Assembly (NCBI GenBank): GCA_024663395.1
Contig: JANFAH010000006.1
Location: 3,100,001 to 3,164,000 of the forward strand
DNA from: Pisolithus tinctorius
Lineage: Eukaryota > Basidiomycota > Agaricomycetes > Boletales > Pisolithaceae
Direction: 5' to 3'
Length of the DNA stretch: 64,000 bases
The number at the start of each line of letters is the position of its first letter. Position 1 is the first letter of the stretch. The notes beneath the pieces are model-generated. The model was not told the DNA's origin. It did no database searches and was given only the letters and a program-made list of their open reading frames with translations. Shown here in pieces: positions 1-64,000 of the stretch. A program made the translations under genes and the position numbers.

Positions 1-2660
1 AAAAGAATACAAGCATCGCGAAGTTCTTTCATTGCATCGGATGCCATAGGTGACCGTGGCCCACGTGTCACGACCGTTCCGAACACGATCTAGCACCATC
101 ATCACGTCGACATTGAAGTGGCAAGACAACGAATGTGGCAAACTCACAGCAGCCGAAAAAGCAAATGTCCATATTAGCCAAAATCTGGCAGTGAGTTTCG
201 GATGGAGCCCGTATTGCACCTTGATTGTATGCAAGACCGTCAAGGATGCCCGATACGCTGCGAGGAAAGATGGTGTATATGCACTGTTCAAAGGATTGGC
301 GGGATTTTCGATGATAGCTTTTGCAAAGTAGCTCCGGTGGACGTAAAGCAAGACTAATCAGACGGACCATCATTGTCAGCTGAACGAACCCCACTGAAAA
401 ATTTCAGTGAAAACGACTCACTGACTTCCCGTGCATTGGACATCACGAAACGGTCCATTGACTCCATCATGCCAATGCCCCTATCTGTGGGTTTCGCTGG
501 GACAGCGCCAGACGCAGCAACAACAAACTCTTCGGCAGCTTCAGTAACAGGGAAATTGCGCACTTTACGGTCGAGCTCGAGGATAGTGGAATAACTTGGG
601 AAATCGTAAGTCAGTGTTCGTACAGCGACATCTGCAACACAATCTGAGGCAAAGCGAAAAGGCCAACATCCATCTTAGGAATGCCAACCAATATGAGTAT
701 CAGAACAGTGAACAAAGAGAGAACTTAACAGAACGCCTGACTATCGGAGCCGATGTGAACCTTATCATGTGGTGACCCGCCTCCAGGAAACTGGCAATCG
801 ATGTATGGAAGAGAGAAGGTTGGAGGTCTCCCAGCTTCGAGACACTGCAATGGCACCACAACAATCAGCAAGTACGTAAACAGAAATAGACCCAACTTAC
901 GTTCCAAACATCTGCCACAAATAGATCCCAAAATACCACCCGTCGCCTCGTGATAATATCAGCAGAAAGCCCCCATCTGAGACTATCTCGGTCTTGGAAT
1001 GACAGAGCCTTAGTTAGCCTGCTTGTCTGTCTCTCATCTTCGCCAATACTTACGAAGTCCAAGCTAACCCAAATAACTTGTAAGCGTCATGCACAGTCAA
1101 ATCTGAACACTAGCGAGCTCACCGTGTGAGCTAGATGCGCAGCCAAGGTCACTAATGACCAAGATGTCTCCATACTTGTTTCCTTTCCAGCCAACTCATT
1201 GCCGCTCATAACATTGTATGCGCTGAGAAGGTGCAGTGCTTGAATCGTTTCCAAAGATGGCTTCTCCATCACGGACTGAAGACAGATTGCAACACGAGCA
1301 ACCTGGTGATAATGCTCTGCCTCCGCGTTCCCGGGTTTCTGGCTCGCGTCAAGCAAAGCACCAATCGCAAAAATAAGGAAAAGGAGGCCGAGTCTGTGGG
1401 GGTTGCTGCCCGCCTGCGTAACATGAGGTATATCGTTCACATAATACGCAGGCAGCAACTCAAACAAGATCTGATCCTTAGAGACATTGTGGAATAGCCA
1501 GGTGGCTTCTTCGAGGTAGGCTTCTACCAAACGATGTGCTTGTTCCCAAGTAGGCAAGTAGTCGTTGACCAGGTTTTCTACGTTGAGAGTCGAATGAAAG
1601 GGTTTAAATAGGAGTGGCAGGGTAAATTTTTCCATTTCATGGGGTAGCTCTGGACCCGTCGAGTCCCTCGCCGAACCAGACGAACCGTCGGCAAATTCTT
1701 GTGATGATAGATTATCGCTCTAGACGGCATCGTTATAGGTGCGACCGAGTAAGCTTGGACCTTGCTCACCATCAATAGACACTACAAAAGTCAACTTTAA
1801 GCAAAAGCATACATATACATGACTTATGGCAATACTAACATGTGAACCTCCCGTCGGTCCAAAGAAGCGAGATGCACCACCGTCCGAGATAGACAATGTA
1901 CCCAACGATTCCACCAACTCAGAGGTGGGCTCTGCAACTTCGGGGTTATTAGCACAGGGGAGACTGCCGTTATCATGTTGAGATGCCCCTAGGAGGTCAG
2001 GCCGAAGAAGCGGGTGCGGTTCCGTGGAATACCGGGCTTGGAGCTCACTCAGTGCATCTTCCAGTTGCCAAATTCGTTCGCTCATTCTTGACACCCGGCG
2101 GTGGAGGTGTTCCGTCGCTGCAAGGACGAACCTACATTGTGGGGGGAGGGGGGGTTAGATGGCAATCGGGCGTCAAACAATGATAGATAGGACATACCGA
2201 GTTCCTTGACCTGTGGAAAGGCTTCCTGTGGACAAACAACGGATGAAGCAATGAGAATGGAAGGAAAAAGAACGAACCATTGGGACATAGTGCTGCGCAA
2301 CCCCTTCGCTATGAATGTGTGTGAAAGTGTTAGTGGTTACCGTGGTACAAGAGTGCTGAGGGAAAGAGAAGAAAAGAAAAGAATATACGCACCCTACAGG
2401 ACTGACAAGGAATCTGCTTGTCACACTTAATCCTGAGTCTGTGAGTAATATGCATGGGGGACCACGCAGAAGTGTGGAAGTCAGCCGACGAGTAACACGC
2501 AATGACCGCACACGCACCTTCTGCATTCAGCACACGAGATCTGTCCACTGTTCCTCCTTTGTTCGATCATCCGTGCATGGCTACCACTGAATTTGAGCTC
2601 CTCGAGGTCTCTGCGAGTCGACTTCTGCTTCAACTTGGGCTTTGTTGGCACAGGCAGCAT
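1..2660 (-). CDS. Zn2Cys6 fungal transcription factor, 3' end beyond window
   Basis: A binuclear-cluster DNA-binding regulator of the fungal-specific class, expected in the nucleus. Splicing about 2540 to 2300 gives the zinc cluster CAECRRLRIKC, then CQSCRRRGC, with all six cysteines, followed by the family phrase LCPNGSLSTGQG. Next comes a short coiled-coil dimerisation segment (RIWQLEDALSEL, near 2070). The middle homology (Fungal_trans) domain follows over about 1640-360, including RRRVVFWDLFVADVWN, GRPPTFSLPYIDCQFP and LLYVHRSYFAKAIIENP. The frame is still open at base 1, so the C-terminus is missing. The start at 2660 is the Met closest to the cluster; an in-frame Met at 2723 is the alternative. 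At least seven introns are implied. The target genes cannot be read from sequence. It is probably intact, because every junction joins in frame. Confidence 0.88.
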
Positions 2661-3824
2661 GACTGAAACCAGCGAAGATGGGAATTCTCGGATGTCCTTC
2701 AAGTAGGGGAAATCACGTTTCAATTCTTTTTACAATTCGTACTCGGGAAGGACCGCCGCAGGCGGTGGCCAGCTTGCTTGGGAACACGCATGGGAATTTG
2801 TGTGAGAGGTGATGACGTAAGGGATATTGGGCGACAGAAGTCAAGTACAACAATGAGCACAGGTCATCGGTCACCCACATGCCAATTGGCACCTTGGTAG
2901 CATGCCATCCCTGCAAGACAGGAGACATCCAGTACGCACTTCGCAGGCCAGCCTGTGTGCCTAACCGTTTTTGACTCGGCGCCACGTGTGAAATCCACAA
3001 CCAGCGGCTCTGACAGCAACGCGGTACCGGTGACACGTGGCACTGGTGTCAAGCCAACTTTGTCTTGTAGACACCAGCCTGAGATGGACTGCCCATCGAT
3101 GATTGAAACTGCCGTGCTTCCTCGGCTGCCTGTATATCTAAGTTATCGATTTGATTCCGGGATCTTCATCTTCATCGTTGTCGATTGGCAACCTGCCCTG
3201 CCTGCCCGCTAGTACGGATCACTGACCCTTACCACGCAGCGCAGGGGTGGGTCATGGGAACGTGCAAGGGGAACGGAACATTCCGTGCTTTTTAGGTCGA
3301 GCGCTGCTGACACTTGCACTATTCACGACCTCAGTAAGTGACTGTACACGGCGAGCATCACAGCCAACGCAATACCAACCCGATAATATCAAGCCCCCTG
3401 TCCACCGGCACCATCGTGGAACGCCCGCTTTGGCACCGGTACAGCATCAAGCATACCATATGATCATGTCCGCTAGGAAGTCATACGACAATCCTGTAGG
3501 ATACCTGTCCACGTGAGCGTACTTCCTACGCCGTAGTTACATATGTACATACAGTCCAACCTGCCGACGCCGAATTGGACGCCATCTAGGTACTTGAGCA
3601 TCAGGTGGCAAGGTAGGGAAGAGGGGCATCAAAGGACGCAAAGTCGCTATCTAACTAGAAACCGAACCAAACCTTACTCCCCCCAGATTGGCCCGATCCT
3701 CCAGCGGAGACTTCTCCCTGGGAAGACAGGGCCCACTGCTTGACGTCATGACCCACCGTATCAATTGCAAAACGACTCTACTAGAGATATGTAATTAACA
3801 AGAATTCACTTACTAGAAAGAAGA
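2661..3824. other. Intergenic, no supported gene
   Basis: This stretch is the upstream region of the minus-strand transcription factor. The open frames in it are short and on both strands, and none resembles a known family or joins across plausible introns. It contains G-box-like CACGTG cores near 2990 and 3030. I see no other structure. Confidence 0.5.
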
Positions 3825-4010
3825 ATGGATACGCCCGTCTGATAGAAGAGGCTATGCCATGCCCCAAATACGTCCGCTGTCCATATGTTTGTCTTCGATC
3901 AATCTAGAAACACGGAGAGAAGTGCTCCGCTCGGCGGGGACATGCCGGACCCACATCAATCGACTGTGATTAAAAAGAAAAAAGTTCTCTCGATAACTTA
4001 CCATTTCATT
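3825..4010 (+). repeat. Dispersed repeat, left copy of an inverted pair
   Basis: Bases from about 3825 to 4010 match, in reverse complement, the last ~185 bases of the window (about 63815-64000). Shared stretches include AGAAGAGGCTATGCCATGCC, TCTTCGATCAATCTAGAAA and a purine-rich tail near 3970. Differences are scattered substitutions and a small indel after the AATCTAGAAA block. Both copies share a short frame starting MPCPK and ending at TAG in CAATCTAG, which may be chance. The copies face each other about 60 kb apart. This is probably a piece of a transposable-element family; the class cannot be told from this fragment. Confidence 0.7.
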
Positions 4011-4678
4011 CATCCATTCTGGAACGCCATCGTGGAACGGGCGCGCAGCACATCAAACCCCCAGCGCAGGCCATGCGTGGCGATGAAGCGAGTTGAACAG
4101 AAGAAATGAAATTGCCGTTGGTTCTAGTAGCTCAACGTTTGTAGCCACTTTAGCTCTGGCGTAAGAAACCTGCTACAAAGGACTCTAGCAACACGCATGC
4201 CCCTGTTACGACGGACTTATTTCCGAGGGATGACGATGAGCCTCGCGGCTTGGTTTATAAGCGTTGGAGATGACCTACCTGCAGCTACCGAATGAACTGT
4301 TCAAAACGCTGAGGAGCAGCAGATAGCAATAATGAGCGACAACACTTGATATGATATGAAATGAGTAGAGCGGAAGGAAAGCATACCCTTGAACCATCGT
4401 TTCCATATCGTCCTTCTGATTCTGTCGATGTGAGATGTCCACTACCCGTGGTCCGAGAGAACAATGCGGGAGAGAACGTCAGTCAACCACTCCGCGGTCC
4501 GTAGAATCACCTTCCGCAAAAAAACAATGGTGGTAAAAAAAATGAACACAACACAAAAGGAAGAGAAACAAGCAGAAAAGTTAATAACCTGTCGTTCATC
4601 CGTCTTTCCGTTCGTTCGAAACTCACCCTCCCACGACCCACCTTCCAAACGATCAAGGGAATCAAAAAAAAAATACGG

Positions 4679-5908
4679 ATGTTGTCCCTTGCCACGGCGG
4701 ACAGGAACGCCCCACGACTCGCAGTGCAGCAAGGCGAATGGGACAATAGTAGCACTAACCATCTTCATCGCTCTCAATCCAGACTACGTTGCATTCCATG
4801 CGGCAGATGTAAAGCTGTGATCCAGCACGACAGTCGCGCGCCATGGGGCGTGGTCAACAAATTAGTGAGCATGCACTGGGAAGCATGTCCGGGATCACCA
4901 CATGTTTTGCTCGCAAAGCTACCGCCACTGACCTCGGGGACACAACCCAAAGCCCTCGATCCCTCGACATCATCGATCGTGTCTTCCACCACGCCAGCTC
5001 ATGACACGCCACAGAGCATGCCGAAAAGGAATGATAGCCAGCGGGAATTTTCTGGACCAACGAGAAATACATCCTCGGCAACAGCAGCGGGATGGGAACG
5101 CAAGCGCAAGACAGAGGAACAACGAAAAAGAGAACTCGAGGAGGACGAATTTACAGCGAATGTTACAGTGACGAGAGTCACCTGCGTTGGCTGCGGCAAA
5201 CAAATTAGCCTCGATAAAAGGTCTCGGTACTACCCTGGCTTGTGGGTCAAGCACAGGAACAAGTGTCCGGACGTTGAGAGATTGAAGGTACGGTATCACC
5301 CCCAACCATAATAGTTCGCATGGATTAATACCGAGCGTCGATCACAGCACGTCGCCAAGTACACCGAAAATCAGCATTTGCCAGATGTTGAAGAGTCTGT
5401 GCCTCCGCCACCTCCGAGCACAGTAGAATCCAGCCCTACAGGCTCGATTGCACGGGACATTGAGTCGGTCGGTAGCCACAGAGAAGGTGAATCCTGCGAC
5501 AGCGTGGCGCCTGAGTCGCATGCCGAGATATTAGACCGCAACGATGGAAGGAATACGGTCATGGCGGTTGCTACCCGAGCAAGCGCGTCCTACGGCAGAC
5601 AAGACTGGCCCGACTCTTGGGAGTCTGACGAAGACGAAGAGGAGGAAACAGATTCGTCCAGCCACGTCCCCTTCCCCAGTAAGCCGTACTCCCATTCATT
5701 TCTCGACGTATCTGATGCTGACTCCCAAAACCGCGATTTCTTTCATCTTTCTTCATTTTGACGTGGACACATCGCTACCGCTCCAGCATTGAACGGGAAA
5801 TTTTACGAGCAGACCCGTGACACTGAACCTTGGAAATATCGCTATGCCACAGAAAAAGAAATCCAAACGAACGTCTATCCAAGCAGTGGCGTGATCAAGA
5901 AGGTATAA
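4679..5908 (+). CDS. C2HC-repeat protein A (unrecognised basidiomycete family)
   Basis: No known function recognised. Proposed exons are 4679-5287, 5348-5678 and 5787-5908 (about 353 residues). The protein has two copies of a metal-binding-like unit also found in the gene at 9283-11499. Copy 1 is C41-x2-C44 ... H66-x3-C70, with Val at the usual Trp place. Copy 2 is C169-x2-C172 ... W189-x2-H192-x3-C196. Copy 2 is preceded by a charged helix (KRKTEEQRKREL), as in the paralogue. After it comes an acidic, Ser/Pro-rich tail (WESDEDEEEETDSS). The start is uncertain: an upstream ATG at 4435 opens a Ser/Thr-rich frame that could be exon 1 of a longer protein. The last exon is the least certain, since the frame can also read through to a stop near 5761. 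Zinc binding is inferred from residue spacing only. Confidence 0.62.
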
Positions 5909-6443
5909 GAAGAAACCACGTACTGGTCGACTGTCACCATGGACATAGTAATCGTTGGGCACCGCGGGCAGCATCGCCCATCCGTCCAGCTCTACCACGT
6001 ACGACTTTTTTTTTTCCGAACTGTGTCACATGTACGAATATGTGAGGGACAGATAACAACTGCCGTCGAGGGTTTGAAGTTGCAACGAATCGGAATAGGT
6101 CGGCTACGGAACACTGCACTCGTACTATCCGTCGTGTCTCACGGTCACCCACTGTCGTAGGGCTAATTGTACAGTATTTCTTCTACACCAACTTGGGACC
6201 TGTTTTTGTGAGTCTTCGTCATGATAGTACAAGCCAACTGGTTTATAAGTGAGAATGACGAGTCCATCGGACAATGTTTTATGAAATCGCCTCGACGGTG
6301 TGTTTGTGCCAGCTGCTTTCCGCATGGCGATGGCATCACCACCCTGCCTCGAGGATTCAACGAGTAGTAGTAAGGGTATGCCATCCTACTAATACGTTAC
6401 ATCCCACCCCCCGGTCTGTCCTCCAAACTCACCTCTCCTTACC
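5909..6443. other. Intergenic, probable promoter of the GLTP gene
   Basis: About 535 bases between the two plus-strand genes. A T9 run lies at 6005-6013, and a C-rich stretch lies just before the ATG at 6444 (around 6405-6435), as is common upstream of fungal starts. No coding signal is supported on either strand. Confidence 0.45.
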
Positions 6444-7475
6444 ATGGAGTCGAAACCGTATTTCGAAACCGTCAAAGTAAGGTTCCATGAACTCGTTCTG
6501 TCAACACGCAGCAGCCGGGATGTAACATTTCCAACTTAGTCGTTTGCGGACGTTCCAATCACTGAAGACGGTGTGGAAACGCATTCTTTTCTGGAAGCCT
6601 CGGACGGGCTAGTCAAGTTATTCGGTGCGACGCCATTTCCCTTGATTACGTCCCATCTGGCCATCTTGTCTCAAACTTGGATATGTCTGGTTATTTCACA
6701 TACACGCGCGGTCACACATGCAGACCTGCTGGGTTCAGGTGTGTTCGGATTCGTGCAGGCAGACATAAGGGGCAACATTGGGGTAATGTGTTTTCTTATC
6801 CGGATTTCCATCCTCTGCCACACACTGACATGACACTTCTTCTTCCCGATTCACTCTGTCTGTGATTGAAACAGGGTATTCGGTCACGGTATCAGAACGC
6901 TTCCGCCAGTTCTCTCACACTTGAGAATCTAGTCCGAAGCGAAACGTCAACGGAGCAACATCGTCATGCAACCGGTTGTCTTGTGCGCCTTACTCGGTGA
7001 ATGACAATACCTCATTTGTTCTTGCATCGTGTTCACGCACTAACTTACCCCGATTTGTCGAAACCGTTCCAGGGGGCTGATGTTCTTGTGCAAGGCATTG
7101 CAACACATGCAGAATGAGCCCTCCATCGAACTACACGTGTGTTTCAAACGTTCCTACGACGAGGTGTTGCGGCATCATCACACCTTCGTCGTGCGCTCGT
7201 TAGCTGTTGTACGTCACATGTCATGGCTTCCTCCGTGTTTGGGCAGTGCCGGACTTCAACGCTCGTTGATTACCATCGGTGCGCTCACTGAGATGGGTCT
7301 CTTTTAGGTCGCAGTTCGCGCGGTTCCATACCGCCGAGACTTCATTGCTCGCATTTCTCAGGGTGGCGACCGAGAAAAGTTTGACTCAGAGCTCAGAAGA
7401 TGGCTCGCTGGGTTGGATGTCATCGCGAAACGCCTCAAGGTATTTATCGAGGAAGGAGGATATGGAAGGGTCTGA
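6444..7475 (+). CDS. Glycolipid transfer protein (GLTP/HET-C2 fold) homologue
   Basis: Cytosolic all-helical protein of the family that carries glycosphingolipids between membranes (human GLTP, Podospora HET-C2). Exons 6444-6476, 6540-6624, 6724-6782, 6875-6996, 7073-7208 and 7308-7475 join in frame to 200 residues, close to the 208-209 of the family. Recognisable blocks are HSFLEASDGLVKLF (about 27-39), VFGFVQADIRGNIGGI (46-61), CLVRLTRGLMFL (94-105), YDEVLRHHHTF (128-138) and AVRAVPYRRDF (147-157). Of the glycolipid headgroup residues known in human GLTP, Asp48 (D53), Asn52 (N57) and His140 (H136) are kept. Lys55 is Gly60 and the stacking Trp96 is Arg97 here. The fold call is firm; classical glycolipid binding is doubtful. 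Confidence 0.88.
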
Positions 7476-7612
7476 CGAACGAGCCCGAGCGGTTTCGGTA
7501 CACGTCGAATGGGGAATCCCAGTAAATTATGGTCTTATGATTTTTTCGGACGAATCGGACGAATACCACATTTGATGTTAAGACGGTTTGATAGAGCGAG
7601 CGAGATACTTTA

Positions 7613-8535
7613 CATAGCTTGCTCTACAAATGGAACCCTTGTTACACTGCTGGGACGTTGCTCAAGGTCCGCGGAATGGAAGGCCGCCGCAAGTGCGTAT
7701 TTACGTCGCATCCTATCGAGCGTAATCGGAACAGTGCTGGTTATGTAATACGAAACTGGAAAGAGGTTTCCCTCCAGTGCGGGGCTAGGGCAGGTGAGAG
7801 GGTTTCTATGCCAAGGTGATACCGATATATCATATGTTACCTTGTTTTCTTTCGTGCTGCACAGGCCCCTAAAGTGCCATCCGCACCTCAAGCCTCGTCT
7901 GTAGTTATAATCAGATGGTCAGACAGAAGACGCCACCAGACCCCAGCATTTCCGATTGAGGACGTGCCTCGAGGACGCGTACCTTATCGCGATCGACGAC
8001 CAGTATCGTGTGTCTAGAATGTACGTACACAGGCAAGACCCGATTGAGGAGATAAACTTTTCCAACCGTCGGTAAGGTTGGGGGCTCCCTTGGGACAAAC
8101 AACATAGAGTGTATCTCAGGGGTATTTCGCGAAATAAAAAAGAATAGGACACGCCAGTCATCATGTGGGAGCTGAGCCTGAGAGATAAGACCATATTAGT
8201 CCTTTTTCTTATTCTCTTTCACCTTGTCTGTCAGCGGCGATCAATTGAAACTGTTGACCCAAGGAAGACAGAATTCCGAATGGGCTCCTGACCCGTGCAA
8301 CGATTATTCAGAACAAGTCCAGAAAACCGTTCTGCACTTTCACACGCCATGTTGGAAACTACGGCGACGTCCATGGAGGGCACGACGACCACACTCCAAT
8401 GGGGGCTAAATTAGATGACACCGTTGCGCTTACCTCCAATGCCGGCGGAGGCTGATACAGTGAACTAATAAATATCGAGATGGAGCGATAAGATGTGGCA
8501 GCATGGTGAGAGTGACCAGTTCGAGCAGTCGTGAC
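7613..8535 (-). CDS. Doubtful hypothetical gene, unrecognised
   Basis: Two blocks on the minus strand join cleanly at phase 0: a first exon from Met at about 8535 ending QPPPALE at a GTAAGC donor near 8430, and a second exon after a CTCTCAG acceptor near 8178 that reads AQLPHDDWRVLFFFISRN and continues to about 7994. A third block, 7891-7613, reads CPSPALEGNLFPVSYYI and ends in a normal stop, but I could not find a junction that keeps its frame. The coding look could be chance, and weaker frames exist on the other strand. The gene would converge on the GLTP gene, with about 140 bases between the two stops. No family is recognised. Confidence 0.3.
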
Positions 8536-8539
8536 ACAC

Positions 8540-9210
8540 TGAGCTGACATAACTCGCCATGTGGGTGTGATTCTGAATAGGGCGGCGACATGAAGCGAGG
8601 AGAGAGTTCCGCGTTAGACCCGAGAGATTGCGAATATGTAAAAGAAGGGCGAAATGAAAACACCGTCTCGGATACTGTCTAGCTGGAACTAGACCACATC
8701 TATAGCAGTGCAGAGTTAGCTCCGCATCACATCATGACAACAAAAACAAGAATGAAATGTGATTTCACCTCACAGAACAGCCCATTTGATATCTCTTTCT
8801 GGAATCATGTCACCTTTTTACCCCGTCAAGTAGTACTTGAGCGTTGAAACGTGATCTCGTCAGTCAATCTATCACGGAAACGACAAAGGACAGGTCATAG
8901 ATACGGAACCCAAGTATAGCGCGACAGCTGCTCAGGCCTCTGACAGGGAACATATGCCCTCAAGTTTGCCTCCGCGCGCGAAGCAGTGTTGTTTCTCCGA
9001 CCGAAAATAAGCTTGTGCCGAGGCGGGGCGGAGAAGCGGCGGATGTTTCGAGGACGTTAGTGCCTGAATTATGAAGTTAGGCAACGCCTGTCGGGGTTTC
9101 AAAATATGTCCGTGCGAATTGGGTTATGTTTCTCGAATATCGAATCTGTGACATATTTTTCTCTTCTGTTTCTGTAAATACGCTTTGGACCCGAACTAGC
9201 TTAAGCATAT
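8540..9210. other. Intergenic, no supported gene
   Basis: No coding frame with family resemblance on either strand. It leads into the pyrimidine-rich promoter of the next plus-strand gene. Confidence 0.45.
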
Positions 9211-9268
9211 TAAATCCCTCTCCCCCCTTCCCTCTGTCCATTCCTCCCCCCCCTCCTCCATCTCACTA
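9211..9268 (+). promoter_or_regulatory. Pyrimidine-rich core promoter tract
   Basis: An almost uninterrupted C/T tract (CCCTCTCCCCCCTTCCCTC, CCTCCCCCCCCTCCTCC) ends about 15 bases before the ATG at 9283. CT-rich stretches just ahead of the transcription start are typical of well-expressed filamentous-fungal genes. It supports the chosen start. Confidence 0.5.
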
Positions 9269-9282
9269 CTTGACTATAAGTA

Positions 9283-11499
9283 ATGCCTCACGATATACAA
9301 ATCGACAACCCGAGGTCAGTCCTGTTCACGTCCATACATCGGGCTGATCTCGATCCCACGTTGTGCCCAGGCATTCCATGTCTCCAGAACCATCCTCAGC
9401 ACCCTCGTAAGTTGGTCCCCCTTTCCCCCTCCCACTCACCCACGTTATTCCAGGAATGCTCGCAAACGCAAGGCCCCTCCTGAGGGAGCCGCGTCCAGTG
9501 CCACAAATGGCCCTGTCCCAGGTTCACCTTCGGTCCCTAAGGGTGAATACGAGACAGGTCGTGTCATCTGCGAAGTATGTGGAGAAGGCGTCTCCTTCAG
9601 AGACGAAGCGAGCGGCGGATTCACCCTGAAACACTGGGATGCCCATCGCCAACAATGGTGTGTCCCGGTTCCCCCTCTGCAAATTCTTCGTTTGATTTTA
9701 TAACTCTCCACAGTGCAAACACCACTCAGACCGTCCCAGAACCTGTTATTTATACTCCGGAGAGCACAGCAGAGGCTCTAGCAAATCCGCCCCCCAAACG
9801 GCGTCGTGCAAAGCGCACTGAGGAGGAGAGGATCGATTATCTTCGTGCCGATCCATATGTCGCACAGTTTGAGGCATACCGCGTATTGTGCGCTTCATGC
9901 GATAAGTGGATTCGTTTGCGCCCTAACTCCACATACTGTTCCATTCCTTGGGATGCGCACCGCAAGAGTTGCTTATCAAAGAAAATGTAAGTAGAGCAAG
10001 TGGTTTTGCCTGCGACTATCCATCCTATGACTCTATCTCACAGGACTACCAAGAATGCTTATGCGCTCGACGAGCGCAATGCATTGCTTTCCAAAGACCC
10101 TGATGTCAGGAAGTTCGATGCGGAACGTATTTTGTGTAACAGATGCGACCGCTGGGTGGCCGTGAGTCCGGAAAACCATATGCAAGCAGTGCAAAAATGG
10201 CTGCATCACCGATCAACCTGTCAGAAGTCAGCAGGGCCGTCAGCACTGACTCCTAGCCTACCCGAAGCATCCTCATCTAGCTTTAGGTCAGTTCGGAGTC
10301 TTAAATTATTCTGGATCATGGGCGCTGACAACGCCGACCATACCGGCAGAGCAGCTAATCCAGAGCACATTAGTGTTCCCCCTCTCACGGGACAAACGGA
10401 GTTATCCGTTTTCCAATCGAGAGACATAAGAGAGAGACCGCCTAGCCCCGAGGCTTCCTCGTTAACGACCAAGCCGAGCAACATACCTCCAAGCTCTCCA
10501 GAATCGTCATTCAAAGATTTTACACCAACGAATTTCCCTCCCGTGCACGAATCTCGCAGGCGCAACGCAGAACAACGAGCGGCAACACTCCGGGCAGATC
10601 CACTTATCGAGCAGGTTGAGCCTAACAGAGTATTCTGCTCTTTATGCAAGAAATGGGTTCAACTCCGACAAGACAGTTCCTATTGTGCCTACCCTTGGGT
10701 ACAACACCGGAATAAATGTCAGGCTAGACAGTACGTGTCTTTTTTGTGCATGTACTTGCAAAAGAGCTGTTTTGAGGCGGAATGTGCTTATGATGGATGC
10801 TGACTGGTCATATCAGCGCGAGACGTGTCCAAAAGGCCGCCAAACTCGCAGAATCGAGGGATGGAAACGATGATCCACAGGATGACGAGATCGAGTCTGA
10901 TGGCTCCGCCGAAGATGAGCTTGAGTCTGATAGAGCGCTTGAAGGCCTGCCCGAGAGTAACAAAACAAGTCCAAGTCATGTGGACGAGAAGCGCAAGTCA
11001 AAAGCTCCGACGTGGATCGCGGATAGTTGTGCAGGGTCAAGCAATGCCAGCGGACGGACCAAAACCCACCCAACACGTTCCGCTCGTCCGAAAGGTAATG
11101 CAGAGTCGGCGCACGTGACGCTCGAGGGAGTTCACTCGAGTCGTTTACCACGGCGACTGACACTTGGTTTCGCGGATTTGGACTCACTCCCAGGCCGGTA
11201 CGTCCCTCTTTCTCCTCTTACTTGGAGTGCTGTGCTGCTTTTTGTCGCTTGCTCGCTCAAATCCACACCCTCGTTACAGTCTCAATTTTGTCTATTCTTC
11301 CATTGCATTTCTGTTTGCGACCACCTATGAGCCAACAGACGAAATGACCATTTCGGCCCTCCTCGCGTATCTGAATGCAGCAATGCCGCCCGATAAACAT
11401 GAAGACTTTGACACTGCCGAGGTCGCCAAGGTCGTTGCCGCCTTACATGACCGAGGAGATATTATCTTCGAAGGCGATATGCTTCGTCTTCCTGAATAA
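9283..11499 (+). CDS. C2HC-repeat protein B, four repeats (unrecognised basidiomycete family)
   Basis: No known function recognised. Exons 9283-9314, 9371-9406, 9454-9657, 9714-9986, 10044-10730, 10817-11197 and 11280-11499 join in frame to 610 residues. There are four units C-x2-C-x(16-18)-W-x2-H-x3-C: C62/C65/W84/H87/C91, C150/C153/W170/H173/C177, C213/C216/W234/H237/C241 and C380/C383/W400/H403/C407. Removing the intron at 9658 turns HRQQW into HRQQC, so the pattern itself supports the splice. Units 2-4 are each preceded by a ~20-residue lead such as RIDYLRADPYVAQFEAYRVL. A basic stretch NARKRKAPP (24-32) and KRRRAKR (119-125) could be nuclear signals. A Ser/Pro-rich linker (about 245-360), an acidic region and a conserved-looking C-terminus (MPPDKHEDFDTAEVAKVVAA) follow. 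Metal binding, nucleic-acid binding and nuclear location are inference. Confidence 0.8.
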
Positions 11500-12180
11500 G
11501 TAATACGGACGTACGTGCGACGAGGAAGAGGACAGAGCTCAGAGAGCTTGCTCCCTTTCCTTATTCTTCAGATCATGCATTATTATTTGGTATCCATCAC
11601 GTTTGATTGTTATGCTTTGGACTCGCAGATTCATAATAGTTTGTTTATTTATTTCGCATGTCCCGTACGCTGTCTTCTTGGTTCATCGACTAGGACACTC
11701 CCGCCTGCTCACGTTACGCTCATGTCATTCGTAAGCCTTGCCTTTACCGGTGCTGGTGTCGCCGAGTCACGCCATATATTTACTTTGACTGGGACTTCTG
11801 GTTTGGCATGTCAATGTCAGTCCGCGTCCCTTGCATGATTCATAGCCCATGTAATACCATGTATTGCCATAATAGCCTATTTCTTGTGCCGTATCCGTGC
11901 TTTTCTTGGTGCTTTTGCTCCCGGGTCATTTGCTCCCCTGACCACTGGGAGTCGATCGCGCATGTCATTGTCATTCCAGAAAAAAGAGTCCCATTTTCAT
12001 ACGAACGTACAAGGTGGCAGGCGCAGAACAAATGATCAAGGTGGGGGGAAAGAAAACATGTGCCTCATAACTTTGCTCCAGACGAGAATCAGTAAATATT
12101 AAGATTTGGGAAATATCGCCGCTTGTATTAACCTACATTCTTGTTCTCGATTCCACTGGGGGTCTTAAGTACCGTGAAAC
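11500..12180. other. Intergenic, no supported gene
   Basis: This is the 3' flank of the C2HC-repeat gene. It is T-rich, with short frames only. No repeat or RNA gene was seen. Confidence 0.45.
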
Positions 12181-12189
12181 TTTAAAACA

Positions 12190-13110
12190 AGCCGCATTAA
12201 GCGTCCTCGCCAAGATGAATCACACGCCAACCTTGTCAATCAGCTTTGCAAGTACTTACGGCAGGGGGTGGAATAGCTCGGTGGGAAAGGGTCTAGAATG
12301 GAATCCGTTGTTCTAAATAGCATGGTCAGGGTAGTGTGCTTGTCGACCAACGGGCCGGTCTTGCGGTTGATAGTCCAGCGAACACGATGTGCTGCGGAGT
12401 TCGGTGGCCGGGTGTGTCTATCCTGTGAATTGGATTCGGAAAACAAGAGGAGAAGCACACAGATTTTGAAAGGGGTATCGGCAATTAGAGTCTCGTCTTA
12501 ATTGTGACACTTTTCTTCGCCTGATCAGTGATCATGCACATGGTGCGTATGGGGTACTAACTTCCGGGGTAGCCTCATCTGCTTTGTGACTGTGAAGCAT
12601 ATCAGCTGACCTCATATGTTCGAAGCGTGGTCTGTTGCAAGTTGCGAGATCTTTGCCTCATGGCATTTGATGAGAATAGCACACCGATGGTAAGTGCCCT
12701 TCAGCAAGTAAGGTTTTGAGCATGATCACTAAATACACCAGAATTCGTCATCTATTGTTTTCCACTATCTATCTCCCAATCACGAAGGACTTTCCGTAAC
12801 GATGTTGCCACTGGCGCCCTCTTGTCATCGCGATACACAAAAATGGAATAAGTTCCGCAGGTTGCCGCCACTGGTCATGCGGGAAATAGGAGTGACAAAC
12901 CTACTTATTCCTCGTGTCTTGTTGAGTAATGGCCATCGCTCTGGTATTCTCAATCTTTTCGGCTTAACACGTGGGGTACTTAGTTCACAGCGTCTCGGCC
13001 GCCACGAGGTGCCTTCCTTATTTTGTGCGCAACGATTGTTTCTCCAAGTTCCGCATGAATGGATTCAGTGCCAAAATTCATTTTATAAGATTCGACATTA
13101 TGCTTCGTCT
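12190..13110 (-). pseudogene. Degenerate partial copy of the coiled-coil gene at 17.75-21.6 kb
   Basis: Several blocks match, in the same order and orientation, the 3' part of the coiled-coil gene. ACACGCCAACCTTGTC near 12220 matches about 17790. CAGCTGACCTC plus TGCGAGATCTTTGCCTCA (about 12600-12660) match about 18430-18490. TTTTCCACTATCTATCTCCC to GTTGCCACTGG (about 12757-12813) match about 18592-18700. GTTGAGTAATGGCCATCGCTCTG (about 12920) matches about 18750. No frame survives across these blocks. Alignment was by eye, so the outer limits are approximate. It is a decayed segmental duplicate. Confidence 0.65.
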
Positions 13111-16100
13111 TCTCGCTGGATAAAGTTCTGGAAGAGCAGAGAACGATGAGAGCTTCCATATTTGGACCTATCAGCTCGAATATGGAAAGCTTCCCCTGTT
13201 CTGGCAGGTTGGGAGGATACTGCGCCCAAGCACTAGCTGTATTCCCAGGAAATCAAATTTATGGCAGTGCTCCCTCCGCCACATGTTTGAAGGTGAGAAT
13301 AAATGTGTAGATGAAGTCCGACAAGATCCCACAAGATCCCCCACTCGGTACTCGTGACGACGGTTGGCTATTTGGTTTGCGCCGCGCACTGTGCTAATGC
13401 CAACACGGATGTCACAAAAGGAAAGCTAAGTTGTCCGCTTCGAGGGGGGAAGTTTGGGATTGCGGGTGCACCATCTAATGGTGGTGATGGATGCGATCTT
13501 CGACAATCGACGGGCCACTAACATGAGTGAGCAACCCTTACATGGTATCGAGTGGACGAGGGGGCGCAAAGCACAACGCAGTTCCTTTGCGGGTTTTGGC
13601 TTCTGGAGAGAGAGAAGTTCAAAAATAAGGCTCCCGATTCACCTTTTTTCAGTTTCTTTACGTTTCTTGCTTGGAAGTCAATGATCAATTGCCCCAAAGC
13701 AACCGTCGTTTCGCCTCCGGATCCACCCCCTTGGCTTCTTGTAATTCTTTAAAATTTGACATGAATGAAACCCTCGTCTCACCAAAATCAAATCAAAACC
13801 TCCTTCCGCGCGTTATGTCCCCCGATCAATCTCAATCGCAATACGCCATTATGTACTTGCCGTTGCTGTATCCCTCGAGGGGGTCGCAATCATGACATCC
13901 ACCCCTGTCTGTTCGTGTTTCCTGCGGGTACGTAACCGACTGCACCACATGGTTCGCATTTTCATACGTCCACATTACTGCGAGAAGACTTAATCAGACC
14001 GCCTGGGCTGCGTTGCGACACGTTCGACTACTCGCACAAGGTCAATTCTGAGATACGAGATCGACTTCAATACAGTTGATTGCGGCAGGTCATCAGCTGT
14101 CACATACAAAGTCAACCTCTCGTTGACCTACGAATGTCTTCGCCGATCTGTCTCACTCACCGTTGGTTGGTACCACGCGATTTGCGCCCGAGAGCCTGTC
14201 AGCGACGTTGAATAGGACTCAAGGCTGGACCTATCAGTGCAGCATTCTACAGCGCGCTAGTCAGCCATCAAGAACAACTCGAGGAGCAGTCCCAGCCATT
14301 TGTAAAGTTGGTTCAGATGAATTTACGGCCCGGAGGCTTACGAAAGTATCAACCAGGGTAGAAACCCCCAACCAACCGCGCTTAGATGCTCGTCGTTTGC
14401 AATGGTTGTGGGATGTGTTGCGATGTTATCAGAACTACCATAGCAGTTGCAATCCACAGTTGAGTCGCTAGGAGAAGAGGTTTGCGAGAACACCTTTGTT
14501 GGGAGTGGTGCATGGAGGGCACGGGAAAGCGGTTGACAAACATTGCAGATGGAAAATAATACTAGATCAGCATTTTCCTCGCGTTGCGGCGCAGCTGCTG
14601 ATCAGAAGTGTGGTATCGTCAGTCGGATCACAAGAACAAACAACGTTTGTCGAGAGCCCCTTCTGCTAGACTCCCAAACCACCATGACAGTAGCGTGGGT
14701 TGTGGTACATCAGTCATCCAATCTTAAATCAGTTTCATTGGAAGAACTCGAGCACCTTTTAGCCACGGATACACGTTCCGCATCGTGAGTGTCGTCGCAC
14801 GTTGGAAAATATTTATTGCTGACCCGTAGATAGATGGCTACTTGCGTGCAGCGACTGGGCGGGATCGTTGACACTACCTGTTCCTTGTGGGACGGGAGCA
14901 GACAAAGCTACCAGGGTACCTCGCAGGCCACGTCCAGACCGGAAATGATAGTATGCGCAGGCATTATCAACGGTATCATGTCCTACTAGCGCGAATGTAT
15001 ACCGAAGTCAATGATTTTATGTGCGAATACCACTGCCAAGGGATGAGCGGATGAGCATAAAATGAAGGGACAGCGAGTCATCATTCTCAAATGAACCTGC
15101 TCTCCGAAAGAACGTGGTTTGAACGGGGTGTTTCACAAGGGGAATTTCCGGCATTTTTAGGCTTAAAACGACGTTAAAGCCTGTACAAGTCCTCCTTCAA
15201 AAGAGGGCATTGACGCCAGGGCAGTCTCCAAAGTGTATTTCAGGGACGCGCAAGGTATGAGAGAGGCGATGTGAATTTCCGGGTGTGGGGGGGACTGCAG
15301 CATTGTGGTTTGCTCTGGGGCGGACTCAACGGGGGCCAGTACGCACGCATTCCAAGAGCCTGGCGGTGGCGACTATAACAGGGGAGTCAATTTGATACCC
15401 CGAGTCGGATTTACTTGCTCAAGGACTCCACGACCGAAGTAGATACATATACCGGGTCCTGGAGGTTGACACCTTCCGCTGACATACCCACGGTAGCCGG
15501 AGCGACGGATACTCACAGTAATCCAGGTCCACGTTCGATGCAGACGATGTTCCTCATGAGTCTGCTAGCTCCGGGAAAACGTGATTATGTAATGTACCTG
15601 AAGCTTGGCTGCAAGTGTTCAACGGAAAGCGAGCGTGGCCGACAGACCAGCCTTATTACATGCATATATACCTCTTAGGAACGAGGTGTGCGGCTAACTG
15701 GCTACGACTCTTTCAGGCAGAGATCTGGAGCTGGGCGCGTGTGGTGTTACTCGAGAACGATGCAATCAGACAACCGTGCGGGGCGACGAGGTAACTCGTC
15801 TCATGGAGATCTATTCCCATTCGGTAGCTACCTTTTATCTATGGCGTATATTTGATAACTCTGTTCGTTGTTGGGGCCCGTCCGCCCTTGCTCCCGCTAT
15901 GAGTAATTTTCTCCCCTTTGGGGATATGGCCGCATCCACCCCGCCTTCGGGCGTTGCTCTATTTCTTTGTTCGGGCGTGGTCTCGGCTTACGGCCTCAAC
16001 AATACCCCTCGGTGAACGGAGGTCTAGTGCCAAAGGCTTGAGTACTTGAGTACTTGGGATGCCATCCTCACACACATATTCTCCCCTACTCTCACATTGA

Positions 16101-17640
16101 CGACTTGGATTTTGGAAACTAACTATCTTTCCCATGTTTTGTCTGGAATAGACCAAACTACTAATGAGCTCCAATGACTCGGAGGTGCTTGCAAGCGATG
16201 ATGCGACACGCAGTGCATTGACTCGACCGCATCGACGTATGGTTTATCATTGACTGCATCGTCCGGTCGCCGGGGCTAAATCTAACATGTTCAGACGTGC
16301 GACGCAGCCAAACAACCAAACAGGTGGCAGTAGAATTATCTGCAACCAAGACCAGGAGCTGCCGCGGTACTACCCACCAAGTAGAAGGCTCGAAGACGTC
16401 GTGCCAACACCATTGACTTCTGGACGTCCGGTGCAGCTTTTTTTTCTTGACGAAGAAACCTAGTGCAGAATGTCCTGCTGACTGCCTTTTGATACGAATC
16501 AGTCCAACAGAACCAGCGGCCTCACCACGACAGATCCTCACACAGTCTGGAGGTCGGCTTCCAACAGAGATGTTCTTGTCAACACTTACGATGCGGGAAT
16601 GGGCCAGGGGAGAACCGAACCCGTCCTCAGCGGTTCTGCAACACTCCTCAATTGACGAGAGGACAACAAGAGTGCATCAATGCAAATGGTAGAGATACAT
16701 GATTTCTTACATGATCTGACACGTTGGCCCTAGATCAAGATAATCAGATGTACTGCTACCTTTCGGTCAGGTTTAGCGATCCTATGCCTTCACATGAGCG
16801 TGTTCGGGTGAAATACTACTGCAATGAAAGAGAGGAACAAAAAAACCAAAACCGTCATCTATTATCGGGTTGCCATGGTCGAAAGCCAACCGCGCGAGTT
16901 GCTGCGCACGGTATACACTCTTCTACCGTATCGAGTCGGCTTAACTCTGCTTCTCCAGCCAAAGCAGGCGGTTCAATTGCTATCATCCTCGGACGTGAGG
17001 CCACTATTACTCTGTCTCACCCGCGCTGGATGGTCAGGTCGATACACACCTTACAGTCGACCGTTTTAAGTGTATGTAGGTACTAATCAGTAGAAATAAG
17101 CACTTTCTTGGAAACTACGTAAGGTGGGGATGGAAGGCGGTCCATGTTGACTCTCTGGTAATTCTAATGATATGTATCAGAGGACAGCAGCTCTTACTAA
17201 CTCTCGTCGACATATTGCTTTATAACGCGGGACGAGCATCCTCGACGTACATATGACCCGCGTTTAGTTATTTATGTTTCGTGGTGCCTCAGTGCCTGAC
17301 GTCCTTATGGGGTGTTCAAATTTTCATCGGTCGAAGTAGCGGTTGCCTTACTTAGTCTGTCATCGAGCATCCTGCGCTGGGTGAAGCTGTCCGACGAATT
17401 TAGCGATGTATGAAGTCCATCCACCAGAATTTCGTTATGAGGATATACTCCGTGCTTCGCATACGGAGCTTATGTAAGAATACAGTACTCGTGCTTCCTT
17501 CGTGTCGCTTTCTACCTACGTGTCGCGTTCCCTAGAATTGTTCCAAGGGAGCAGAGGGAGTTGTACATTGTAATCCATCGTTATCGTCGCCATGAGCACA
17601 CTAGGTTTTCATCACGTGGAATTTCTGCATACTTGACCAG
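13111..17640. other. 4.5-kb gene-poor region
   Basis: I find no frame here with a family match or with a credible chain of introns on either strand. Base composition is similar to the surroundings, without long simple repeats. A tandem GAGTACTT pair lies near 16040 and a T10 run at 16437-16447. It could be decayed mobile DNA linked to the duplication just to its left, but I could not identify transposase or reverse-transcriptase motifs. Confidence 0.4.
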
Positions 17641-17750
17641 ACATGGTAACGTGTGTCAGGGACAGGCTGGAAAAATAGACAGCGAATCGCTTTATCGTCT
17701 TTTCGTGGTCTTTTTCTTCGCCGTCTGTTGGGGAACCTAAAGGGAGAAAC

Positions 17751-20700
17751 TCAACAATCAACAGTGAAACTGCCTTGTTTGGATGTACTACACGCCAACC
17801 TTGTCCACCGATTTGTCACCTTCAGTCGGTTTAGAACACCTCTAGGAACGAAAGACATGGTTTCAAATCCGCTGGTATTGTCGTTGCAGTGGGAATTACT
17901 CACCCGACGACGGGCCGGCCTTGACGTCGATACTTCAGTTCCGCCTTCCGCAAACGTAGCACGCTTGCTGCTCATTGGTAGGCATCCTTCGCCAGATCTG
18001 GCACTATCGTCGTTTTCGGGTGCTAGTTCGGAAAAGCTCGGACTACCTGCTAGTTGTTTCGATGAAGTCGATATAGCAACAGGATGGACAGGCGTATCGA
18101 GAAGGTGGTTGCCAGGGGGCGACTCGGAACTATCGTTGCTTTCTGTTGCCAGATTGGAGAAGCCCAGACACATTGGCAGCTGTTTTGGAGAAGTTGATAG
18201 GATTGTGGGATGGATATGCACTTTGGACGAGCGAACATCACGAAAGGGATTAGCCTTCGGAAGTGTGGGCTGGCCCTCGGGTTGGTCTTCTAGGCCTGTT
18301 GCAGATTTCGTTTCGGGATCTGTCAGTGGACTATCTCCTGCTAGGGTGTGAGTAGCGGTGACTTCCGAGGTAGAGTGCATTTGGGGCTGTGTAGTGATAA
18401 ATATGTATGGGGAGAATGTAGTATAAACAACTCAGCTGACCTCGTGAATGCGACGCGCAAGGTTTCGCTCCAGCTGCGAGATCCTTGCCTCACATTGCTT
18501 GATGAGATTATCGCGCTACGAGTACACAGAAGCGGTAGTGTTGTTCAGGAAAGTTATATTATTCCGAACCTACCCGTTTAATCTCGTTGCTTTTCTCCAC
18601 TATTTCCCGATCATGGAGAGTACGAGCCTTCTGCATCAACGTCGTCACCAGAGTTTTCTCGTCATCATTCTACAAGGAAATGCATCCTGTTGTTGCCACT
18701 GGGAAAACCGAGGAATAGAAGGGATTCACCAAGTCATTCTTCGCGTAGCGTTGAGTAATAGTCATTGCCCTAATCGACAACGCCTGCTCCGTCGCAGCCA
18801 ACTCCGCGACACGTGATGTGAGTTTTGCCACTTCATCCGCGTGTTTTGCCAGGCACTTTTCCATGTCCTGTACCCGTTTGTTCCTTAGGTCGAGTTCCCT
18901 GTGAAGTGATTGGACTTTAGATTCGGTCTCCACGATTTGACGGCGTCCTTCATCTCCTCGTTGCTTCTCCTCGTGTAACAGGGCTTCAATGGCACCTTCT
19001 TTGCGGGACGCCTCCGTCCGCAAAGCTATTAGCATTTCTGATTTGGCATTTCCCTCTCGCAAGGCAGTGTCAAGCCTAGCTTCTAGGGACCCTTTTTGTT
19101 CTCGGAGATAGGCAATTTCGCTTTTGAAGTCGCTCGCTACCTCCTGGAAAGACTATCTACTTGGAAGGGCTTACAGAACGGAATAGAAACTCACGGATGT
19201 GCGCAGTTCAGCGGAATGGAGCTGTTCCTACTGATCGTCAATACACTCGCAGATATCCGATACCTCGGGTAATTTACCTGGAGGTTTCCAAGCGCGACGG
19301 ATTGCTCGTCAAATTGCTTTTGGAGTGCCTGCTTTAGTCTTAGCTTAAAGAGCACGAGATGAAAGTGATTTCTCATGCCTTAAGAGCACCTGAAGATACC
19401 GCGTGTCTCGTGGGAGTCATTCAGAACGTACATAGTACACTGGGAGACGGTGGCCTCACTTTCTGCGATACAAGTTTGCCTCTTGCTCCAAATCTTTGTT
19501 CTTCGCGACAACGATGTCCAACTCGGTTGTGATCTTCGACGACTGACGAGACAGTGATAGTTCGCGCATGTGCGCCTCGGCAGTCTGGTTTTGCAAGGCC
19601 CTCAAGGTTTGGTTGGCGGTGTCCTTTTCTGATAGAAGGAGCTGGTTTTGTTCAAGGAGATTCTTCTCACGGTCCTTGGCGGCATCCAATCGGACTTCCA
19701 GTTCGCGTGACTGACCCAACGCTTGGCGCAAATCTTCGCTAGCCTTCTCTGCTCTTGTTTGGGGAACAGAGTTTAGAAAAGCACAAGAGTGACATTCGAG
19801 TTTCGATTCACCTCGCTTCCAAATCCTTTAAATTATTTTCTTGGAAGGCAACTGTGTTCCGAAGTAAATGCAGTTGGACTTTCTGTTCCTCTGCAGTATC
19901 CCGACACTCGGAAAACCTGTGTAGCATATGAGCATGACGAAGCGAGGAATGGAATGGAAGAATGTACCGCCGTGTCATCGTCGCGAGTTCGGATTCTACT
20001 TCTTTCACGCTTTACGCCACAAAATTAATGACTTCTGCTGCAACGCATCACGACGTACCGTGCACTCGCATGATTAAGTTGCTGCAGCATTTCATATACC
20101 TCCGCCGCAGCACGGACAGACTCATTTCTCTGTTCATGCAAATAACCTACCAATGTTGATATGTGCTTCGCTGAGATGCGTGTTAGTGTTGCATCGTTTT
20201 AAATTAGTTGTTAACGCACTGGAATCCTGAAGCTGTAAAGTGATATTCTCGATGGATCGCATATCACCTGCTACCAGACCTTCCAGCTCCAAAACCCGAG
20301 ATCGCGCTTCGGCCAACTCGGAAGCCATACTATGCAACTTGTCGCGTAGAAGATCAGCAACTTGCTGGGCTGCCACGGAGTGTTGTCACCAAATAATCCT
20401 CTGGTCATCCAAACGACATTGCCTACTTTTCGAGAGTTCTAAGCGAAGTTCCTCCACCGTGGTTCTCGTTTCGTAGGTCAATATAAGCTTTCCATCGTCG
20501 TCAAATGCGGATTCGAGGCCTGAAATACTTGTCTAATATATCCACAACATTGCAACCGAGAGCGTACCTCTAAGGCCGAACTGTGCCTCATCCCTCAGGT
20601 CTACTAAGCCGCGCATTGTCTCCTTTGCTTCAGTAAGAAACGCGGCAGATGATGTCGAAATTGTCTTCAAGTTTTCTAGTTCAATCTTCAATTCAGAATA

Positions 20701-21576
20701 CCTGTAGGAGTGATTATGAGTTGATGGGGATAGGAAATTCGGGAACAATCCATTCTTTTCCGTAACCTTGTGAAGCGTTTGTTTTTGAGTTGCAACGGAT
20801 ATAGAAAGTGCTGCATTTTCTTCGCTCTTCTTGGTGAGTTGCGCTTCCAATTCTGCGCTAATTTCACGCTGCACACGAGACCTTACATTCGCCCCTGAAG
20901 TTCAGCAGAAACACACCAACCTGCCTCGCTGCCTCCCGTTGCGCCTGACGATACTTAGTCGTAATCGTCAAGAACAGGTCCTCCTCCGGTTCAGAAGTCC
21001 CTGTCGGCAAGGTCTCCGCGGACTCTTCCTTGGGCTTCACAAGGCCTTGATCGAGTTCTGAAGTGGAATACCGAAATGCCGAGAAGCCGTGAACGAGCTT
21101 GTGAGCGCCTTTTACGCGTTTCCGGAAGGATTTCAAAACAATTTATGCGCATATACTCACCTTGAACCACTTGCTCGCAAGACTGCGGTATCCACATCCC
21201 AAGGCAACTTAAAAGCCTTGTGTACGGAGAGCACGATACGTACCACGCTTTGCACTGTCGGTTTCTCCCCACCTGTCGAGGTGAGATTCCCGCCGGCACG
21301 TAGGCCAGGAAATCGGAATGGGGAGTAATTGGTTTCAGCATTAAACTCCTTCGTTGGCGTGTTTTCATGTATCTTCGGGTTCTCAGGTAGATTAAAACTC
21401 GAGCGCAGAAAACTGGGACCGGCCAAGTGAAACCCTTGTGACTTCGACGCCTGGTTATTACCCGTGAGGAATTGAAAGGGGGCCGTGACGTCTTGGAAGC
21501 CTTTGTCGCTCTGTTGGCCGGTGGATTTGGTCGAGCTCAGGCGCAGAGCAAAGTTGGTGATTGGTGTTTTATCCAT
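17751..21576 (-). CDS. Long coiled-coil protein, function unknown
   Basis: The N-terminus (from Met at 21576) is a non-helical Phe-rich region (DKTPITNFALRL, GFHLAGPSFLRSSFNLP, NYSPFRFPGLRAGG). From about 21000 to 18430, successive exons encode heptad-rich coiled coil, for example REISAELEAQLTKKSEENAA, LRDKLHSMASELAEARSRVL, RELEVRLDAAKDREKNLL and DMEKCLAKHADEVAKLTS. The last exon (to the stop at 17751) is Ser/Pro-rich and carries two similar ~35-residue blocks (see findings). The layout, a long central coiled coil between unstructured ends, is shared by structural proteins of chromosomes, spindle poles and synaptonemal complexes; no specific family is recognised. There are about ten introns. 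The exact start is not certain: a further minus-strand frame at 21671-21925 could be an extra 5' exon. A decayed partial copy lies 5 kb downstream. Confidence 0.72.
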
Positions 21577-22322
21577 GAGGTATTGGAGGAAAGAATACTG
21601 GCAACGCGGATCGTTCAACGAGGAGCGATCTTTTGAGTCACGTGCCTTGGTCCTCGCTTCGGGAATTCTACTAACACAGAGATATATCTCGGCACACTTT
21701 CAGTGTATTCCTGGATGCCGTAAGGCCAAGGTCTGTAAACTCTTTGTCGTTCACGATCATACCGGACCGTGAACTCCGGTCACGTGCAGAGGGGGGACCG
21801 GCTATGCCTTGCACCTGCCAGCTACTTCGATAGAGAGAAAACTTGCAAATGTCAGAGTTATCCAGAGGTGTGAAATGCAGGATCGCTTGGGTACCGTCGA
21901 CGCTATTTGGACACTTGGGGGCCAAGTCAGCAGCTCAACTTCATTATGCGTCCCACCCCTATCTTCCAGGTCTTTTTCCTCCCCGCAATGGTTTCATTCG
22001 TAAAACTCCACTACCACACGGCTTCCCGTTCCGTCACACACACGATGACAACAGATCTCTTACATTGATAAGTAAAACTCCCTCCTTGTAGTGCTGTCGT
22101 TTGCAAGACTTCATAACTATCTATGGACACCACACGCTCCCTCCAAATGCGTCCGGGAGCGCCCGGGGGGCTTTGGTATGTACACCGTGCAGCTACAATG
22201 ATAAAATATGTTAAATAAATAATTCGTGTACCTGTTTATAGGTAATGTGTATAACAACTTCCAAGCTGTCCATCCATCCAATTTACCAAAATAATACTCT
22301 GAGCCACTATACGGATATATAC

Positions 22323-24498
22323 TCAGTCCGGGAACAAAAGCGTCGAGATATTCTTTGCCTGCTCGTATGAGTTAGTTCCTCCTACCTGCGATGGTGTCAA
22401 CGAGTTGTATTTCGGGCACAGGTTGTCCCATGCGCCTGGTAAACGTTTGAGCATTCCGTGTGCCGACCCAATTGCGACGGTATAGACTTACTAGGAAGTT
22501 TACCGACGTGGCCACTTACACCAGGAGGGTTCTCGGCCATGACAACAGCAAAGCCACTGCCAGAAAGAGGTCAGCAGTGTGCGTAAGTGCCGGAGAAAAG
22601 TTCAACTTACGCTTCAAGATGCCAATCGATATGGCTGGATTGTAGGTTAGCATAAGTCCTCTACCGAAGAAAATCGTCTCACCAATGCAAGAACCAAGGA
22701 CCTGCATTGTCCGTCACGAATCGTATTACCATCTGCTGACCCTGGGAACCAGCCGACACGACGTCTCTTCGCACAGGATTCAAGTAGTTAAAGAACGACG
22801 TATTCCCGGCGCTTTGTATGACATCGAATGTGTGCTATAGGGTACTCGTCAATGCGATTGGTCGCGAGAGAAGAGATATACAAACCCCGTGCAAATGAAT
22901 TGGATGCTGAAGGAGTACCGATCAGTGCGTGATTTAAGGAACTTAAGTATAGAACTACTTACGGGACCGCCGAATCCGATCGTAGTCATCGTCAACTCGA
23001 CTACTTTGTTGGCTTCTAGGGTTATTACACTGCCGTTCGGCATTAAGTCCACGGCAGTCTGAGCACCACTCAAAATCTGTAGCAATACTGGAACACTCGG
23101 AGGCTTGTAATGGACACCATTGATCGAGTATGCGCCACCCGTGTTGTTGACCAACAGCTTGAGGTTGATATCCGCATTGCCGTAGCCGGGAACCCCAGGG
23201 GTACCGGGGTGGTTGAGGGCATGCAAATTGGTTTCCAACATCGGCATCACACTCGCCGTATGGTTGGTCGAAGGGTCGGCAACAGGGGCACCCTGGTATC
23301 GCAGAATAGCAGAGTTCATACCGCCATTGAATGTAGCGTTTGCGAGGTTGGGCAATGCGCGTATCCAGTAATTACCTACCAATTGGTCGGCATTTAACAC
23401 AACGGAATAACGCTGACCCGGGAAGACTTGAATGGAATCAACCAGTAACGGTTCGGTCAAGACGCCATCCGCCTCTATGACCGTAAATGTGTGTCCATCG
23501 ATGGAGAAAATGAAGTGCGTGTCGCAGGACATGCCCACCAAGCGCAAGCGGTAGCGCTTCCCATATTCGGTGTTGACGACGGCGAGGTCGGACTGCGGTC
23601 CCCCAGCAAAGCGCCCTAAGCCATTAATGAGAGTCGAGTTGGGATTAACTCCGATAATGTGATTGAGTACCGCCGCGGTATAGTGGTACCTGAAATGATC
23701 CGTTATATTTAGGCAGGCACCAAGAAGGATCAATCCGACTTACCAATCTGCGAGAGTAATGACCGTAGTTTCTGCATGGAGGTCAGATTGAGCAGCGGCC
23801 AGGACTCTCAGTGCATACCATCATCTACATCATATAGATAAGACATAGGATCCTCAGGGTCATATATTACAAGGGGTCCTCTAAGCCCATCGCAAGTTTG
23901 GGTTGAGTAATGAGAGTGATACCAGTAAGTGCCGGCCTGATTCCGTGCTTCGAACTGGTAAAGGAAGGAATTATTCTGCGCAATGGGGCATTGAGTAACA
24001 AATGCCACTCCGTCGGCGTAATTTGTTCCATTCTGAAACAACCCGTGCCAATGCTTACAGTAGGCATCAGAGGCAGCTCCACCGGTAGAACGTGTATGCT
24101 TACAACGGTGGTACTTAGGAACTGGGTTGGATCCGTAAGTTCGTTCACTACATTGAGGGAAAAGCGGTCTCCCTGAAGTAACGCGTAAATATTGGACTAA
24201 CGGTAAGAGATGGATTCAATGCGTACTTTGGTGGCCTTGATGAGAGGCCCAGGGAATGTTCCACCAGCCAGCGTTGTTCTGTAAATTCGTTCGATTTAAG
24301 AGGCGAAACACGTTAAGAACTCACGCACGATCGGTTGAACCCATCAGGCGCAATGTATTTGTTGACAATCCTGAGATGCGCAACTGGGTCAATCACATTT
24401 GATCGTTGGAGTAATGGCCGGCAGCCTGAGCGCGAAACGATGGCTGCCGCATACGCCTGTAAGACGAACGACAAGACGAACGCCAGGGCAGCATACAT
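22323..24498 (-). CDS. Laccase 1 (secreted multicopper oxidase, Phe at the axial T1 position)
   Basis: Oxidises phenols with reduction of O2 to water; secreted. Signal peptide [17 protein letters not shown]. All four copper signatures are present after splicing: L1 HWHG (near 24048), L2 [15 protein letters not shown] (near 23910), L3 HPIHLHG (near 22895) and L4 [12 protein letters not shown] (near 22625, with introns inside the Cys codon and after EA). The residue ten beyond the T1 cysteine is Phe, the class associated with high redox potential in polypore laccases. The C-terminus [15 protein letters not shown] and the stop at 22323 fit the family. TATA-like CATACATAAG lies about 70 bases before the ATG. 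Intron positions resemble those of laccase 2 and laccase 3, so they share ancestry. No break was seen. Confidence 0.93.
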
Positions 24499-26171
24499 CG
24501 TAACCAAATACTCACAACGAGGGAAAGGGTGGCTGGTGAGGAGCGGTCTCTGTCCTGCAGGACCCTTATGTATGGGTACTGTGTCGGTTAACAACCTGTG
24601 CATGACAGAGCGTGAGCCGTCTCCATTTAATCTCACCAACGCGACGTTGGAGACGGGCCGCATGGCGAATGTCATGATCTAAGCGGTCCTTGGCAGCGAG
24701 ACAACACCGCAGACGTGGCATACATACACCAAGTTAGTATCAGCTCAGACAAGAACCAACGGGTTGCCTGTTACACGCAGAGTCACAGGAAAACGCCAGG
24801 ATAATAGATACCACAGTAGCCATCGGCTGGTTTTCCCCTCGAGCTCTATGAGCAGACTGAGGTATCTACCTGGGGGGCTGCAAGTGTGATTCGGACCGAG
24901 TTTTCCTACTATCAGTCACCAGATTATTAAATCTGATTCCAATTTTGTGCCGAGTCTTGGGCTTGCACAGCCAACACCATCCATCCCGGAGACATTTCAC
25001 TTGCCAGATGACCCCTGAGGGGCTCCTCCGAGACAGGTTCCACCGTTTACAGCCTTTCTGGTCAAATTCAAGACTTGAGCGCACAGAATTTCCTGCATTA
25101 TCAGTACTATGGGCTCGGAGTAACAATTTGGCCAAAGCTGACGTGCGGGGGGTTTACTAGGACGCGTGCAGATTACGCTGCCAGCCTGCCAAGGATACTG
25201 AAGGATATTGACAGTGAGCGTACCGAGACGTCTGACTCATAGATTACATAACATAAAGAGCCTGATCTTGATTGGTTCTGTTTACGCCCAGTGGCAATCA
25301 AATTCAAATTGCAGCACCGTCTTCAACCATCCTGCTACATGTGTAGATCGCAACTTTTGTGGAAAGCCAAAAAAAAAAAAAAAAAAAAACACCGCGGAAT
25401 CATGACACGGGAACATTGGAGGACACTGAATGGAGCCGAGACTCAACAACAACCGGCGAACTCTTACAAGCCATGCCCTTCCTCTTGATACTCTGATGTT
25501 GTAGTGAGTCCGATTCAGCCACTCGGTGACCAGGTGTTCGTTGGAGATCGGGTACACTGGACCTGGCGATCAGGTACTGTAAAGTTCCATTACGTTTAGG
25601 TTCACAGGTCCTTTGATGGAACGCTCCCGTGAGTGTTTATTACGAGGTGTGGGGGGACGCGTGCTAATTGCAACCGCAGTAGATATTCAATATCAGGAGG
25701 GTCGAAACGCTATTGCGGCCCCAAAGGCCTTAGCTTGTGTGCCCATTTCGGACTGGCATCCACCACATATGGCGGGATTTCGTTGCTGAGATAAGCCGAG
25801 GACTGACTGACCGTCCACAGCTTCGTCGGTGGCTTCTCAAAACAATCGCCCCATTTCCTCAGCGTGTGTACTATATACCGGGGGTGGCAGTTTGAGGCTT
25901 CGCATATACTGATTATCTGGACTCAGGTAAGCCGGCGTGCTAACAGTGGAGTAATTGCTGGGTGGTTGGTTGAATCACTCAGAAGCACAGGACCGTATGA
26001 TCTGAGTACTGTGGTGCACTATTACAGTGGATGTGCATGCTTTGCCATATATATAAATACATACCTGCGTCTAGACGCATGTCTGCTTTTCACGGAGGTT
26101 GAGCCCGGATGCCAAAATTCGCTGCAAGCAATGACAGTTGAGGAACTCCAATCGACACGCGTTGCACTCGT
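24499..26171. other. Intergenic between laccase 1 and RSC7
   Basis: It holds the laccase 1 promoter (right after 24498) and an A21 run at 25369-25389. No frame with family resemblance was found. The region past the RSC7 stop is presumably its 3' UTR. Confidence 0.45.
25369..25389 (+). repeat. A21 homopolymer
   Basis: Twenty-one consecutive A residues, the longest homopolymer in the window. It could be a slippage-prone microsatellite or the tail of an old retroposed sequence. No target-site duplication could be matched by eye. Confidence 0.6.
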
Positions 26172-27912
26172 TCATGTCGTGCTCTTTCTCGACTCTGGCG
26201 ACTCCAAACAAGTGCCCACCCATGCCAACCCCCAGGCACCATTTCCCACTTTTGTCCCTCCCAACACGCGGTGTGTTTCGACCTGTTCCCAACGACACCG
26301 AGTAGGTTGGGTATCCGCACGGTCTGGGCAGCAGACGGGGTGTCGTTGGCAATGTGGCAGAAAGTAAAGGGAACGAGCTTACAATGCACGATGCCCGTGT
26401 GCGGTTCATATACTCCCAATGGAAAATCACCGCTTTCCGTTTCCGTCTTCGTAACATTGCCCTCTCTTTCCTTGTCTTTCTCTTTCACCTTGGGTAGCGC
26501 ATTCTCCAGCACGCCACCATACGGAACCCTTGCCTCCCTTCTCATCCTCCCATACTCTTCCGTTGTGTCACATGCTCGTCTTGCAGCTTCCCACATCCAA
26601 TTTTCAACCGTCAAGCCCTCCCTCGTCAACAGACTCTTCCTGGCCGCACTATGCGGACCGTCGCTGAACGGCCCTAGCCCTGTGCCTCCGAATAGAGTCG
26701 TAGGTCCGCCCGCGCGATAGACGCCGTGCGAAACCCCGGAGGAGAATTGGTTAGGTACGGTGCCGGCGGATTGGAGGGCGCTTTGGGAAGTGGCAAGAGG
26801 GTCGGGGAGTTCGCCCACGGGTGAACCGGGTGTGAGACCTTTGGAGGTGATGTCTTGAAGGGCACGGTCCTCATAGTAATCGTCCGTTACCCATCGGCCA
26901 TCTATCAAAGACAGCACACAAATCGGGTAAAACGGGGGTCTTGAAGAAGGAAAGGGACGTACCGATGATCATCTTGGCACCATGGAGCTTGTAGGCGCTC
27001 CGCGCGGTGACGAGGGTCACGCTTCGCGTTTTCAAGTGGGCGCCGAGTTTCCCGAGTTGGATGAGAAACTCTTTTTCGGGTTGTGTGGCAAGTAGCTTGA
27101 GAGCAAGAGGGTTTTTGCGAAAGTAGTATAATGAATCTCTGAATCCTGAAGAACGAGCAGCGTCGATGGCGAGCATGTATTTCCGTGAAGAATGTCGACC
27201 TGGAAGGATGAAGGTGCTGCATTTGAACCGTCGGCCTGTAAAACGCATGAGAATGAGACCTACGCGGACGAGGGGTAAGCTGAAGCTACCACTCACCACC
27301 GAGTAAATTCCCGTCTGCGTCGATCTTTTGGTCACCTTTCTCGTCTGACTCTGTGACGAATTCGTCTGCTTCAATGTAATATATTCTGTCTCCAATCTTG
27401 CGCCACGGACGACCGTCCTCATCGCCACCCTCATCGCCGTCGCCGTCGGCTTCTCCGCCGTAACCTGTTGTACTCCTTCCCCGACCTCTGCCCCTGCCCC
27501 TACCCCTGCCTCGACCGCGTGCACGTGTGGGAGTCGATGCTGTGGTACCTCGGGCACGACCACGCGGTCTACCCCTACCGCGCGGGAGAGATGGCGCACC
27601 CTCGCCCTGGTCGTCCCCAACAGTGCTTCCCTCCTCAGCACCTCCGTCGTCGGCTTCGGCTTCACCTTCCTCCTCATCCAACATGTCCTCCGGCTCTTCT
27701 AGTTTTGTGCGTACATCCGACTCGTCCTCCATGAGGATATCGTCGTCATCGGGACCGTCATGTTCAGTTGACCGCAGCGGTGGCGGTGTAGGTACAGCTG
27801 GCGTGCGAGAGCGACGTGTGGATGGCGTGCCCGTTGTTCTGGCACGGGTTGCGCGGGGTCTGATGATGATTTTGGGCGTCGAGGTCTGATTGTTGCTAGC
27901 GCGTCTCATCAT
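26172..27912 (-). CDS. RSC7: RSC7/Swp82-family chromatin remodelling complex subunit
   Basis: Nuclear accessory subunit of SWI/SNF-type remodellers (yeast Rsc7/Npl6, Swp82). The N-terminal ~150 residues are disordered: basic (KIIIRPRATRARTT), then acidic, then an Arg-Gly run (RARGRGRGRGRGRGR) near 27500. The conserved domain begins at GRPWRKIGDRIYYIEADEF (about 27400). It continues FKCSTFILPGRHSSRKYMLA, LYYFRKNPLALK, LIQLGKLGAHLKTRSVTLV and DGRWVTDDYYED, and ends with GVYEPHTGIVHYRADTQPTR and VLGGTKVGNGAWGLAWV before the stop at 26172. The last two blocks join after a single intron from about 26390, and the frame then reads through without another. The start at 27912 has two adjacent Met codons. 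Confidence 0.92.
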
Positions 27913-28128
27913 GTATCATACTACGGTCGATTGAGGATCATTCGACGCCACGTTGGCGTTGTGTGCGTGTGTGTGTGCAGTGGTGGGGACTACTTAGCGC
28001 GGGACTGGCAGGACATCATCAGACTCTGACACCGGTTTTACCCTTGGATAGTTGATATCGTCGTAGGGAAAGGTACACTCGAAGCCCAGCTGTTGCTAGG
28101 CTCAATACCACCACGCACTGACCGTCTG

Positions 28129-31100
28129 ATGGGTGTGAGCCGCTGGGGTCCTGCACGGACCATATTTGTTCTAGCCCCCGTCCTCCTCGGTGCACCTCTG
28201 TATACCCTCTATCATCAGTTTTGTGAGTTCCCTCCCAGGCGACCCCCAAGCCTGTCAACCGCTGACACCCGTCATCTTCCTAGTATTACCAACTCCAAAC
28301 ATCCACCCGCAAGTCTCCCCTCTCCCGTCTCCGATTCCATAGCACTGACCTTCCAACACCCAGTTACGACCCTACCACTTCTCTCCCCCACCCCTCGGAA
28401 TCAACAATCCTTTCCTATGCCAAATATCTCTCAGAAGATATCGGCTATCGCACTCCTGGAACCCGCCAACACGCCCAAGCTGACACGTGGTGGTACCATA
28501 AAGTCCAGGAAGTCGAGGAACTTTGTCGTCGTGCCATAGAGAAAGAGCCTGGTAGAAAATTAGAATGCAATGTATGGAGACAACAGGGTAGCGGGAGTCA
28601 CCGGTGAGTCTGCGTCTTTCTTGGCAACGAATCACTTATTCAGGAACTTTGGAATGCCCCCACTCCTTCACGTCCTCGTTCGTCTGCTTTGGACTGTGCT
28701 AGGTTCGACATAATGGCAACACGTTTGTACAAAACCTACGTCGATCTGTCCAACATCATCCTCCGGATATCTGACGGTACTGAGCGCTCGAAATCCGACG
28801 CAGTCCTCGTCAATGCCCATCTCGACAGCACCCTACCAAGCCCCGGCGCAGCGGACGATGCGCTCGCCGTGGGGGTCATGCTCGAATGTGCACGAACACT
28901 GATAGAAACCCCAGGGTGGGAACCGACCTATGCCATCATATTCCGTGGGTTTGCTCCCGTATATTTAGGATGTCGATGTCGCTTTGCATTGATGCCTTTT
29001 GACAGTATTCAATAATGCGGAAGAGTCTCTCCAAGATGGCTCCCACCTGTATGCGACTCAGCACGAAACGGCGCCCACGTCCGTCTTTCATTCTCACTCA
29101 TTTATGTCAGCGTCTTATTCTTATTGCCACGCAGCGTGAGAGCTGCCGTTAATCTTGAGGGTACGTATCCCCGACCAGGGGCATTGCATACGACCTAATC
29201 TATCGTGCGATCCCATGGTAGCCGCTGGAACTACAGGTCCCACACTGCTCTTCCAAGCTACCTCGGAGCAAATGATCGAGGCATATTCCCATGTCCCTAG
29301 GTCTGTCTGATAGGTTCATCCCTCCCTACGTGTCGCGTTTAACCATCTTTTCAGACCCTACGGTACCATATTTGCCAACGAAATATTCAGTTCGGGCATT
29401 CTTCTCTCAGAGTGCGTTTACTTCGGCCCTGCGGTCATTATCATTCTCGGCTAATAACACTGTTTAGCACCGACTTCCGACAGTTTGAACAGTACCTCAA
29501 TGTGACCGGTTTGGACGTGTGTACTACCCTCTCTATCCTCGACATTCTCACTCACCCACATTCATTTTCAGATGGCAGTGGTCGGGAACAGTTACATGTA
29601 TCACATGCGAGGGGTACGTACCTTGACCTTCCATCGCCGTCGATCGTAGGCGTCATCCTTGTTACCAGGACCTTGTCGAGAACATCCAGCCCGGCGTAGC
29701 ACAACACATGGCTGACAACACCCTCGCTCTCCTCCGCTACCTCTCCTCCAGTGACTCCCCTATCCCAAGCCTTGCTAAAGGCTTCGACGCTTGCCCCCGT
29801 ACCGTGTTCATGTCCAGTCTTCATTGGTTTTTCATGTACTCTTTTACGACTGCGAAGATCATGTACGTGTCGTTATTCATTGCGTCGCTTGCCCTGTGGC
29901 GTATTGCACGGGTACAGAAAATCGGAGCAGGGTTTGGAGCGGTGTTAGCAGCGATTGCGGGTGCCGTTTTGGCAGCAAACGTTGTTGCTTTCCTGATGAA
30001 GTACGTGTTGAAGAAACCTCTGAGCTGGTTCAAAGCGGAATATCATCCTCTACTTCTTTATGCACCGGCAGCCATTTCCGGTGCGTTCTTCGCCCCTTAC
30101 TTTCTCCCGCGTGCGACCATGCGTGACAAGTTTGCTGATGGTGGAGATAGGGATGTTGATCGCACAACTGCCATTTAGTGGACCTGGGAAACCTTCCATG
30201 GAACGTCCGATCTTTATGGCTCTACTCCTCTTTCAGTCTTTCTTAGCCGCTTTTGGTCAAATTCTGAATATCGGATCCAGCGCTGCTTTGTTCCTAGGCG
30301 CACTCGGATTCTTTGTAGCGTTGTGCATAGACACTGCCTTGGCACCGCGCATGCGACTGTCGTCTCTCAACGGGGATAAACCCATTGCAAACCATCCGCG
30401 AAAGGGTCAAGCCGGAACAGCCGGGCAAGAGTTGTCGCTGTGGTCATACGTGATTGCGATGTTGATACCTCTAACGGTGGGAGTGCAATTGTTGGCTGCG
30501 ACGCTGGTTGTGTTCGTTCCGTTGGTACGTCCCGTAAGCGGTCAGGCGCTCCGGTAATGTCGCTCACAATTTCATCTCTTGGGCATCTATGTATGCACTT
30601 CACGTACCGCACATACGCATAGACGGGCCGCTTCGGCAAAGATGCTCCGGCGGAGTTCATCATCGCCTCCATCGTCTCCATTCTCGGTGTGTTTTCTGTC
30701 TCCTTCACGCCAGCACTCGCACACCGCTTCGGCCCGCGTTTCCTTTGGCAAATGTTATGGTTGTCCATCGTGAGCCTCGGTTTGGTCATGGCGTTCTTTT
30801 ACGTACAGGATCCTTTCGATCGAATGCATCAGAGGCGGTTGTTTGTGGTCCATAAAGACAATGTGAGTGTATGGCCTTTAGCTTCATTTATTTTATTTTC
30901 CACCTACACTAAACCCGTCCGGAGTGGTGGTGCCTGTTACCTTTATGGTCGATCTGGGGCTTCGTGCTTCAGGCACCTGCAATTTTTGTTCCCACATTTC
31001 GGTGACTTTCCACCTCCTGTCTCGCGTCACATGGATGGCGAATCGTGGACACCGCTATCTTTTCCCTTTTGGGGCCGTGGGCACTGTGTCGTGGCTTGAT

Positions 31101-32143
31101 GAACCCTCCATTGCATTGCGTGTTCCTGGAAACGGGGGCTCAAGCGCTCAGCGCTCAGCACTCGTGATGGCCTTCTTTTCTGCGATCGGCAACCCAAATA
31201 ATCAAATAAATATTTCTAGCATATTTTTGGTTTTGTTGCCGGACGTGCTGTGAGCTTGACATCTACGACTGACTGATGCGGTGTTTAGATGATGACCGGA
31301 GATCAACACCTCCATATTGCCACGGCGGATGGTGCGCCGGGGTTCGACACCCTCGTTCATGCGATGGCAGAGAGGTTCGGTGTGGAAGGTGTCCCTCCGA
31401 GAAGGGTGATTATGGACGATCATAATGGTGATTGGGATATCCTGTATCCCTTCTCAACGGTGAGCTCCGCCGCCGTCATCTCGAAGGTTGGCACTCACGT
31501 GGCAATAATCGCACACCGCGGGATTTTTTTTTCCGGAACAGTTCCTTTCCCCCTACAAAATTGATCTACCACTTGATCCTGCCCCCGTTATTCCCGTACC
31601 GGCGGAACCACGGTTCACAGTAATCGCCACAAACGACAGTGTCGATGACATTGCAGGTACAAGACGATTGACACTCAAAATAGACCACCCTGGAATCATC
31701 TGGACAGGTACGGCTTTGTGCTTTGTTTCCCGTGGTCCCCGTTTCCAGTGTGTGGGTGTGGTACTGAAACGTCCTGGATAGTCATCGCCTTCGATGCACA
31801 TGTTCTCGAGTGGACGTTAGACAATGACCCACCTGATGAGTTTGCTCGGCACCATATCAAGGAAGCGTCGTTTTACGGAACCGAGACTTGGGGCGTCTCC
31901 ATGCTGATCAAGTACCCGACGCCGGGTTCGCCTGAGCAAATGGCAAATGCATCGCCTCGAGGTCTCAAAGTCAATTTCATCGGCATTGATGAAAAGCGAA
32001 TGTGGCCTGCGAAAAAGTCAGAGGCAGATGGTAGCCCTGCGATGAAACTGTTCGAGGAATTAGATGCGTGGCTCGAAGAGAGGACGGGCGGCAGTGTAGA
32101 TGCTACGCTGCTTGGATGTGTTGGTGGGGAAGCTCTCGTCTAG
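28129..32143 (+). CDS. Vacuolar membrane protease, M28 zinc peptidase family (PFF1-like)
   Basis: Integral vacuolar membrane metallopeptidase. Met 28129 opens an N-terminal membrane anchor (TIFVLAPVLLGAPLYTLY). The lumenal M28 domain follows with the zinc residues in LVNAHLDS (about 28815), GAADDALAVG (28850) and NNAEESLQDGSHLY (29010; LFNNAEES is restored by an intron from about 28944). Further family blocks are VRAAVNLEAAGTTGPTLLFQ, RPYGTIFANEIFSSGILLSD and TDFRQFEQYLNVTGLDMAV. From 29800 on, multiple hydrophobic segments (for example FGAVLAAIAGAVLAANVVAF) form the membrane half, and a soluble C-terminal domain ends at 32143. The full-length architecture is present, with more than ten introns. 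The ATG at 28093 in another frame was not used. Confidence 0.9.
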
Positions 32144-33113
32144 AATCTTGTTTTTCTTCCTTTGTCGTCTCCCTGGCGGAGCTATGCGCTCACTTTTGGC
32201 ACGGGCTCATTTTTGTCCCGTGCAACGAGTCATGGGGTATTACCCGGTTTTACACATGAATATTATTGGAGTTTTTCATTTTATTGCCGAGCCACGGGTA
32301 CAGTTGGTGTCCGACTTTTTAAGGAGATCCCAGTGCTTAACGGCGCGCAACGTCAGCAGGTGCGGGGAGGCCATCTAGAAAGATTTGCATAAATATTTAT
32401 CTTGACAGACTTACATGCTGTGCTGCGGCTGTGCGCGGCACTTATTGGTCGGCCTTAGTTTCTACTACAAACAAGAATACACAACTGTCTTGGCTCTCAT
32501 CGCCCAGGGAACTTGTTGGTCTCAAAATTCCCTCCGTGTGCTCGGAAAGCTTTCATGGGTGGTTTTGAAAGCCTTTGAAAGTTGTACCTTTTTGGTAATG
32601 ATTTCAACTCGTCAGATTTCGACATGACTGGGTCCATTTTGAACATCCACTGAGTCGGTGGAGGTTGGCACTGTGAGTTGCTTGGCACGGAAGCTGTGCC
32701 TGTACGGTCTAACTCTAACGGGATTAAAGTGCGATTATCTCTGCGCCTCATGCGCCACATAACAGGGTAATAGTATCAACCCGTACCAACCTTGCTGTAA
32801 GTATCACACTGTTCAGCGCTCCTGTCTGTCATCCACGCGTCGCAAGCAAGTATTTGCCGCACTTGGTCAGCTGTCTGTTTCATCTTCCCTCGCTACATAT
32901 TTGTGCAACAGCCATAGCAGGGCCTCTTTTGTTGCTATGAATCAGCTTTCCTCATCTCACAGAGGTGACAAATCAGCGCGGTTACTGAGGAACACACTTT
33001 CAGGATGAAACAGCCATAAGTCCTCGCACTAGCCCCGTGCCGCCCGCACACTTGGCAGTTAAAAGCAGGAGGGAGAGGGATGGTCAGGAGCCAAAAAGTC
33101 CTGTATTGTCTCC
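32144..33113. other. Intergenic, laccase 2 promoter region
   Basis: No gene is supported. A possible weak TATA-like AGTTAAAAGC lies about 55 bases before the laccase 2 ATG. The rest shows nothing distinctive. Confidence 0.4.
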
Positions 33114-35275
33114 ATGGCTGTTTCTTTACGAGCCTTGGCAAGTCTCGCGCTTGTATCTCTTTTTGTCCACTTGTCGACAGCGGCGTCTGTCATCGGGCCC
33201 CTGCATCGTCGCTCTTCTGCAAATGTTCTTGGCCCAGTGACAGATCTGGAGGTCGTGAATAAGGTGATTGCGCCTGATGGCTATTCGCGTTCGTGAGTGC
33301 TTCTGTGAGCGCCTTTCATGTCGAAGAACACTTCTGATCGGCTGTTGAATTTGAAGGACTGTTCTTGCTGGGGGAACTTTCCCCGGGCCCTTGATCGCTG
33401 CACAAAAGGTATGGTGATTTTCTGGCCAGGCTATCATATCTTTTACGAACTTCGTGGCACGCCAGGGAGACCAGTTTCGCATCAATGTTATCAACCGGCT
33501 CAACGATACTTCTATGAACACGACAACGAGTATCGTGAGTAGACGCGCGCTAGATCTTGTCCCTTCTATTACTTATGAGTGTCCTCTAGCATTGGCATGG
33601 CATCTTCCAGCATCAGTCTAATTGGGCTGATGGAACTGCTTTCGTAACCCAATGTCCCATTCAGCCTAACGGAAGCTTCCTACACTCGTTCGTTGTCAAT
33701 GAACAAGCTGGAACGTTTTGGTACCACTCGCATCTCTCTGCCCAGTACTGCGATGGGTTGAGGGGCCCACTGGTTATCTACGACCCGAATGACCCTTATG
33801 CTCACATGTACGATGTCGATGACGGTATGTTGTTTACCCCCTTCTTCAATTTCTATGATTCATCGTACGTAATAGAATCTACCGTGATCGTACTTTCTGA
33901 TTGGTGGGTTCTGAAATTCCCCTTCCTTTTCCGGATTCAATCTTACGGATTTATAGGTACCATCCGTTGTCACCCCAATTGTACACTGGTCCTTTCAACC
34001 CGGATTCCACCCTGATCAATGGCCTTGGGCGTTACCCCAACGGAACAGCGTCTCCACTCGCTGTGGTCAACGTCACGCAAGGAAAACGCTACCGATTCAG
34101 GATTGTTGGTGCATCGTGCGACCCATGGTTCAATTTTACCATCGATGGACACCCGATGACCATCATTGAAGCGGACGGGAATTTGGTTGAGCCGGTAGTT
34201 GTCGACTCGATACCTGTCTATGCTGGACAGCGGTATTCTGTTGTCATCACTGCGAACCAGTCAGTCGGCAACTACTGGATTCGCGCCTTGTCCAATCACC
34301 CGAACCAGACTTTCGAAGGAGGGCAAAGTTCTGCCATCTTCAGGTACGAGGGTGCCCCTGACCAAGACCCTACGACCCAACACGGGCCGTATATCTTGCC
34401 GTTCGATGAAAGTGCGCTTCATCCGATCCACAAGGCTGGTGCACCCGGCATCCCTCAGCCTGGAAAAGCGGATATCAACATCAATCTCATTCCCGGCCTG
34501 CGTGGTGGACAAGCCCAGTACACAATTAATAATGTGTCTTTTGTGGACCCGTCGCTTCCGGTACTCTTGCAGATACTTAGTGGTGCAGTCCATCCGTCAC
34601 AGCTACTACCGAACGGAAGCGTTTATGTCTTACCGTTCAATAAGACTGTGGAGATTAGTATGCCAGCAACTGATCTGACGCCAGGTGGGGCGTTGGGAGG
34701 TCCGGTGAGTGACGTTCAACGATGTAATTTGCTCGTAACTGACCATTGCCTCAGCATGCTATGCACCTTCATGGTGTGAGTCATGTTCCCATTGTTGGCG
34801 TCCACACTAATGCCTGACCAATGTTTTTCAGCATGCCTTCGATGTCATCCGTGTAGCAGGTAATGGCTCATACAACTTCGTAAATCCCGTGCGGAGGGAC
34901 ACGGTATCGCTCGGCCTCCAGGCAACCAACGATAATGTGACAATCCGCTTCGTCACTGACAACCCCGGACCTTGGTTCTTCCACTGGTGAGTCGATCCTG
35001 TTTGCTAGGTATCGGTCTAAATTGTGCTTTCCGCAACAGTCATAACGATTGGCACCTTCATAAGTACGTGACCCTTCAATTATGCACTTTCGCGTTTTGA
35101 TTATTGTATCAGTGGCTTCGCTGTCGTCATGGCCGAAGCGCCTTCTGAAGCTGCGATTCAGGAGAGTAAACTAGCCCCAAGTGAGTCCTCGGCGTCTTCA
35201 GACCTGCCACTTCAACGACTGAACTACACTTCAGCTGCTTGGTGGCAACTGTGCAATGCTACGCAGCATAACTAA
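33114..35275 (+). CDS. Laccase 2 with altered L3 and L4 motifs
   Basis: Secreted multicopper oxidase; signal peptide [23 protein letters not shown]. Exons joined by eye give L1 [15 protein letters not shown] (33591), L2 [16 protein letters not shown] (33720), L3 HAMHLHG (34755) and L4 HCHNDWHLHNGFAVV (introns inside the Cys codon and before Gly, about 34985-35130). All ten His and the Cys ligand are kept. The usual Pro in L3 is Ala, and in L4 the usual Ile-Asp and Glu-Ala become Asn-Asp and His-Asn. The axial position is Phe. The C-terminus is short and odd ([11 protein letters not shown] instead of a WxxLCPxYxxL tail), with stop at 35275. Spliced frames are open throughout, so it is probably expressed, but its activity may be changed. 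It runs in the same direction as coronin, 346 bases upstream of it. Confidence 0.9.
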
Positions 35276-35621
35276 CGTTAAACCGATGTTATATTGTCTC
35301 CACTTTCGATATACCAGTCGTCCTTTAGCACCCGAGGCCTTTTGCTTCACCCGCGCAGCCTGTTGTATCCTTCAGCTTATTTAAATGTATCACTCTCACC
35401 TTCGTATTTACAACCCATCGATTATTTAGCTAACACACGCAATCTAACTGGTTTGACTTTGCAAGGGTTTATTTTAATCGCCGGGCCATTGGGCATCACG
35501 ACTGTTGATGCTGCGGCGTGGGTGCCTCAATATATTCACTGCAACCGTCTCCACGACTGTCTGTCCTTGACCACCAGACCGTACACCACTCATCAACTCG
35601 ATCGTGATAGATTTTTCGGCA
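35276..35621. other. Intergenic between laccase 2 and coronin
   Basis: 346 bases, no coding signal. It is presumably the laccase 2 3' end plus the coronin promoter. T/C-rich stretches lie at 35300-35420. Confidence 0.4.
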
Positions 35622-37613
35622 ATGTCAAGATTCGTGCGCGCGTCCAAGTATCGGTACGTCCAGATCACCCCTTCATCGCGCAAGCCGCCCTCACACATCT
35701 TTGACTAAATGACTGCAATGATATTTGCGTGAAAAACCTAGCCACGTCTTTGGCCAAGCAGGAAAGAGAGAGTACGGATACGATAATGTGAAAGTATCCA
35801 ACAGCGCTTGGGATACAAACCTCATTTCTGCGTCTACCGTGCGTCATTTTAGGTGGTATTGTTACACGCCGTTAGGCCACAGACTCAATGTTTTCTTCGC
35901 TAGCGCTACATCAGTATCAACTGGTCGGCGTCCGGAGGCGGTGCATTTGCTATTCTTCCACTCCCTTCGCCTTTTGGACAAGCTCTCCACGATCTGCCTT
36001 CCAAGCTCCCTGATATCATCCCACTTGCACGCACACATACTGCTCCCGTCCTCGATACGGCTTGGTCTTTGGCCAATGATACCCTTGTCGCTTCTGCCTC
36101 TGAAGATGGCACGTGCCTCCTTTGGAAGGTACCCGATGGCTTGTTTGATGGCTGGAATTTGGACGAATGGGAACCACGCGATCTCGAACCTGTCGCACGC
36201 GTCGACGTGAGTCCGCGTAAGGTAGGCCAAGTCCTGTGGCACCCAACAGCTACAAACGTCCTCGCGACTGCGTCCGGGGATCATTGTGTAAAGTTATGGG
36301 ATCTTGCAGATCCAGCTCGACCTAGGGCTACGTTGACTGGACACGGTGACATGATTCAGTCGCTTACCTTCAATGCGACAGGGTCGATCATTGCCACTAC
36401 TTGTCGTGACCGAAAGCTACGTTTGTTTGATGCGCGCGCGAGTGCTGAGCCGATGCGCGTCACGGATGGTCATGGTGGGATCAAAGGCGCGCGTGTCGTT
36501 TGGATGGGAGACATGGATCGGATCGCAACGACTGGCTTTAGCAAGATGAGTGATCGACAGGTTGGAATATGGGAGACGGGAGGACTTGGGAGTGTTAAAA
36601 CTCTCACGCTAGATCAGAGCGCAGGGGTCGTGATGCCCTTCTGGAGCGATAACGGAATATTATTCCTTGGTACGTGGCGGTACAATACGTTACAGATGTC
36701 TCTGACTGATCGTGTCGTGCTGCAGCCGGTAAAGGGTTCGCCTTGTTCTCCCTCCATCGACCTTCGAGCTAATGTGTCCTTGTTAGCGACGGTAACATCC
36801 GGTACTACGAATATGAGTCGGACACGCTCTACGCGCTGGCTGAACACAAGACCGGGGAGCCCCAACGTGGCATGTGCTTCCTTCCGAGACGCGCACTTGA
36901 CGTCTCCGAATGCGAGATTGCTCGAGCTTTCAAGGTTACCAATAACAGTGTGGAACCAATCGCATTTATCGTGCCCAGAAGGGTTAGTTGTTCGGCTCTT
37001 GGACTTCAAGATCATAGTTGATTCTAACTGTTCTCTGTCTCTCAAGTCCGACTCCTTTCAATCGGATATATATCCTCCTGCGCCTTCCTCAGAACCATCC
37101 TTGACTGCAGCTGAGTTCTTTGCAGGAAAGACTGCACCAGTAAATTTGGTTAGCCTTGAGAACGGAGCGGTCTTTGCTAGCGACAACGTCCCTTCACATG
37201 TGCCTCCACCTGTGGCTATAGTGCGTACGTTGGTTCCAATGGCACCTGTGCCAGAACCGGTCATTACCAATCCTCCTCCACCTGTGACTCCCACCGTTAC
37301 CAAATCTGCTTCTCTTCCTCCCATCATCCCACCGCAGGTGGTCTCTTCCTCCCCTATCCAGTCGGAGTCGCTGCCGACCGATTCTCAACATGTTCCCTCT
37401 GCTGATGAAGTATGTCATAATCTTTTTTTTGTTCGTGACTGCTTAGAAGTACTCCCCTACTTCGTGCAGATAAACACCGCTCTTCAACAAGAAGTCAACC
37501 GGCTTAATGATGAACTCCGCGAAGCGAGGCAGAAAATTCGCAACTTGGAACTACAGGTAGAAGGACTCAGAGTTAATGCGCGAAAGGTAGCTCAGGCGTT
37601 GATGGAGGCGTAA
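35622..37613 (+). CDS. CRN1: Coronin, WD40 actin-binding protein
   Basis: Actin-filament regulator at cortical patches that works with Arp2/3 and cofilin. Exon 1 (35622-35653) gives the classic start MSRFVRASKYR, exon 2 HVFGQAGKREYGYDNVKVS. WD40 blades follow from about 35900: YISINWSASGGG, ARTHTAPVLDTAWSL, SASEDGTCLLWKVPDGL, ASGDHCVKLWDL, ATTCRDRKLRLFDARA and GFSKMSDRQVGIWE. The coronin-specific region GEPQRGMCFLPRRALDVSEC and IARAFKVTNNSVEPIAFIVPR ends near 36980. A Pro-rich unique region (about 37100-37400) and a C-terminal coiled coil for oligomerisation (LQQEVNRLNDELREARQKI) close the protein. Several introns, for example 35654 onward and one near 36672. Confidence 0.95.
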
Positions 37614-38090
37614 TACTCCCTAAACGTTCCAAGACAATGTACTCAAAAACCACAATTGACAAAACTCTTGAATTCCAGCAAGTGAAGGGTGGAGGTATAA
37701 ATTACAGTCACCCACACCAGGAAAACTGCACAAGATCATACTACAACTTGCAGACACATCATACGATGGCAGTCAAAAGAGTTGCAGCGGATCGGGCATG
37801 CACCGCGTCAGGGTGCTCTAGAAACCGCTGCCCTTATCGCACATTACTCAAGTAGTTGATTAACTGTCCTGAGTTCTCAAGCCAAGACCGGCCACCCGCC
37901 AGCTAAGAATGCAGAATAGAATACACCTCAACTCCAGGGTCATCAGAAGGATATGATAACCTCTCTCACGGGAACCCTGGGCTTGTCCTCTAAGTATTGT
38001 ACCTCGTGTTGTCCATCAATGCGGGTTAGTCATAGACAACTATGTACATGAGCATCCATGTTTTACCTCATCTGCCAGGGACATGAGTAT
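37614..38090. other. Convergent intergenic region
   Basis: It lies between the stops of coronin (plus) and the DUF6533-type gene (minus). No gene is supported; presumably it holds both 3' UTRs. Confidence 0.4.
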
Positions 38091-39559
38091 TCAATTCTCC
38101 TTGGTTCCGACGTGCGGTGACTCCTCGCATGTCAAAGATATAGAAATCCGTTTCCCCTTGGTCCCCGCTTGAAGCGACTCTACTTTTGATCCAACCATAC
38201 AAGGCGCCAGCGCACTTTGCAGGCTCGAGGGTTCGTCGGTAGCATGAAATGCCCCAGTAAGGTCGACAGCATGGCTGCCTGTCGTACGCGTATGCTCAGT
38301 AGTGCTTGACTCGGTTGACGCATATGTGCTCGTCTGGCCAACTTCTACCTGAGTCAACAAGTTTTCTTCGCTGCCTGCTTGGACGACCTTAGAGTGATTG
38401 ACAATTAGCCTTCCAAGCTACAACGGTCGTCAGGGCAAGCTAACAGAGGCCAATCAAACTGACCGATATCCATATTGTACAAAAAAACCAACTGAGCAGG
38501 GCACATCAGAATTGGGTTCCACAGAAAACAAGATGATGGTAGACGTACTAGTACAGAATGTTGCCATTCACGGGTGTCTGCAGCACGCCAGAGTTTAAAA
38601 TTATCATGACGAAAAGCAAAACTACATCACAGAGTCCGTAAAAAAGTAGGAGCTGCAGGACGAGGGACGTACCTAAGATGGCGACAAGGGACAGAGTAGA
38701 GTCACGTAGCAGGATATGTCCGAGGGGGGTATGCGTCCATGTGACAGGTAGACGCAGGTACCTCCAGGAAATCATGAAAAGAATGGCTAGATTCGTCGCC
38801 ATACTCGTGGCTCTTATGTTTTTGTGTTAGAACGATGGCAAAGCGACAAGCCCGGAGAACTCACCCAAAGTATATCGTTGAAGCGTGAGACTTAAGGACG
38901 TAACAGGTATTTGAGTGTGTTACTTGGGGTATGGCTAACCGTGCGCTAACGAACATGGACGCCAACTGAGAGGTGCCCAACATGATTAAAAGAGCCAATA
39001 TCCAACGATTTTTGAGGAATAAAGCATAAACTAGACGTCGATCAGCGGGGCCATCTCACAAATGGGAGCATTCCTACTTCGATGCATCAATGCACATTCC
39101 ATGGCAACTAGAAGTACTTGAATGGTCATGGCTTGATATCTGAACCACATCTTGCAAAGGGCGGGGGAGGTGGCGACACCAGAAGCAATCCGCAGGCTGA
39201 AATACACGTTAAAGCTTGCGAAGTGTCAAATCATACGGAGTGCAATGAGTCCATGAGTCCCTCACCCTTGTCCAGCCAGACCTAGATACCTTGTTAGGAT
39301 GTATACCAGCGCGTATGGGTTGCGGAAGCGGACGTCCCTGTGAACGGTGGTCCGTCATTTGATAGATGCTCGGGCTGACGGAACTCACGGCCAAATGAAT
39401 TTGAATTCGTCTCGGAGCAGCCAAGCGAATTCCACGACCATCAGCCCTAAGGAAACACCTAGTAAATGGTATCAATCAACTGTGCCCCACGTATTTTCAT
39501 TAGAACGTACATGCAGATATGGCTATTTTGTGAGCAAGTTCTGCGAGGGCGCCCGACAT
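38091..39559 (-). CDS. Multi-pass membrane protein of the DUF6533 type
   Basis: One of a large, basidiomycete-expanded family of uncharacterised integral membrane proteins. From Met at 39559 the joined exons read MSGALAELAHKIAISAC, then LGLMVVEFAWLLRDEFKFIW and PDVRFRNPYALVYILTRYLG (39,300 region). These match the family's usual first helix, the D/E-EF-FIW phrase and the second helix with a TRY motif. Later exons give LCKMWFRYQAMTIQVLLVAM (39,140), LFLKNRWILALLIMLGTSQL (38,970), MATNLAILFMISWRYLRLP (38,800) and TLSLVAILGTSLVLQLLLFY (38,670), all hydrophobic. A soluble Ser/Thr-rich tail ends at 38091. At least five introns. Internal junctions near 39060 and 38600 were not fully resolved. The role in the cell is unknown. 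Confidence 0.72.
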
Positions 39560-40395
39560 CACCGGCGGCTTGCAAGCCTTGAACTGGTACAGCAAGAATG
39601 ATCAAAACGAAAGGCGGAAAATCGTTCCAAGGGGTGACGTGGTGTAGGGAAGGATTCCAGGTCAACGCCGGTCAACGTCGAACTTGTGGGAGTGCCATAA
39701 ACAAGCTTTCGCTTGCATTCTTGTTGTGAGCCCCTAGTATTTTAATAGTGCTCTAGCCGAACGTGTTACTTCGGAGCTTCTGCCACCCTGAACACAAGTT
39801 ACAGAATTCAACGTCAACTTGGGCGTCTAGATTATTCACTTGAAACTAACGACCAATTAGCAAGGATTCATAGACAATATGTAAATTCTCTGATTAAAAA
39901 CTTTTTTCTCCGGAACGTTAAACTCATGCTGCGAAAGCAGCGTCCGTAAATTGTAGGGGATAATTACATATCCGCTATCAGGCGGTTCAACCTTTCGCAG
40001 AAGTACTATCGTGCGACAGATAGTACTCACAGTAAGTCCAGCTATGATATGTAGATGCAGGTGAACTCGGCTCAGGTCCGATCTACAAGAACTTGCTGCC
40101 CTTCGTTCAAACCTCGCACCCCTTGACAGCCGGTTTTTTAACAATAATAATTTTTTAGTAAGCGCCTGTAGAAGGCCACGTCATACTTTCCCGTGTCCAG
40201 ATCGGTGACCAGCAAGCCAGTGTCACCAATAGAGGATTAGGTATATTGTCGAGTGACGCTCGCTATCTATGAGTGTTATAAGTACAGTATCTGTAAATAA
40301 CGAGTATCCAGTACTCCTTGGCCCGGAACAAAGATCAATGAACGAACCTCCAAGTGGATCATGCGACACCGATCAGCAGTGGAACACCGCTGAGG
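39560..40395. other. Intergenic, no supported gene
   Basis: A 95-residue minus-strand frame at 39857-40144 has no family resemblance and no convincing neighbours. The rest is A/T-rich. It serves as the promoter region for the DUF6533-type gene. Confidence 0.4.
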
Positions 40396-40715
40396 TTATG
40401 GATTCGCTGGGAACCTTGGGACCCTGCAAGACTAAGGGGGAAAAAAAACCGTTGGGACACGATAAACGCGATGTACTGCTGTCATACTTGCCCTGGTTGT
40501 CACCTGTCATTGCGTTCTCGAGCTCGTTCTTCTCCAAGAGCATTATTGAGTTTCTCCAGTTGAGAGATAATGGTGGAATCTAAGCCTTTTGCGAACGCGT
40601 TGCGCCTTTTCAGGTCACTTAGGAACTCGTCTAGGTGGCGTTGAGTGTCTTTTAGTGACAATGGTTTAGACGAGATAGCCTGCAACCGCACTGGAGGGCG
40701 GGTGGTGTCGTCCAT
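40396..40715 (-). CDS. Small coiled-coil-like protein divergent from ERG9, unrecognised
   Basis: A Met at 40715 opens a ~70-residue helical frame: DDTTRPPVRLQAISSKPLSL, then KDTQRHLDEFLSDLKRR and TIISQLEKLNNALGEERARE. It could stop within the frame at about 40500, or be spliced by an intron from about 40509 (donor GTGACA, acceptor CTTGCAG) to a nine-residue end, RVPRFPANP, with stop at 40396. Charged/hydrophobic spacing suggests an amphipathic helix, as in small subunits of larger complexes. I do not recognise the family. It lies head to head with squalene synthase with 146 bases between the two ATGs, so the two probably share a promoter. Confidence 0.5.
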
Positions 40716-40861
40716 GATGTGCTTGCTTGAGGCTCGTGGGCTGAAGTTGTCACTACTATTTATGGTATCCCCGGTTTAGTCAAAGCGTTCCGTTCGTCGC
40801 CTTCTTGCTCGGGAGCGCCTTCAGACTTGACCACCATCCTCCCCTACCTCTCTCTGTGGCT
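40716..40861. promoter_or_regulatory. 146-bp bidirectional promoter between the small ORF and ERG9
   Basis: The two divergent start codons are only 146 bases apart. The interval carries a TATTTATGG element near 40757 and a C/T-rich stretch (ACCATCCTCCCCTACCTCTC) just ahead of the ERG9 ATG. No sterol-response element was recognised by eye. Confidence 0.45.
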
Positions 40862-42535
40862 ATGGGCAAGATCGCTTCGTTACTCGTATTGCTCCTAACC
40901 CACCCTTCGGAGTTTAAGACTCTCGTTCAGTTCTACTTGTATCACGAGCAGAAGCGCGACATAACCGCCAAGCAGGAGCACCCTACCTCTGGGTGGGATC
41001 GCTCATCTATGCGTCGCTGTTGGGAATTCTTGGACATGACAAGTAGAAGCTTTGCTGCAGTTATAAAGGAGTTGGAAGGAGACCTTGCACGAACGGTGAG
41101 TTGAGTTACTTCCAAGCGCTCACAGGCAGGCGCTGCTAGCTTCATACTTCAGAATTGTGCTGCTTTTGGTCCCTCCGTTAACTGATTTTTTCTTCTTTTT
41201 ACTTCCAGATTTGCATTTACTACTTGGTCTTACGGGGTCTGGACACCATTGAGGATGACATGACTATTGCGGACGAAATCAAGCAACCTATGCTTAGGGC
41301 TTTTCACGAAAAGACCGTGACGCCTGGTTGGTCCTTCTCTGGCAACGGCCCCGACGAGAAGGATAGACAACTTCTAGTCGAATATGATACCGTCGTTGAG
41401 GAGGTGAACCGTCTCGCTCCGCAGTACGAATTTTTTCACGTGCATGCATTCACTGCCTCACTTCTGGTACCTTAGGTACAAGGTCATCATTCTTGACATC
41501 TGCCAAAAAATGGAGGTTGGCATGGCGGATTACGCCCATAAGGCTGCCACTACAGGTTCTGTATACCTCGAGACAGTCGCCGAGTACGACCTCTATTGTC
41601 ATTATGTCGCTGGCCTCGTGGGTGAAGGTCTCACTCGTATATGGGGTGCCTCCGGAAAGGAATCCCCATGGCTGTGCGATCAAATGGAACTCGCCAATTC
41701 TATGGGGCTTCTACTACAGAAGACCAATATCATCCGTGACTTCCGGGAAGACGTCGAGCAGAGGCGGTTTTTCTGGCCAAGGGAGATCTGGGCCAAGTAC
41801 GGGTTCGAGGAGATGAAAGATATGTTTGAAAAGGGCGACGTGGAACATGCAACGTGGATACAAAGCGGCATGATCGTGGACGCTCTTCGACATGCATGTG
41901 ACTCTTTGGACTATCTTCGGCTGCTCAAGAATCAGAGCGTGTTCGTATTCTGTGCCGTGCCGGCGTGTATGGCTATGGCGACCCTTGCACTTTGTTTCAT
42001 GAACCCTGAAATGTTTCAACGAAACATAAAAATTAGAAAAGCGCAAGCTGCCGATGTATGTTCCCCACTCGATGTTGTGCGCCGCGCCAGTGCTTATGGT
42101 TGTTCTAGCTTATAATGCGATCTACAAACGCTAGGGATGTCGCCCTTATATTCCGGGAATACGCTCGCAAGATTCATGCGAAGGCGAAGCCACAGGATCC
42201 CAACTTTCTTCGCATATCCGTGATGTGTGGCAAGGTATGAGGTTCTTTATGTTGGTTATCCCCACGTTATCAACTCTGGTGTTCAGATTGAACTGTGGTG
42301 CGAACAAAACTACCCATCCTTTATCATCCTGGAAGGGAACCGCATCACTTACGATCCATCGGACAAACGGACGGTAGTGATTAAGATGGAAGAAAAGCGG
42401 GCCGAGGCTTCGACACCATCAGATTCTGATATGCTCCCATGGGAGCTAGCTACCTATATCGTTGGTGCCTTTGCCCTTGTCATCAGTCTCAGCGCCCTCG
42501 TTGGGTATGTTGTTCTCAAAGTGTATGGAGAGTAG
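40862..42535 (+). CDS. ERG9: Squalene synthase (farnesyl-diphosphate farnesyltransferase)
   Basis: Condenses two farnesyl diphosphates to squalene with NADPH, the first committed step of ergosterol and triterpenoid synthesis; anchored in the ER membrane. Start MGKIASLLVLLLTHPSEFKT. The two Asp-rich Mg2+ sites are DTIEDD (about 41230) and DFRED (about 41740). Other family blocks are YCHYVAGLVGEGLTRIW, SMGLLLQKTNIIRDFREDVE and RRFFWPREIW. Introns lie at about 41096-41209, near 41430-41474, at 42057-42109 (joining AAD to LIMRSTNARDVALIFREYAR) and at about 42234-42288. A C-terminal membrane helix (TYIVGAFALVISLSALVGYV) precedes the stop at 42535. Full length and intact. Confidence 0.97.
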
Positions 42536-42842
42536 CAAATTTCTTTCCCTGTTGAGACTTAGTATGACGTATGATACCTACGTCGCGTTTCCATTTTGGA
42601 TCGATTTCCGCAGGATGGTAGTCTTAGCATGAATCATATTTGCGTCGACACCGTGATTAGACCGAAGAGTTATAAACCACCCTGTGTCTCACTACAACGC
42701 AAATGGAGCCTCAATGCTGTGCATATTGGACATCATATGACAGGCTGCCTGCGACTATAACTACTGGTACAAAGAAATCCCCTCTCCTTAACGTTGTGAT
42801 TCGTTCAGAGAAAAAAACATGGATTAGACCCTTATTGTTCAG

Positions 42843-43525
42843 ATGATGGTGAATTGCGGTATACATATGTTGCACAAGGTTTGCACCCTGTGTTTAACAG
42901 TCGAATACGACACCACTTCTCTTGGACAACGTTGATGACAGCTAGTGTAGAGTTTGGCCCTCCAAAATGACGCCCAATACCATCTATCAAAAGACTGTCT
43001 GATGTAGTCGTTGGCGTGACATCGAAAGGGTTGACGTGGTACCTGTGAAATGTGAGCTTTTCAACTCCGTTTCAAGAAACCGAGACGCAAACCAATCAAC
43101 AAATGCGATAGCGGTGGACACTGCGGAGAAATGTCTGCTGCGTTCGTCGCGAAGGGGCGTCTATTGGGGGAGACCCATATCGTACATGTTCGAGTACGGA
43201 TTGTGGGAGTCATACACAATTAATGGGTCACGCAGCCCCTCGCAATACTGTAGGCGGATCAAAACGTCCCTGCCTGACTGGGAACCGCAAAGTTATAAAG
43301 AAACAAGTTACCAGGTGCTATTGAATACTGAGTCATGAAAGCGTTGCCATCCATAGCATTTATTGTGATGCTGCAAAATGCCATGCCAATGCTATGGAGC
43401 CTAATGAGATCCTTGTTTTCTGGAAAACGAAAACCGCACCGACGATGAACGTGCTCCTATTTATCGATTCATTGGTGAGCGAGTCGACGATGATGACACT
43501 GAATGTAGACTCCTGTTGGTTGACT
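42843..43525 (-). pseudogene. Laccase pseudogene, related to laccase 3
   Basis: On the minus strand, fragments keep the order and intron sites of laccase 3. DSLTNESINRS (about 43460) corresponds to exon 3. HWHGILQHH (about 43388) is L1, followed by a one-base frameshift before the usual AMDG. QAGTF followed at once by a stop (about 43260) is where a ~12-base deletion has removed the L2 HSH motif. YHVNPFDV (about 43035) is followed by LIDGIGRHFGGPNSTLAVIN (about 42970). Similarity ends near 42843, inside the second cupredoxin domain; nothing matching L3 or L4 follows. It is broken and cannot encode an active oxidase. Confidence 0.85.
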
Positions 43526-45288
43526 AGTTTGAGTGTGCCGGGAATACATCGAGGATTAAATGTACGGTACCTTTCTTCCAACAAGGACTGGCCCGGAAGT
43601 GTCTCCGTTCACAACAAATGCGCTGAAAATATGCCCCGATCACGGTTTGGAGTAAGTAACGGAAATTTACCTTCTGCTGTAACCATCTGGTGATACTACG
43701 CATTTGAGATAGTGAGTTGGGCACCTCTGGCTACCTTGATACTGGCGGCTGAAATACCAAGCCAGCGAATTTCGAGAGGGAGTACTACCATAGTAAACCA
43801 TTTTTCAGCATGCGATTTCTCGACATACTTATATGTGGCCAGCGTTATCGCCTTTCTCAATAAAGGTACCACGCGAGGCCGAAGAGAGTGCCGAAAACGG
43901 ATTACGCTGGAAGTCTCAATAGCCGACCGAGCTTCTGCCTGAAAGTTTGAAACTGACATTTGGATCCGCATCAGGGACGACGAAACACAAAGCCAAGAGG
44001 ATGGAGATGTTGAGCGACGGGCACCGACTCAGATGAACACAGATTGTCCGTCTGCCAGAACAACCCAAACCCGAGCAGCTCAAAGTGGATTAACCATGCA
44101 TGGATTCTGGCGATTCATCACTTTCTTGGGCAATGCTACAGTTGTTTGTGAGTCCGCGGATTACAGCTTGTTACGATGTTCGTAGCCTTCGAGAAGGCAC
44201 ATACTCTCAGTATGTACATTTAAGCCGATGAGATTAGCCGGACGAGTACCTCGGAAACCTTGCAAGGGTAGATAAGAGGACACGCCAGAAACAACAATAT
44301 CCCCTGTGGTTAACTTGATCGGACAGCGCTTGTTGATGGCGGCCGAAAAGCACTGGCCACAAGGCGACGACGTGAAATGTCTACAAGCATCGCCCAGTCA
44401 TAAGGCGGCCTCACGTGCCTCTCCGAAGAACAGGTAGTCAGCCCCTAACACAATCCCTGGCGTTGTTCAGGAATTCACCTTGGATTTAAGACGCTTTAAG
44501 ATTTGCGCTGCTTCATTCCACGGAGGGGTATTTGATCATCCCATCTTTCAAACAACGGATTGTGTGGCATGGGTGAAGCCTTTCGTACGCGCTCCTTCAT
44601 TGAAAAGGGGAGGCTTGGTTTAAGATCGGGAAACCAACAGCTACGAATGATGACTGGGGAATGAGCACGGGACATTTCAGATGTTGCGAAAACTACCTGC
44701 ATGTATAAATGATAGTATGAGCGTCCGAGCCTGGAAAGAAAAGGTTCGCACGGGTGTAGAGCAACATATCTAAAATGGTTTCGGACTGAAGTTTCAGCGC
44801 TGGTGGTGTAAGCAGTGATGCAGAGGGATGGGATTTGGATGGACCCACCAAAAATCACATAAACCTGTCAACATGTTGCATCAGTGCCAGCATCAGTGAT
44901 ACCAAATCCTTGCTTCATCCACGTCTCTGATGGAATCAGATCCCATAACGGAGTAGCGTGTTTCTGAGGAAGCTGGAGAAGAGCACACCCAGTGGAAGAT
45001 TAGATAATATATGCAGGGACGCCAGTCACCTGGCAGTAGACTCTTTCACGGTCATACAACAGGTTCTCGTATGCTTAGAAACGAGATGGCAACTGCTGCT
45101 TGAAAGCTGAGGCTGAGATTGTGAGGGTGTCTCCGGTTGTCGAGGAGCGTGCTCTTGGTGCCCAAGACAAACTCCTCTGCCACACCTGGTGTTGAGACAA
45201 CTATTCGATCGATCGTGGAGGTGACGAGCCCGTTTACTGCATCAAAAGCAACATAATCCAACAAGACCAACGACTCCTATGGTACTAG
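43526..45288. other. 1.7-kb region with unplaced coding-like fragments
   Basis: A minus-strand frame at 43971-43696 reads ITLATYKYVEKSHAEKWFTM and may be a fragment of a C2-like domain. Frames at 44858-44496 and 45270-45052 (minus) show no family resemblance. I could not connect these by splicing. They may be remains of a gene that once lay between the laccase pseudogene and MGS1. Confidence 0.3.
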
Positions 45289-47434
45289 CTATTTGACGGG
45301 ACGACCACACCAGAGACTGCCGCCGTTACATTGCATCTCCCAGTGTCGCAACGCAACTTCATCCCAGAGTTTGTCCGACATGTCTCCGGCCTCCTTCAAG
45401 ATTGTATTACGTTTGACGGGTGACGGTAAGTACTCATTATGGACCGGATGTCTGTGATGGTGATGTACATCAATATAGTCACCGTAGAGGAGATGATGTC
45501 CTCACGCATAACTGGGGTTATACTTGTATCCCTCAGAGTATCCGAGTTCCTTCATGAGATTTGTTGGCGCGTTTCGCATTGCCATCGGAACAGGCAAGCC
45601 GGTATCTGATTTTGCGGCTTCTTCCGCACGCTTATATGCCTCGTAAGCGCGTGTACTCTTTGGAGCCTCCGCAAGGTATGCAACGAGATGAGCCAGGTTA
45701 ATACGGCACTCTGGCATTCCGATTTGTTGACAGGCATGAAGGGTAGCGATTGCCTAGCTGTTGGTTAGTATAAATGCGGCATTGCCAAGTAGTCCACCTT
45801 CACCAGGGGCAAAGCTTGGTTATCCGCAAGCCCTACGTCCTCGCTGGCACAGACAACCAGCCTCCGCGCAATATACACAGGATCCTCTCCTGCACAGAGC
45901 ATCCGTGCTAGCCAATACACGGCAGCGCTTCCATGGCTACCTCGGATACTCTTATGCAGAGCTGATATCATATCATAGCGACTGTCCCCTGTGCGGTCAT
46001 AGGATGTGGACACCGAGTGGCGCATTGAGGCAATTACATCATCTTCCGGGATGTCCTTGGAACAGAGAACAAGTTCAAGTAAGGATAATGCAGTCCTTGC
46101 ATCACCACAAGAGAGCGAAACAATAGATGATATCACCCGTTCGGTGATCTGGGAAAATGAAGGGCATGTAGACTCTTGCGAGTTGTTAGATGCTTGGGAG
46201 CTTCCACCTGCGTCCTGAGAGCGCGAGGGCTCCACGGTGTGAGGCTTGCTAGTGCTGGGCATGCAATTAACCCGCCTTATTGCTCTCGTGATGATATCTT
46301 GTATATCTTCCTCGGTGAGACGGTCTAGTGTCAACACGCTTGCTTTTCAGGTGTATAAACATGAAGTTTCAATATAGTACGACGTACCGACATCGACTTA
46401 AAAGTGCACTGGTCAGCTTAAATGATGGGTTCTCAGTAGTTGCTCCTATCAACTTGTCTTGGCATGAGTGACCATGTTGGGATTTGCAAATACGGACATC
46501 GGCACTCTCACCTGTATTTGGCCCTGTTCAACATAAGGTAGAAAGATATCCTAGGCGTACTTCATACGTAGAGTTTTTTGAGACGGGTCAGACACACCTG
46601 TTGCGCTTTACTGAAGCGATGGATTTCGTCCAAGAACAATACCGTCTTCCTGGCAAATAGTCAACGTTAACTCTGGCAGACCATTGGAATGCACCCAACT
46701 TTCCTGTCAAAGCAAGTATCCTCTTTGCCTCCTCGAACACCGCGCGAACATCGTTGATCCCTGATGAGGTAGCACTCAGCTCCTTGAACGTACAATCAGC
46801 CTCGCGAGCCAGTAGTCTAGAAAGCGTGGTCTTTCCGCAACTTATGTAGCATTCAGCATGATCACCGATCATTGGACAACTGACAGACTTACCCAGGAGG
46901 TCCCCAAAGTATGATGCTGCCAAGGTTTCCACTACCAAGTAAGTTCATCAAGACCGAGCCGGGGTTCGTGAGATGTTTTTGTCCAACAAACTCGCTCAGG
47001 GCTTGTGGACGAAGTCTATCCGCAAGTGGTGCACCTGCCCGTGCGACGGGTTCCAACGCTCTCACCCGTTTCGCTTGGGACTGCTGCGTCAGAGCGAGTG
47101 GCCCTACTTTTCGTTTAGTTCCCGTAGACACATCTGCATGTTTTGGAGAGGTGTCTGGAGCAGACTGTTTAGTCTCGCGACCCTTGACAAAGATTGGTGG
47201 AATCTTGCTTGCTGAATCATTCTTGCAGAGAACCTGCGAGGAAGCCCCAGCGTTGTTCGAGTCCGAGTCCTTCCCGACTACGTGCTCTGAGCATCCGCTG
47301 TCTATGTGCGCGTTGATCTCACGTTCTGAAACAGCATCAGCAAAATCGTCCAGATCTAGCAAGGCCTTGCTAGGCCTTGCTAGGCTTACTCGGCCTAGTA
47401 GAAGTTCAGTGCCTAACAAGGATGTAGTCTGCAC
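45289..47434 (-). CDS. MGS1: Mgs1/WRNIP1-family AAA+ ATPase; 5' end disrupted by a transposon
   Basis: Replication-fork maintenance ATPase that binds ubiquitinated PCNA and acts with polymerase delta. The minus-strand chain gives [18 protein letters not shown] (47000), Walker [16 protein letters not shown] (46880-46820 with an intron), Walker [17 protein letters not shown] (46630), [12 protein letters not shown] with the sensor residue (46440), [11 protein letters not shown] (46100), and the clamp-loader-like C-terminus [15 protein letters not shown] after an intron near 45500, stop 45289. The end of a UBZ zinc finger (INAHIDSGC) is coded at about 47300, but its Cys-x2-Cys half is missing. 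Codons upstream of 47336, including the apparent Met at 47434, lie inside the inserted element. Either the true exon 1 lies beyond 48974 (an ATGTCTACTG|GTATGT candidate begins at 49137) or a new N-terminus is used. Confidence 0.87.
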
Positions 47435-48974
47435 AGCATAGGTGCTGCTAGCCTCACAACTTCTACTAGGCCAAGCAGTCTCTGGCCAGCCTTGCTAGGC
47501 CCTGCTCGGCTTGCTAGTTCTCGTTACCTTTACTGCTAGTTTACTCAACCTTACTAGGACTGGTTTTAATCACCAAACCACATATATTAGCCCATACTAT
47601 GATACACAGTGGACTAGACATCGCAGAGGCAAGGGGGGAACACAACCATGTGCAAGAGAACAAATACCGGAGCACACGAAGACACAAACCAACATGCAAA
47701 TAATAACAACGGCAGAATGGATGAAGAGCAGAACTGATGAGCGAACCTGAAATGACAATGGTAGATGGCATGAGGCAGATGAAATGGTGTACAAGAGAGT
47801 AAATACCAAATACGAAGAACCAGAAACCATGGGCGTGCTTCCTCCCACCATGTCTGCATGACTTGCAGGTTAGAAGGGGTCAACTATATGCGCATACATT
47901 TACCTTACTCACCAAACTCACATGTGTGAAGGCATTGTTTGTCATCACTACACTCCCGATATAAGGTTAAGACCCTGAGGCATGTCAGTGCCCGTGCAAG
48001 GCATTAAAACAAAAAACAAAAAAAAACTTACAAGGGAATGTCACCATATTGACCATGGAAATCATAAGTCTATGCTGTGACACGTCCACATTATGCATTG
48101 ATACTGGCAATTTGGACAGGGTAAGTCAATGAGCAGTGGGATCTGTGACAAGCAGAGAAGAGGGGACGAAAGAGATGGGCGAAATGAGAGGGAGGATCTT
48201 TAAAAGAGCCAGGGGAGTCTGATCAAAAATGTCCTAAAAGGGACAATTAGTATGCTGGACATTGAGTGGCCTCTAGGCTATAGAGACTGTGCATGAGTTA
48301 CCTGCAGTATTGTGTCCATTTGTCGTCCATGTCCCAGCTGTGGAGGATGACCCGAACAGCTCGAGATCCTTAAGGACGTCAAGATCCTCGAACCTGTCAG
48401 CAACCACATGTCATCCTTACTAAGCCAGTGGCTCCATTGTCAGAAGTCGGTGGAATGTGACACTGCTGGATCTGAGAGCGAGCAATCCGTTCCTAGCAAT
48501 ATACTTATTCCTGACAATCTGGCTGATGAGATGGACTGGAGGAGTACAGATATAGCAACCTAGAGAAGTGAGCACGAAGCAGCTGACTCAGGTTCAGGTG
48601 ATGAAGTCCAGGACTTCAACTTTGACAACAGATTCGAGCATGCCAGTCATTGATGGTATCATTCTAATCTGCAAGTTTGCATGATAGTGTCATCAAATGT
48701 ATTGTAATGCCACATGCAAGAGTGTATCTCATACTAGTGGTAATATATGTACATTTACAATGAGTCTATCAAAGGAGTTGGACAAATCAAATCTCGAGTG
48801 TCGCCTACAGGCTAGTGTGCAAGCCCCATTTATCACCTAGCTAGGCCTTGCAAGCCCTGGTCATCACCTGGCTAGGCCTAGCAGATACGTGCCAGCTCTT
48901 CCGAGGCTAGCAAGGTCCTAGCTAGGCGCACCGGATTCTGCCGGGCTCTGCTAGGTCTGGGTGGTTTTGCTGAT
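47336..48974. mobile_element. Non-autonomous DNA transposon, 8-bp target duplication
   Basis: About 1639 bases bounded by imperfect terminal inverted repeats starting ATCAGCAAAA. Over the first 26 bases the two ends differ at four places, all transitions. The flanking 8-mers are GAAACAGC (47328-47335) and GAGACAGC (48975-48982), a target duplication with one transition. Inside each end are many copies of a GCTAGGC/GCCTAGC motif (47356-47400, about 47455-47510, about 48835-48955), like the subterminal repeats of hAT-type elements. No transposase frame was recognised in the centre. An 8-bp duplication fits the hAT or KDZ groups; the superfamily is inference. It lies inside the 5' coding region of MGS1. 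Confidence 0.78.
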
Positions 48975-48982
48975 GAGACAGC

Positions 48983-49477
48983 GAACAGATAGGGCTGCGA
49001 AGATAAACCAGGCTTGGCTTCAGTCATTCCCATTGCGCCGCTGGAGATGCGCGGACCGACCATGTTACTGTCAATATTTTACATTACCTCCAGCGCCTGA
49101 TTTAATTGTAGGGGATACGGAACATACCAGTAGACATGTTGTTTGCTGGTTGTGCCAGAACTGAACTGAGAGCTAATATGTTGGGTTGTATGTATCACAG
49201 GCTAATAGTTACCACGCAAACGTCTGAACGGGTCGAACCATATTCTCCTTGATAAGTCAAAGCAATCAATTACTTACTTAACCTATGTACTCGACGACAG
49301 TAGCACTTCCTACGGGTACTAATAGTCCAACACTACATAGATTGAGCGAATCCTTAAAAAAGCGAACGACAAAAACGAGTGGGTTAGGAACTTGTTGTAC
49401 TAAGAGAATCCGAAAGGCCCGCAAGAAGTCTGTGCATCGCTCTCACTATTTCTTCACCGCAGGCAGAGCACCATTTT
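48983..49477. other. Possible displaced 5' part of MGS1, otherwise intergenic
   Basis: On the minus strand a short ATGTCTACTG exon with a GTATGT donor (from 49137) and an acceptor TTATCTTCGCAG (near 49002) lead to bases that in one frame read C-P-I-C if two bases are carried in. This is where the missing half of the UBZ finger would be expected. The frame does not match the downstream INAHIDSGC frame, so this is suggestive only. Confidence 0.3.
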
Positions 49478-51486
49478 CTACTGGTCCGAAGGTGCAAGGG
49501 AATCATAGACAGGACAGAGATTCTGCCAAGCAGCTACAGCGCAGTTCAGTTGCATACAGTTCATACCATGAATGGAAACATACAGTTTACGGGATCCGCT
49601 TTCGTGGTTCCGTTTGGATCCTCAGCAAACACGACAGCCATGCCCCGGTACAAATGCCAGTCAATGTGGCTACAATAACTATCAGCATTTGCTTGAGATG
49701 AGCTATAGCACTACCCACCAATGCAAGAACCACGGTCCAGAATTGTCCGTGACAAAGCGAACAGTCACATTGTCCGTGTTGGCGCCAATATTGACAGTGT
49801 CGCGTACGACGGGGTTGACGTAGTTATAGGCTGTGCTATTCGCACTCCTCACAACATAGAAGGCATGCTAAAAGGGATTATCAGGGGCAGAAAAATCAAG
49901 ACCAGATTCTACTTACGCCATGCAAGTGGAACGGGTGCTGTACCATTGTCAGACACTACAAGGCACGAGCGAGACAGTACTCACAGGTGTGGTCAGGAAT
50001 TCTGTGGGGAATGATAGCTCGATGACCTTGTTGTGCGGCAGCGTGTATACCAAACCATGAGGAGCCAACTGCGAGGCAGTAACCGCACCACTAAGAATCT
50101 GCAACAAAACCGGAGTTGATGGTGATTCATAAATGACACCATTCATATAGAAAAGGAGAGTGGTGTTGTCCATAATAGAAACGATATTGATGGAAACGTC
50201 AGCACCGCCAGGGTACGGCAGACCAGGTACGGCGAGCGTCATATTTAACGGATGGAGGTTTGTCTCGTCGAGAACATTATTGAGAACCCAAGTCCTGTTT
50301 GCGGGATCTGTGGCCGGAGCGCCCTCGTATCGCAGAATTCCAGAGTTCAGTCCATCCGAAAAATTCGAGGGGTAACTTCCCGGCAAAGCACGTATCCAGT
50401 AGTTGTCGACCGGCTGGTTGGCCTCCAGAATGAATGAGTATCGTTGCCCAACATAAACAGGTATTTGATTAACGACGAGCGGAAGCGTTTCCTGCCCATC
50501 AGCTTCAATGACAGTCATGTTGTGCATGTCGATCGAGAGAAGAATGTGTGGTTTACAGGCCATGTTGACTACCCGCATACGGTATCGTTTCCCTTGTTGC
50601 ACGGTGGTGACTGATAGATCCACATTTGGACCTCCGGGGTAACGTCCGAGCCCGTTGATGAGGATGCCAGCGGGGTTATCGGCGGCTGCTACATCATAGG
50701 CGTTGACATGATACCTGTGCACGGACGTTAGTGGCACCGCCATACAACTCTTTCTGCTGACTAACCAGTCCATCAAGGTGAGGATGGTTGAAGCTAAAAG
50801 TGCATAAATAAGCACTCTTGCTATGGACACGTTGTAATGGCCTACCATCGTCAACGTCATACAGGTGACGGTAGGGGTCGTTGGGATCATAGAGAACCAG
50901 TGGGCCGCGCAAACCTTCGCAGTATTGAAGATTGAAATGGGAATGGTACCAAAACGTCCCTGCTTGACTGTCCACGGTGAAATTATAAAGGAAAGATTTT
51001 TCGGGGGCGATTGGACACTGCGTCACGAAAGCCGTTCCGTCCATAGCATTGCTATGATGTTGAAATATTCCATGCCAATGCTTGTGACCGAATCAATTAA
51101 ATCCAAGCCTGGATAAACCAAAGAAGAATCATACCACAGTTGTACTCTTATTCATGGACTCGTCAGTGAGATCGTTGGTAACTTTGATTCTCAGGTTATC
51201 GCCCTGTGTGTCGTGGAATTGAGCGCTCGAGGGAAAATTTGGTCATCAACCTACCTTATTCGCTGCGACGAGAGGTCCAACAGCTGGAGAACCATTGATG
51301 ACAATGGCACTTTAGAGGACATTTTCAGCAGGATAGAGTGGCGGTTGCCAGCGACACGCACCTTCTGCTAAAGCCGTCGGGGGCAACCACGGCATTACTA
51401 ATCACGAACTCTGTATCCTTGGTGGCCGCTGAGGCGAGAGTTGCCAGGGCAAGGAAGGAGGTATGCTTCAGAGCTTTCCCCCACAT
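49478..51486 (-). CDS. Laccase 3 (secreted multicopper oxidase, Met at the axial T1 position)
   Basis: Start [20 protein letters not shown] (signal peptide). Joined exons give L1 [15 protein letters not shown] (about 51080), L2 [15 protein letters not shown] (about 50935), L3 HPFHLHG (about 49925) and L4 [18 protein letters not shown] (about 49660, Cys codon split by an intron). All copper ligands are present. The residue ten beyond the T1 Cys is Met instead of the Leu or Phe usual in basidiomycete laccases. Met there is typical of low-potential plant and bacterial enzymes. L2 also has Asn-Leu-Gln-Tyr-Cys-Glu in place of the usual Ser-Thr-Gln-Tyr-Cys-Asp. The C-terminus [16 protein letters not shown] follows a GTATGT intron, stop 49478. 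Intron sites match the other two laccases. Intact in all exons. It is the closest relative of the pseudogene at 42.8-43.5 kb. Confidence 0.93.
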
Positions 51487-52502
51487 CACGACTGTGCGAT
51501 ATCTGCCACTGACGCTCCTCGGCGGGTGAGATGGATGCTAGGGATCATTTTTCACCCAAGTACTTTAAGTACTCCGCCATTAACCGAACGACTTCATGAC
51601 TTCGGAACAGGGGCGCTCGGCACTGAAGCGGCTGATCGGCTTCACTGCTTGTTCGGCTACGAGCACCTTGGCTCCACATGTCACTACAGCCATTTAGGCT
51701 ATACTATTTTGGTTGGACGACATTTGACCTGGGGAGGAAGAACGTTGCAAAAAAGTCGCCTCAGCATAGCTTAGGTTTGATAAAGATCACGAAGTAGGAC
51801 GTACACAAGTTCGGAACATCCCCACGATGCCGAACGTGCACCGGACTGATTGACGCGACGAACCTGAGAGCTGGAGAGCTGGAACCTGTAGGAGCTTGTG
51901 CGCACTGTACAGGCTGGGCGCTGAGCGCTTGAGCCGTTGAACATTTCGGTCATTCTCACCTATAGTTATAAATGGTTGATCGGGCACAGTTATTACTGAC
52001 ACGCACCGCTTTTACTTATGGAATCAAGTCTTAAACCACACATTTTATAGAGTGGCGGGTTACAGATTCAGTTAGGTGTAAGCGTTTAAATAGACAAAGA
52101 AACGAAGTGCAGGGGCGACAATGTTACAGTTGCAAAAATCCAGACAACAGATATCGCCGCGCTGGGTAAACACCAAAGTTAACTCAGTCAGAATCGGCGC
52201 ATGAATCTCCGCTTGAGATATCTGATCGTGCCTGCTTTGTTCTGTTTGTATGGTAACCGACCTAACGTTATTACGGTGAGGCAATTCTCGGCTGTCCGGT
52301 TTGTTACCGAGCTTGAGAGGCAATTTTATTCTCTGCAAGCTTAGTTTTATGGGGACAGGGCGTTGCAAAAATGAGCAATGGGCCTGCGTTCGAAAATGGG
52401 ATCCTGAGCTATAAACTACCTATATATGTATACATATATCTCCCGCGACAAGCATCGTGCATTGGGTGCTAAAAATACTGTTTGTAAAGGATGGCGTCCA
52501 AA
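51487..52502. other. Intergenic, laccase 3 promoter region
   Basis: About 1 kb. An ACTTTAAGTACTCC element lies near 51560, upstream of the laccase 3 start. A short TATATATGTATACATATATC palindrome-like tract lies at about 52421. No gene is supported. Confidence 0.4.
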
Positions 52503-54960
52503 ATTATTTCTTGCGTTTCGGTGCTAGAGTGACGAGATGACGCTCAATAAGTGACAAACCAAGTGATGAAACTTACCACTCTCTTTGGCGGCTGGTGCCT
52601 TGCGTTTTGTTCCCACCCTTCCATCACCCTTCGGGTTAGAACCTGCAAGGACACCTATCTCATTGGTGCATTGAGGGCAGAACCATTCACCATCTGGAAC
52701 AGTTTGAAGTGGAGGGCTGAGACAGCCGAGGTGGTAAGGGTGGTCGCACTGGAGGGCAGGTGATGCAGTGAATGGAGGTACAGAAAATGGTAGGCACTGA
52801 CTTTGTCGCACTCCAAAGGCGAATCGTCATCGCCATTATCCTTCCCACAAACTAAACAGAGTTCTGGAGCATCTACTTCAATGGGGTGCCGAGGAAGCTC
52901 GGAAAAGCTATCGTTCGGTTTCGCCAAGAACAGCGTGGTGTGCTGCCCCGCTGCTATGCTGGAGAAAGAGGGGTGTAGTGGGAAATAAAGGTGACGCAAA
53001 GATAAGTACTAACCTGAAGACCTCGATACCGGACAGGGGCTGGTGGCGAGCGGGTTTAGTCGCACTCTTGGGTTCATCCGGGCCAAGACCAAGTTCGCCT
53101 GGAGGTACCCTGAGAAGACAAAGGGGTCATTACCTCAGACTCTCGTACCATTGGCAGCATTTTGGCCGTAAGCAACGGTCATAGCACTTCCGTCTTCATC
53201 CGTGGTCAGTGCAAAGTGAGTCACTCCTCCACAACTTGCTGTCGATATCTTGCACCCCCTGCAGCGAACTGGTGAGTTCACGCTATTTGAAAAGGACGTC
53301 TACGCACATCAAATCCTGAATAAAACGGAACGAGGAGTAGGGGGAACCTGCAGAACCTGCAACAAAACCATAATTTGTTTGACAAGCAAGCACGTATGTC
53401 CTCAATGTCCCTACCTTCGCCGCTGTTTTTCCACTTTCGCCGCGACCATCAGTCAGAATTCCTTCACATTAAAATCGGGCGTACTTTGCCTGTCATCCAA
53501 TACATCCGTTGCTTGTCTATAACGACACTATTTGTTGGCCCAGCAATCACTTGTGCTCCCATAGTTACCTCATTTGGGCCAGCAAACTTGGAGGAAAAAA
53601 AGGTCGGTGCTGGAAACACTACGTGAGAATGACATACTTGAGGGACAACCTTGGGAATCAGTGCATCTTGCTGGTTCCCAAGGCCTAATCGACAATATCC
53701 ATTGTAACCCCACACATAAACCACTCTGGAAGACTTATCTTCAGAAAAGAGAGAGACAGGACATGATGTGACCGCCTACGGACCCTTGAGAATCAATAGC
53801 AATACTATGTTGTGGACCAGAAGCGATGTTCGTAATCACTTTGTCGTCGAGACCCTTGACGAGTACTAAGGCGCAATCCGTCAGCAAGAATATGACCTGC
53901 AAACGAGAAACGACGCGTAACTGGGATTCGCTTCGATGTCGAAGGCAGTCTTGTTACCCGTCGTGATATGTTCACCCGTTCTCCCATTCCCAAGCTGTCC
54001 TTTTTCACCACTTCCAAAAGAAAACACTGAGTGTATGATTGGGTGTTTAGTTAGGGAAGGAGAAAAAAACATAGATTACCCAAGCATACCTCTTCCACTC
54101 TCCGTTAAAAGGATCGAAAAGGTAATTCCGGCAGCTGCTTTGACGACTCGCTGGCGATGTCCATCGAGATATGGTCCGTCAATAGCCTTGAAGCTCGCAA
54201 CTAAGGGCGATATGGCGTGCCCACACTGTATCCAAATGCATTCGTTACCGAAGAATAGAGGGAACGGCCATTAACATCTCTCACTTGTCCGAAATTGTTC
54301 GCACCAGCCGACCATGCCTGACCTGTGCTATCCACCAACAGCGAATGACTCCGTCCACAGGCAGCATGCACGAACTTCGTGCCTACTTTCGCCCCAATTT
54401 CGGTCGGAAGTAACCGCCTGGGTGTGTTCTCAGATATCGAGTCCGCCGTAGTCACGCCTAGCGCACATTGAGGTCCGTTTCGACCAAACATCCATGCTGC
54501 GCCGTGCATGTCAATCACTATGAAATGGCACGCGCAGCAGGACCCATGGATGGAGGTTATTTTGACATTGCTAAGCGAGCGGAGGATGTGGGGTTCGAGG
54601 AGGTCTGGCCTGCGATGCACATAAGTCTATGTGAGTATAACTACGGCGAACGAGGGATATGACGCCCGTACGCGTCTGGGTTGCCTTCGCCTTTTCCACC
54701 GCGTTCTTTGCGACCAAGTTTTGGCCTGTAGACCGCGTCAAGAACTAAGTACATCCGCAGCATTCTCTGAGAAGCATGACCCGTACCAGTCAGTCCCTCC
54801 ACAGATCAACACTGCCAAGCGTTCAATCAGTAGTTCTTCCTCGCGCCGTGGTAGTCGTCCCGGCAGCACCGAAGAACGTAGTATCCACGTTGAATGACAC
54901 AATGAACTTACCTCTGCCCCACTCCAACTCCCTGGTCTCTTGGGAAACGGACGAAGTCAT
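52503..54960 (-). CDS. RCC1-repeat protein with C-terminal PHD finger
   Basis: A probable nuclear chromatin-associated protein. From Met 54960 ([16 protein letters not shown], then an intron) the protein reads [20 protein letters not shown] and continues into RCC1 propeller repeats: [17 protein letters not shown] (54480), [20 protein letters not shown] (54330), [19 protein letters not shown] (53990), [19 protein letters not shown] (53700). After the propeller, [14 protein letters not shown] and [20 protein letters not shown] with WFCPQC form a full C4HC3 PHD finger (52880-52670, intron in the middle). A basic tail ([11 protein letters not shown], then APKRKK) ends at 52503. PHD fingers read histone H3 tails; RCC1 propellers can bind chromatin or Ran. 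Which one applies here is not known. Some internal exon borders (53800-53100) were not fixed. Confidence 0.85.
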
Positions 54961-57900
54961 ACTCTGTGCCGGCGTTCAAAACAAAAAGCTCTCTGTTCGG
55001 GCGCTAATTGGGCTGTCACCGAATTCAACCATAATTGCTGATTTGGGACGAACGGCAATGCTAACTACACGCTCTGTCTACGACCGAGAGAACAATGTAC
55101 AGTACTCGTGAGCAATCTACGGCGCGCGGAACTATCTGAGCGATCGACAAAGAGAATCCAGTCATCGGTGTTATAGATGCTAGACAGCCTTCACCACCGC
55201 TGTTCAATCTGCTGAACCAACAATAACTAAACCCACTGAGCAGTCGAATAAAGGGAGTTCTAAATCTACAACCCACGCATCGTAGTCCCCTTCCGCACAA
55301 CTAGGCACAGTCAGAAAGTGTAAAAGGAAGAGTCAAAACACTTGGGAGAACGTGCGAAACACTTGATAAAAATACTGACTTCATAATCATTGCATGTTGG
55401 GATAGTGCTATTCCTGTGTGTAAAAATATCGGAAACAGAGGAATCGAGGGTTCGGCTTTACCCTAGGGGCTGATGAGCGCCGTCAATTCAGATCCGACAG
55501 AAATGGAATCCATTATTATCGTCAGGGACATGTCTGGATCTGAGTTGCCTTCCAGCGTCCACGGTCACCTGTCCACCAGCCGCACCCTACTGCATTGATA
55601 GTACCTCCTCCAATTAATCACAGAGGCACTGTACCCGTGGCATTCTTGGTTCACCCGCTCTTGTGACGAAGTGCTGCTCCTTGGCAGCCTTGCAATCATT
55701 TTTCTCCTGTGCAAACGCCAACTCAAATTCCACACTGGATCAGAGGAAGAACGACTGCTACCATTGTATCCATTGCGATCCTGATAAGCTCCAGGTATAG
55801 TCTACAAGAGTGGTGCCTCTTCAACACTGACTTCTTCAAAAGTAGGGTCCAGAGGTGCGTTGCGAAAACTGCTACTCTGGTGGCACCCTCGAGGATCCAA
55901 GAGTAGGGCATCACCGGCACATACGCGGTGTGGAACGCTGTTGAAGAATAGGGGACTCCCAACACTGGTCTCGGACGGATAGTAGTAGGACCATCTTCCT
56001 GGAGAACAAACCTTTGGTGAGATGGAACAACCATACCGGAGTCTGAGATATTGGTTGTGGCATCTGGTGATATATACGCTCGTCGGCGGCGATGGAAATC
56101 CGCTCGCATCTGCATTCACATTCGTGACGGACTCGCAATACGGTGTCGTGGTACAGATGTAGTTGCAAATTCGTGTGGACGAGCGGAACTAGGGGTGATA
56201 GCTTTCGAAGGCAGGATCGTCCAACATGGGACTACTGTCAGACCCACGACTATGGGTACGTACCTGTATGGATGCGACGAAGTGACCAAGCCACGTGCAC
56301 AGAGGGGACTGTTCCGGTGTGCCCATATGATGATGGGGGCGTGATGCGATTGGGCACCGAAATAGGATATCGCTGTCGGGTGGACAGCTGCGGATAGGAG
56401 CAAGTGCCTGAATGCTTGCGAAGTCAGTTTTGGTTTGGGTGTTGTGGACGGAGCATAGCTACTATCGCTAGTGTCCACTGCTTAATGACATGGACAGATG
56501 AAAATAGAACATTCCGATGTGACACACGCTGTGCATTCTCGTAGAGGCTGGGATTCTTCAGAGTTCGAGCTCCCAACACAATTCCGTGTGACAGTAGTGT
56601 TACGGATATATTTCAATTGGATGTAATCGGTCAGGGAGTGGCCCTGGGATAGGGATTGGAGCTGAGATAGCAGCACAGGAGTCCACATTCGCAAGTCCAA
56701 ACACGGCTACCAATGCCGGAGAGTGCCATTCCTCCAATTCATCACCGAAACGAGTAAACCAAAGCAGACGATTCGGCTACCAGAAATATGACGAAGTCAG
56801 CTACGCATTCTCACCGACATCTTAGTGAGTACTCCTATCCGTAAAACCTTAAATGCATCGAGCTCGAGTACGGACATCTTCCCCTATCTTATTCACCGTT
56901 CTCAGTTGGGGCTGCCGCGGAGCTTGGATGTTGTTGCAGGAAGAGGGTGGTGAGAGATCAGGAGCTGGGTCACGGCCCTGCGTATGATCAGCAGCACAAT
57001 CAGCCTTGCGATAACAGGGTATTTTGGTGAGCTGTGGGAGACGCGAAAATCAGTGTACGTCGGTGACATTGGTGGACGTTCTGCGCCGTCTCCCGCCTCG
57101 GTGTGGGAATGGTAAATGAGAGTGATGTGACGGCTGCCGACATTGCAAACGCGATCCTGAAAGGCGTGGATTGCGAAGCACGAATATTGCTATTGGGCGT
57201 CGTCAAGGTGGGGCTGTGTCGCTGATTGATCGGGGTGGATGTCCGCGGGGATGCTATCCACAGGGGCATTAGGGCTGTACGATGAGTCGCTGAAACTTGA
57301 AACGAGCGGAAGTGCGGAGGGCTCGAAATGGGTGGAGGCGGCGGCGGTGGAGAAAGAACGGGTCCGGGGTCGTGCACAAACTCCACGTCCTGTCACGGGT
57401 GTAAGAATAAGCCTATCACCGAAACAGGGGAAGCCGTTGCTTCATTAGGGTGCTGGAGGTAGAGAACGAGAGAACGAAAAGAAAAAAATCGAAAGAAAAG
57501 GGAAGATGCACATCAACAGATCCAAACTGATGTGGTCCACCCAACCTGTCTTCATCGTGCGCGCCTTGCCCTCTTGTCCAAAAGTATTATAGGTGTTACA
57601 CAATCCTTTCATGTTGGTCCCGACTGGGTCTCCCCAAACTCGCGGAAGAGGGACAGGAGATGGGAAAAGGTCTGCAGAGGAGATTGGAATGCCAGCGAGA
57701 AAGGATGATTATGTACGTGGCCCCAGTCGACTTGGATTTGTTGCGCAATGATTTAGCGAAAATCATCTTGGCTCGGCCGGATCAACGATGGACACTGCAC
57801 AGTTGTCAGTTGCGATGTGGACGGGTAGGTGGTGCGGGCGTCCGCGCCAATTCCATTTCGTGTCCATTTGTTGTCTTGGGTAATTTCCTGCGTCATTCAC

Positions 57901-58338
57901 CCAGGTTCTCCTGATCTTGATTGGCAAGTCGACCTTCCGCTTGACTCGATGGGGGCAGAAATATGAGCCAACTTTCCTTGTCTATTTCCATTGCCTTTCG
58001 TGCTCTAAGACACGGATATGAGCGAGACAAAACACGATGAATAGCGGAAGCGCGCATGAAAAGTACTCGTTTCGATTCAGCATTGTCTCTGAACTGGGGG
58101 GGGGATCCCATATTGTTATTGTAATCATCATCCTCGTATTAGGACTTGTTAGTTGGAGGGTCTTGGTCTGGCACTAGTACATGTCAGGGCCAGTGGACGG
58201 GTCTTCGGCCCCGGGAGAGTGCAACGACAACAGGGACCGTGCATGCCAGGTGTCTGTTTCGGTGATAACAAGTTCGTGCCACCTTTGAAGGATTATGGCT
58301 CAGGGGCACAGCCACAGTACTGTTAGCTTCTCTCCACG
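54961..58338. other. 3.4-kb region without a firm gene
   Basis: Several minus-strand frames (57396-57190, 57386-57000, 56700-56482, 56478-56116, 56115-55723) are Ser/Pro-rich and could belong to one or two poorly conserved proteins, for example HQRFVLQEDGPTTIRPRP near 56000. I could not chain them with consensus splice sites, and no family is recognised. A plus-strand frame at 57660-57914 is no better. A G9 run lies at 58097-58105. Treat as unannotated, not as empty. Confidence 0.35.
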
Positions 58339-58820
58339 ATGGCTTCCTCCGTGTCAGAGTCAACCTACGAATCACAGAATGACGCACGACTCGACCAGCT
58401 ACATTCAAAGCTCCAAACGCTACGAGGGGTGCGCCCTGAGACAATGAATGATGCTGATATGTTAAATCTCAACGTTCGACGCTGAACACACAGGTCACGA
58501 CCGACATATACGACGATGCAGAGAGACAGAATCGCATGCTAGACGATACCGTACGTCTGCATCTCCACTTATTCTTCCTTCGTCCTTGCTTACCTGTCCA
58601 TGACTCCATGACATTGACAAATCAGAACGACACTTTCTCCTCCTTCACTGCCTCACTTTCCCACTCCTCCCGCCGCGCCGTGCACGCCTTCGGCTTATCA
58701 TCCACAGGGGGTGTTAGACAGACACGGATCATCGCATACGTCGTCGGAGGCTTTCTATTGTTGTGGATGGTTTGGAATACAAGAGGGTTTTGGTGGGGCT
58801 CAACGAAGGGTGGGGTGTAG
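58339..58820 (+). CDS. Qc-SNARE of the Bet1/Sft1 type
   Basis: Tail-anchored SNARE for ER-Golgi or intra-Golgi vesicle fusion. Exons 58339-58428, 58494-58550 and 58626-58820 give 113 residues, the usual size. The SNARE helix runs from ARLDQLHSKLQTLRGVTTDI through YDDAERQNRMLDDTNDTF; the Gln in RQNRML is the expected zero-layer residue. A linker (HAFGLSSTGGVRQTR) is followed by a single C-terminal membrane anchor IIAYVVGGFLLLWMVW and a short luminal end. Basidiomycetes carry both Bet1 and Sft1; the sequence alone does not decide which this is. Confidence 0.88.
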
Positions 58821-60090
58821 TGCCTGACGCGGATCAGAGTATTGGCGGCTAGGGTAAGAAGCAGAATTTACCTTTACTGATGAACTGACCAGTGGCATTC
58901 CGGATGCTAGTACTTAGTGCGTGCTTGATATATCGGTGAGACTCTTGTCCGATTCGTTTCTGAGTTAGATGTGAAGTTGGCACCCGCTTCTTGTTGTAAC
59001 TTAATTCATCTCCCTTCCAAGCGAATCATTGAGGACCTGGAATGTCAATCAGTCACTTTGCATTGGTCCACAGTCCTACATCAGCAACTACATAGAGCGA
59101 CGATGTTCATGCATGGCCCCCTACTACTATGTAGGGAATGTGCAGGAGGCCTTCTATCGACGAGGAGGAATTTGGCTCATGCGATATTCCCCGTTGCTGG
59201 CGGACCTTATTTTTCAGCCCGTTCGTTTCATACCCCGGTTTTGAGCCTGAAGCGCGCCCCGGGTGTGGTCGTCTCGCTAGCCCGCGCTAGTAGCCGCGCG
59301 CTTGGGTTTCTAACTCGTTCAATCGAGGATGTGTCTATTGGTGACTATACAATTGACGGCTTGTATCGCCTGCAGCACAAGTGACTACTGGTTATTGTTG
59401 ATGTAGGGCTCGTGCCGCCAACGTGTCAGGTCAATCGGATGGGGGTGCGGTGTACCCGATGTACATTAGCCCGCGTCAGCGGCACTTCGTTCTGCTGGCA
59501 ATCGAGTAAACTATTCCTTTCGAAACTTCAAGGGCGTCTAGGCTTCAAGGCAATTGCCCAGCGAACTTGAGCAACCCAGGGGTACCGAGATTGACCTCCC
59601 GCGAAAACTGTGCAGATGATGATATTGCAAATCGACCCGAGCTTGTCCGTGCGGCGGGTTGCAGCGTGTCTCTGGCATGATGACATTCAATTTCAACACC
59701 CTTTCAGTCCCCTCGCTTATGCCCTCGATCTAGCAGGAAATATTTACTTCTCATTGACCAGTAAGCGGCCAACGAAACTTTTCTGGATAATTTTTTGAAG
59801 TTATCCAGCTTAGTCTACGCCGTCTAATTTTACCTGCCGGGCAACAGATTCATTATCAGTCATCGTATTTAACCATGCGCAGATATCAGTCTCAATGTTC
59901 CCCCCCACCTCCCGTTCGTGGCAACCTCTCGAGCTCTGGAACATCGGGGAATTCGAACCAGGTCACCGCTAGACACTGCAGCCACGATCACCACTCAGGA
60001 GCTCAAGGGAAAGGACAACAACTTCAGCGAGCCCCAACCCAAGAAGTATGTAATCTACGATATCTTGTTATTTTGGTCGGCTTCGGATGA
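58821..60090. other. Intergenic, no supported gene
   Basis: A 137-residue plus frame at 58971-59384 and the Ser/Gln-rich frames near 59875-60090 have no family resemblance and no clean splice links. A tRNA B-box-like string on the minus strand near 59950 was examined and rejected. Confidence 0.4.
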
Positions 60091-60636
60091 TTGCGTTGGA
60101 CAGGATTAGAAGGCACTGATGTATCAGCACCAAAACCCGTACCAGCTGCGGTCGGCGAAAATGCCGACATGGATCTTCCGTCGCGTCCAATCAACACGCG
60201 GGCGCTGTCGACCTCGTCAGTGGCGCCAATACCGCACTTAATCAAAAACTTCGGTGATAGTGTACGTATTTCAAACCTTGTGAAAATTTATTGAAGTCGC
60301 CGCCACTCTTGCGAACGTAAATGTTTCATATTTATATCCACAGTGATTTCCTGCGTGCTCTAGGACCTCTCTTGGGTGTCTATGATGTACTCCCTTTCGG
60401 CTTCAACAATGCTGATGGCGATGCATTCCCAGAGAAACGAATAGGAAGGAACATCTTCTCCGAAACGTCGACTATCGTCGACTCATGGGTAGGTCAAGGC
60501 CTTCGATGACTTGACGCAGAAATACCGAGACCACGCGCTATGGGAAGGTCAGATTCAGTTGTTCCGCGTATTTGAGGACCTGTCTGCCGAAAGCCATATC
60601 TTCAAGGCTCAGATTCTCGGACTCCGTGTGAAGTGA
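60091..60636 (+). pseudogene. Decayed coding relic, family unknown
   Basis: Three blocks read like one protein but in changing frames: GLEGTDVSAPKPVPAAVGEN (about 60110) to IPHLIKNFGDS, then DFLRALGPLLGVYDVLPFGF with NNADGDAFPEKRIG (about 60345-60480), then KAFDDLTQKYRDHALWEGQI to a stop at about 60636. The first junction cannot keep frame with available GT/AG sites. The second needs either a one-base shift or a 31-base intron. It is most simply an inactivated gene. I do not recognise the family. Confidence 0.35.
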
Positions 60637-61010
60637 AGCATCACCGGTTATATAACATCAGAGAAACGGGGAATGACAGAATCGCGGTCACGACTAGTCA
60701 GTGACGGGTTTAAACAGGTTTAAACCATTTTTTCGCTTCCTGATGAAGACAAGGAGTCGATAAGGCGGTCAACTTTCTACTTGCAAGCTCATACGTCTCC
60801 ACGGTCGGCACCGTGTGCTTCACACTCTGGGACTCTTAATGGACTTGGACTGTCTGCTCGTAAGTTGCACCACATAGTACCAAGCTATAATAACGCCCAT
60901 ATCACATCCTGCATAAATCAGTGACCACAAAGACTACTCAAGAATCCGTCCACCAAGGTACTAGGTACGATCAAATATCCCCAAGCGCTCACCCTCTTGT
61001 CCCACATGAC

Positions 61011-62467
61011 TCAGGACCACACCCTCCCAACACCCCCACACCTCTGACACGCGGTCAGATCAAATAAAAATGAGACATCCATACCTGTTCCTCCGCATCT
61101 CGAACACATTTGTCCGCCGAGACGGGGATCGCCTGGTGGGATGGGTTGGGCATGTGGGACTGGTGGAGATGTACCCATCCCGAGAGGCGGATTGTAGATA
61201 TAGTAGGATGGGCCGCTAGCTTGCGGTGTGGGCGCTGACGCATACGACGATGAGGGAGGGAGTGAGAGGGGCGGTTCCGATATGGAGCGGAGGTGTGGTG
61301 CAGATGGACGCGGCGGCTGTATGTGAGGTGAGTTTGGATTAGAGGGAGGAACGATGCGTCCCATTCGAGGGCGACCACTCGAGGCTGGGTTAATAAGGTG
61401 AAGCGGGAGGGGCCGTTGCATTCTGCTATTGGAAGTCGAGTCTGACGAGGGCCAAGGTGCATATGCAAGTGCACCCGTGTACGGCTTCCCGTACTTCTCC
61501 CAACACTTTCGACAGGGATGTGATGGGTCGTAATCTTTATAACCGGTATTATGGCCTTGATACACGCGGGTCAGTTGGCGAAGGATAGGGAGAGATATCG
61601 AGGAGAAGTAGACGCACATTTCCAACACGCATGGCCTTTTGGGTAGACCAACAACATCCCATCCCTTAACAAGGGATGGCCTGGTACAGGTACTCTTGTC
61701 GGACGCCCGTCGTCCGGTACGTCAGGCCGTGACGACGGTGAGGCTGGTGGGCTGATGGGAGATACAGGCCCGGGTGCGGGTGCAGGCGCAGGCGCAGGAG
61801 GTGCATACGACGGCGCATAGGGACCCTGGGGATTAGGTGGGTATGATGATGCGTACGCACCCCTATTCACTTGTTGGGCTGCTAACACCCTGTCATCGTA
61901 CGCACCCGATAGGGCGTCGACGACATCTCTGACTGTATTGACAAGGTTGCCAATCAGCCCGCCACCGCTGCTGCTACCAGGTGTATGTCCTTGTGGGTAC
62001 TTTACAGCGTGCATCCGAGAGCTGGTCCAGGTATGGTGTTGCGGGGTGTATGGCCGAGATTGGGATTGTGGACGAGGAGGATCGGAGCGGTAAGCTTGAC
62101 CGGGTGCTTGGTACCATTGTGGTTGTTCCGTCGGAGGGCTCAGGACGATGTCTGGAGTAGGCATCGGTGTTGGCATGGCACGAGATGGGAGTGGGGGTGG
62201 CAGCCTTGATGGCTGGGATGGTGGTGGTTGAAATGGCCTTCGCGGACCTACTTCTATTGTTTCCTCGCCAAGAGCTGGGTCTGCAGCGGGAGTATAAGCT
62301 GGGGGAAGATCCTCTTCGAGCTCTAGCAAGGTCAACCTTTGTTCTGCATGGCCGGGTGATCTGCGACTGGGAGATGTTGGTGGTTGCAAGGGTGATGACA
62401 TGGATGGGCCTGGAGCTGAGGAGGGTCGAGCCGGAGCAGATCTGAATGGATGCCTGGTCGACAGCAT
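61011..62467 (-). CDS. HUA1: HUA1-like zinc-finger protein with a PPxY motif
   Basis: Cytoplasmic protein related to yeast Hua1, with J-protein-type CxxCxGxG zinc motifs and links to ubiquitin-dependent trafficking. Met 62467 starts MLSTRHPFRSAPARPSS. LELEEDLPPAYTPA (about 62330) holds a PPAY motif of the kind bound by WW domains of Rsp5-type ligases. A long Pro/Ser/Tyr-rich disordered region follows. After the junction at about 61622 (donor GTGCGTC) the Cys-rich core reads ACWKCHNTGYKDYDPSHPC and RKCWEKYGKPYTGALAYAPW. The end has CSRCGGTG and CQRCGGVGRVWS, stop 61011, read through without an intron. An in-frame Met at 62578 gives a longer alternative N-terminus. Confidence 0.85.
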
Positions 62468-62716
62468 CCTGGCTTGTAAGTCATTAGTAGTAGAGACTGC
62501 GCAGTGACTGCACCCCTCAGTAGGGGGGTCGATTAAACCCCACACAGTAAACCCATTCAGAGATCGGAACATGCTCATATGTGTATATAGCCATTAGTTA
62601 CAGTAAGTGCACGAACCCGTAAATGCACAAAAAGCAACACGAACAGAAAAAAAAAGCGGCCATCGACGACAGCGACAATCCGACACGAACCATCCATTCG
62701 TCCCTTGATCTACAAT

Positions 62717-63617
62717 TCAATCTTCCTCGTCACTCTGAGCATCCGTGAGCTTGCTCAACGTCAGCCCATCGAACGGTTCTACACCCGGACAAACGCAAGA
62801 AAATATTAGTCCAACACCGACATAGGATTCTACCAGAGTAACACCTACGCCCTGGCGAATCTCCATGTCTCGCATGGTACGCCCCCAACGACGGCGACGG
62901 CGTCGGTGGCATTGAACTCGTTGAGGAGGTCAGTGACGCATTGAATGGCGAGGGTGTGCTGGGCATAGAATAGTAGAGCGTACGCGAAGGTGTCGAGAGT
63001 GGTGAAGAGGTGTATAAGGAGGATGTGCGCTGGGGGGCTCGGGGACCCATACTTGACTGTGTATCCATCCCGCGTACAAAATAAAATAAAAGGCGTTCAT
63101 CAATCAAAGGATTGCCTCAAATACGCAAAGTAGAAAAACGGCATGATACACACAGCAGGCGATAAAATTGAACGTCGCTTTTTCTGACTCTGAGGCGTAA
63201 CTTGCAGGGCTTTTGCAGGAGAAACATGTGTGGAGTGTGGTTTTCGGGGGTATCTTAGCGCGTAGGCAGCTTGGGCGGTGTTCAGAATCAGAAGGGCTAA
63301 GAAGCCTAATTCTGGACAGCAGCAGATCAACTTTGGTCGAGTGTAGGTGACGTGGATTATGGGTACATACCGGTAGCGCAAACTCCCCACAAAAACCCTA
63401 TATCGCTTTGTCCACGGTCACGCACGACATTGGCAGCCGTCCACAACGAAGGAAGAGGTAAAATATGTGTGGTCACGACCAGCGCGACCAAGCCAACGGT
63501 AGAATTGCGAAGACGGATGAGGGCCTCGTTTTTGTAGGGCTTGATGCAATTGGGAATGTCATTGGCTTTGGACGCTGAGAACACCCCAGGGACATGCGGA
63601 GAGCTCGGGGGGGGCAT
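62717..63617 (-). CDS. POM34: Nucleoporin POM34-like (NPCC domain)
   Basis: Small integral membrane nucleoporin of the nuclear pore membrane ring. Start 63617, MPPPSSPHVPGVFSAS; then NEALIRLRNSTVGLVALVVT with the first membrane helix (VGLVALVVTTHILPLPSLW). The second follows after an intron near 63370 (LGFLALLILNTAQAAYALRY). The soluble tail is Ser/Pro/Thr-rich (RTLYYSMPSTPSPFNASLTS). The last exon QPFDGLTLSKLTDAQSDEED ends at 62717. Two close membrane helices followed by a Ser/Pro-rich tail are typical of fungal Pom34. It lies tandem to HUA1 on the same strand, 250 bases upstream. Confidence 0.82.
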
Positions 63618-63814
63618 CTTCAACGACTTGCCAGTCCAACGGGGCCACCGCCAAATACGGCTGGCCACGTGCACGTGACATGCCCAAATCACCCGCTGCA
63701 ACTCGGAACTCGATGTCACCGTCTGACAATCAAAGATCTGTGTTCGGCCTCGTCACCAACTGGACCTCCCTGCCCAACACCGCATCTTGACTCGCGAGAA
63801 ATGGATGTATGAAT

Positions 63815-64000
63815 TGACATGTAAGTTAATGAGAGAACCTGACTTATTTCTTTTGGATCACGGGCGGTTGACCAGTGGGTCTGGCATGTAATCCCCGCAG
63901 AATGGAGCATATTTCTAGATTGATCGAAGACAGACATATGGACGGCGGACGAATTTAGGGCATGGCATAGCCTCTTCTAACAGGCGGACGTGCCCATTCT
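63815..64000 (-). repeat. Dispersed repeat, right copy of an inverted pair
   Basis: Reverse complement of this stretch matches 3825-4010; see that entry. The match runs to the last base of the window, so the element probably continues beyond it. Confidence 0.7.

What the first reader, a model, noticed from the sequence alone, without database searches (positions are those of the whole stretch)
4679..11499. Undescribed tandem C2HC-type repeat family: two paralogues, six units
Seen: two genes 3.4 kb apart contain six units C-x2-C-x(16-20)-W-x2-H-x3-C (one has Val for Trp), most preceded by a ~20-residue lead of the form R-x3-L-x2-D-P-x4-F-x-A-x-R-[VI]-x-C. Intron removal in the second gene restores the last Cys of unit 1. 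Inference: a zinc-binding module distinct from CCHC knuckles, UBZ or C2H2, possibly lineage-expanded and nuclear (basic stretches, acidic tails).
Basis: partly seen in the sequence, partly recalled or inferred. Interest (0 to 1): 0.75.

Follow-up and report, generated by a model that had tools for sequence, protein, structure and literature searches.

The report
Mushroom protein with repeated zinc modules
Two neighbouring genes of a mushroom-forming fungus encode proteins with repeated, probably zinc-binding modules; the larger is a strongly conserved but apparently unstudied protein that also carries a DNA-binding-type domain, and its modules resemble one already catalogued in a fungal gene regulator.

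Summary
Gene B (9283-11499, eight exons, 589 aa) has four C-x2-C-x(16-18)-W-x2-H-x3-C units; gene A (4679-5906) has one clear and one doubtful unit. The genome is very probably Pisolithus tinctorius. Gene B is no local oddity: 266 relatives were found, 120 listed, and all four ligands of unit 2 are kept in 115 of 115 examined. Named relatives of gene A are all Boletales. 'Undescribed' is too strong: Pfam Rua1_C (PF14616) passes its cut-off in 4 of 8 orthologues scanned, though not in gene B itself, and a profile of units 2-4 lands on the second zinc module of Rua1_C in 100 of 100 proteins. That link rests mostly on the zinc ligands; masking them removes it. Common descent is likely, not proven. 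Best reading: a zinc finger repeated in a nuclear DNA-binding regulator. Zinc, location, DNA and function are untested. Seven full-text searches listed no paper about it.

The parts
4679..5906 (+). Gene A: exons 4679-5287, 5348-5678, 5787-5906; 353 aa model; neighbour of gene B, named relatives all Boletales
   Evidence: splice model; 35 relatives at E<=0.01; alignment A2
4799..4888 (+). Gene A unit 1 (doubtful): C-x2-C-x18-V-x2-H-x3-C
   Evidence: pattern only; at most 3.2 bits against the seven profiles tried
5183..5266 (+). Gene A unit 2: C-x2-C-x16-W-x2-H-x3-C
   Evidence: profile relation to B4
9283..11499 (+). Gene B: exons 9283-9314, 9371-9406, 9454-9657, 9714-9986, 10044-10286, 10350-10730, 10817-11197, 11280-11499; 589 aa
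   Evidence: seven GT-AG introns, 99.15% identical to P0002 over 589 aa
9569..9714 (+). Gene B unit 1 (C62, C65, H87, C91); last Cys spans intron 9658-9713
9796..9987 (+). Gene B unit 2 with its basic lead KRRRAKRTEEER (the fragment that was folded; core 9889-9972)
10135..10221 (+). Gene B unit 3 core: C-x2-C-x17-W-x2-H-x3-C
10636..10719 (+). Gene B unit 4 core: C-x2-C-x16-W-x2-H-x3-C
11280..11499 (+). C-terminal winged helix of gene B (MCM3-like)

Best explanation
Gene B encodes a nuclear DNA-associated regulator conserved among mushroom-forming fungi. Each unit is a small zinc-stabilised module: a lead helix, three strands around C-x2-C, and a helix holding W-x2-H-x3-C; the two tryptophans presumably pack its core. 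The module is most like the second zinc module of the Rua1_C domain (PF14616), here repeated four times and joined to a C-terminal winged helix. Units 2 and 4 with their basic leads are proposed to contact nucleic acid, with the winged helix as a second contact and disordered linkers between. Gene A is a neighbouring relative with one good module and no winged helix found. Shown: conservation, repeats, predicted folds, neighbourhood. Inferred: zinc, nuclear location, DNA binding, regulation.
For: Orthologues: 266 proteins at E<=1e-3, best 120 listed. Ligands all kept in 102 (unit 1), 115 (unit 2), 112 (unit 3), 112 (unit 4) of 115 relatives of 500 aa or more; mean identity to P0002 0.956 in unit 2 against 0.21-0.26 in the N-terminus and long linkers. 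Units 2-4 match each other with ligands masked and lead removed, 3e-12 to 9e-8. Pfam Rua1_C over cut-off in P0003, P0005, P0013, P0048 of 8 orthologues scanned. Profile of units 2-4 on whole Rua1 proteins: best stretch on the second zinc module in 100 of 100 that have the pattern; 108 of 120 above the best decoy. hhalign to that module: 71% for units 2-4 together, 84% for the core of unit 3. Winged helix. Rua1 is described as a zinc finger transcription factor that activates the ustilagic acid (cellobiose lipid) gene cluster of Ustilago maydis (passages of PMC7673458, PMC10098057, PMC12715866).
Confidence: 0.55

Rival explanations
1. The units are zinc modules that bind protein or histone tails rather than DNA (as some BIR modules do, from recall), and gene B is a chromatin adaptor whose winged helix contacts DNA or another protein.
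For: Foldseek lists BIR domains among its weak matches; near-total invariance of the whole of unit 2, not only its ligands, suits a fixed partner; several winged helices listed belong to cullins and APC2.
Against: The unit fold matches are insignificant (no E<=0.001); the lead of unit 2 is strongly basic.
Confidence: 0.22
2. RNA-processing protein: the units resemble a zinc finger of a spliceosome protein and bind RNA or a spliceosome part.
Confidence: 0.1
3. On origin, not function (so it overlaps the other readings): the units are an independent C2HC class that converged on the ligand spacing of Rua1_C.
For: Similarity to Rua1_C is lost with ligands masked; unit 2 and unit 4 profiles alone do not separate Rua1 proteins from decoys; no first Rua1 module in gene B.
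Against: Masking is harsh: it also removes the link of unit 1 to units 2-4 of the same protein. The match is specific to the second, not the first, Rua1 module and includes C-x2-C-x2-W-[IV].
Confidence: 0.3

Closest known systems
Rua1_C, Pfam PF14616 (some sources call it DUF4451 or name members 'meiotic expression up-regulated protein 26')
   Same: Second module has C-x2-C-x20-W-x2-H-x3-C in 98 of 120 listed members; the same genome carries strong members at C16, C37 and C127; cut-off reached in 4 of 8 orthologues of gene B scanned.
   Different: Gene B has four units and no first Rua1 module; gap 16-18 instead of 20; a winged helix and helical leads; similarity not significant without the ligands.
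WH_MCM3_C, Pfam PF23191
   Same: Gene B C-terminus 21.4 bits, P0028 27.0 bits at a cut-off of 27; listed for 26 of 120 relatives; VIA-align matches to MCM chains.
   Different: The strongest matches to this family in the same genome score 73 bits against 22.7 for gene B; no helicase family found in gene B by Pfam.
zf-BED, BIR and spliceosome-type fingers
   Same: Weak fold resemblance of unit 2 to ZBED2, ZBED3, Hermes BED, BIR2 domains and spliceosome entries.

Membership tests
Rua1_C (PF14616) | Whole-protein Pfam score at or above 27 bits | tested here: inconclusive
   Provisional gene B model 24.8 (below); 4 of 8 orthologues over (28.4-30.8), 4 just under (25.8-26.8)
Rua1_C (PF14616) | First zinc module (C-x2-C ... 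S-A-Y-x-Y-H) | tested here: not met
   Pattern in 0 of 120 gene-B relatives; in 79 of 120 Rua1 proteins, so it misses some true members too
Rua1_C (PF14616) | Second zinc module C-x2-C-x2-W-[IV]...W-x2-H-x3-C | tested here: met
   Pattern present in units 2-4, gap 16-17 instead of 20; profile of units 2-4 lands there in 100 of 100; not significant with ligands masked
WH_MCM3_C (PF23191) | Pfam score at or above 27 bits | tested here: inconclusive
   Gene B 21.4 bits; P0028 27.0; the other seven orthologues scanned below
WH_MCM3_C (PF23191) | Winged-helix fold | tested here: met
zf-BED (PF02892) | Pfam match | tested here: inconclusive
   Not listed at E<=10 for gene B, gene A or single units, but the filters drop most weak matches; weak fold resemblance
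CCHC knuckle, UBZ, C2H2 | Pfam match over cut-off | tested here: not met
   None over cut-off; zf_UBZ appears for gene A at E 0.12-0.19 only
4Fe-4S domain (Fer4_22, PF17179) | Pfam score at or above 27 bits | tested here: not met
   Best Pfam match of gene A, 22.3 and 21.3 bits, E 2.4e-4 and 5.1e-4; not pursued
Zinc protein | Bound metal | not testable with these tools
   No metal measurement; ligand conservation only

The most novel reading that the evidence does not exclude
Gene B founds a transcription-factor class particular to mushroom-forming fungi, in which a Rua1-like or independent C2HC finger has been multiplied into a tandem DNA reader and joined to an MCM3-type winged helix, so that regulation and replication-type DNA contacts meet in one strongly constrained protein.
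Probability: 0.25. Interest if true: 0.65.

Novelty: new variant of a known kind. Interest (0 to 1): 0.4.

Why it matters
A protein whose second zinc unit keeps about 96% mean identity over 115 relatives should do something basic, yet most of the named sources call it 'hypothetical' or 'uncharacterized'. If it is a DNA-binding regulator it would be a new handle on mushroom biology, and it would show that the little-studied Rua1_C finger can be multiplied as classical C2H2 fingers are.

Tried and rejected
Chance pattern: rejected, 0 hits in 30 shuffles. Known solved structure by sequence: none convincing (three rows, E 1.9-2.7, a Rua1 protein: one row, E 0.77). Viral fold library for the unit: no E<=0.001. 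BED fingers of the own genome as a comparison set: eight matches, none over cut-off, so not used. Gene A first unit as a true family member: not supported. Three readings of the last part of gene B were tried; the 11198-11279 intron agrees with relatives. Searches used a provisional 598-residue gene B model that kept one intron and lacked a 36-base exon; searches used a 344-residue gene A model with a wrong end; one search used the first open frame of gene A. The corrected models were not searched again. MCM3 origin of the winged helix: a profile of 102 gene-B winged helices (of 120 proteins; 18 lacked the pattern) against the own-genome loci of the strong PF23191 matches gave 9.3 bits, best decoy 5.8, so suggestive only. 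In one search the unit sets were cut out by pattern, so proteins without it were dropped (kept: unit 1 103, unit 2 119, unit 3 117, unit 4 92 of 120 gene-B proteins; Rua1 second module 100 and first module 79 of 120; gene A 34 of 35), then identical rows removed (98, 87, 114, 71; 99, 77; 32). One search dropped 5 of 120 gene-B proteins shorter than 500 aa. One search also gave two weak Rua1_C matches (C75, C12; 17.5-17.6 bits) and some matches elsewhere at E above 0.4; not followed. Literature: seven searches listed no paper that I take, from titles and abstract starts, to be about this protein; the original Rua1 paper is not held. Passages of five papers were seen, none read whole. Families absent from the VIA-align rows are not excluded by that.

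Full report
What was checked. A strict scan for C-x2-C-x(14-22)-W-x2-H-x3-C in six frames finds four unbroken units in the window, all inside genes A and B, and none in 30 shuffled windows. The remaining unit of gene A fits only with Val for Trp.

Organism and gene models. A Rua1-type protein named as Pisolithus tinctorius (P0157) comes from a contig of 1,424,826 bases, the same length as contig C16 of the window's assembly, so the window is very probably P. tinctorius, Boletales. Gene B has eight exons at 9283-11499 and 589 residues, 99.15% identical to P0002 end to end; gene A has three exons at 4679-5906, its last exon placed by comparison with relatives.

Spread. Gene B gave 266 relatives at E<=1e-3, of which the best 120 were listed, at 94% to 37% identity; the named ones are, as far as I recognise the genera, all Agaricomycetes. 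Gene A gave 35 relatives at E<=0.01, the named ones Boletales genera (orders from recall). In seven cases a gene-A and a gene-B protein share the same longest-contig length (Scleroderma, Astraeus, Hydnomerulius, Phlebopus, Imleria, Boletus, Suillus ampliporus), and in Astraeus and Boletus their locus numbers are two and three apart: the pair has probably stayed neighbours. In the own genome a gene with three units and a gene with one unit lie about 1.5 Mb away on the same contig. Such counts are lower bounds.

Conservation. Among the 115 gene-B relatives of 500 aa or more (of 120), all four ligands are kept in 102 (unit 1), 115 (unit 2), 112 (unit 3) and 112 (unit 4). Mean identity to P0002 is 0.956 in unit 2, 0.83 in unit 4, 0.757 in unit 1, 0.632 in unit 3, 0.673 in the winged helix, 0.50 in the short linker and 0.21-0.26 in the N-terminus and long linkers.

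Relation of the units. With ligands masked and the lead removed, units 2, 3 and 4 still match (3e-12 to 9e-8). Unit 1 and the gene-A unit match well only with ligands (unit 1 to unit 3 1.6e-9, masked 0.013); the gene-A unit keeps a masked match to unit 4 when the lead is included (7e-6). Gene A's first unit matches none of the profiles tried.

Known families. Pfam Rua1_C matches the provisional gene B model at 24.8 bits with three stretches, and 4 of 8 orthologues over the cut-off of 27. Strong Rua1_C genes of the own genome carry, after splicing of the one at C16, C-x2-C-x20-W-x2-H-x3-C as the second of two zinc modules, and the Pfam model covers it at positions 69-122. Of 120 listed Rua1 proteins (137 found) 98 show this exact spacing. 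The profile of units 2-4 scores highest on that module in 100 of 100 proteins with the pattern, and 108 of 120 proteins beat every one of 518 decoys that scored (1,320 were offered). By single unit the picture is uneven: unit 3 118 of 120, unit 2 2 of 119, unit 4 0 of 120 above the best decoy; all units pooled 84 of 120. In reverse, the second-module profile puts 68 of 155 gene-A/B proteins above the best decoy, the first-module profile none. hhalign gives 71% for units 2-4 against the second module and 9% against the first; singly 72% (unit 3), 39% (unit 4), 21% (unit 2), 0.7% (unit 1), 1.5% (A2).

Against. The relation leans on the ligands. Masked, no Rua1 protein beats the best decoy for any of four unit profiles; the profiles of units 2-4 and of unit 3 still land on the module in 71 of 87 and 83 of 91 hits where about 12 are expected, those of unit 2 and unit 4 do not (5 of 28, 1 of 33). 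The Rua1 proteins are relatives of each other, so these counts are not independent. Unit 1 of the same protein also fails the masked test, so the test is harsh rather than decisive. I call descent from a Rua1_C-type module likely but unproven. Sub-threshold Pfam matches to other small metal domains exist as well (Fer4_22 for gene A; HVO_0758, zf-B_box_Trim66, DUF7828 and Znf_XAF1_N in some orthologues).

Mechanism. Zinc holds C-x2-C against the helix with W-x2-H-x3-C; basic leads such as KRRRAKRTEEER point to nucleic acid; four modules and a winged helix on flexible linkers would grip DNA at several places. The step from fold to DNA rests on the analogy with Rua1, a zinc finger transcription factor of Ustilago maydis (passages in PMC7673458, PMC10098057, PMC12715866). 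Every functional step is inferred.

Verdict. A real and well-conserved protein family, ordinary in kind (zinc modules plus winged helix), unusual in architecture, and apparently unstudied in the papers searched.

Noticed in passing
window 7044-7304 (+), gene between A and B: Glycolipid transfer protein gene (Pfam GLTP 44.4 bits) between genes A and B; for two relatives of gene B (P0074, P0086) the precomputed Pfam list shows GLTP on the same predicted protein, perhaps fused models of neighbouring genes.
   Followed up: partly
window 22852-23739 (-), 33901-34776 (+), 49952-51022 (-): Three multicopper oxidase (laccase-type, from recall) gene parts within about 28 kb (Pfam Cu-oxidase 131-150 bits).
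   Followed up: partly
window 41408-42112 (+): Squalene/phytoene synthase gene part (Pfam SQS_PSY 108.9 bits).
   Followed up: partly
window 35904-37610 (+): WD40 protein with WD40_4 and DUF1899 matches, coronin-like from recall.
   Followed up: partly
window 1090-1719 (-): Part of a fungal-specific transcription factor gene (Fungal_trans 28.2 bits).
   Followed up: no
L031 (own genome C6:1589000-1594500, minus strand): Two further adjacent genes with units of the same kind, three in one and one in the other, about 1.5 Mb from the window.
   Followed up: partly
own genome C16:714372-714867, C37:643192-643681, C127:27998-28497: Three Rua1_C loci with nearly equal scores in one assembly, perhaps haplotype copies or recent duplicates, while gene B was found once.
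   Followed up: no
P0142, P0147, P0149 (Suillus subaureus) and other Suillus hits: Several gene-A-like proteins within single Suillus species, suggesting a local expansion in that genus.
   Followed up: no
gene A, window 4505-5308: Best Pfam match of gene A is a sub-threshold 4Fe-4S domain (Fer4_22, 22.3 bits, cut-off 27).
   Followed up: no
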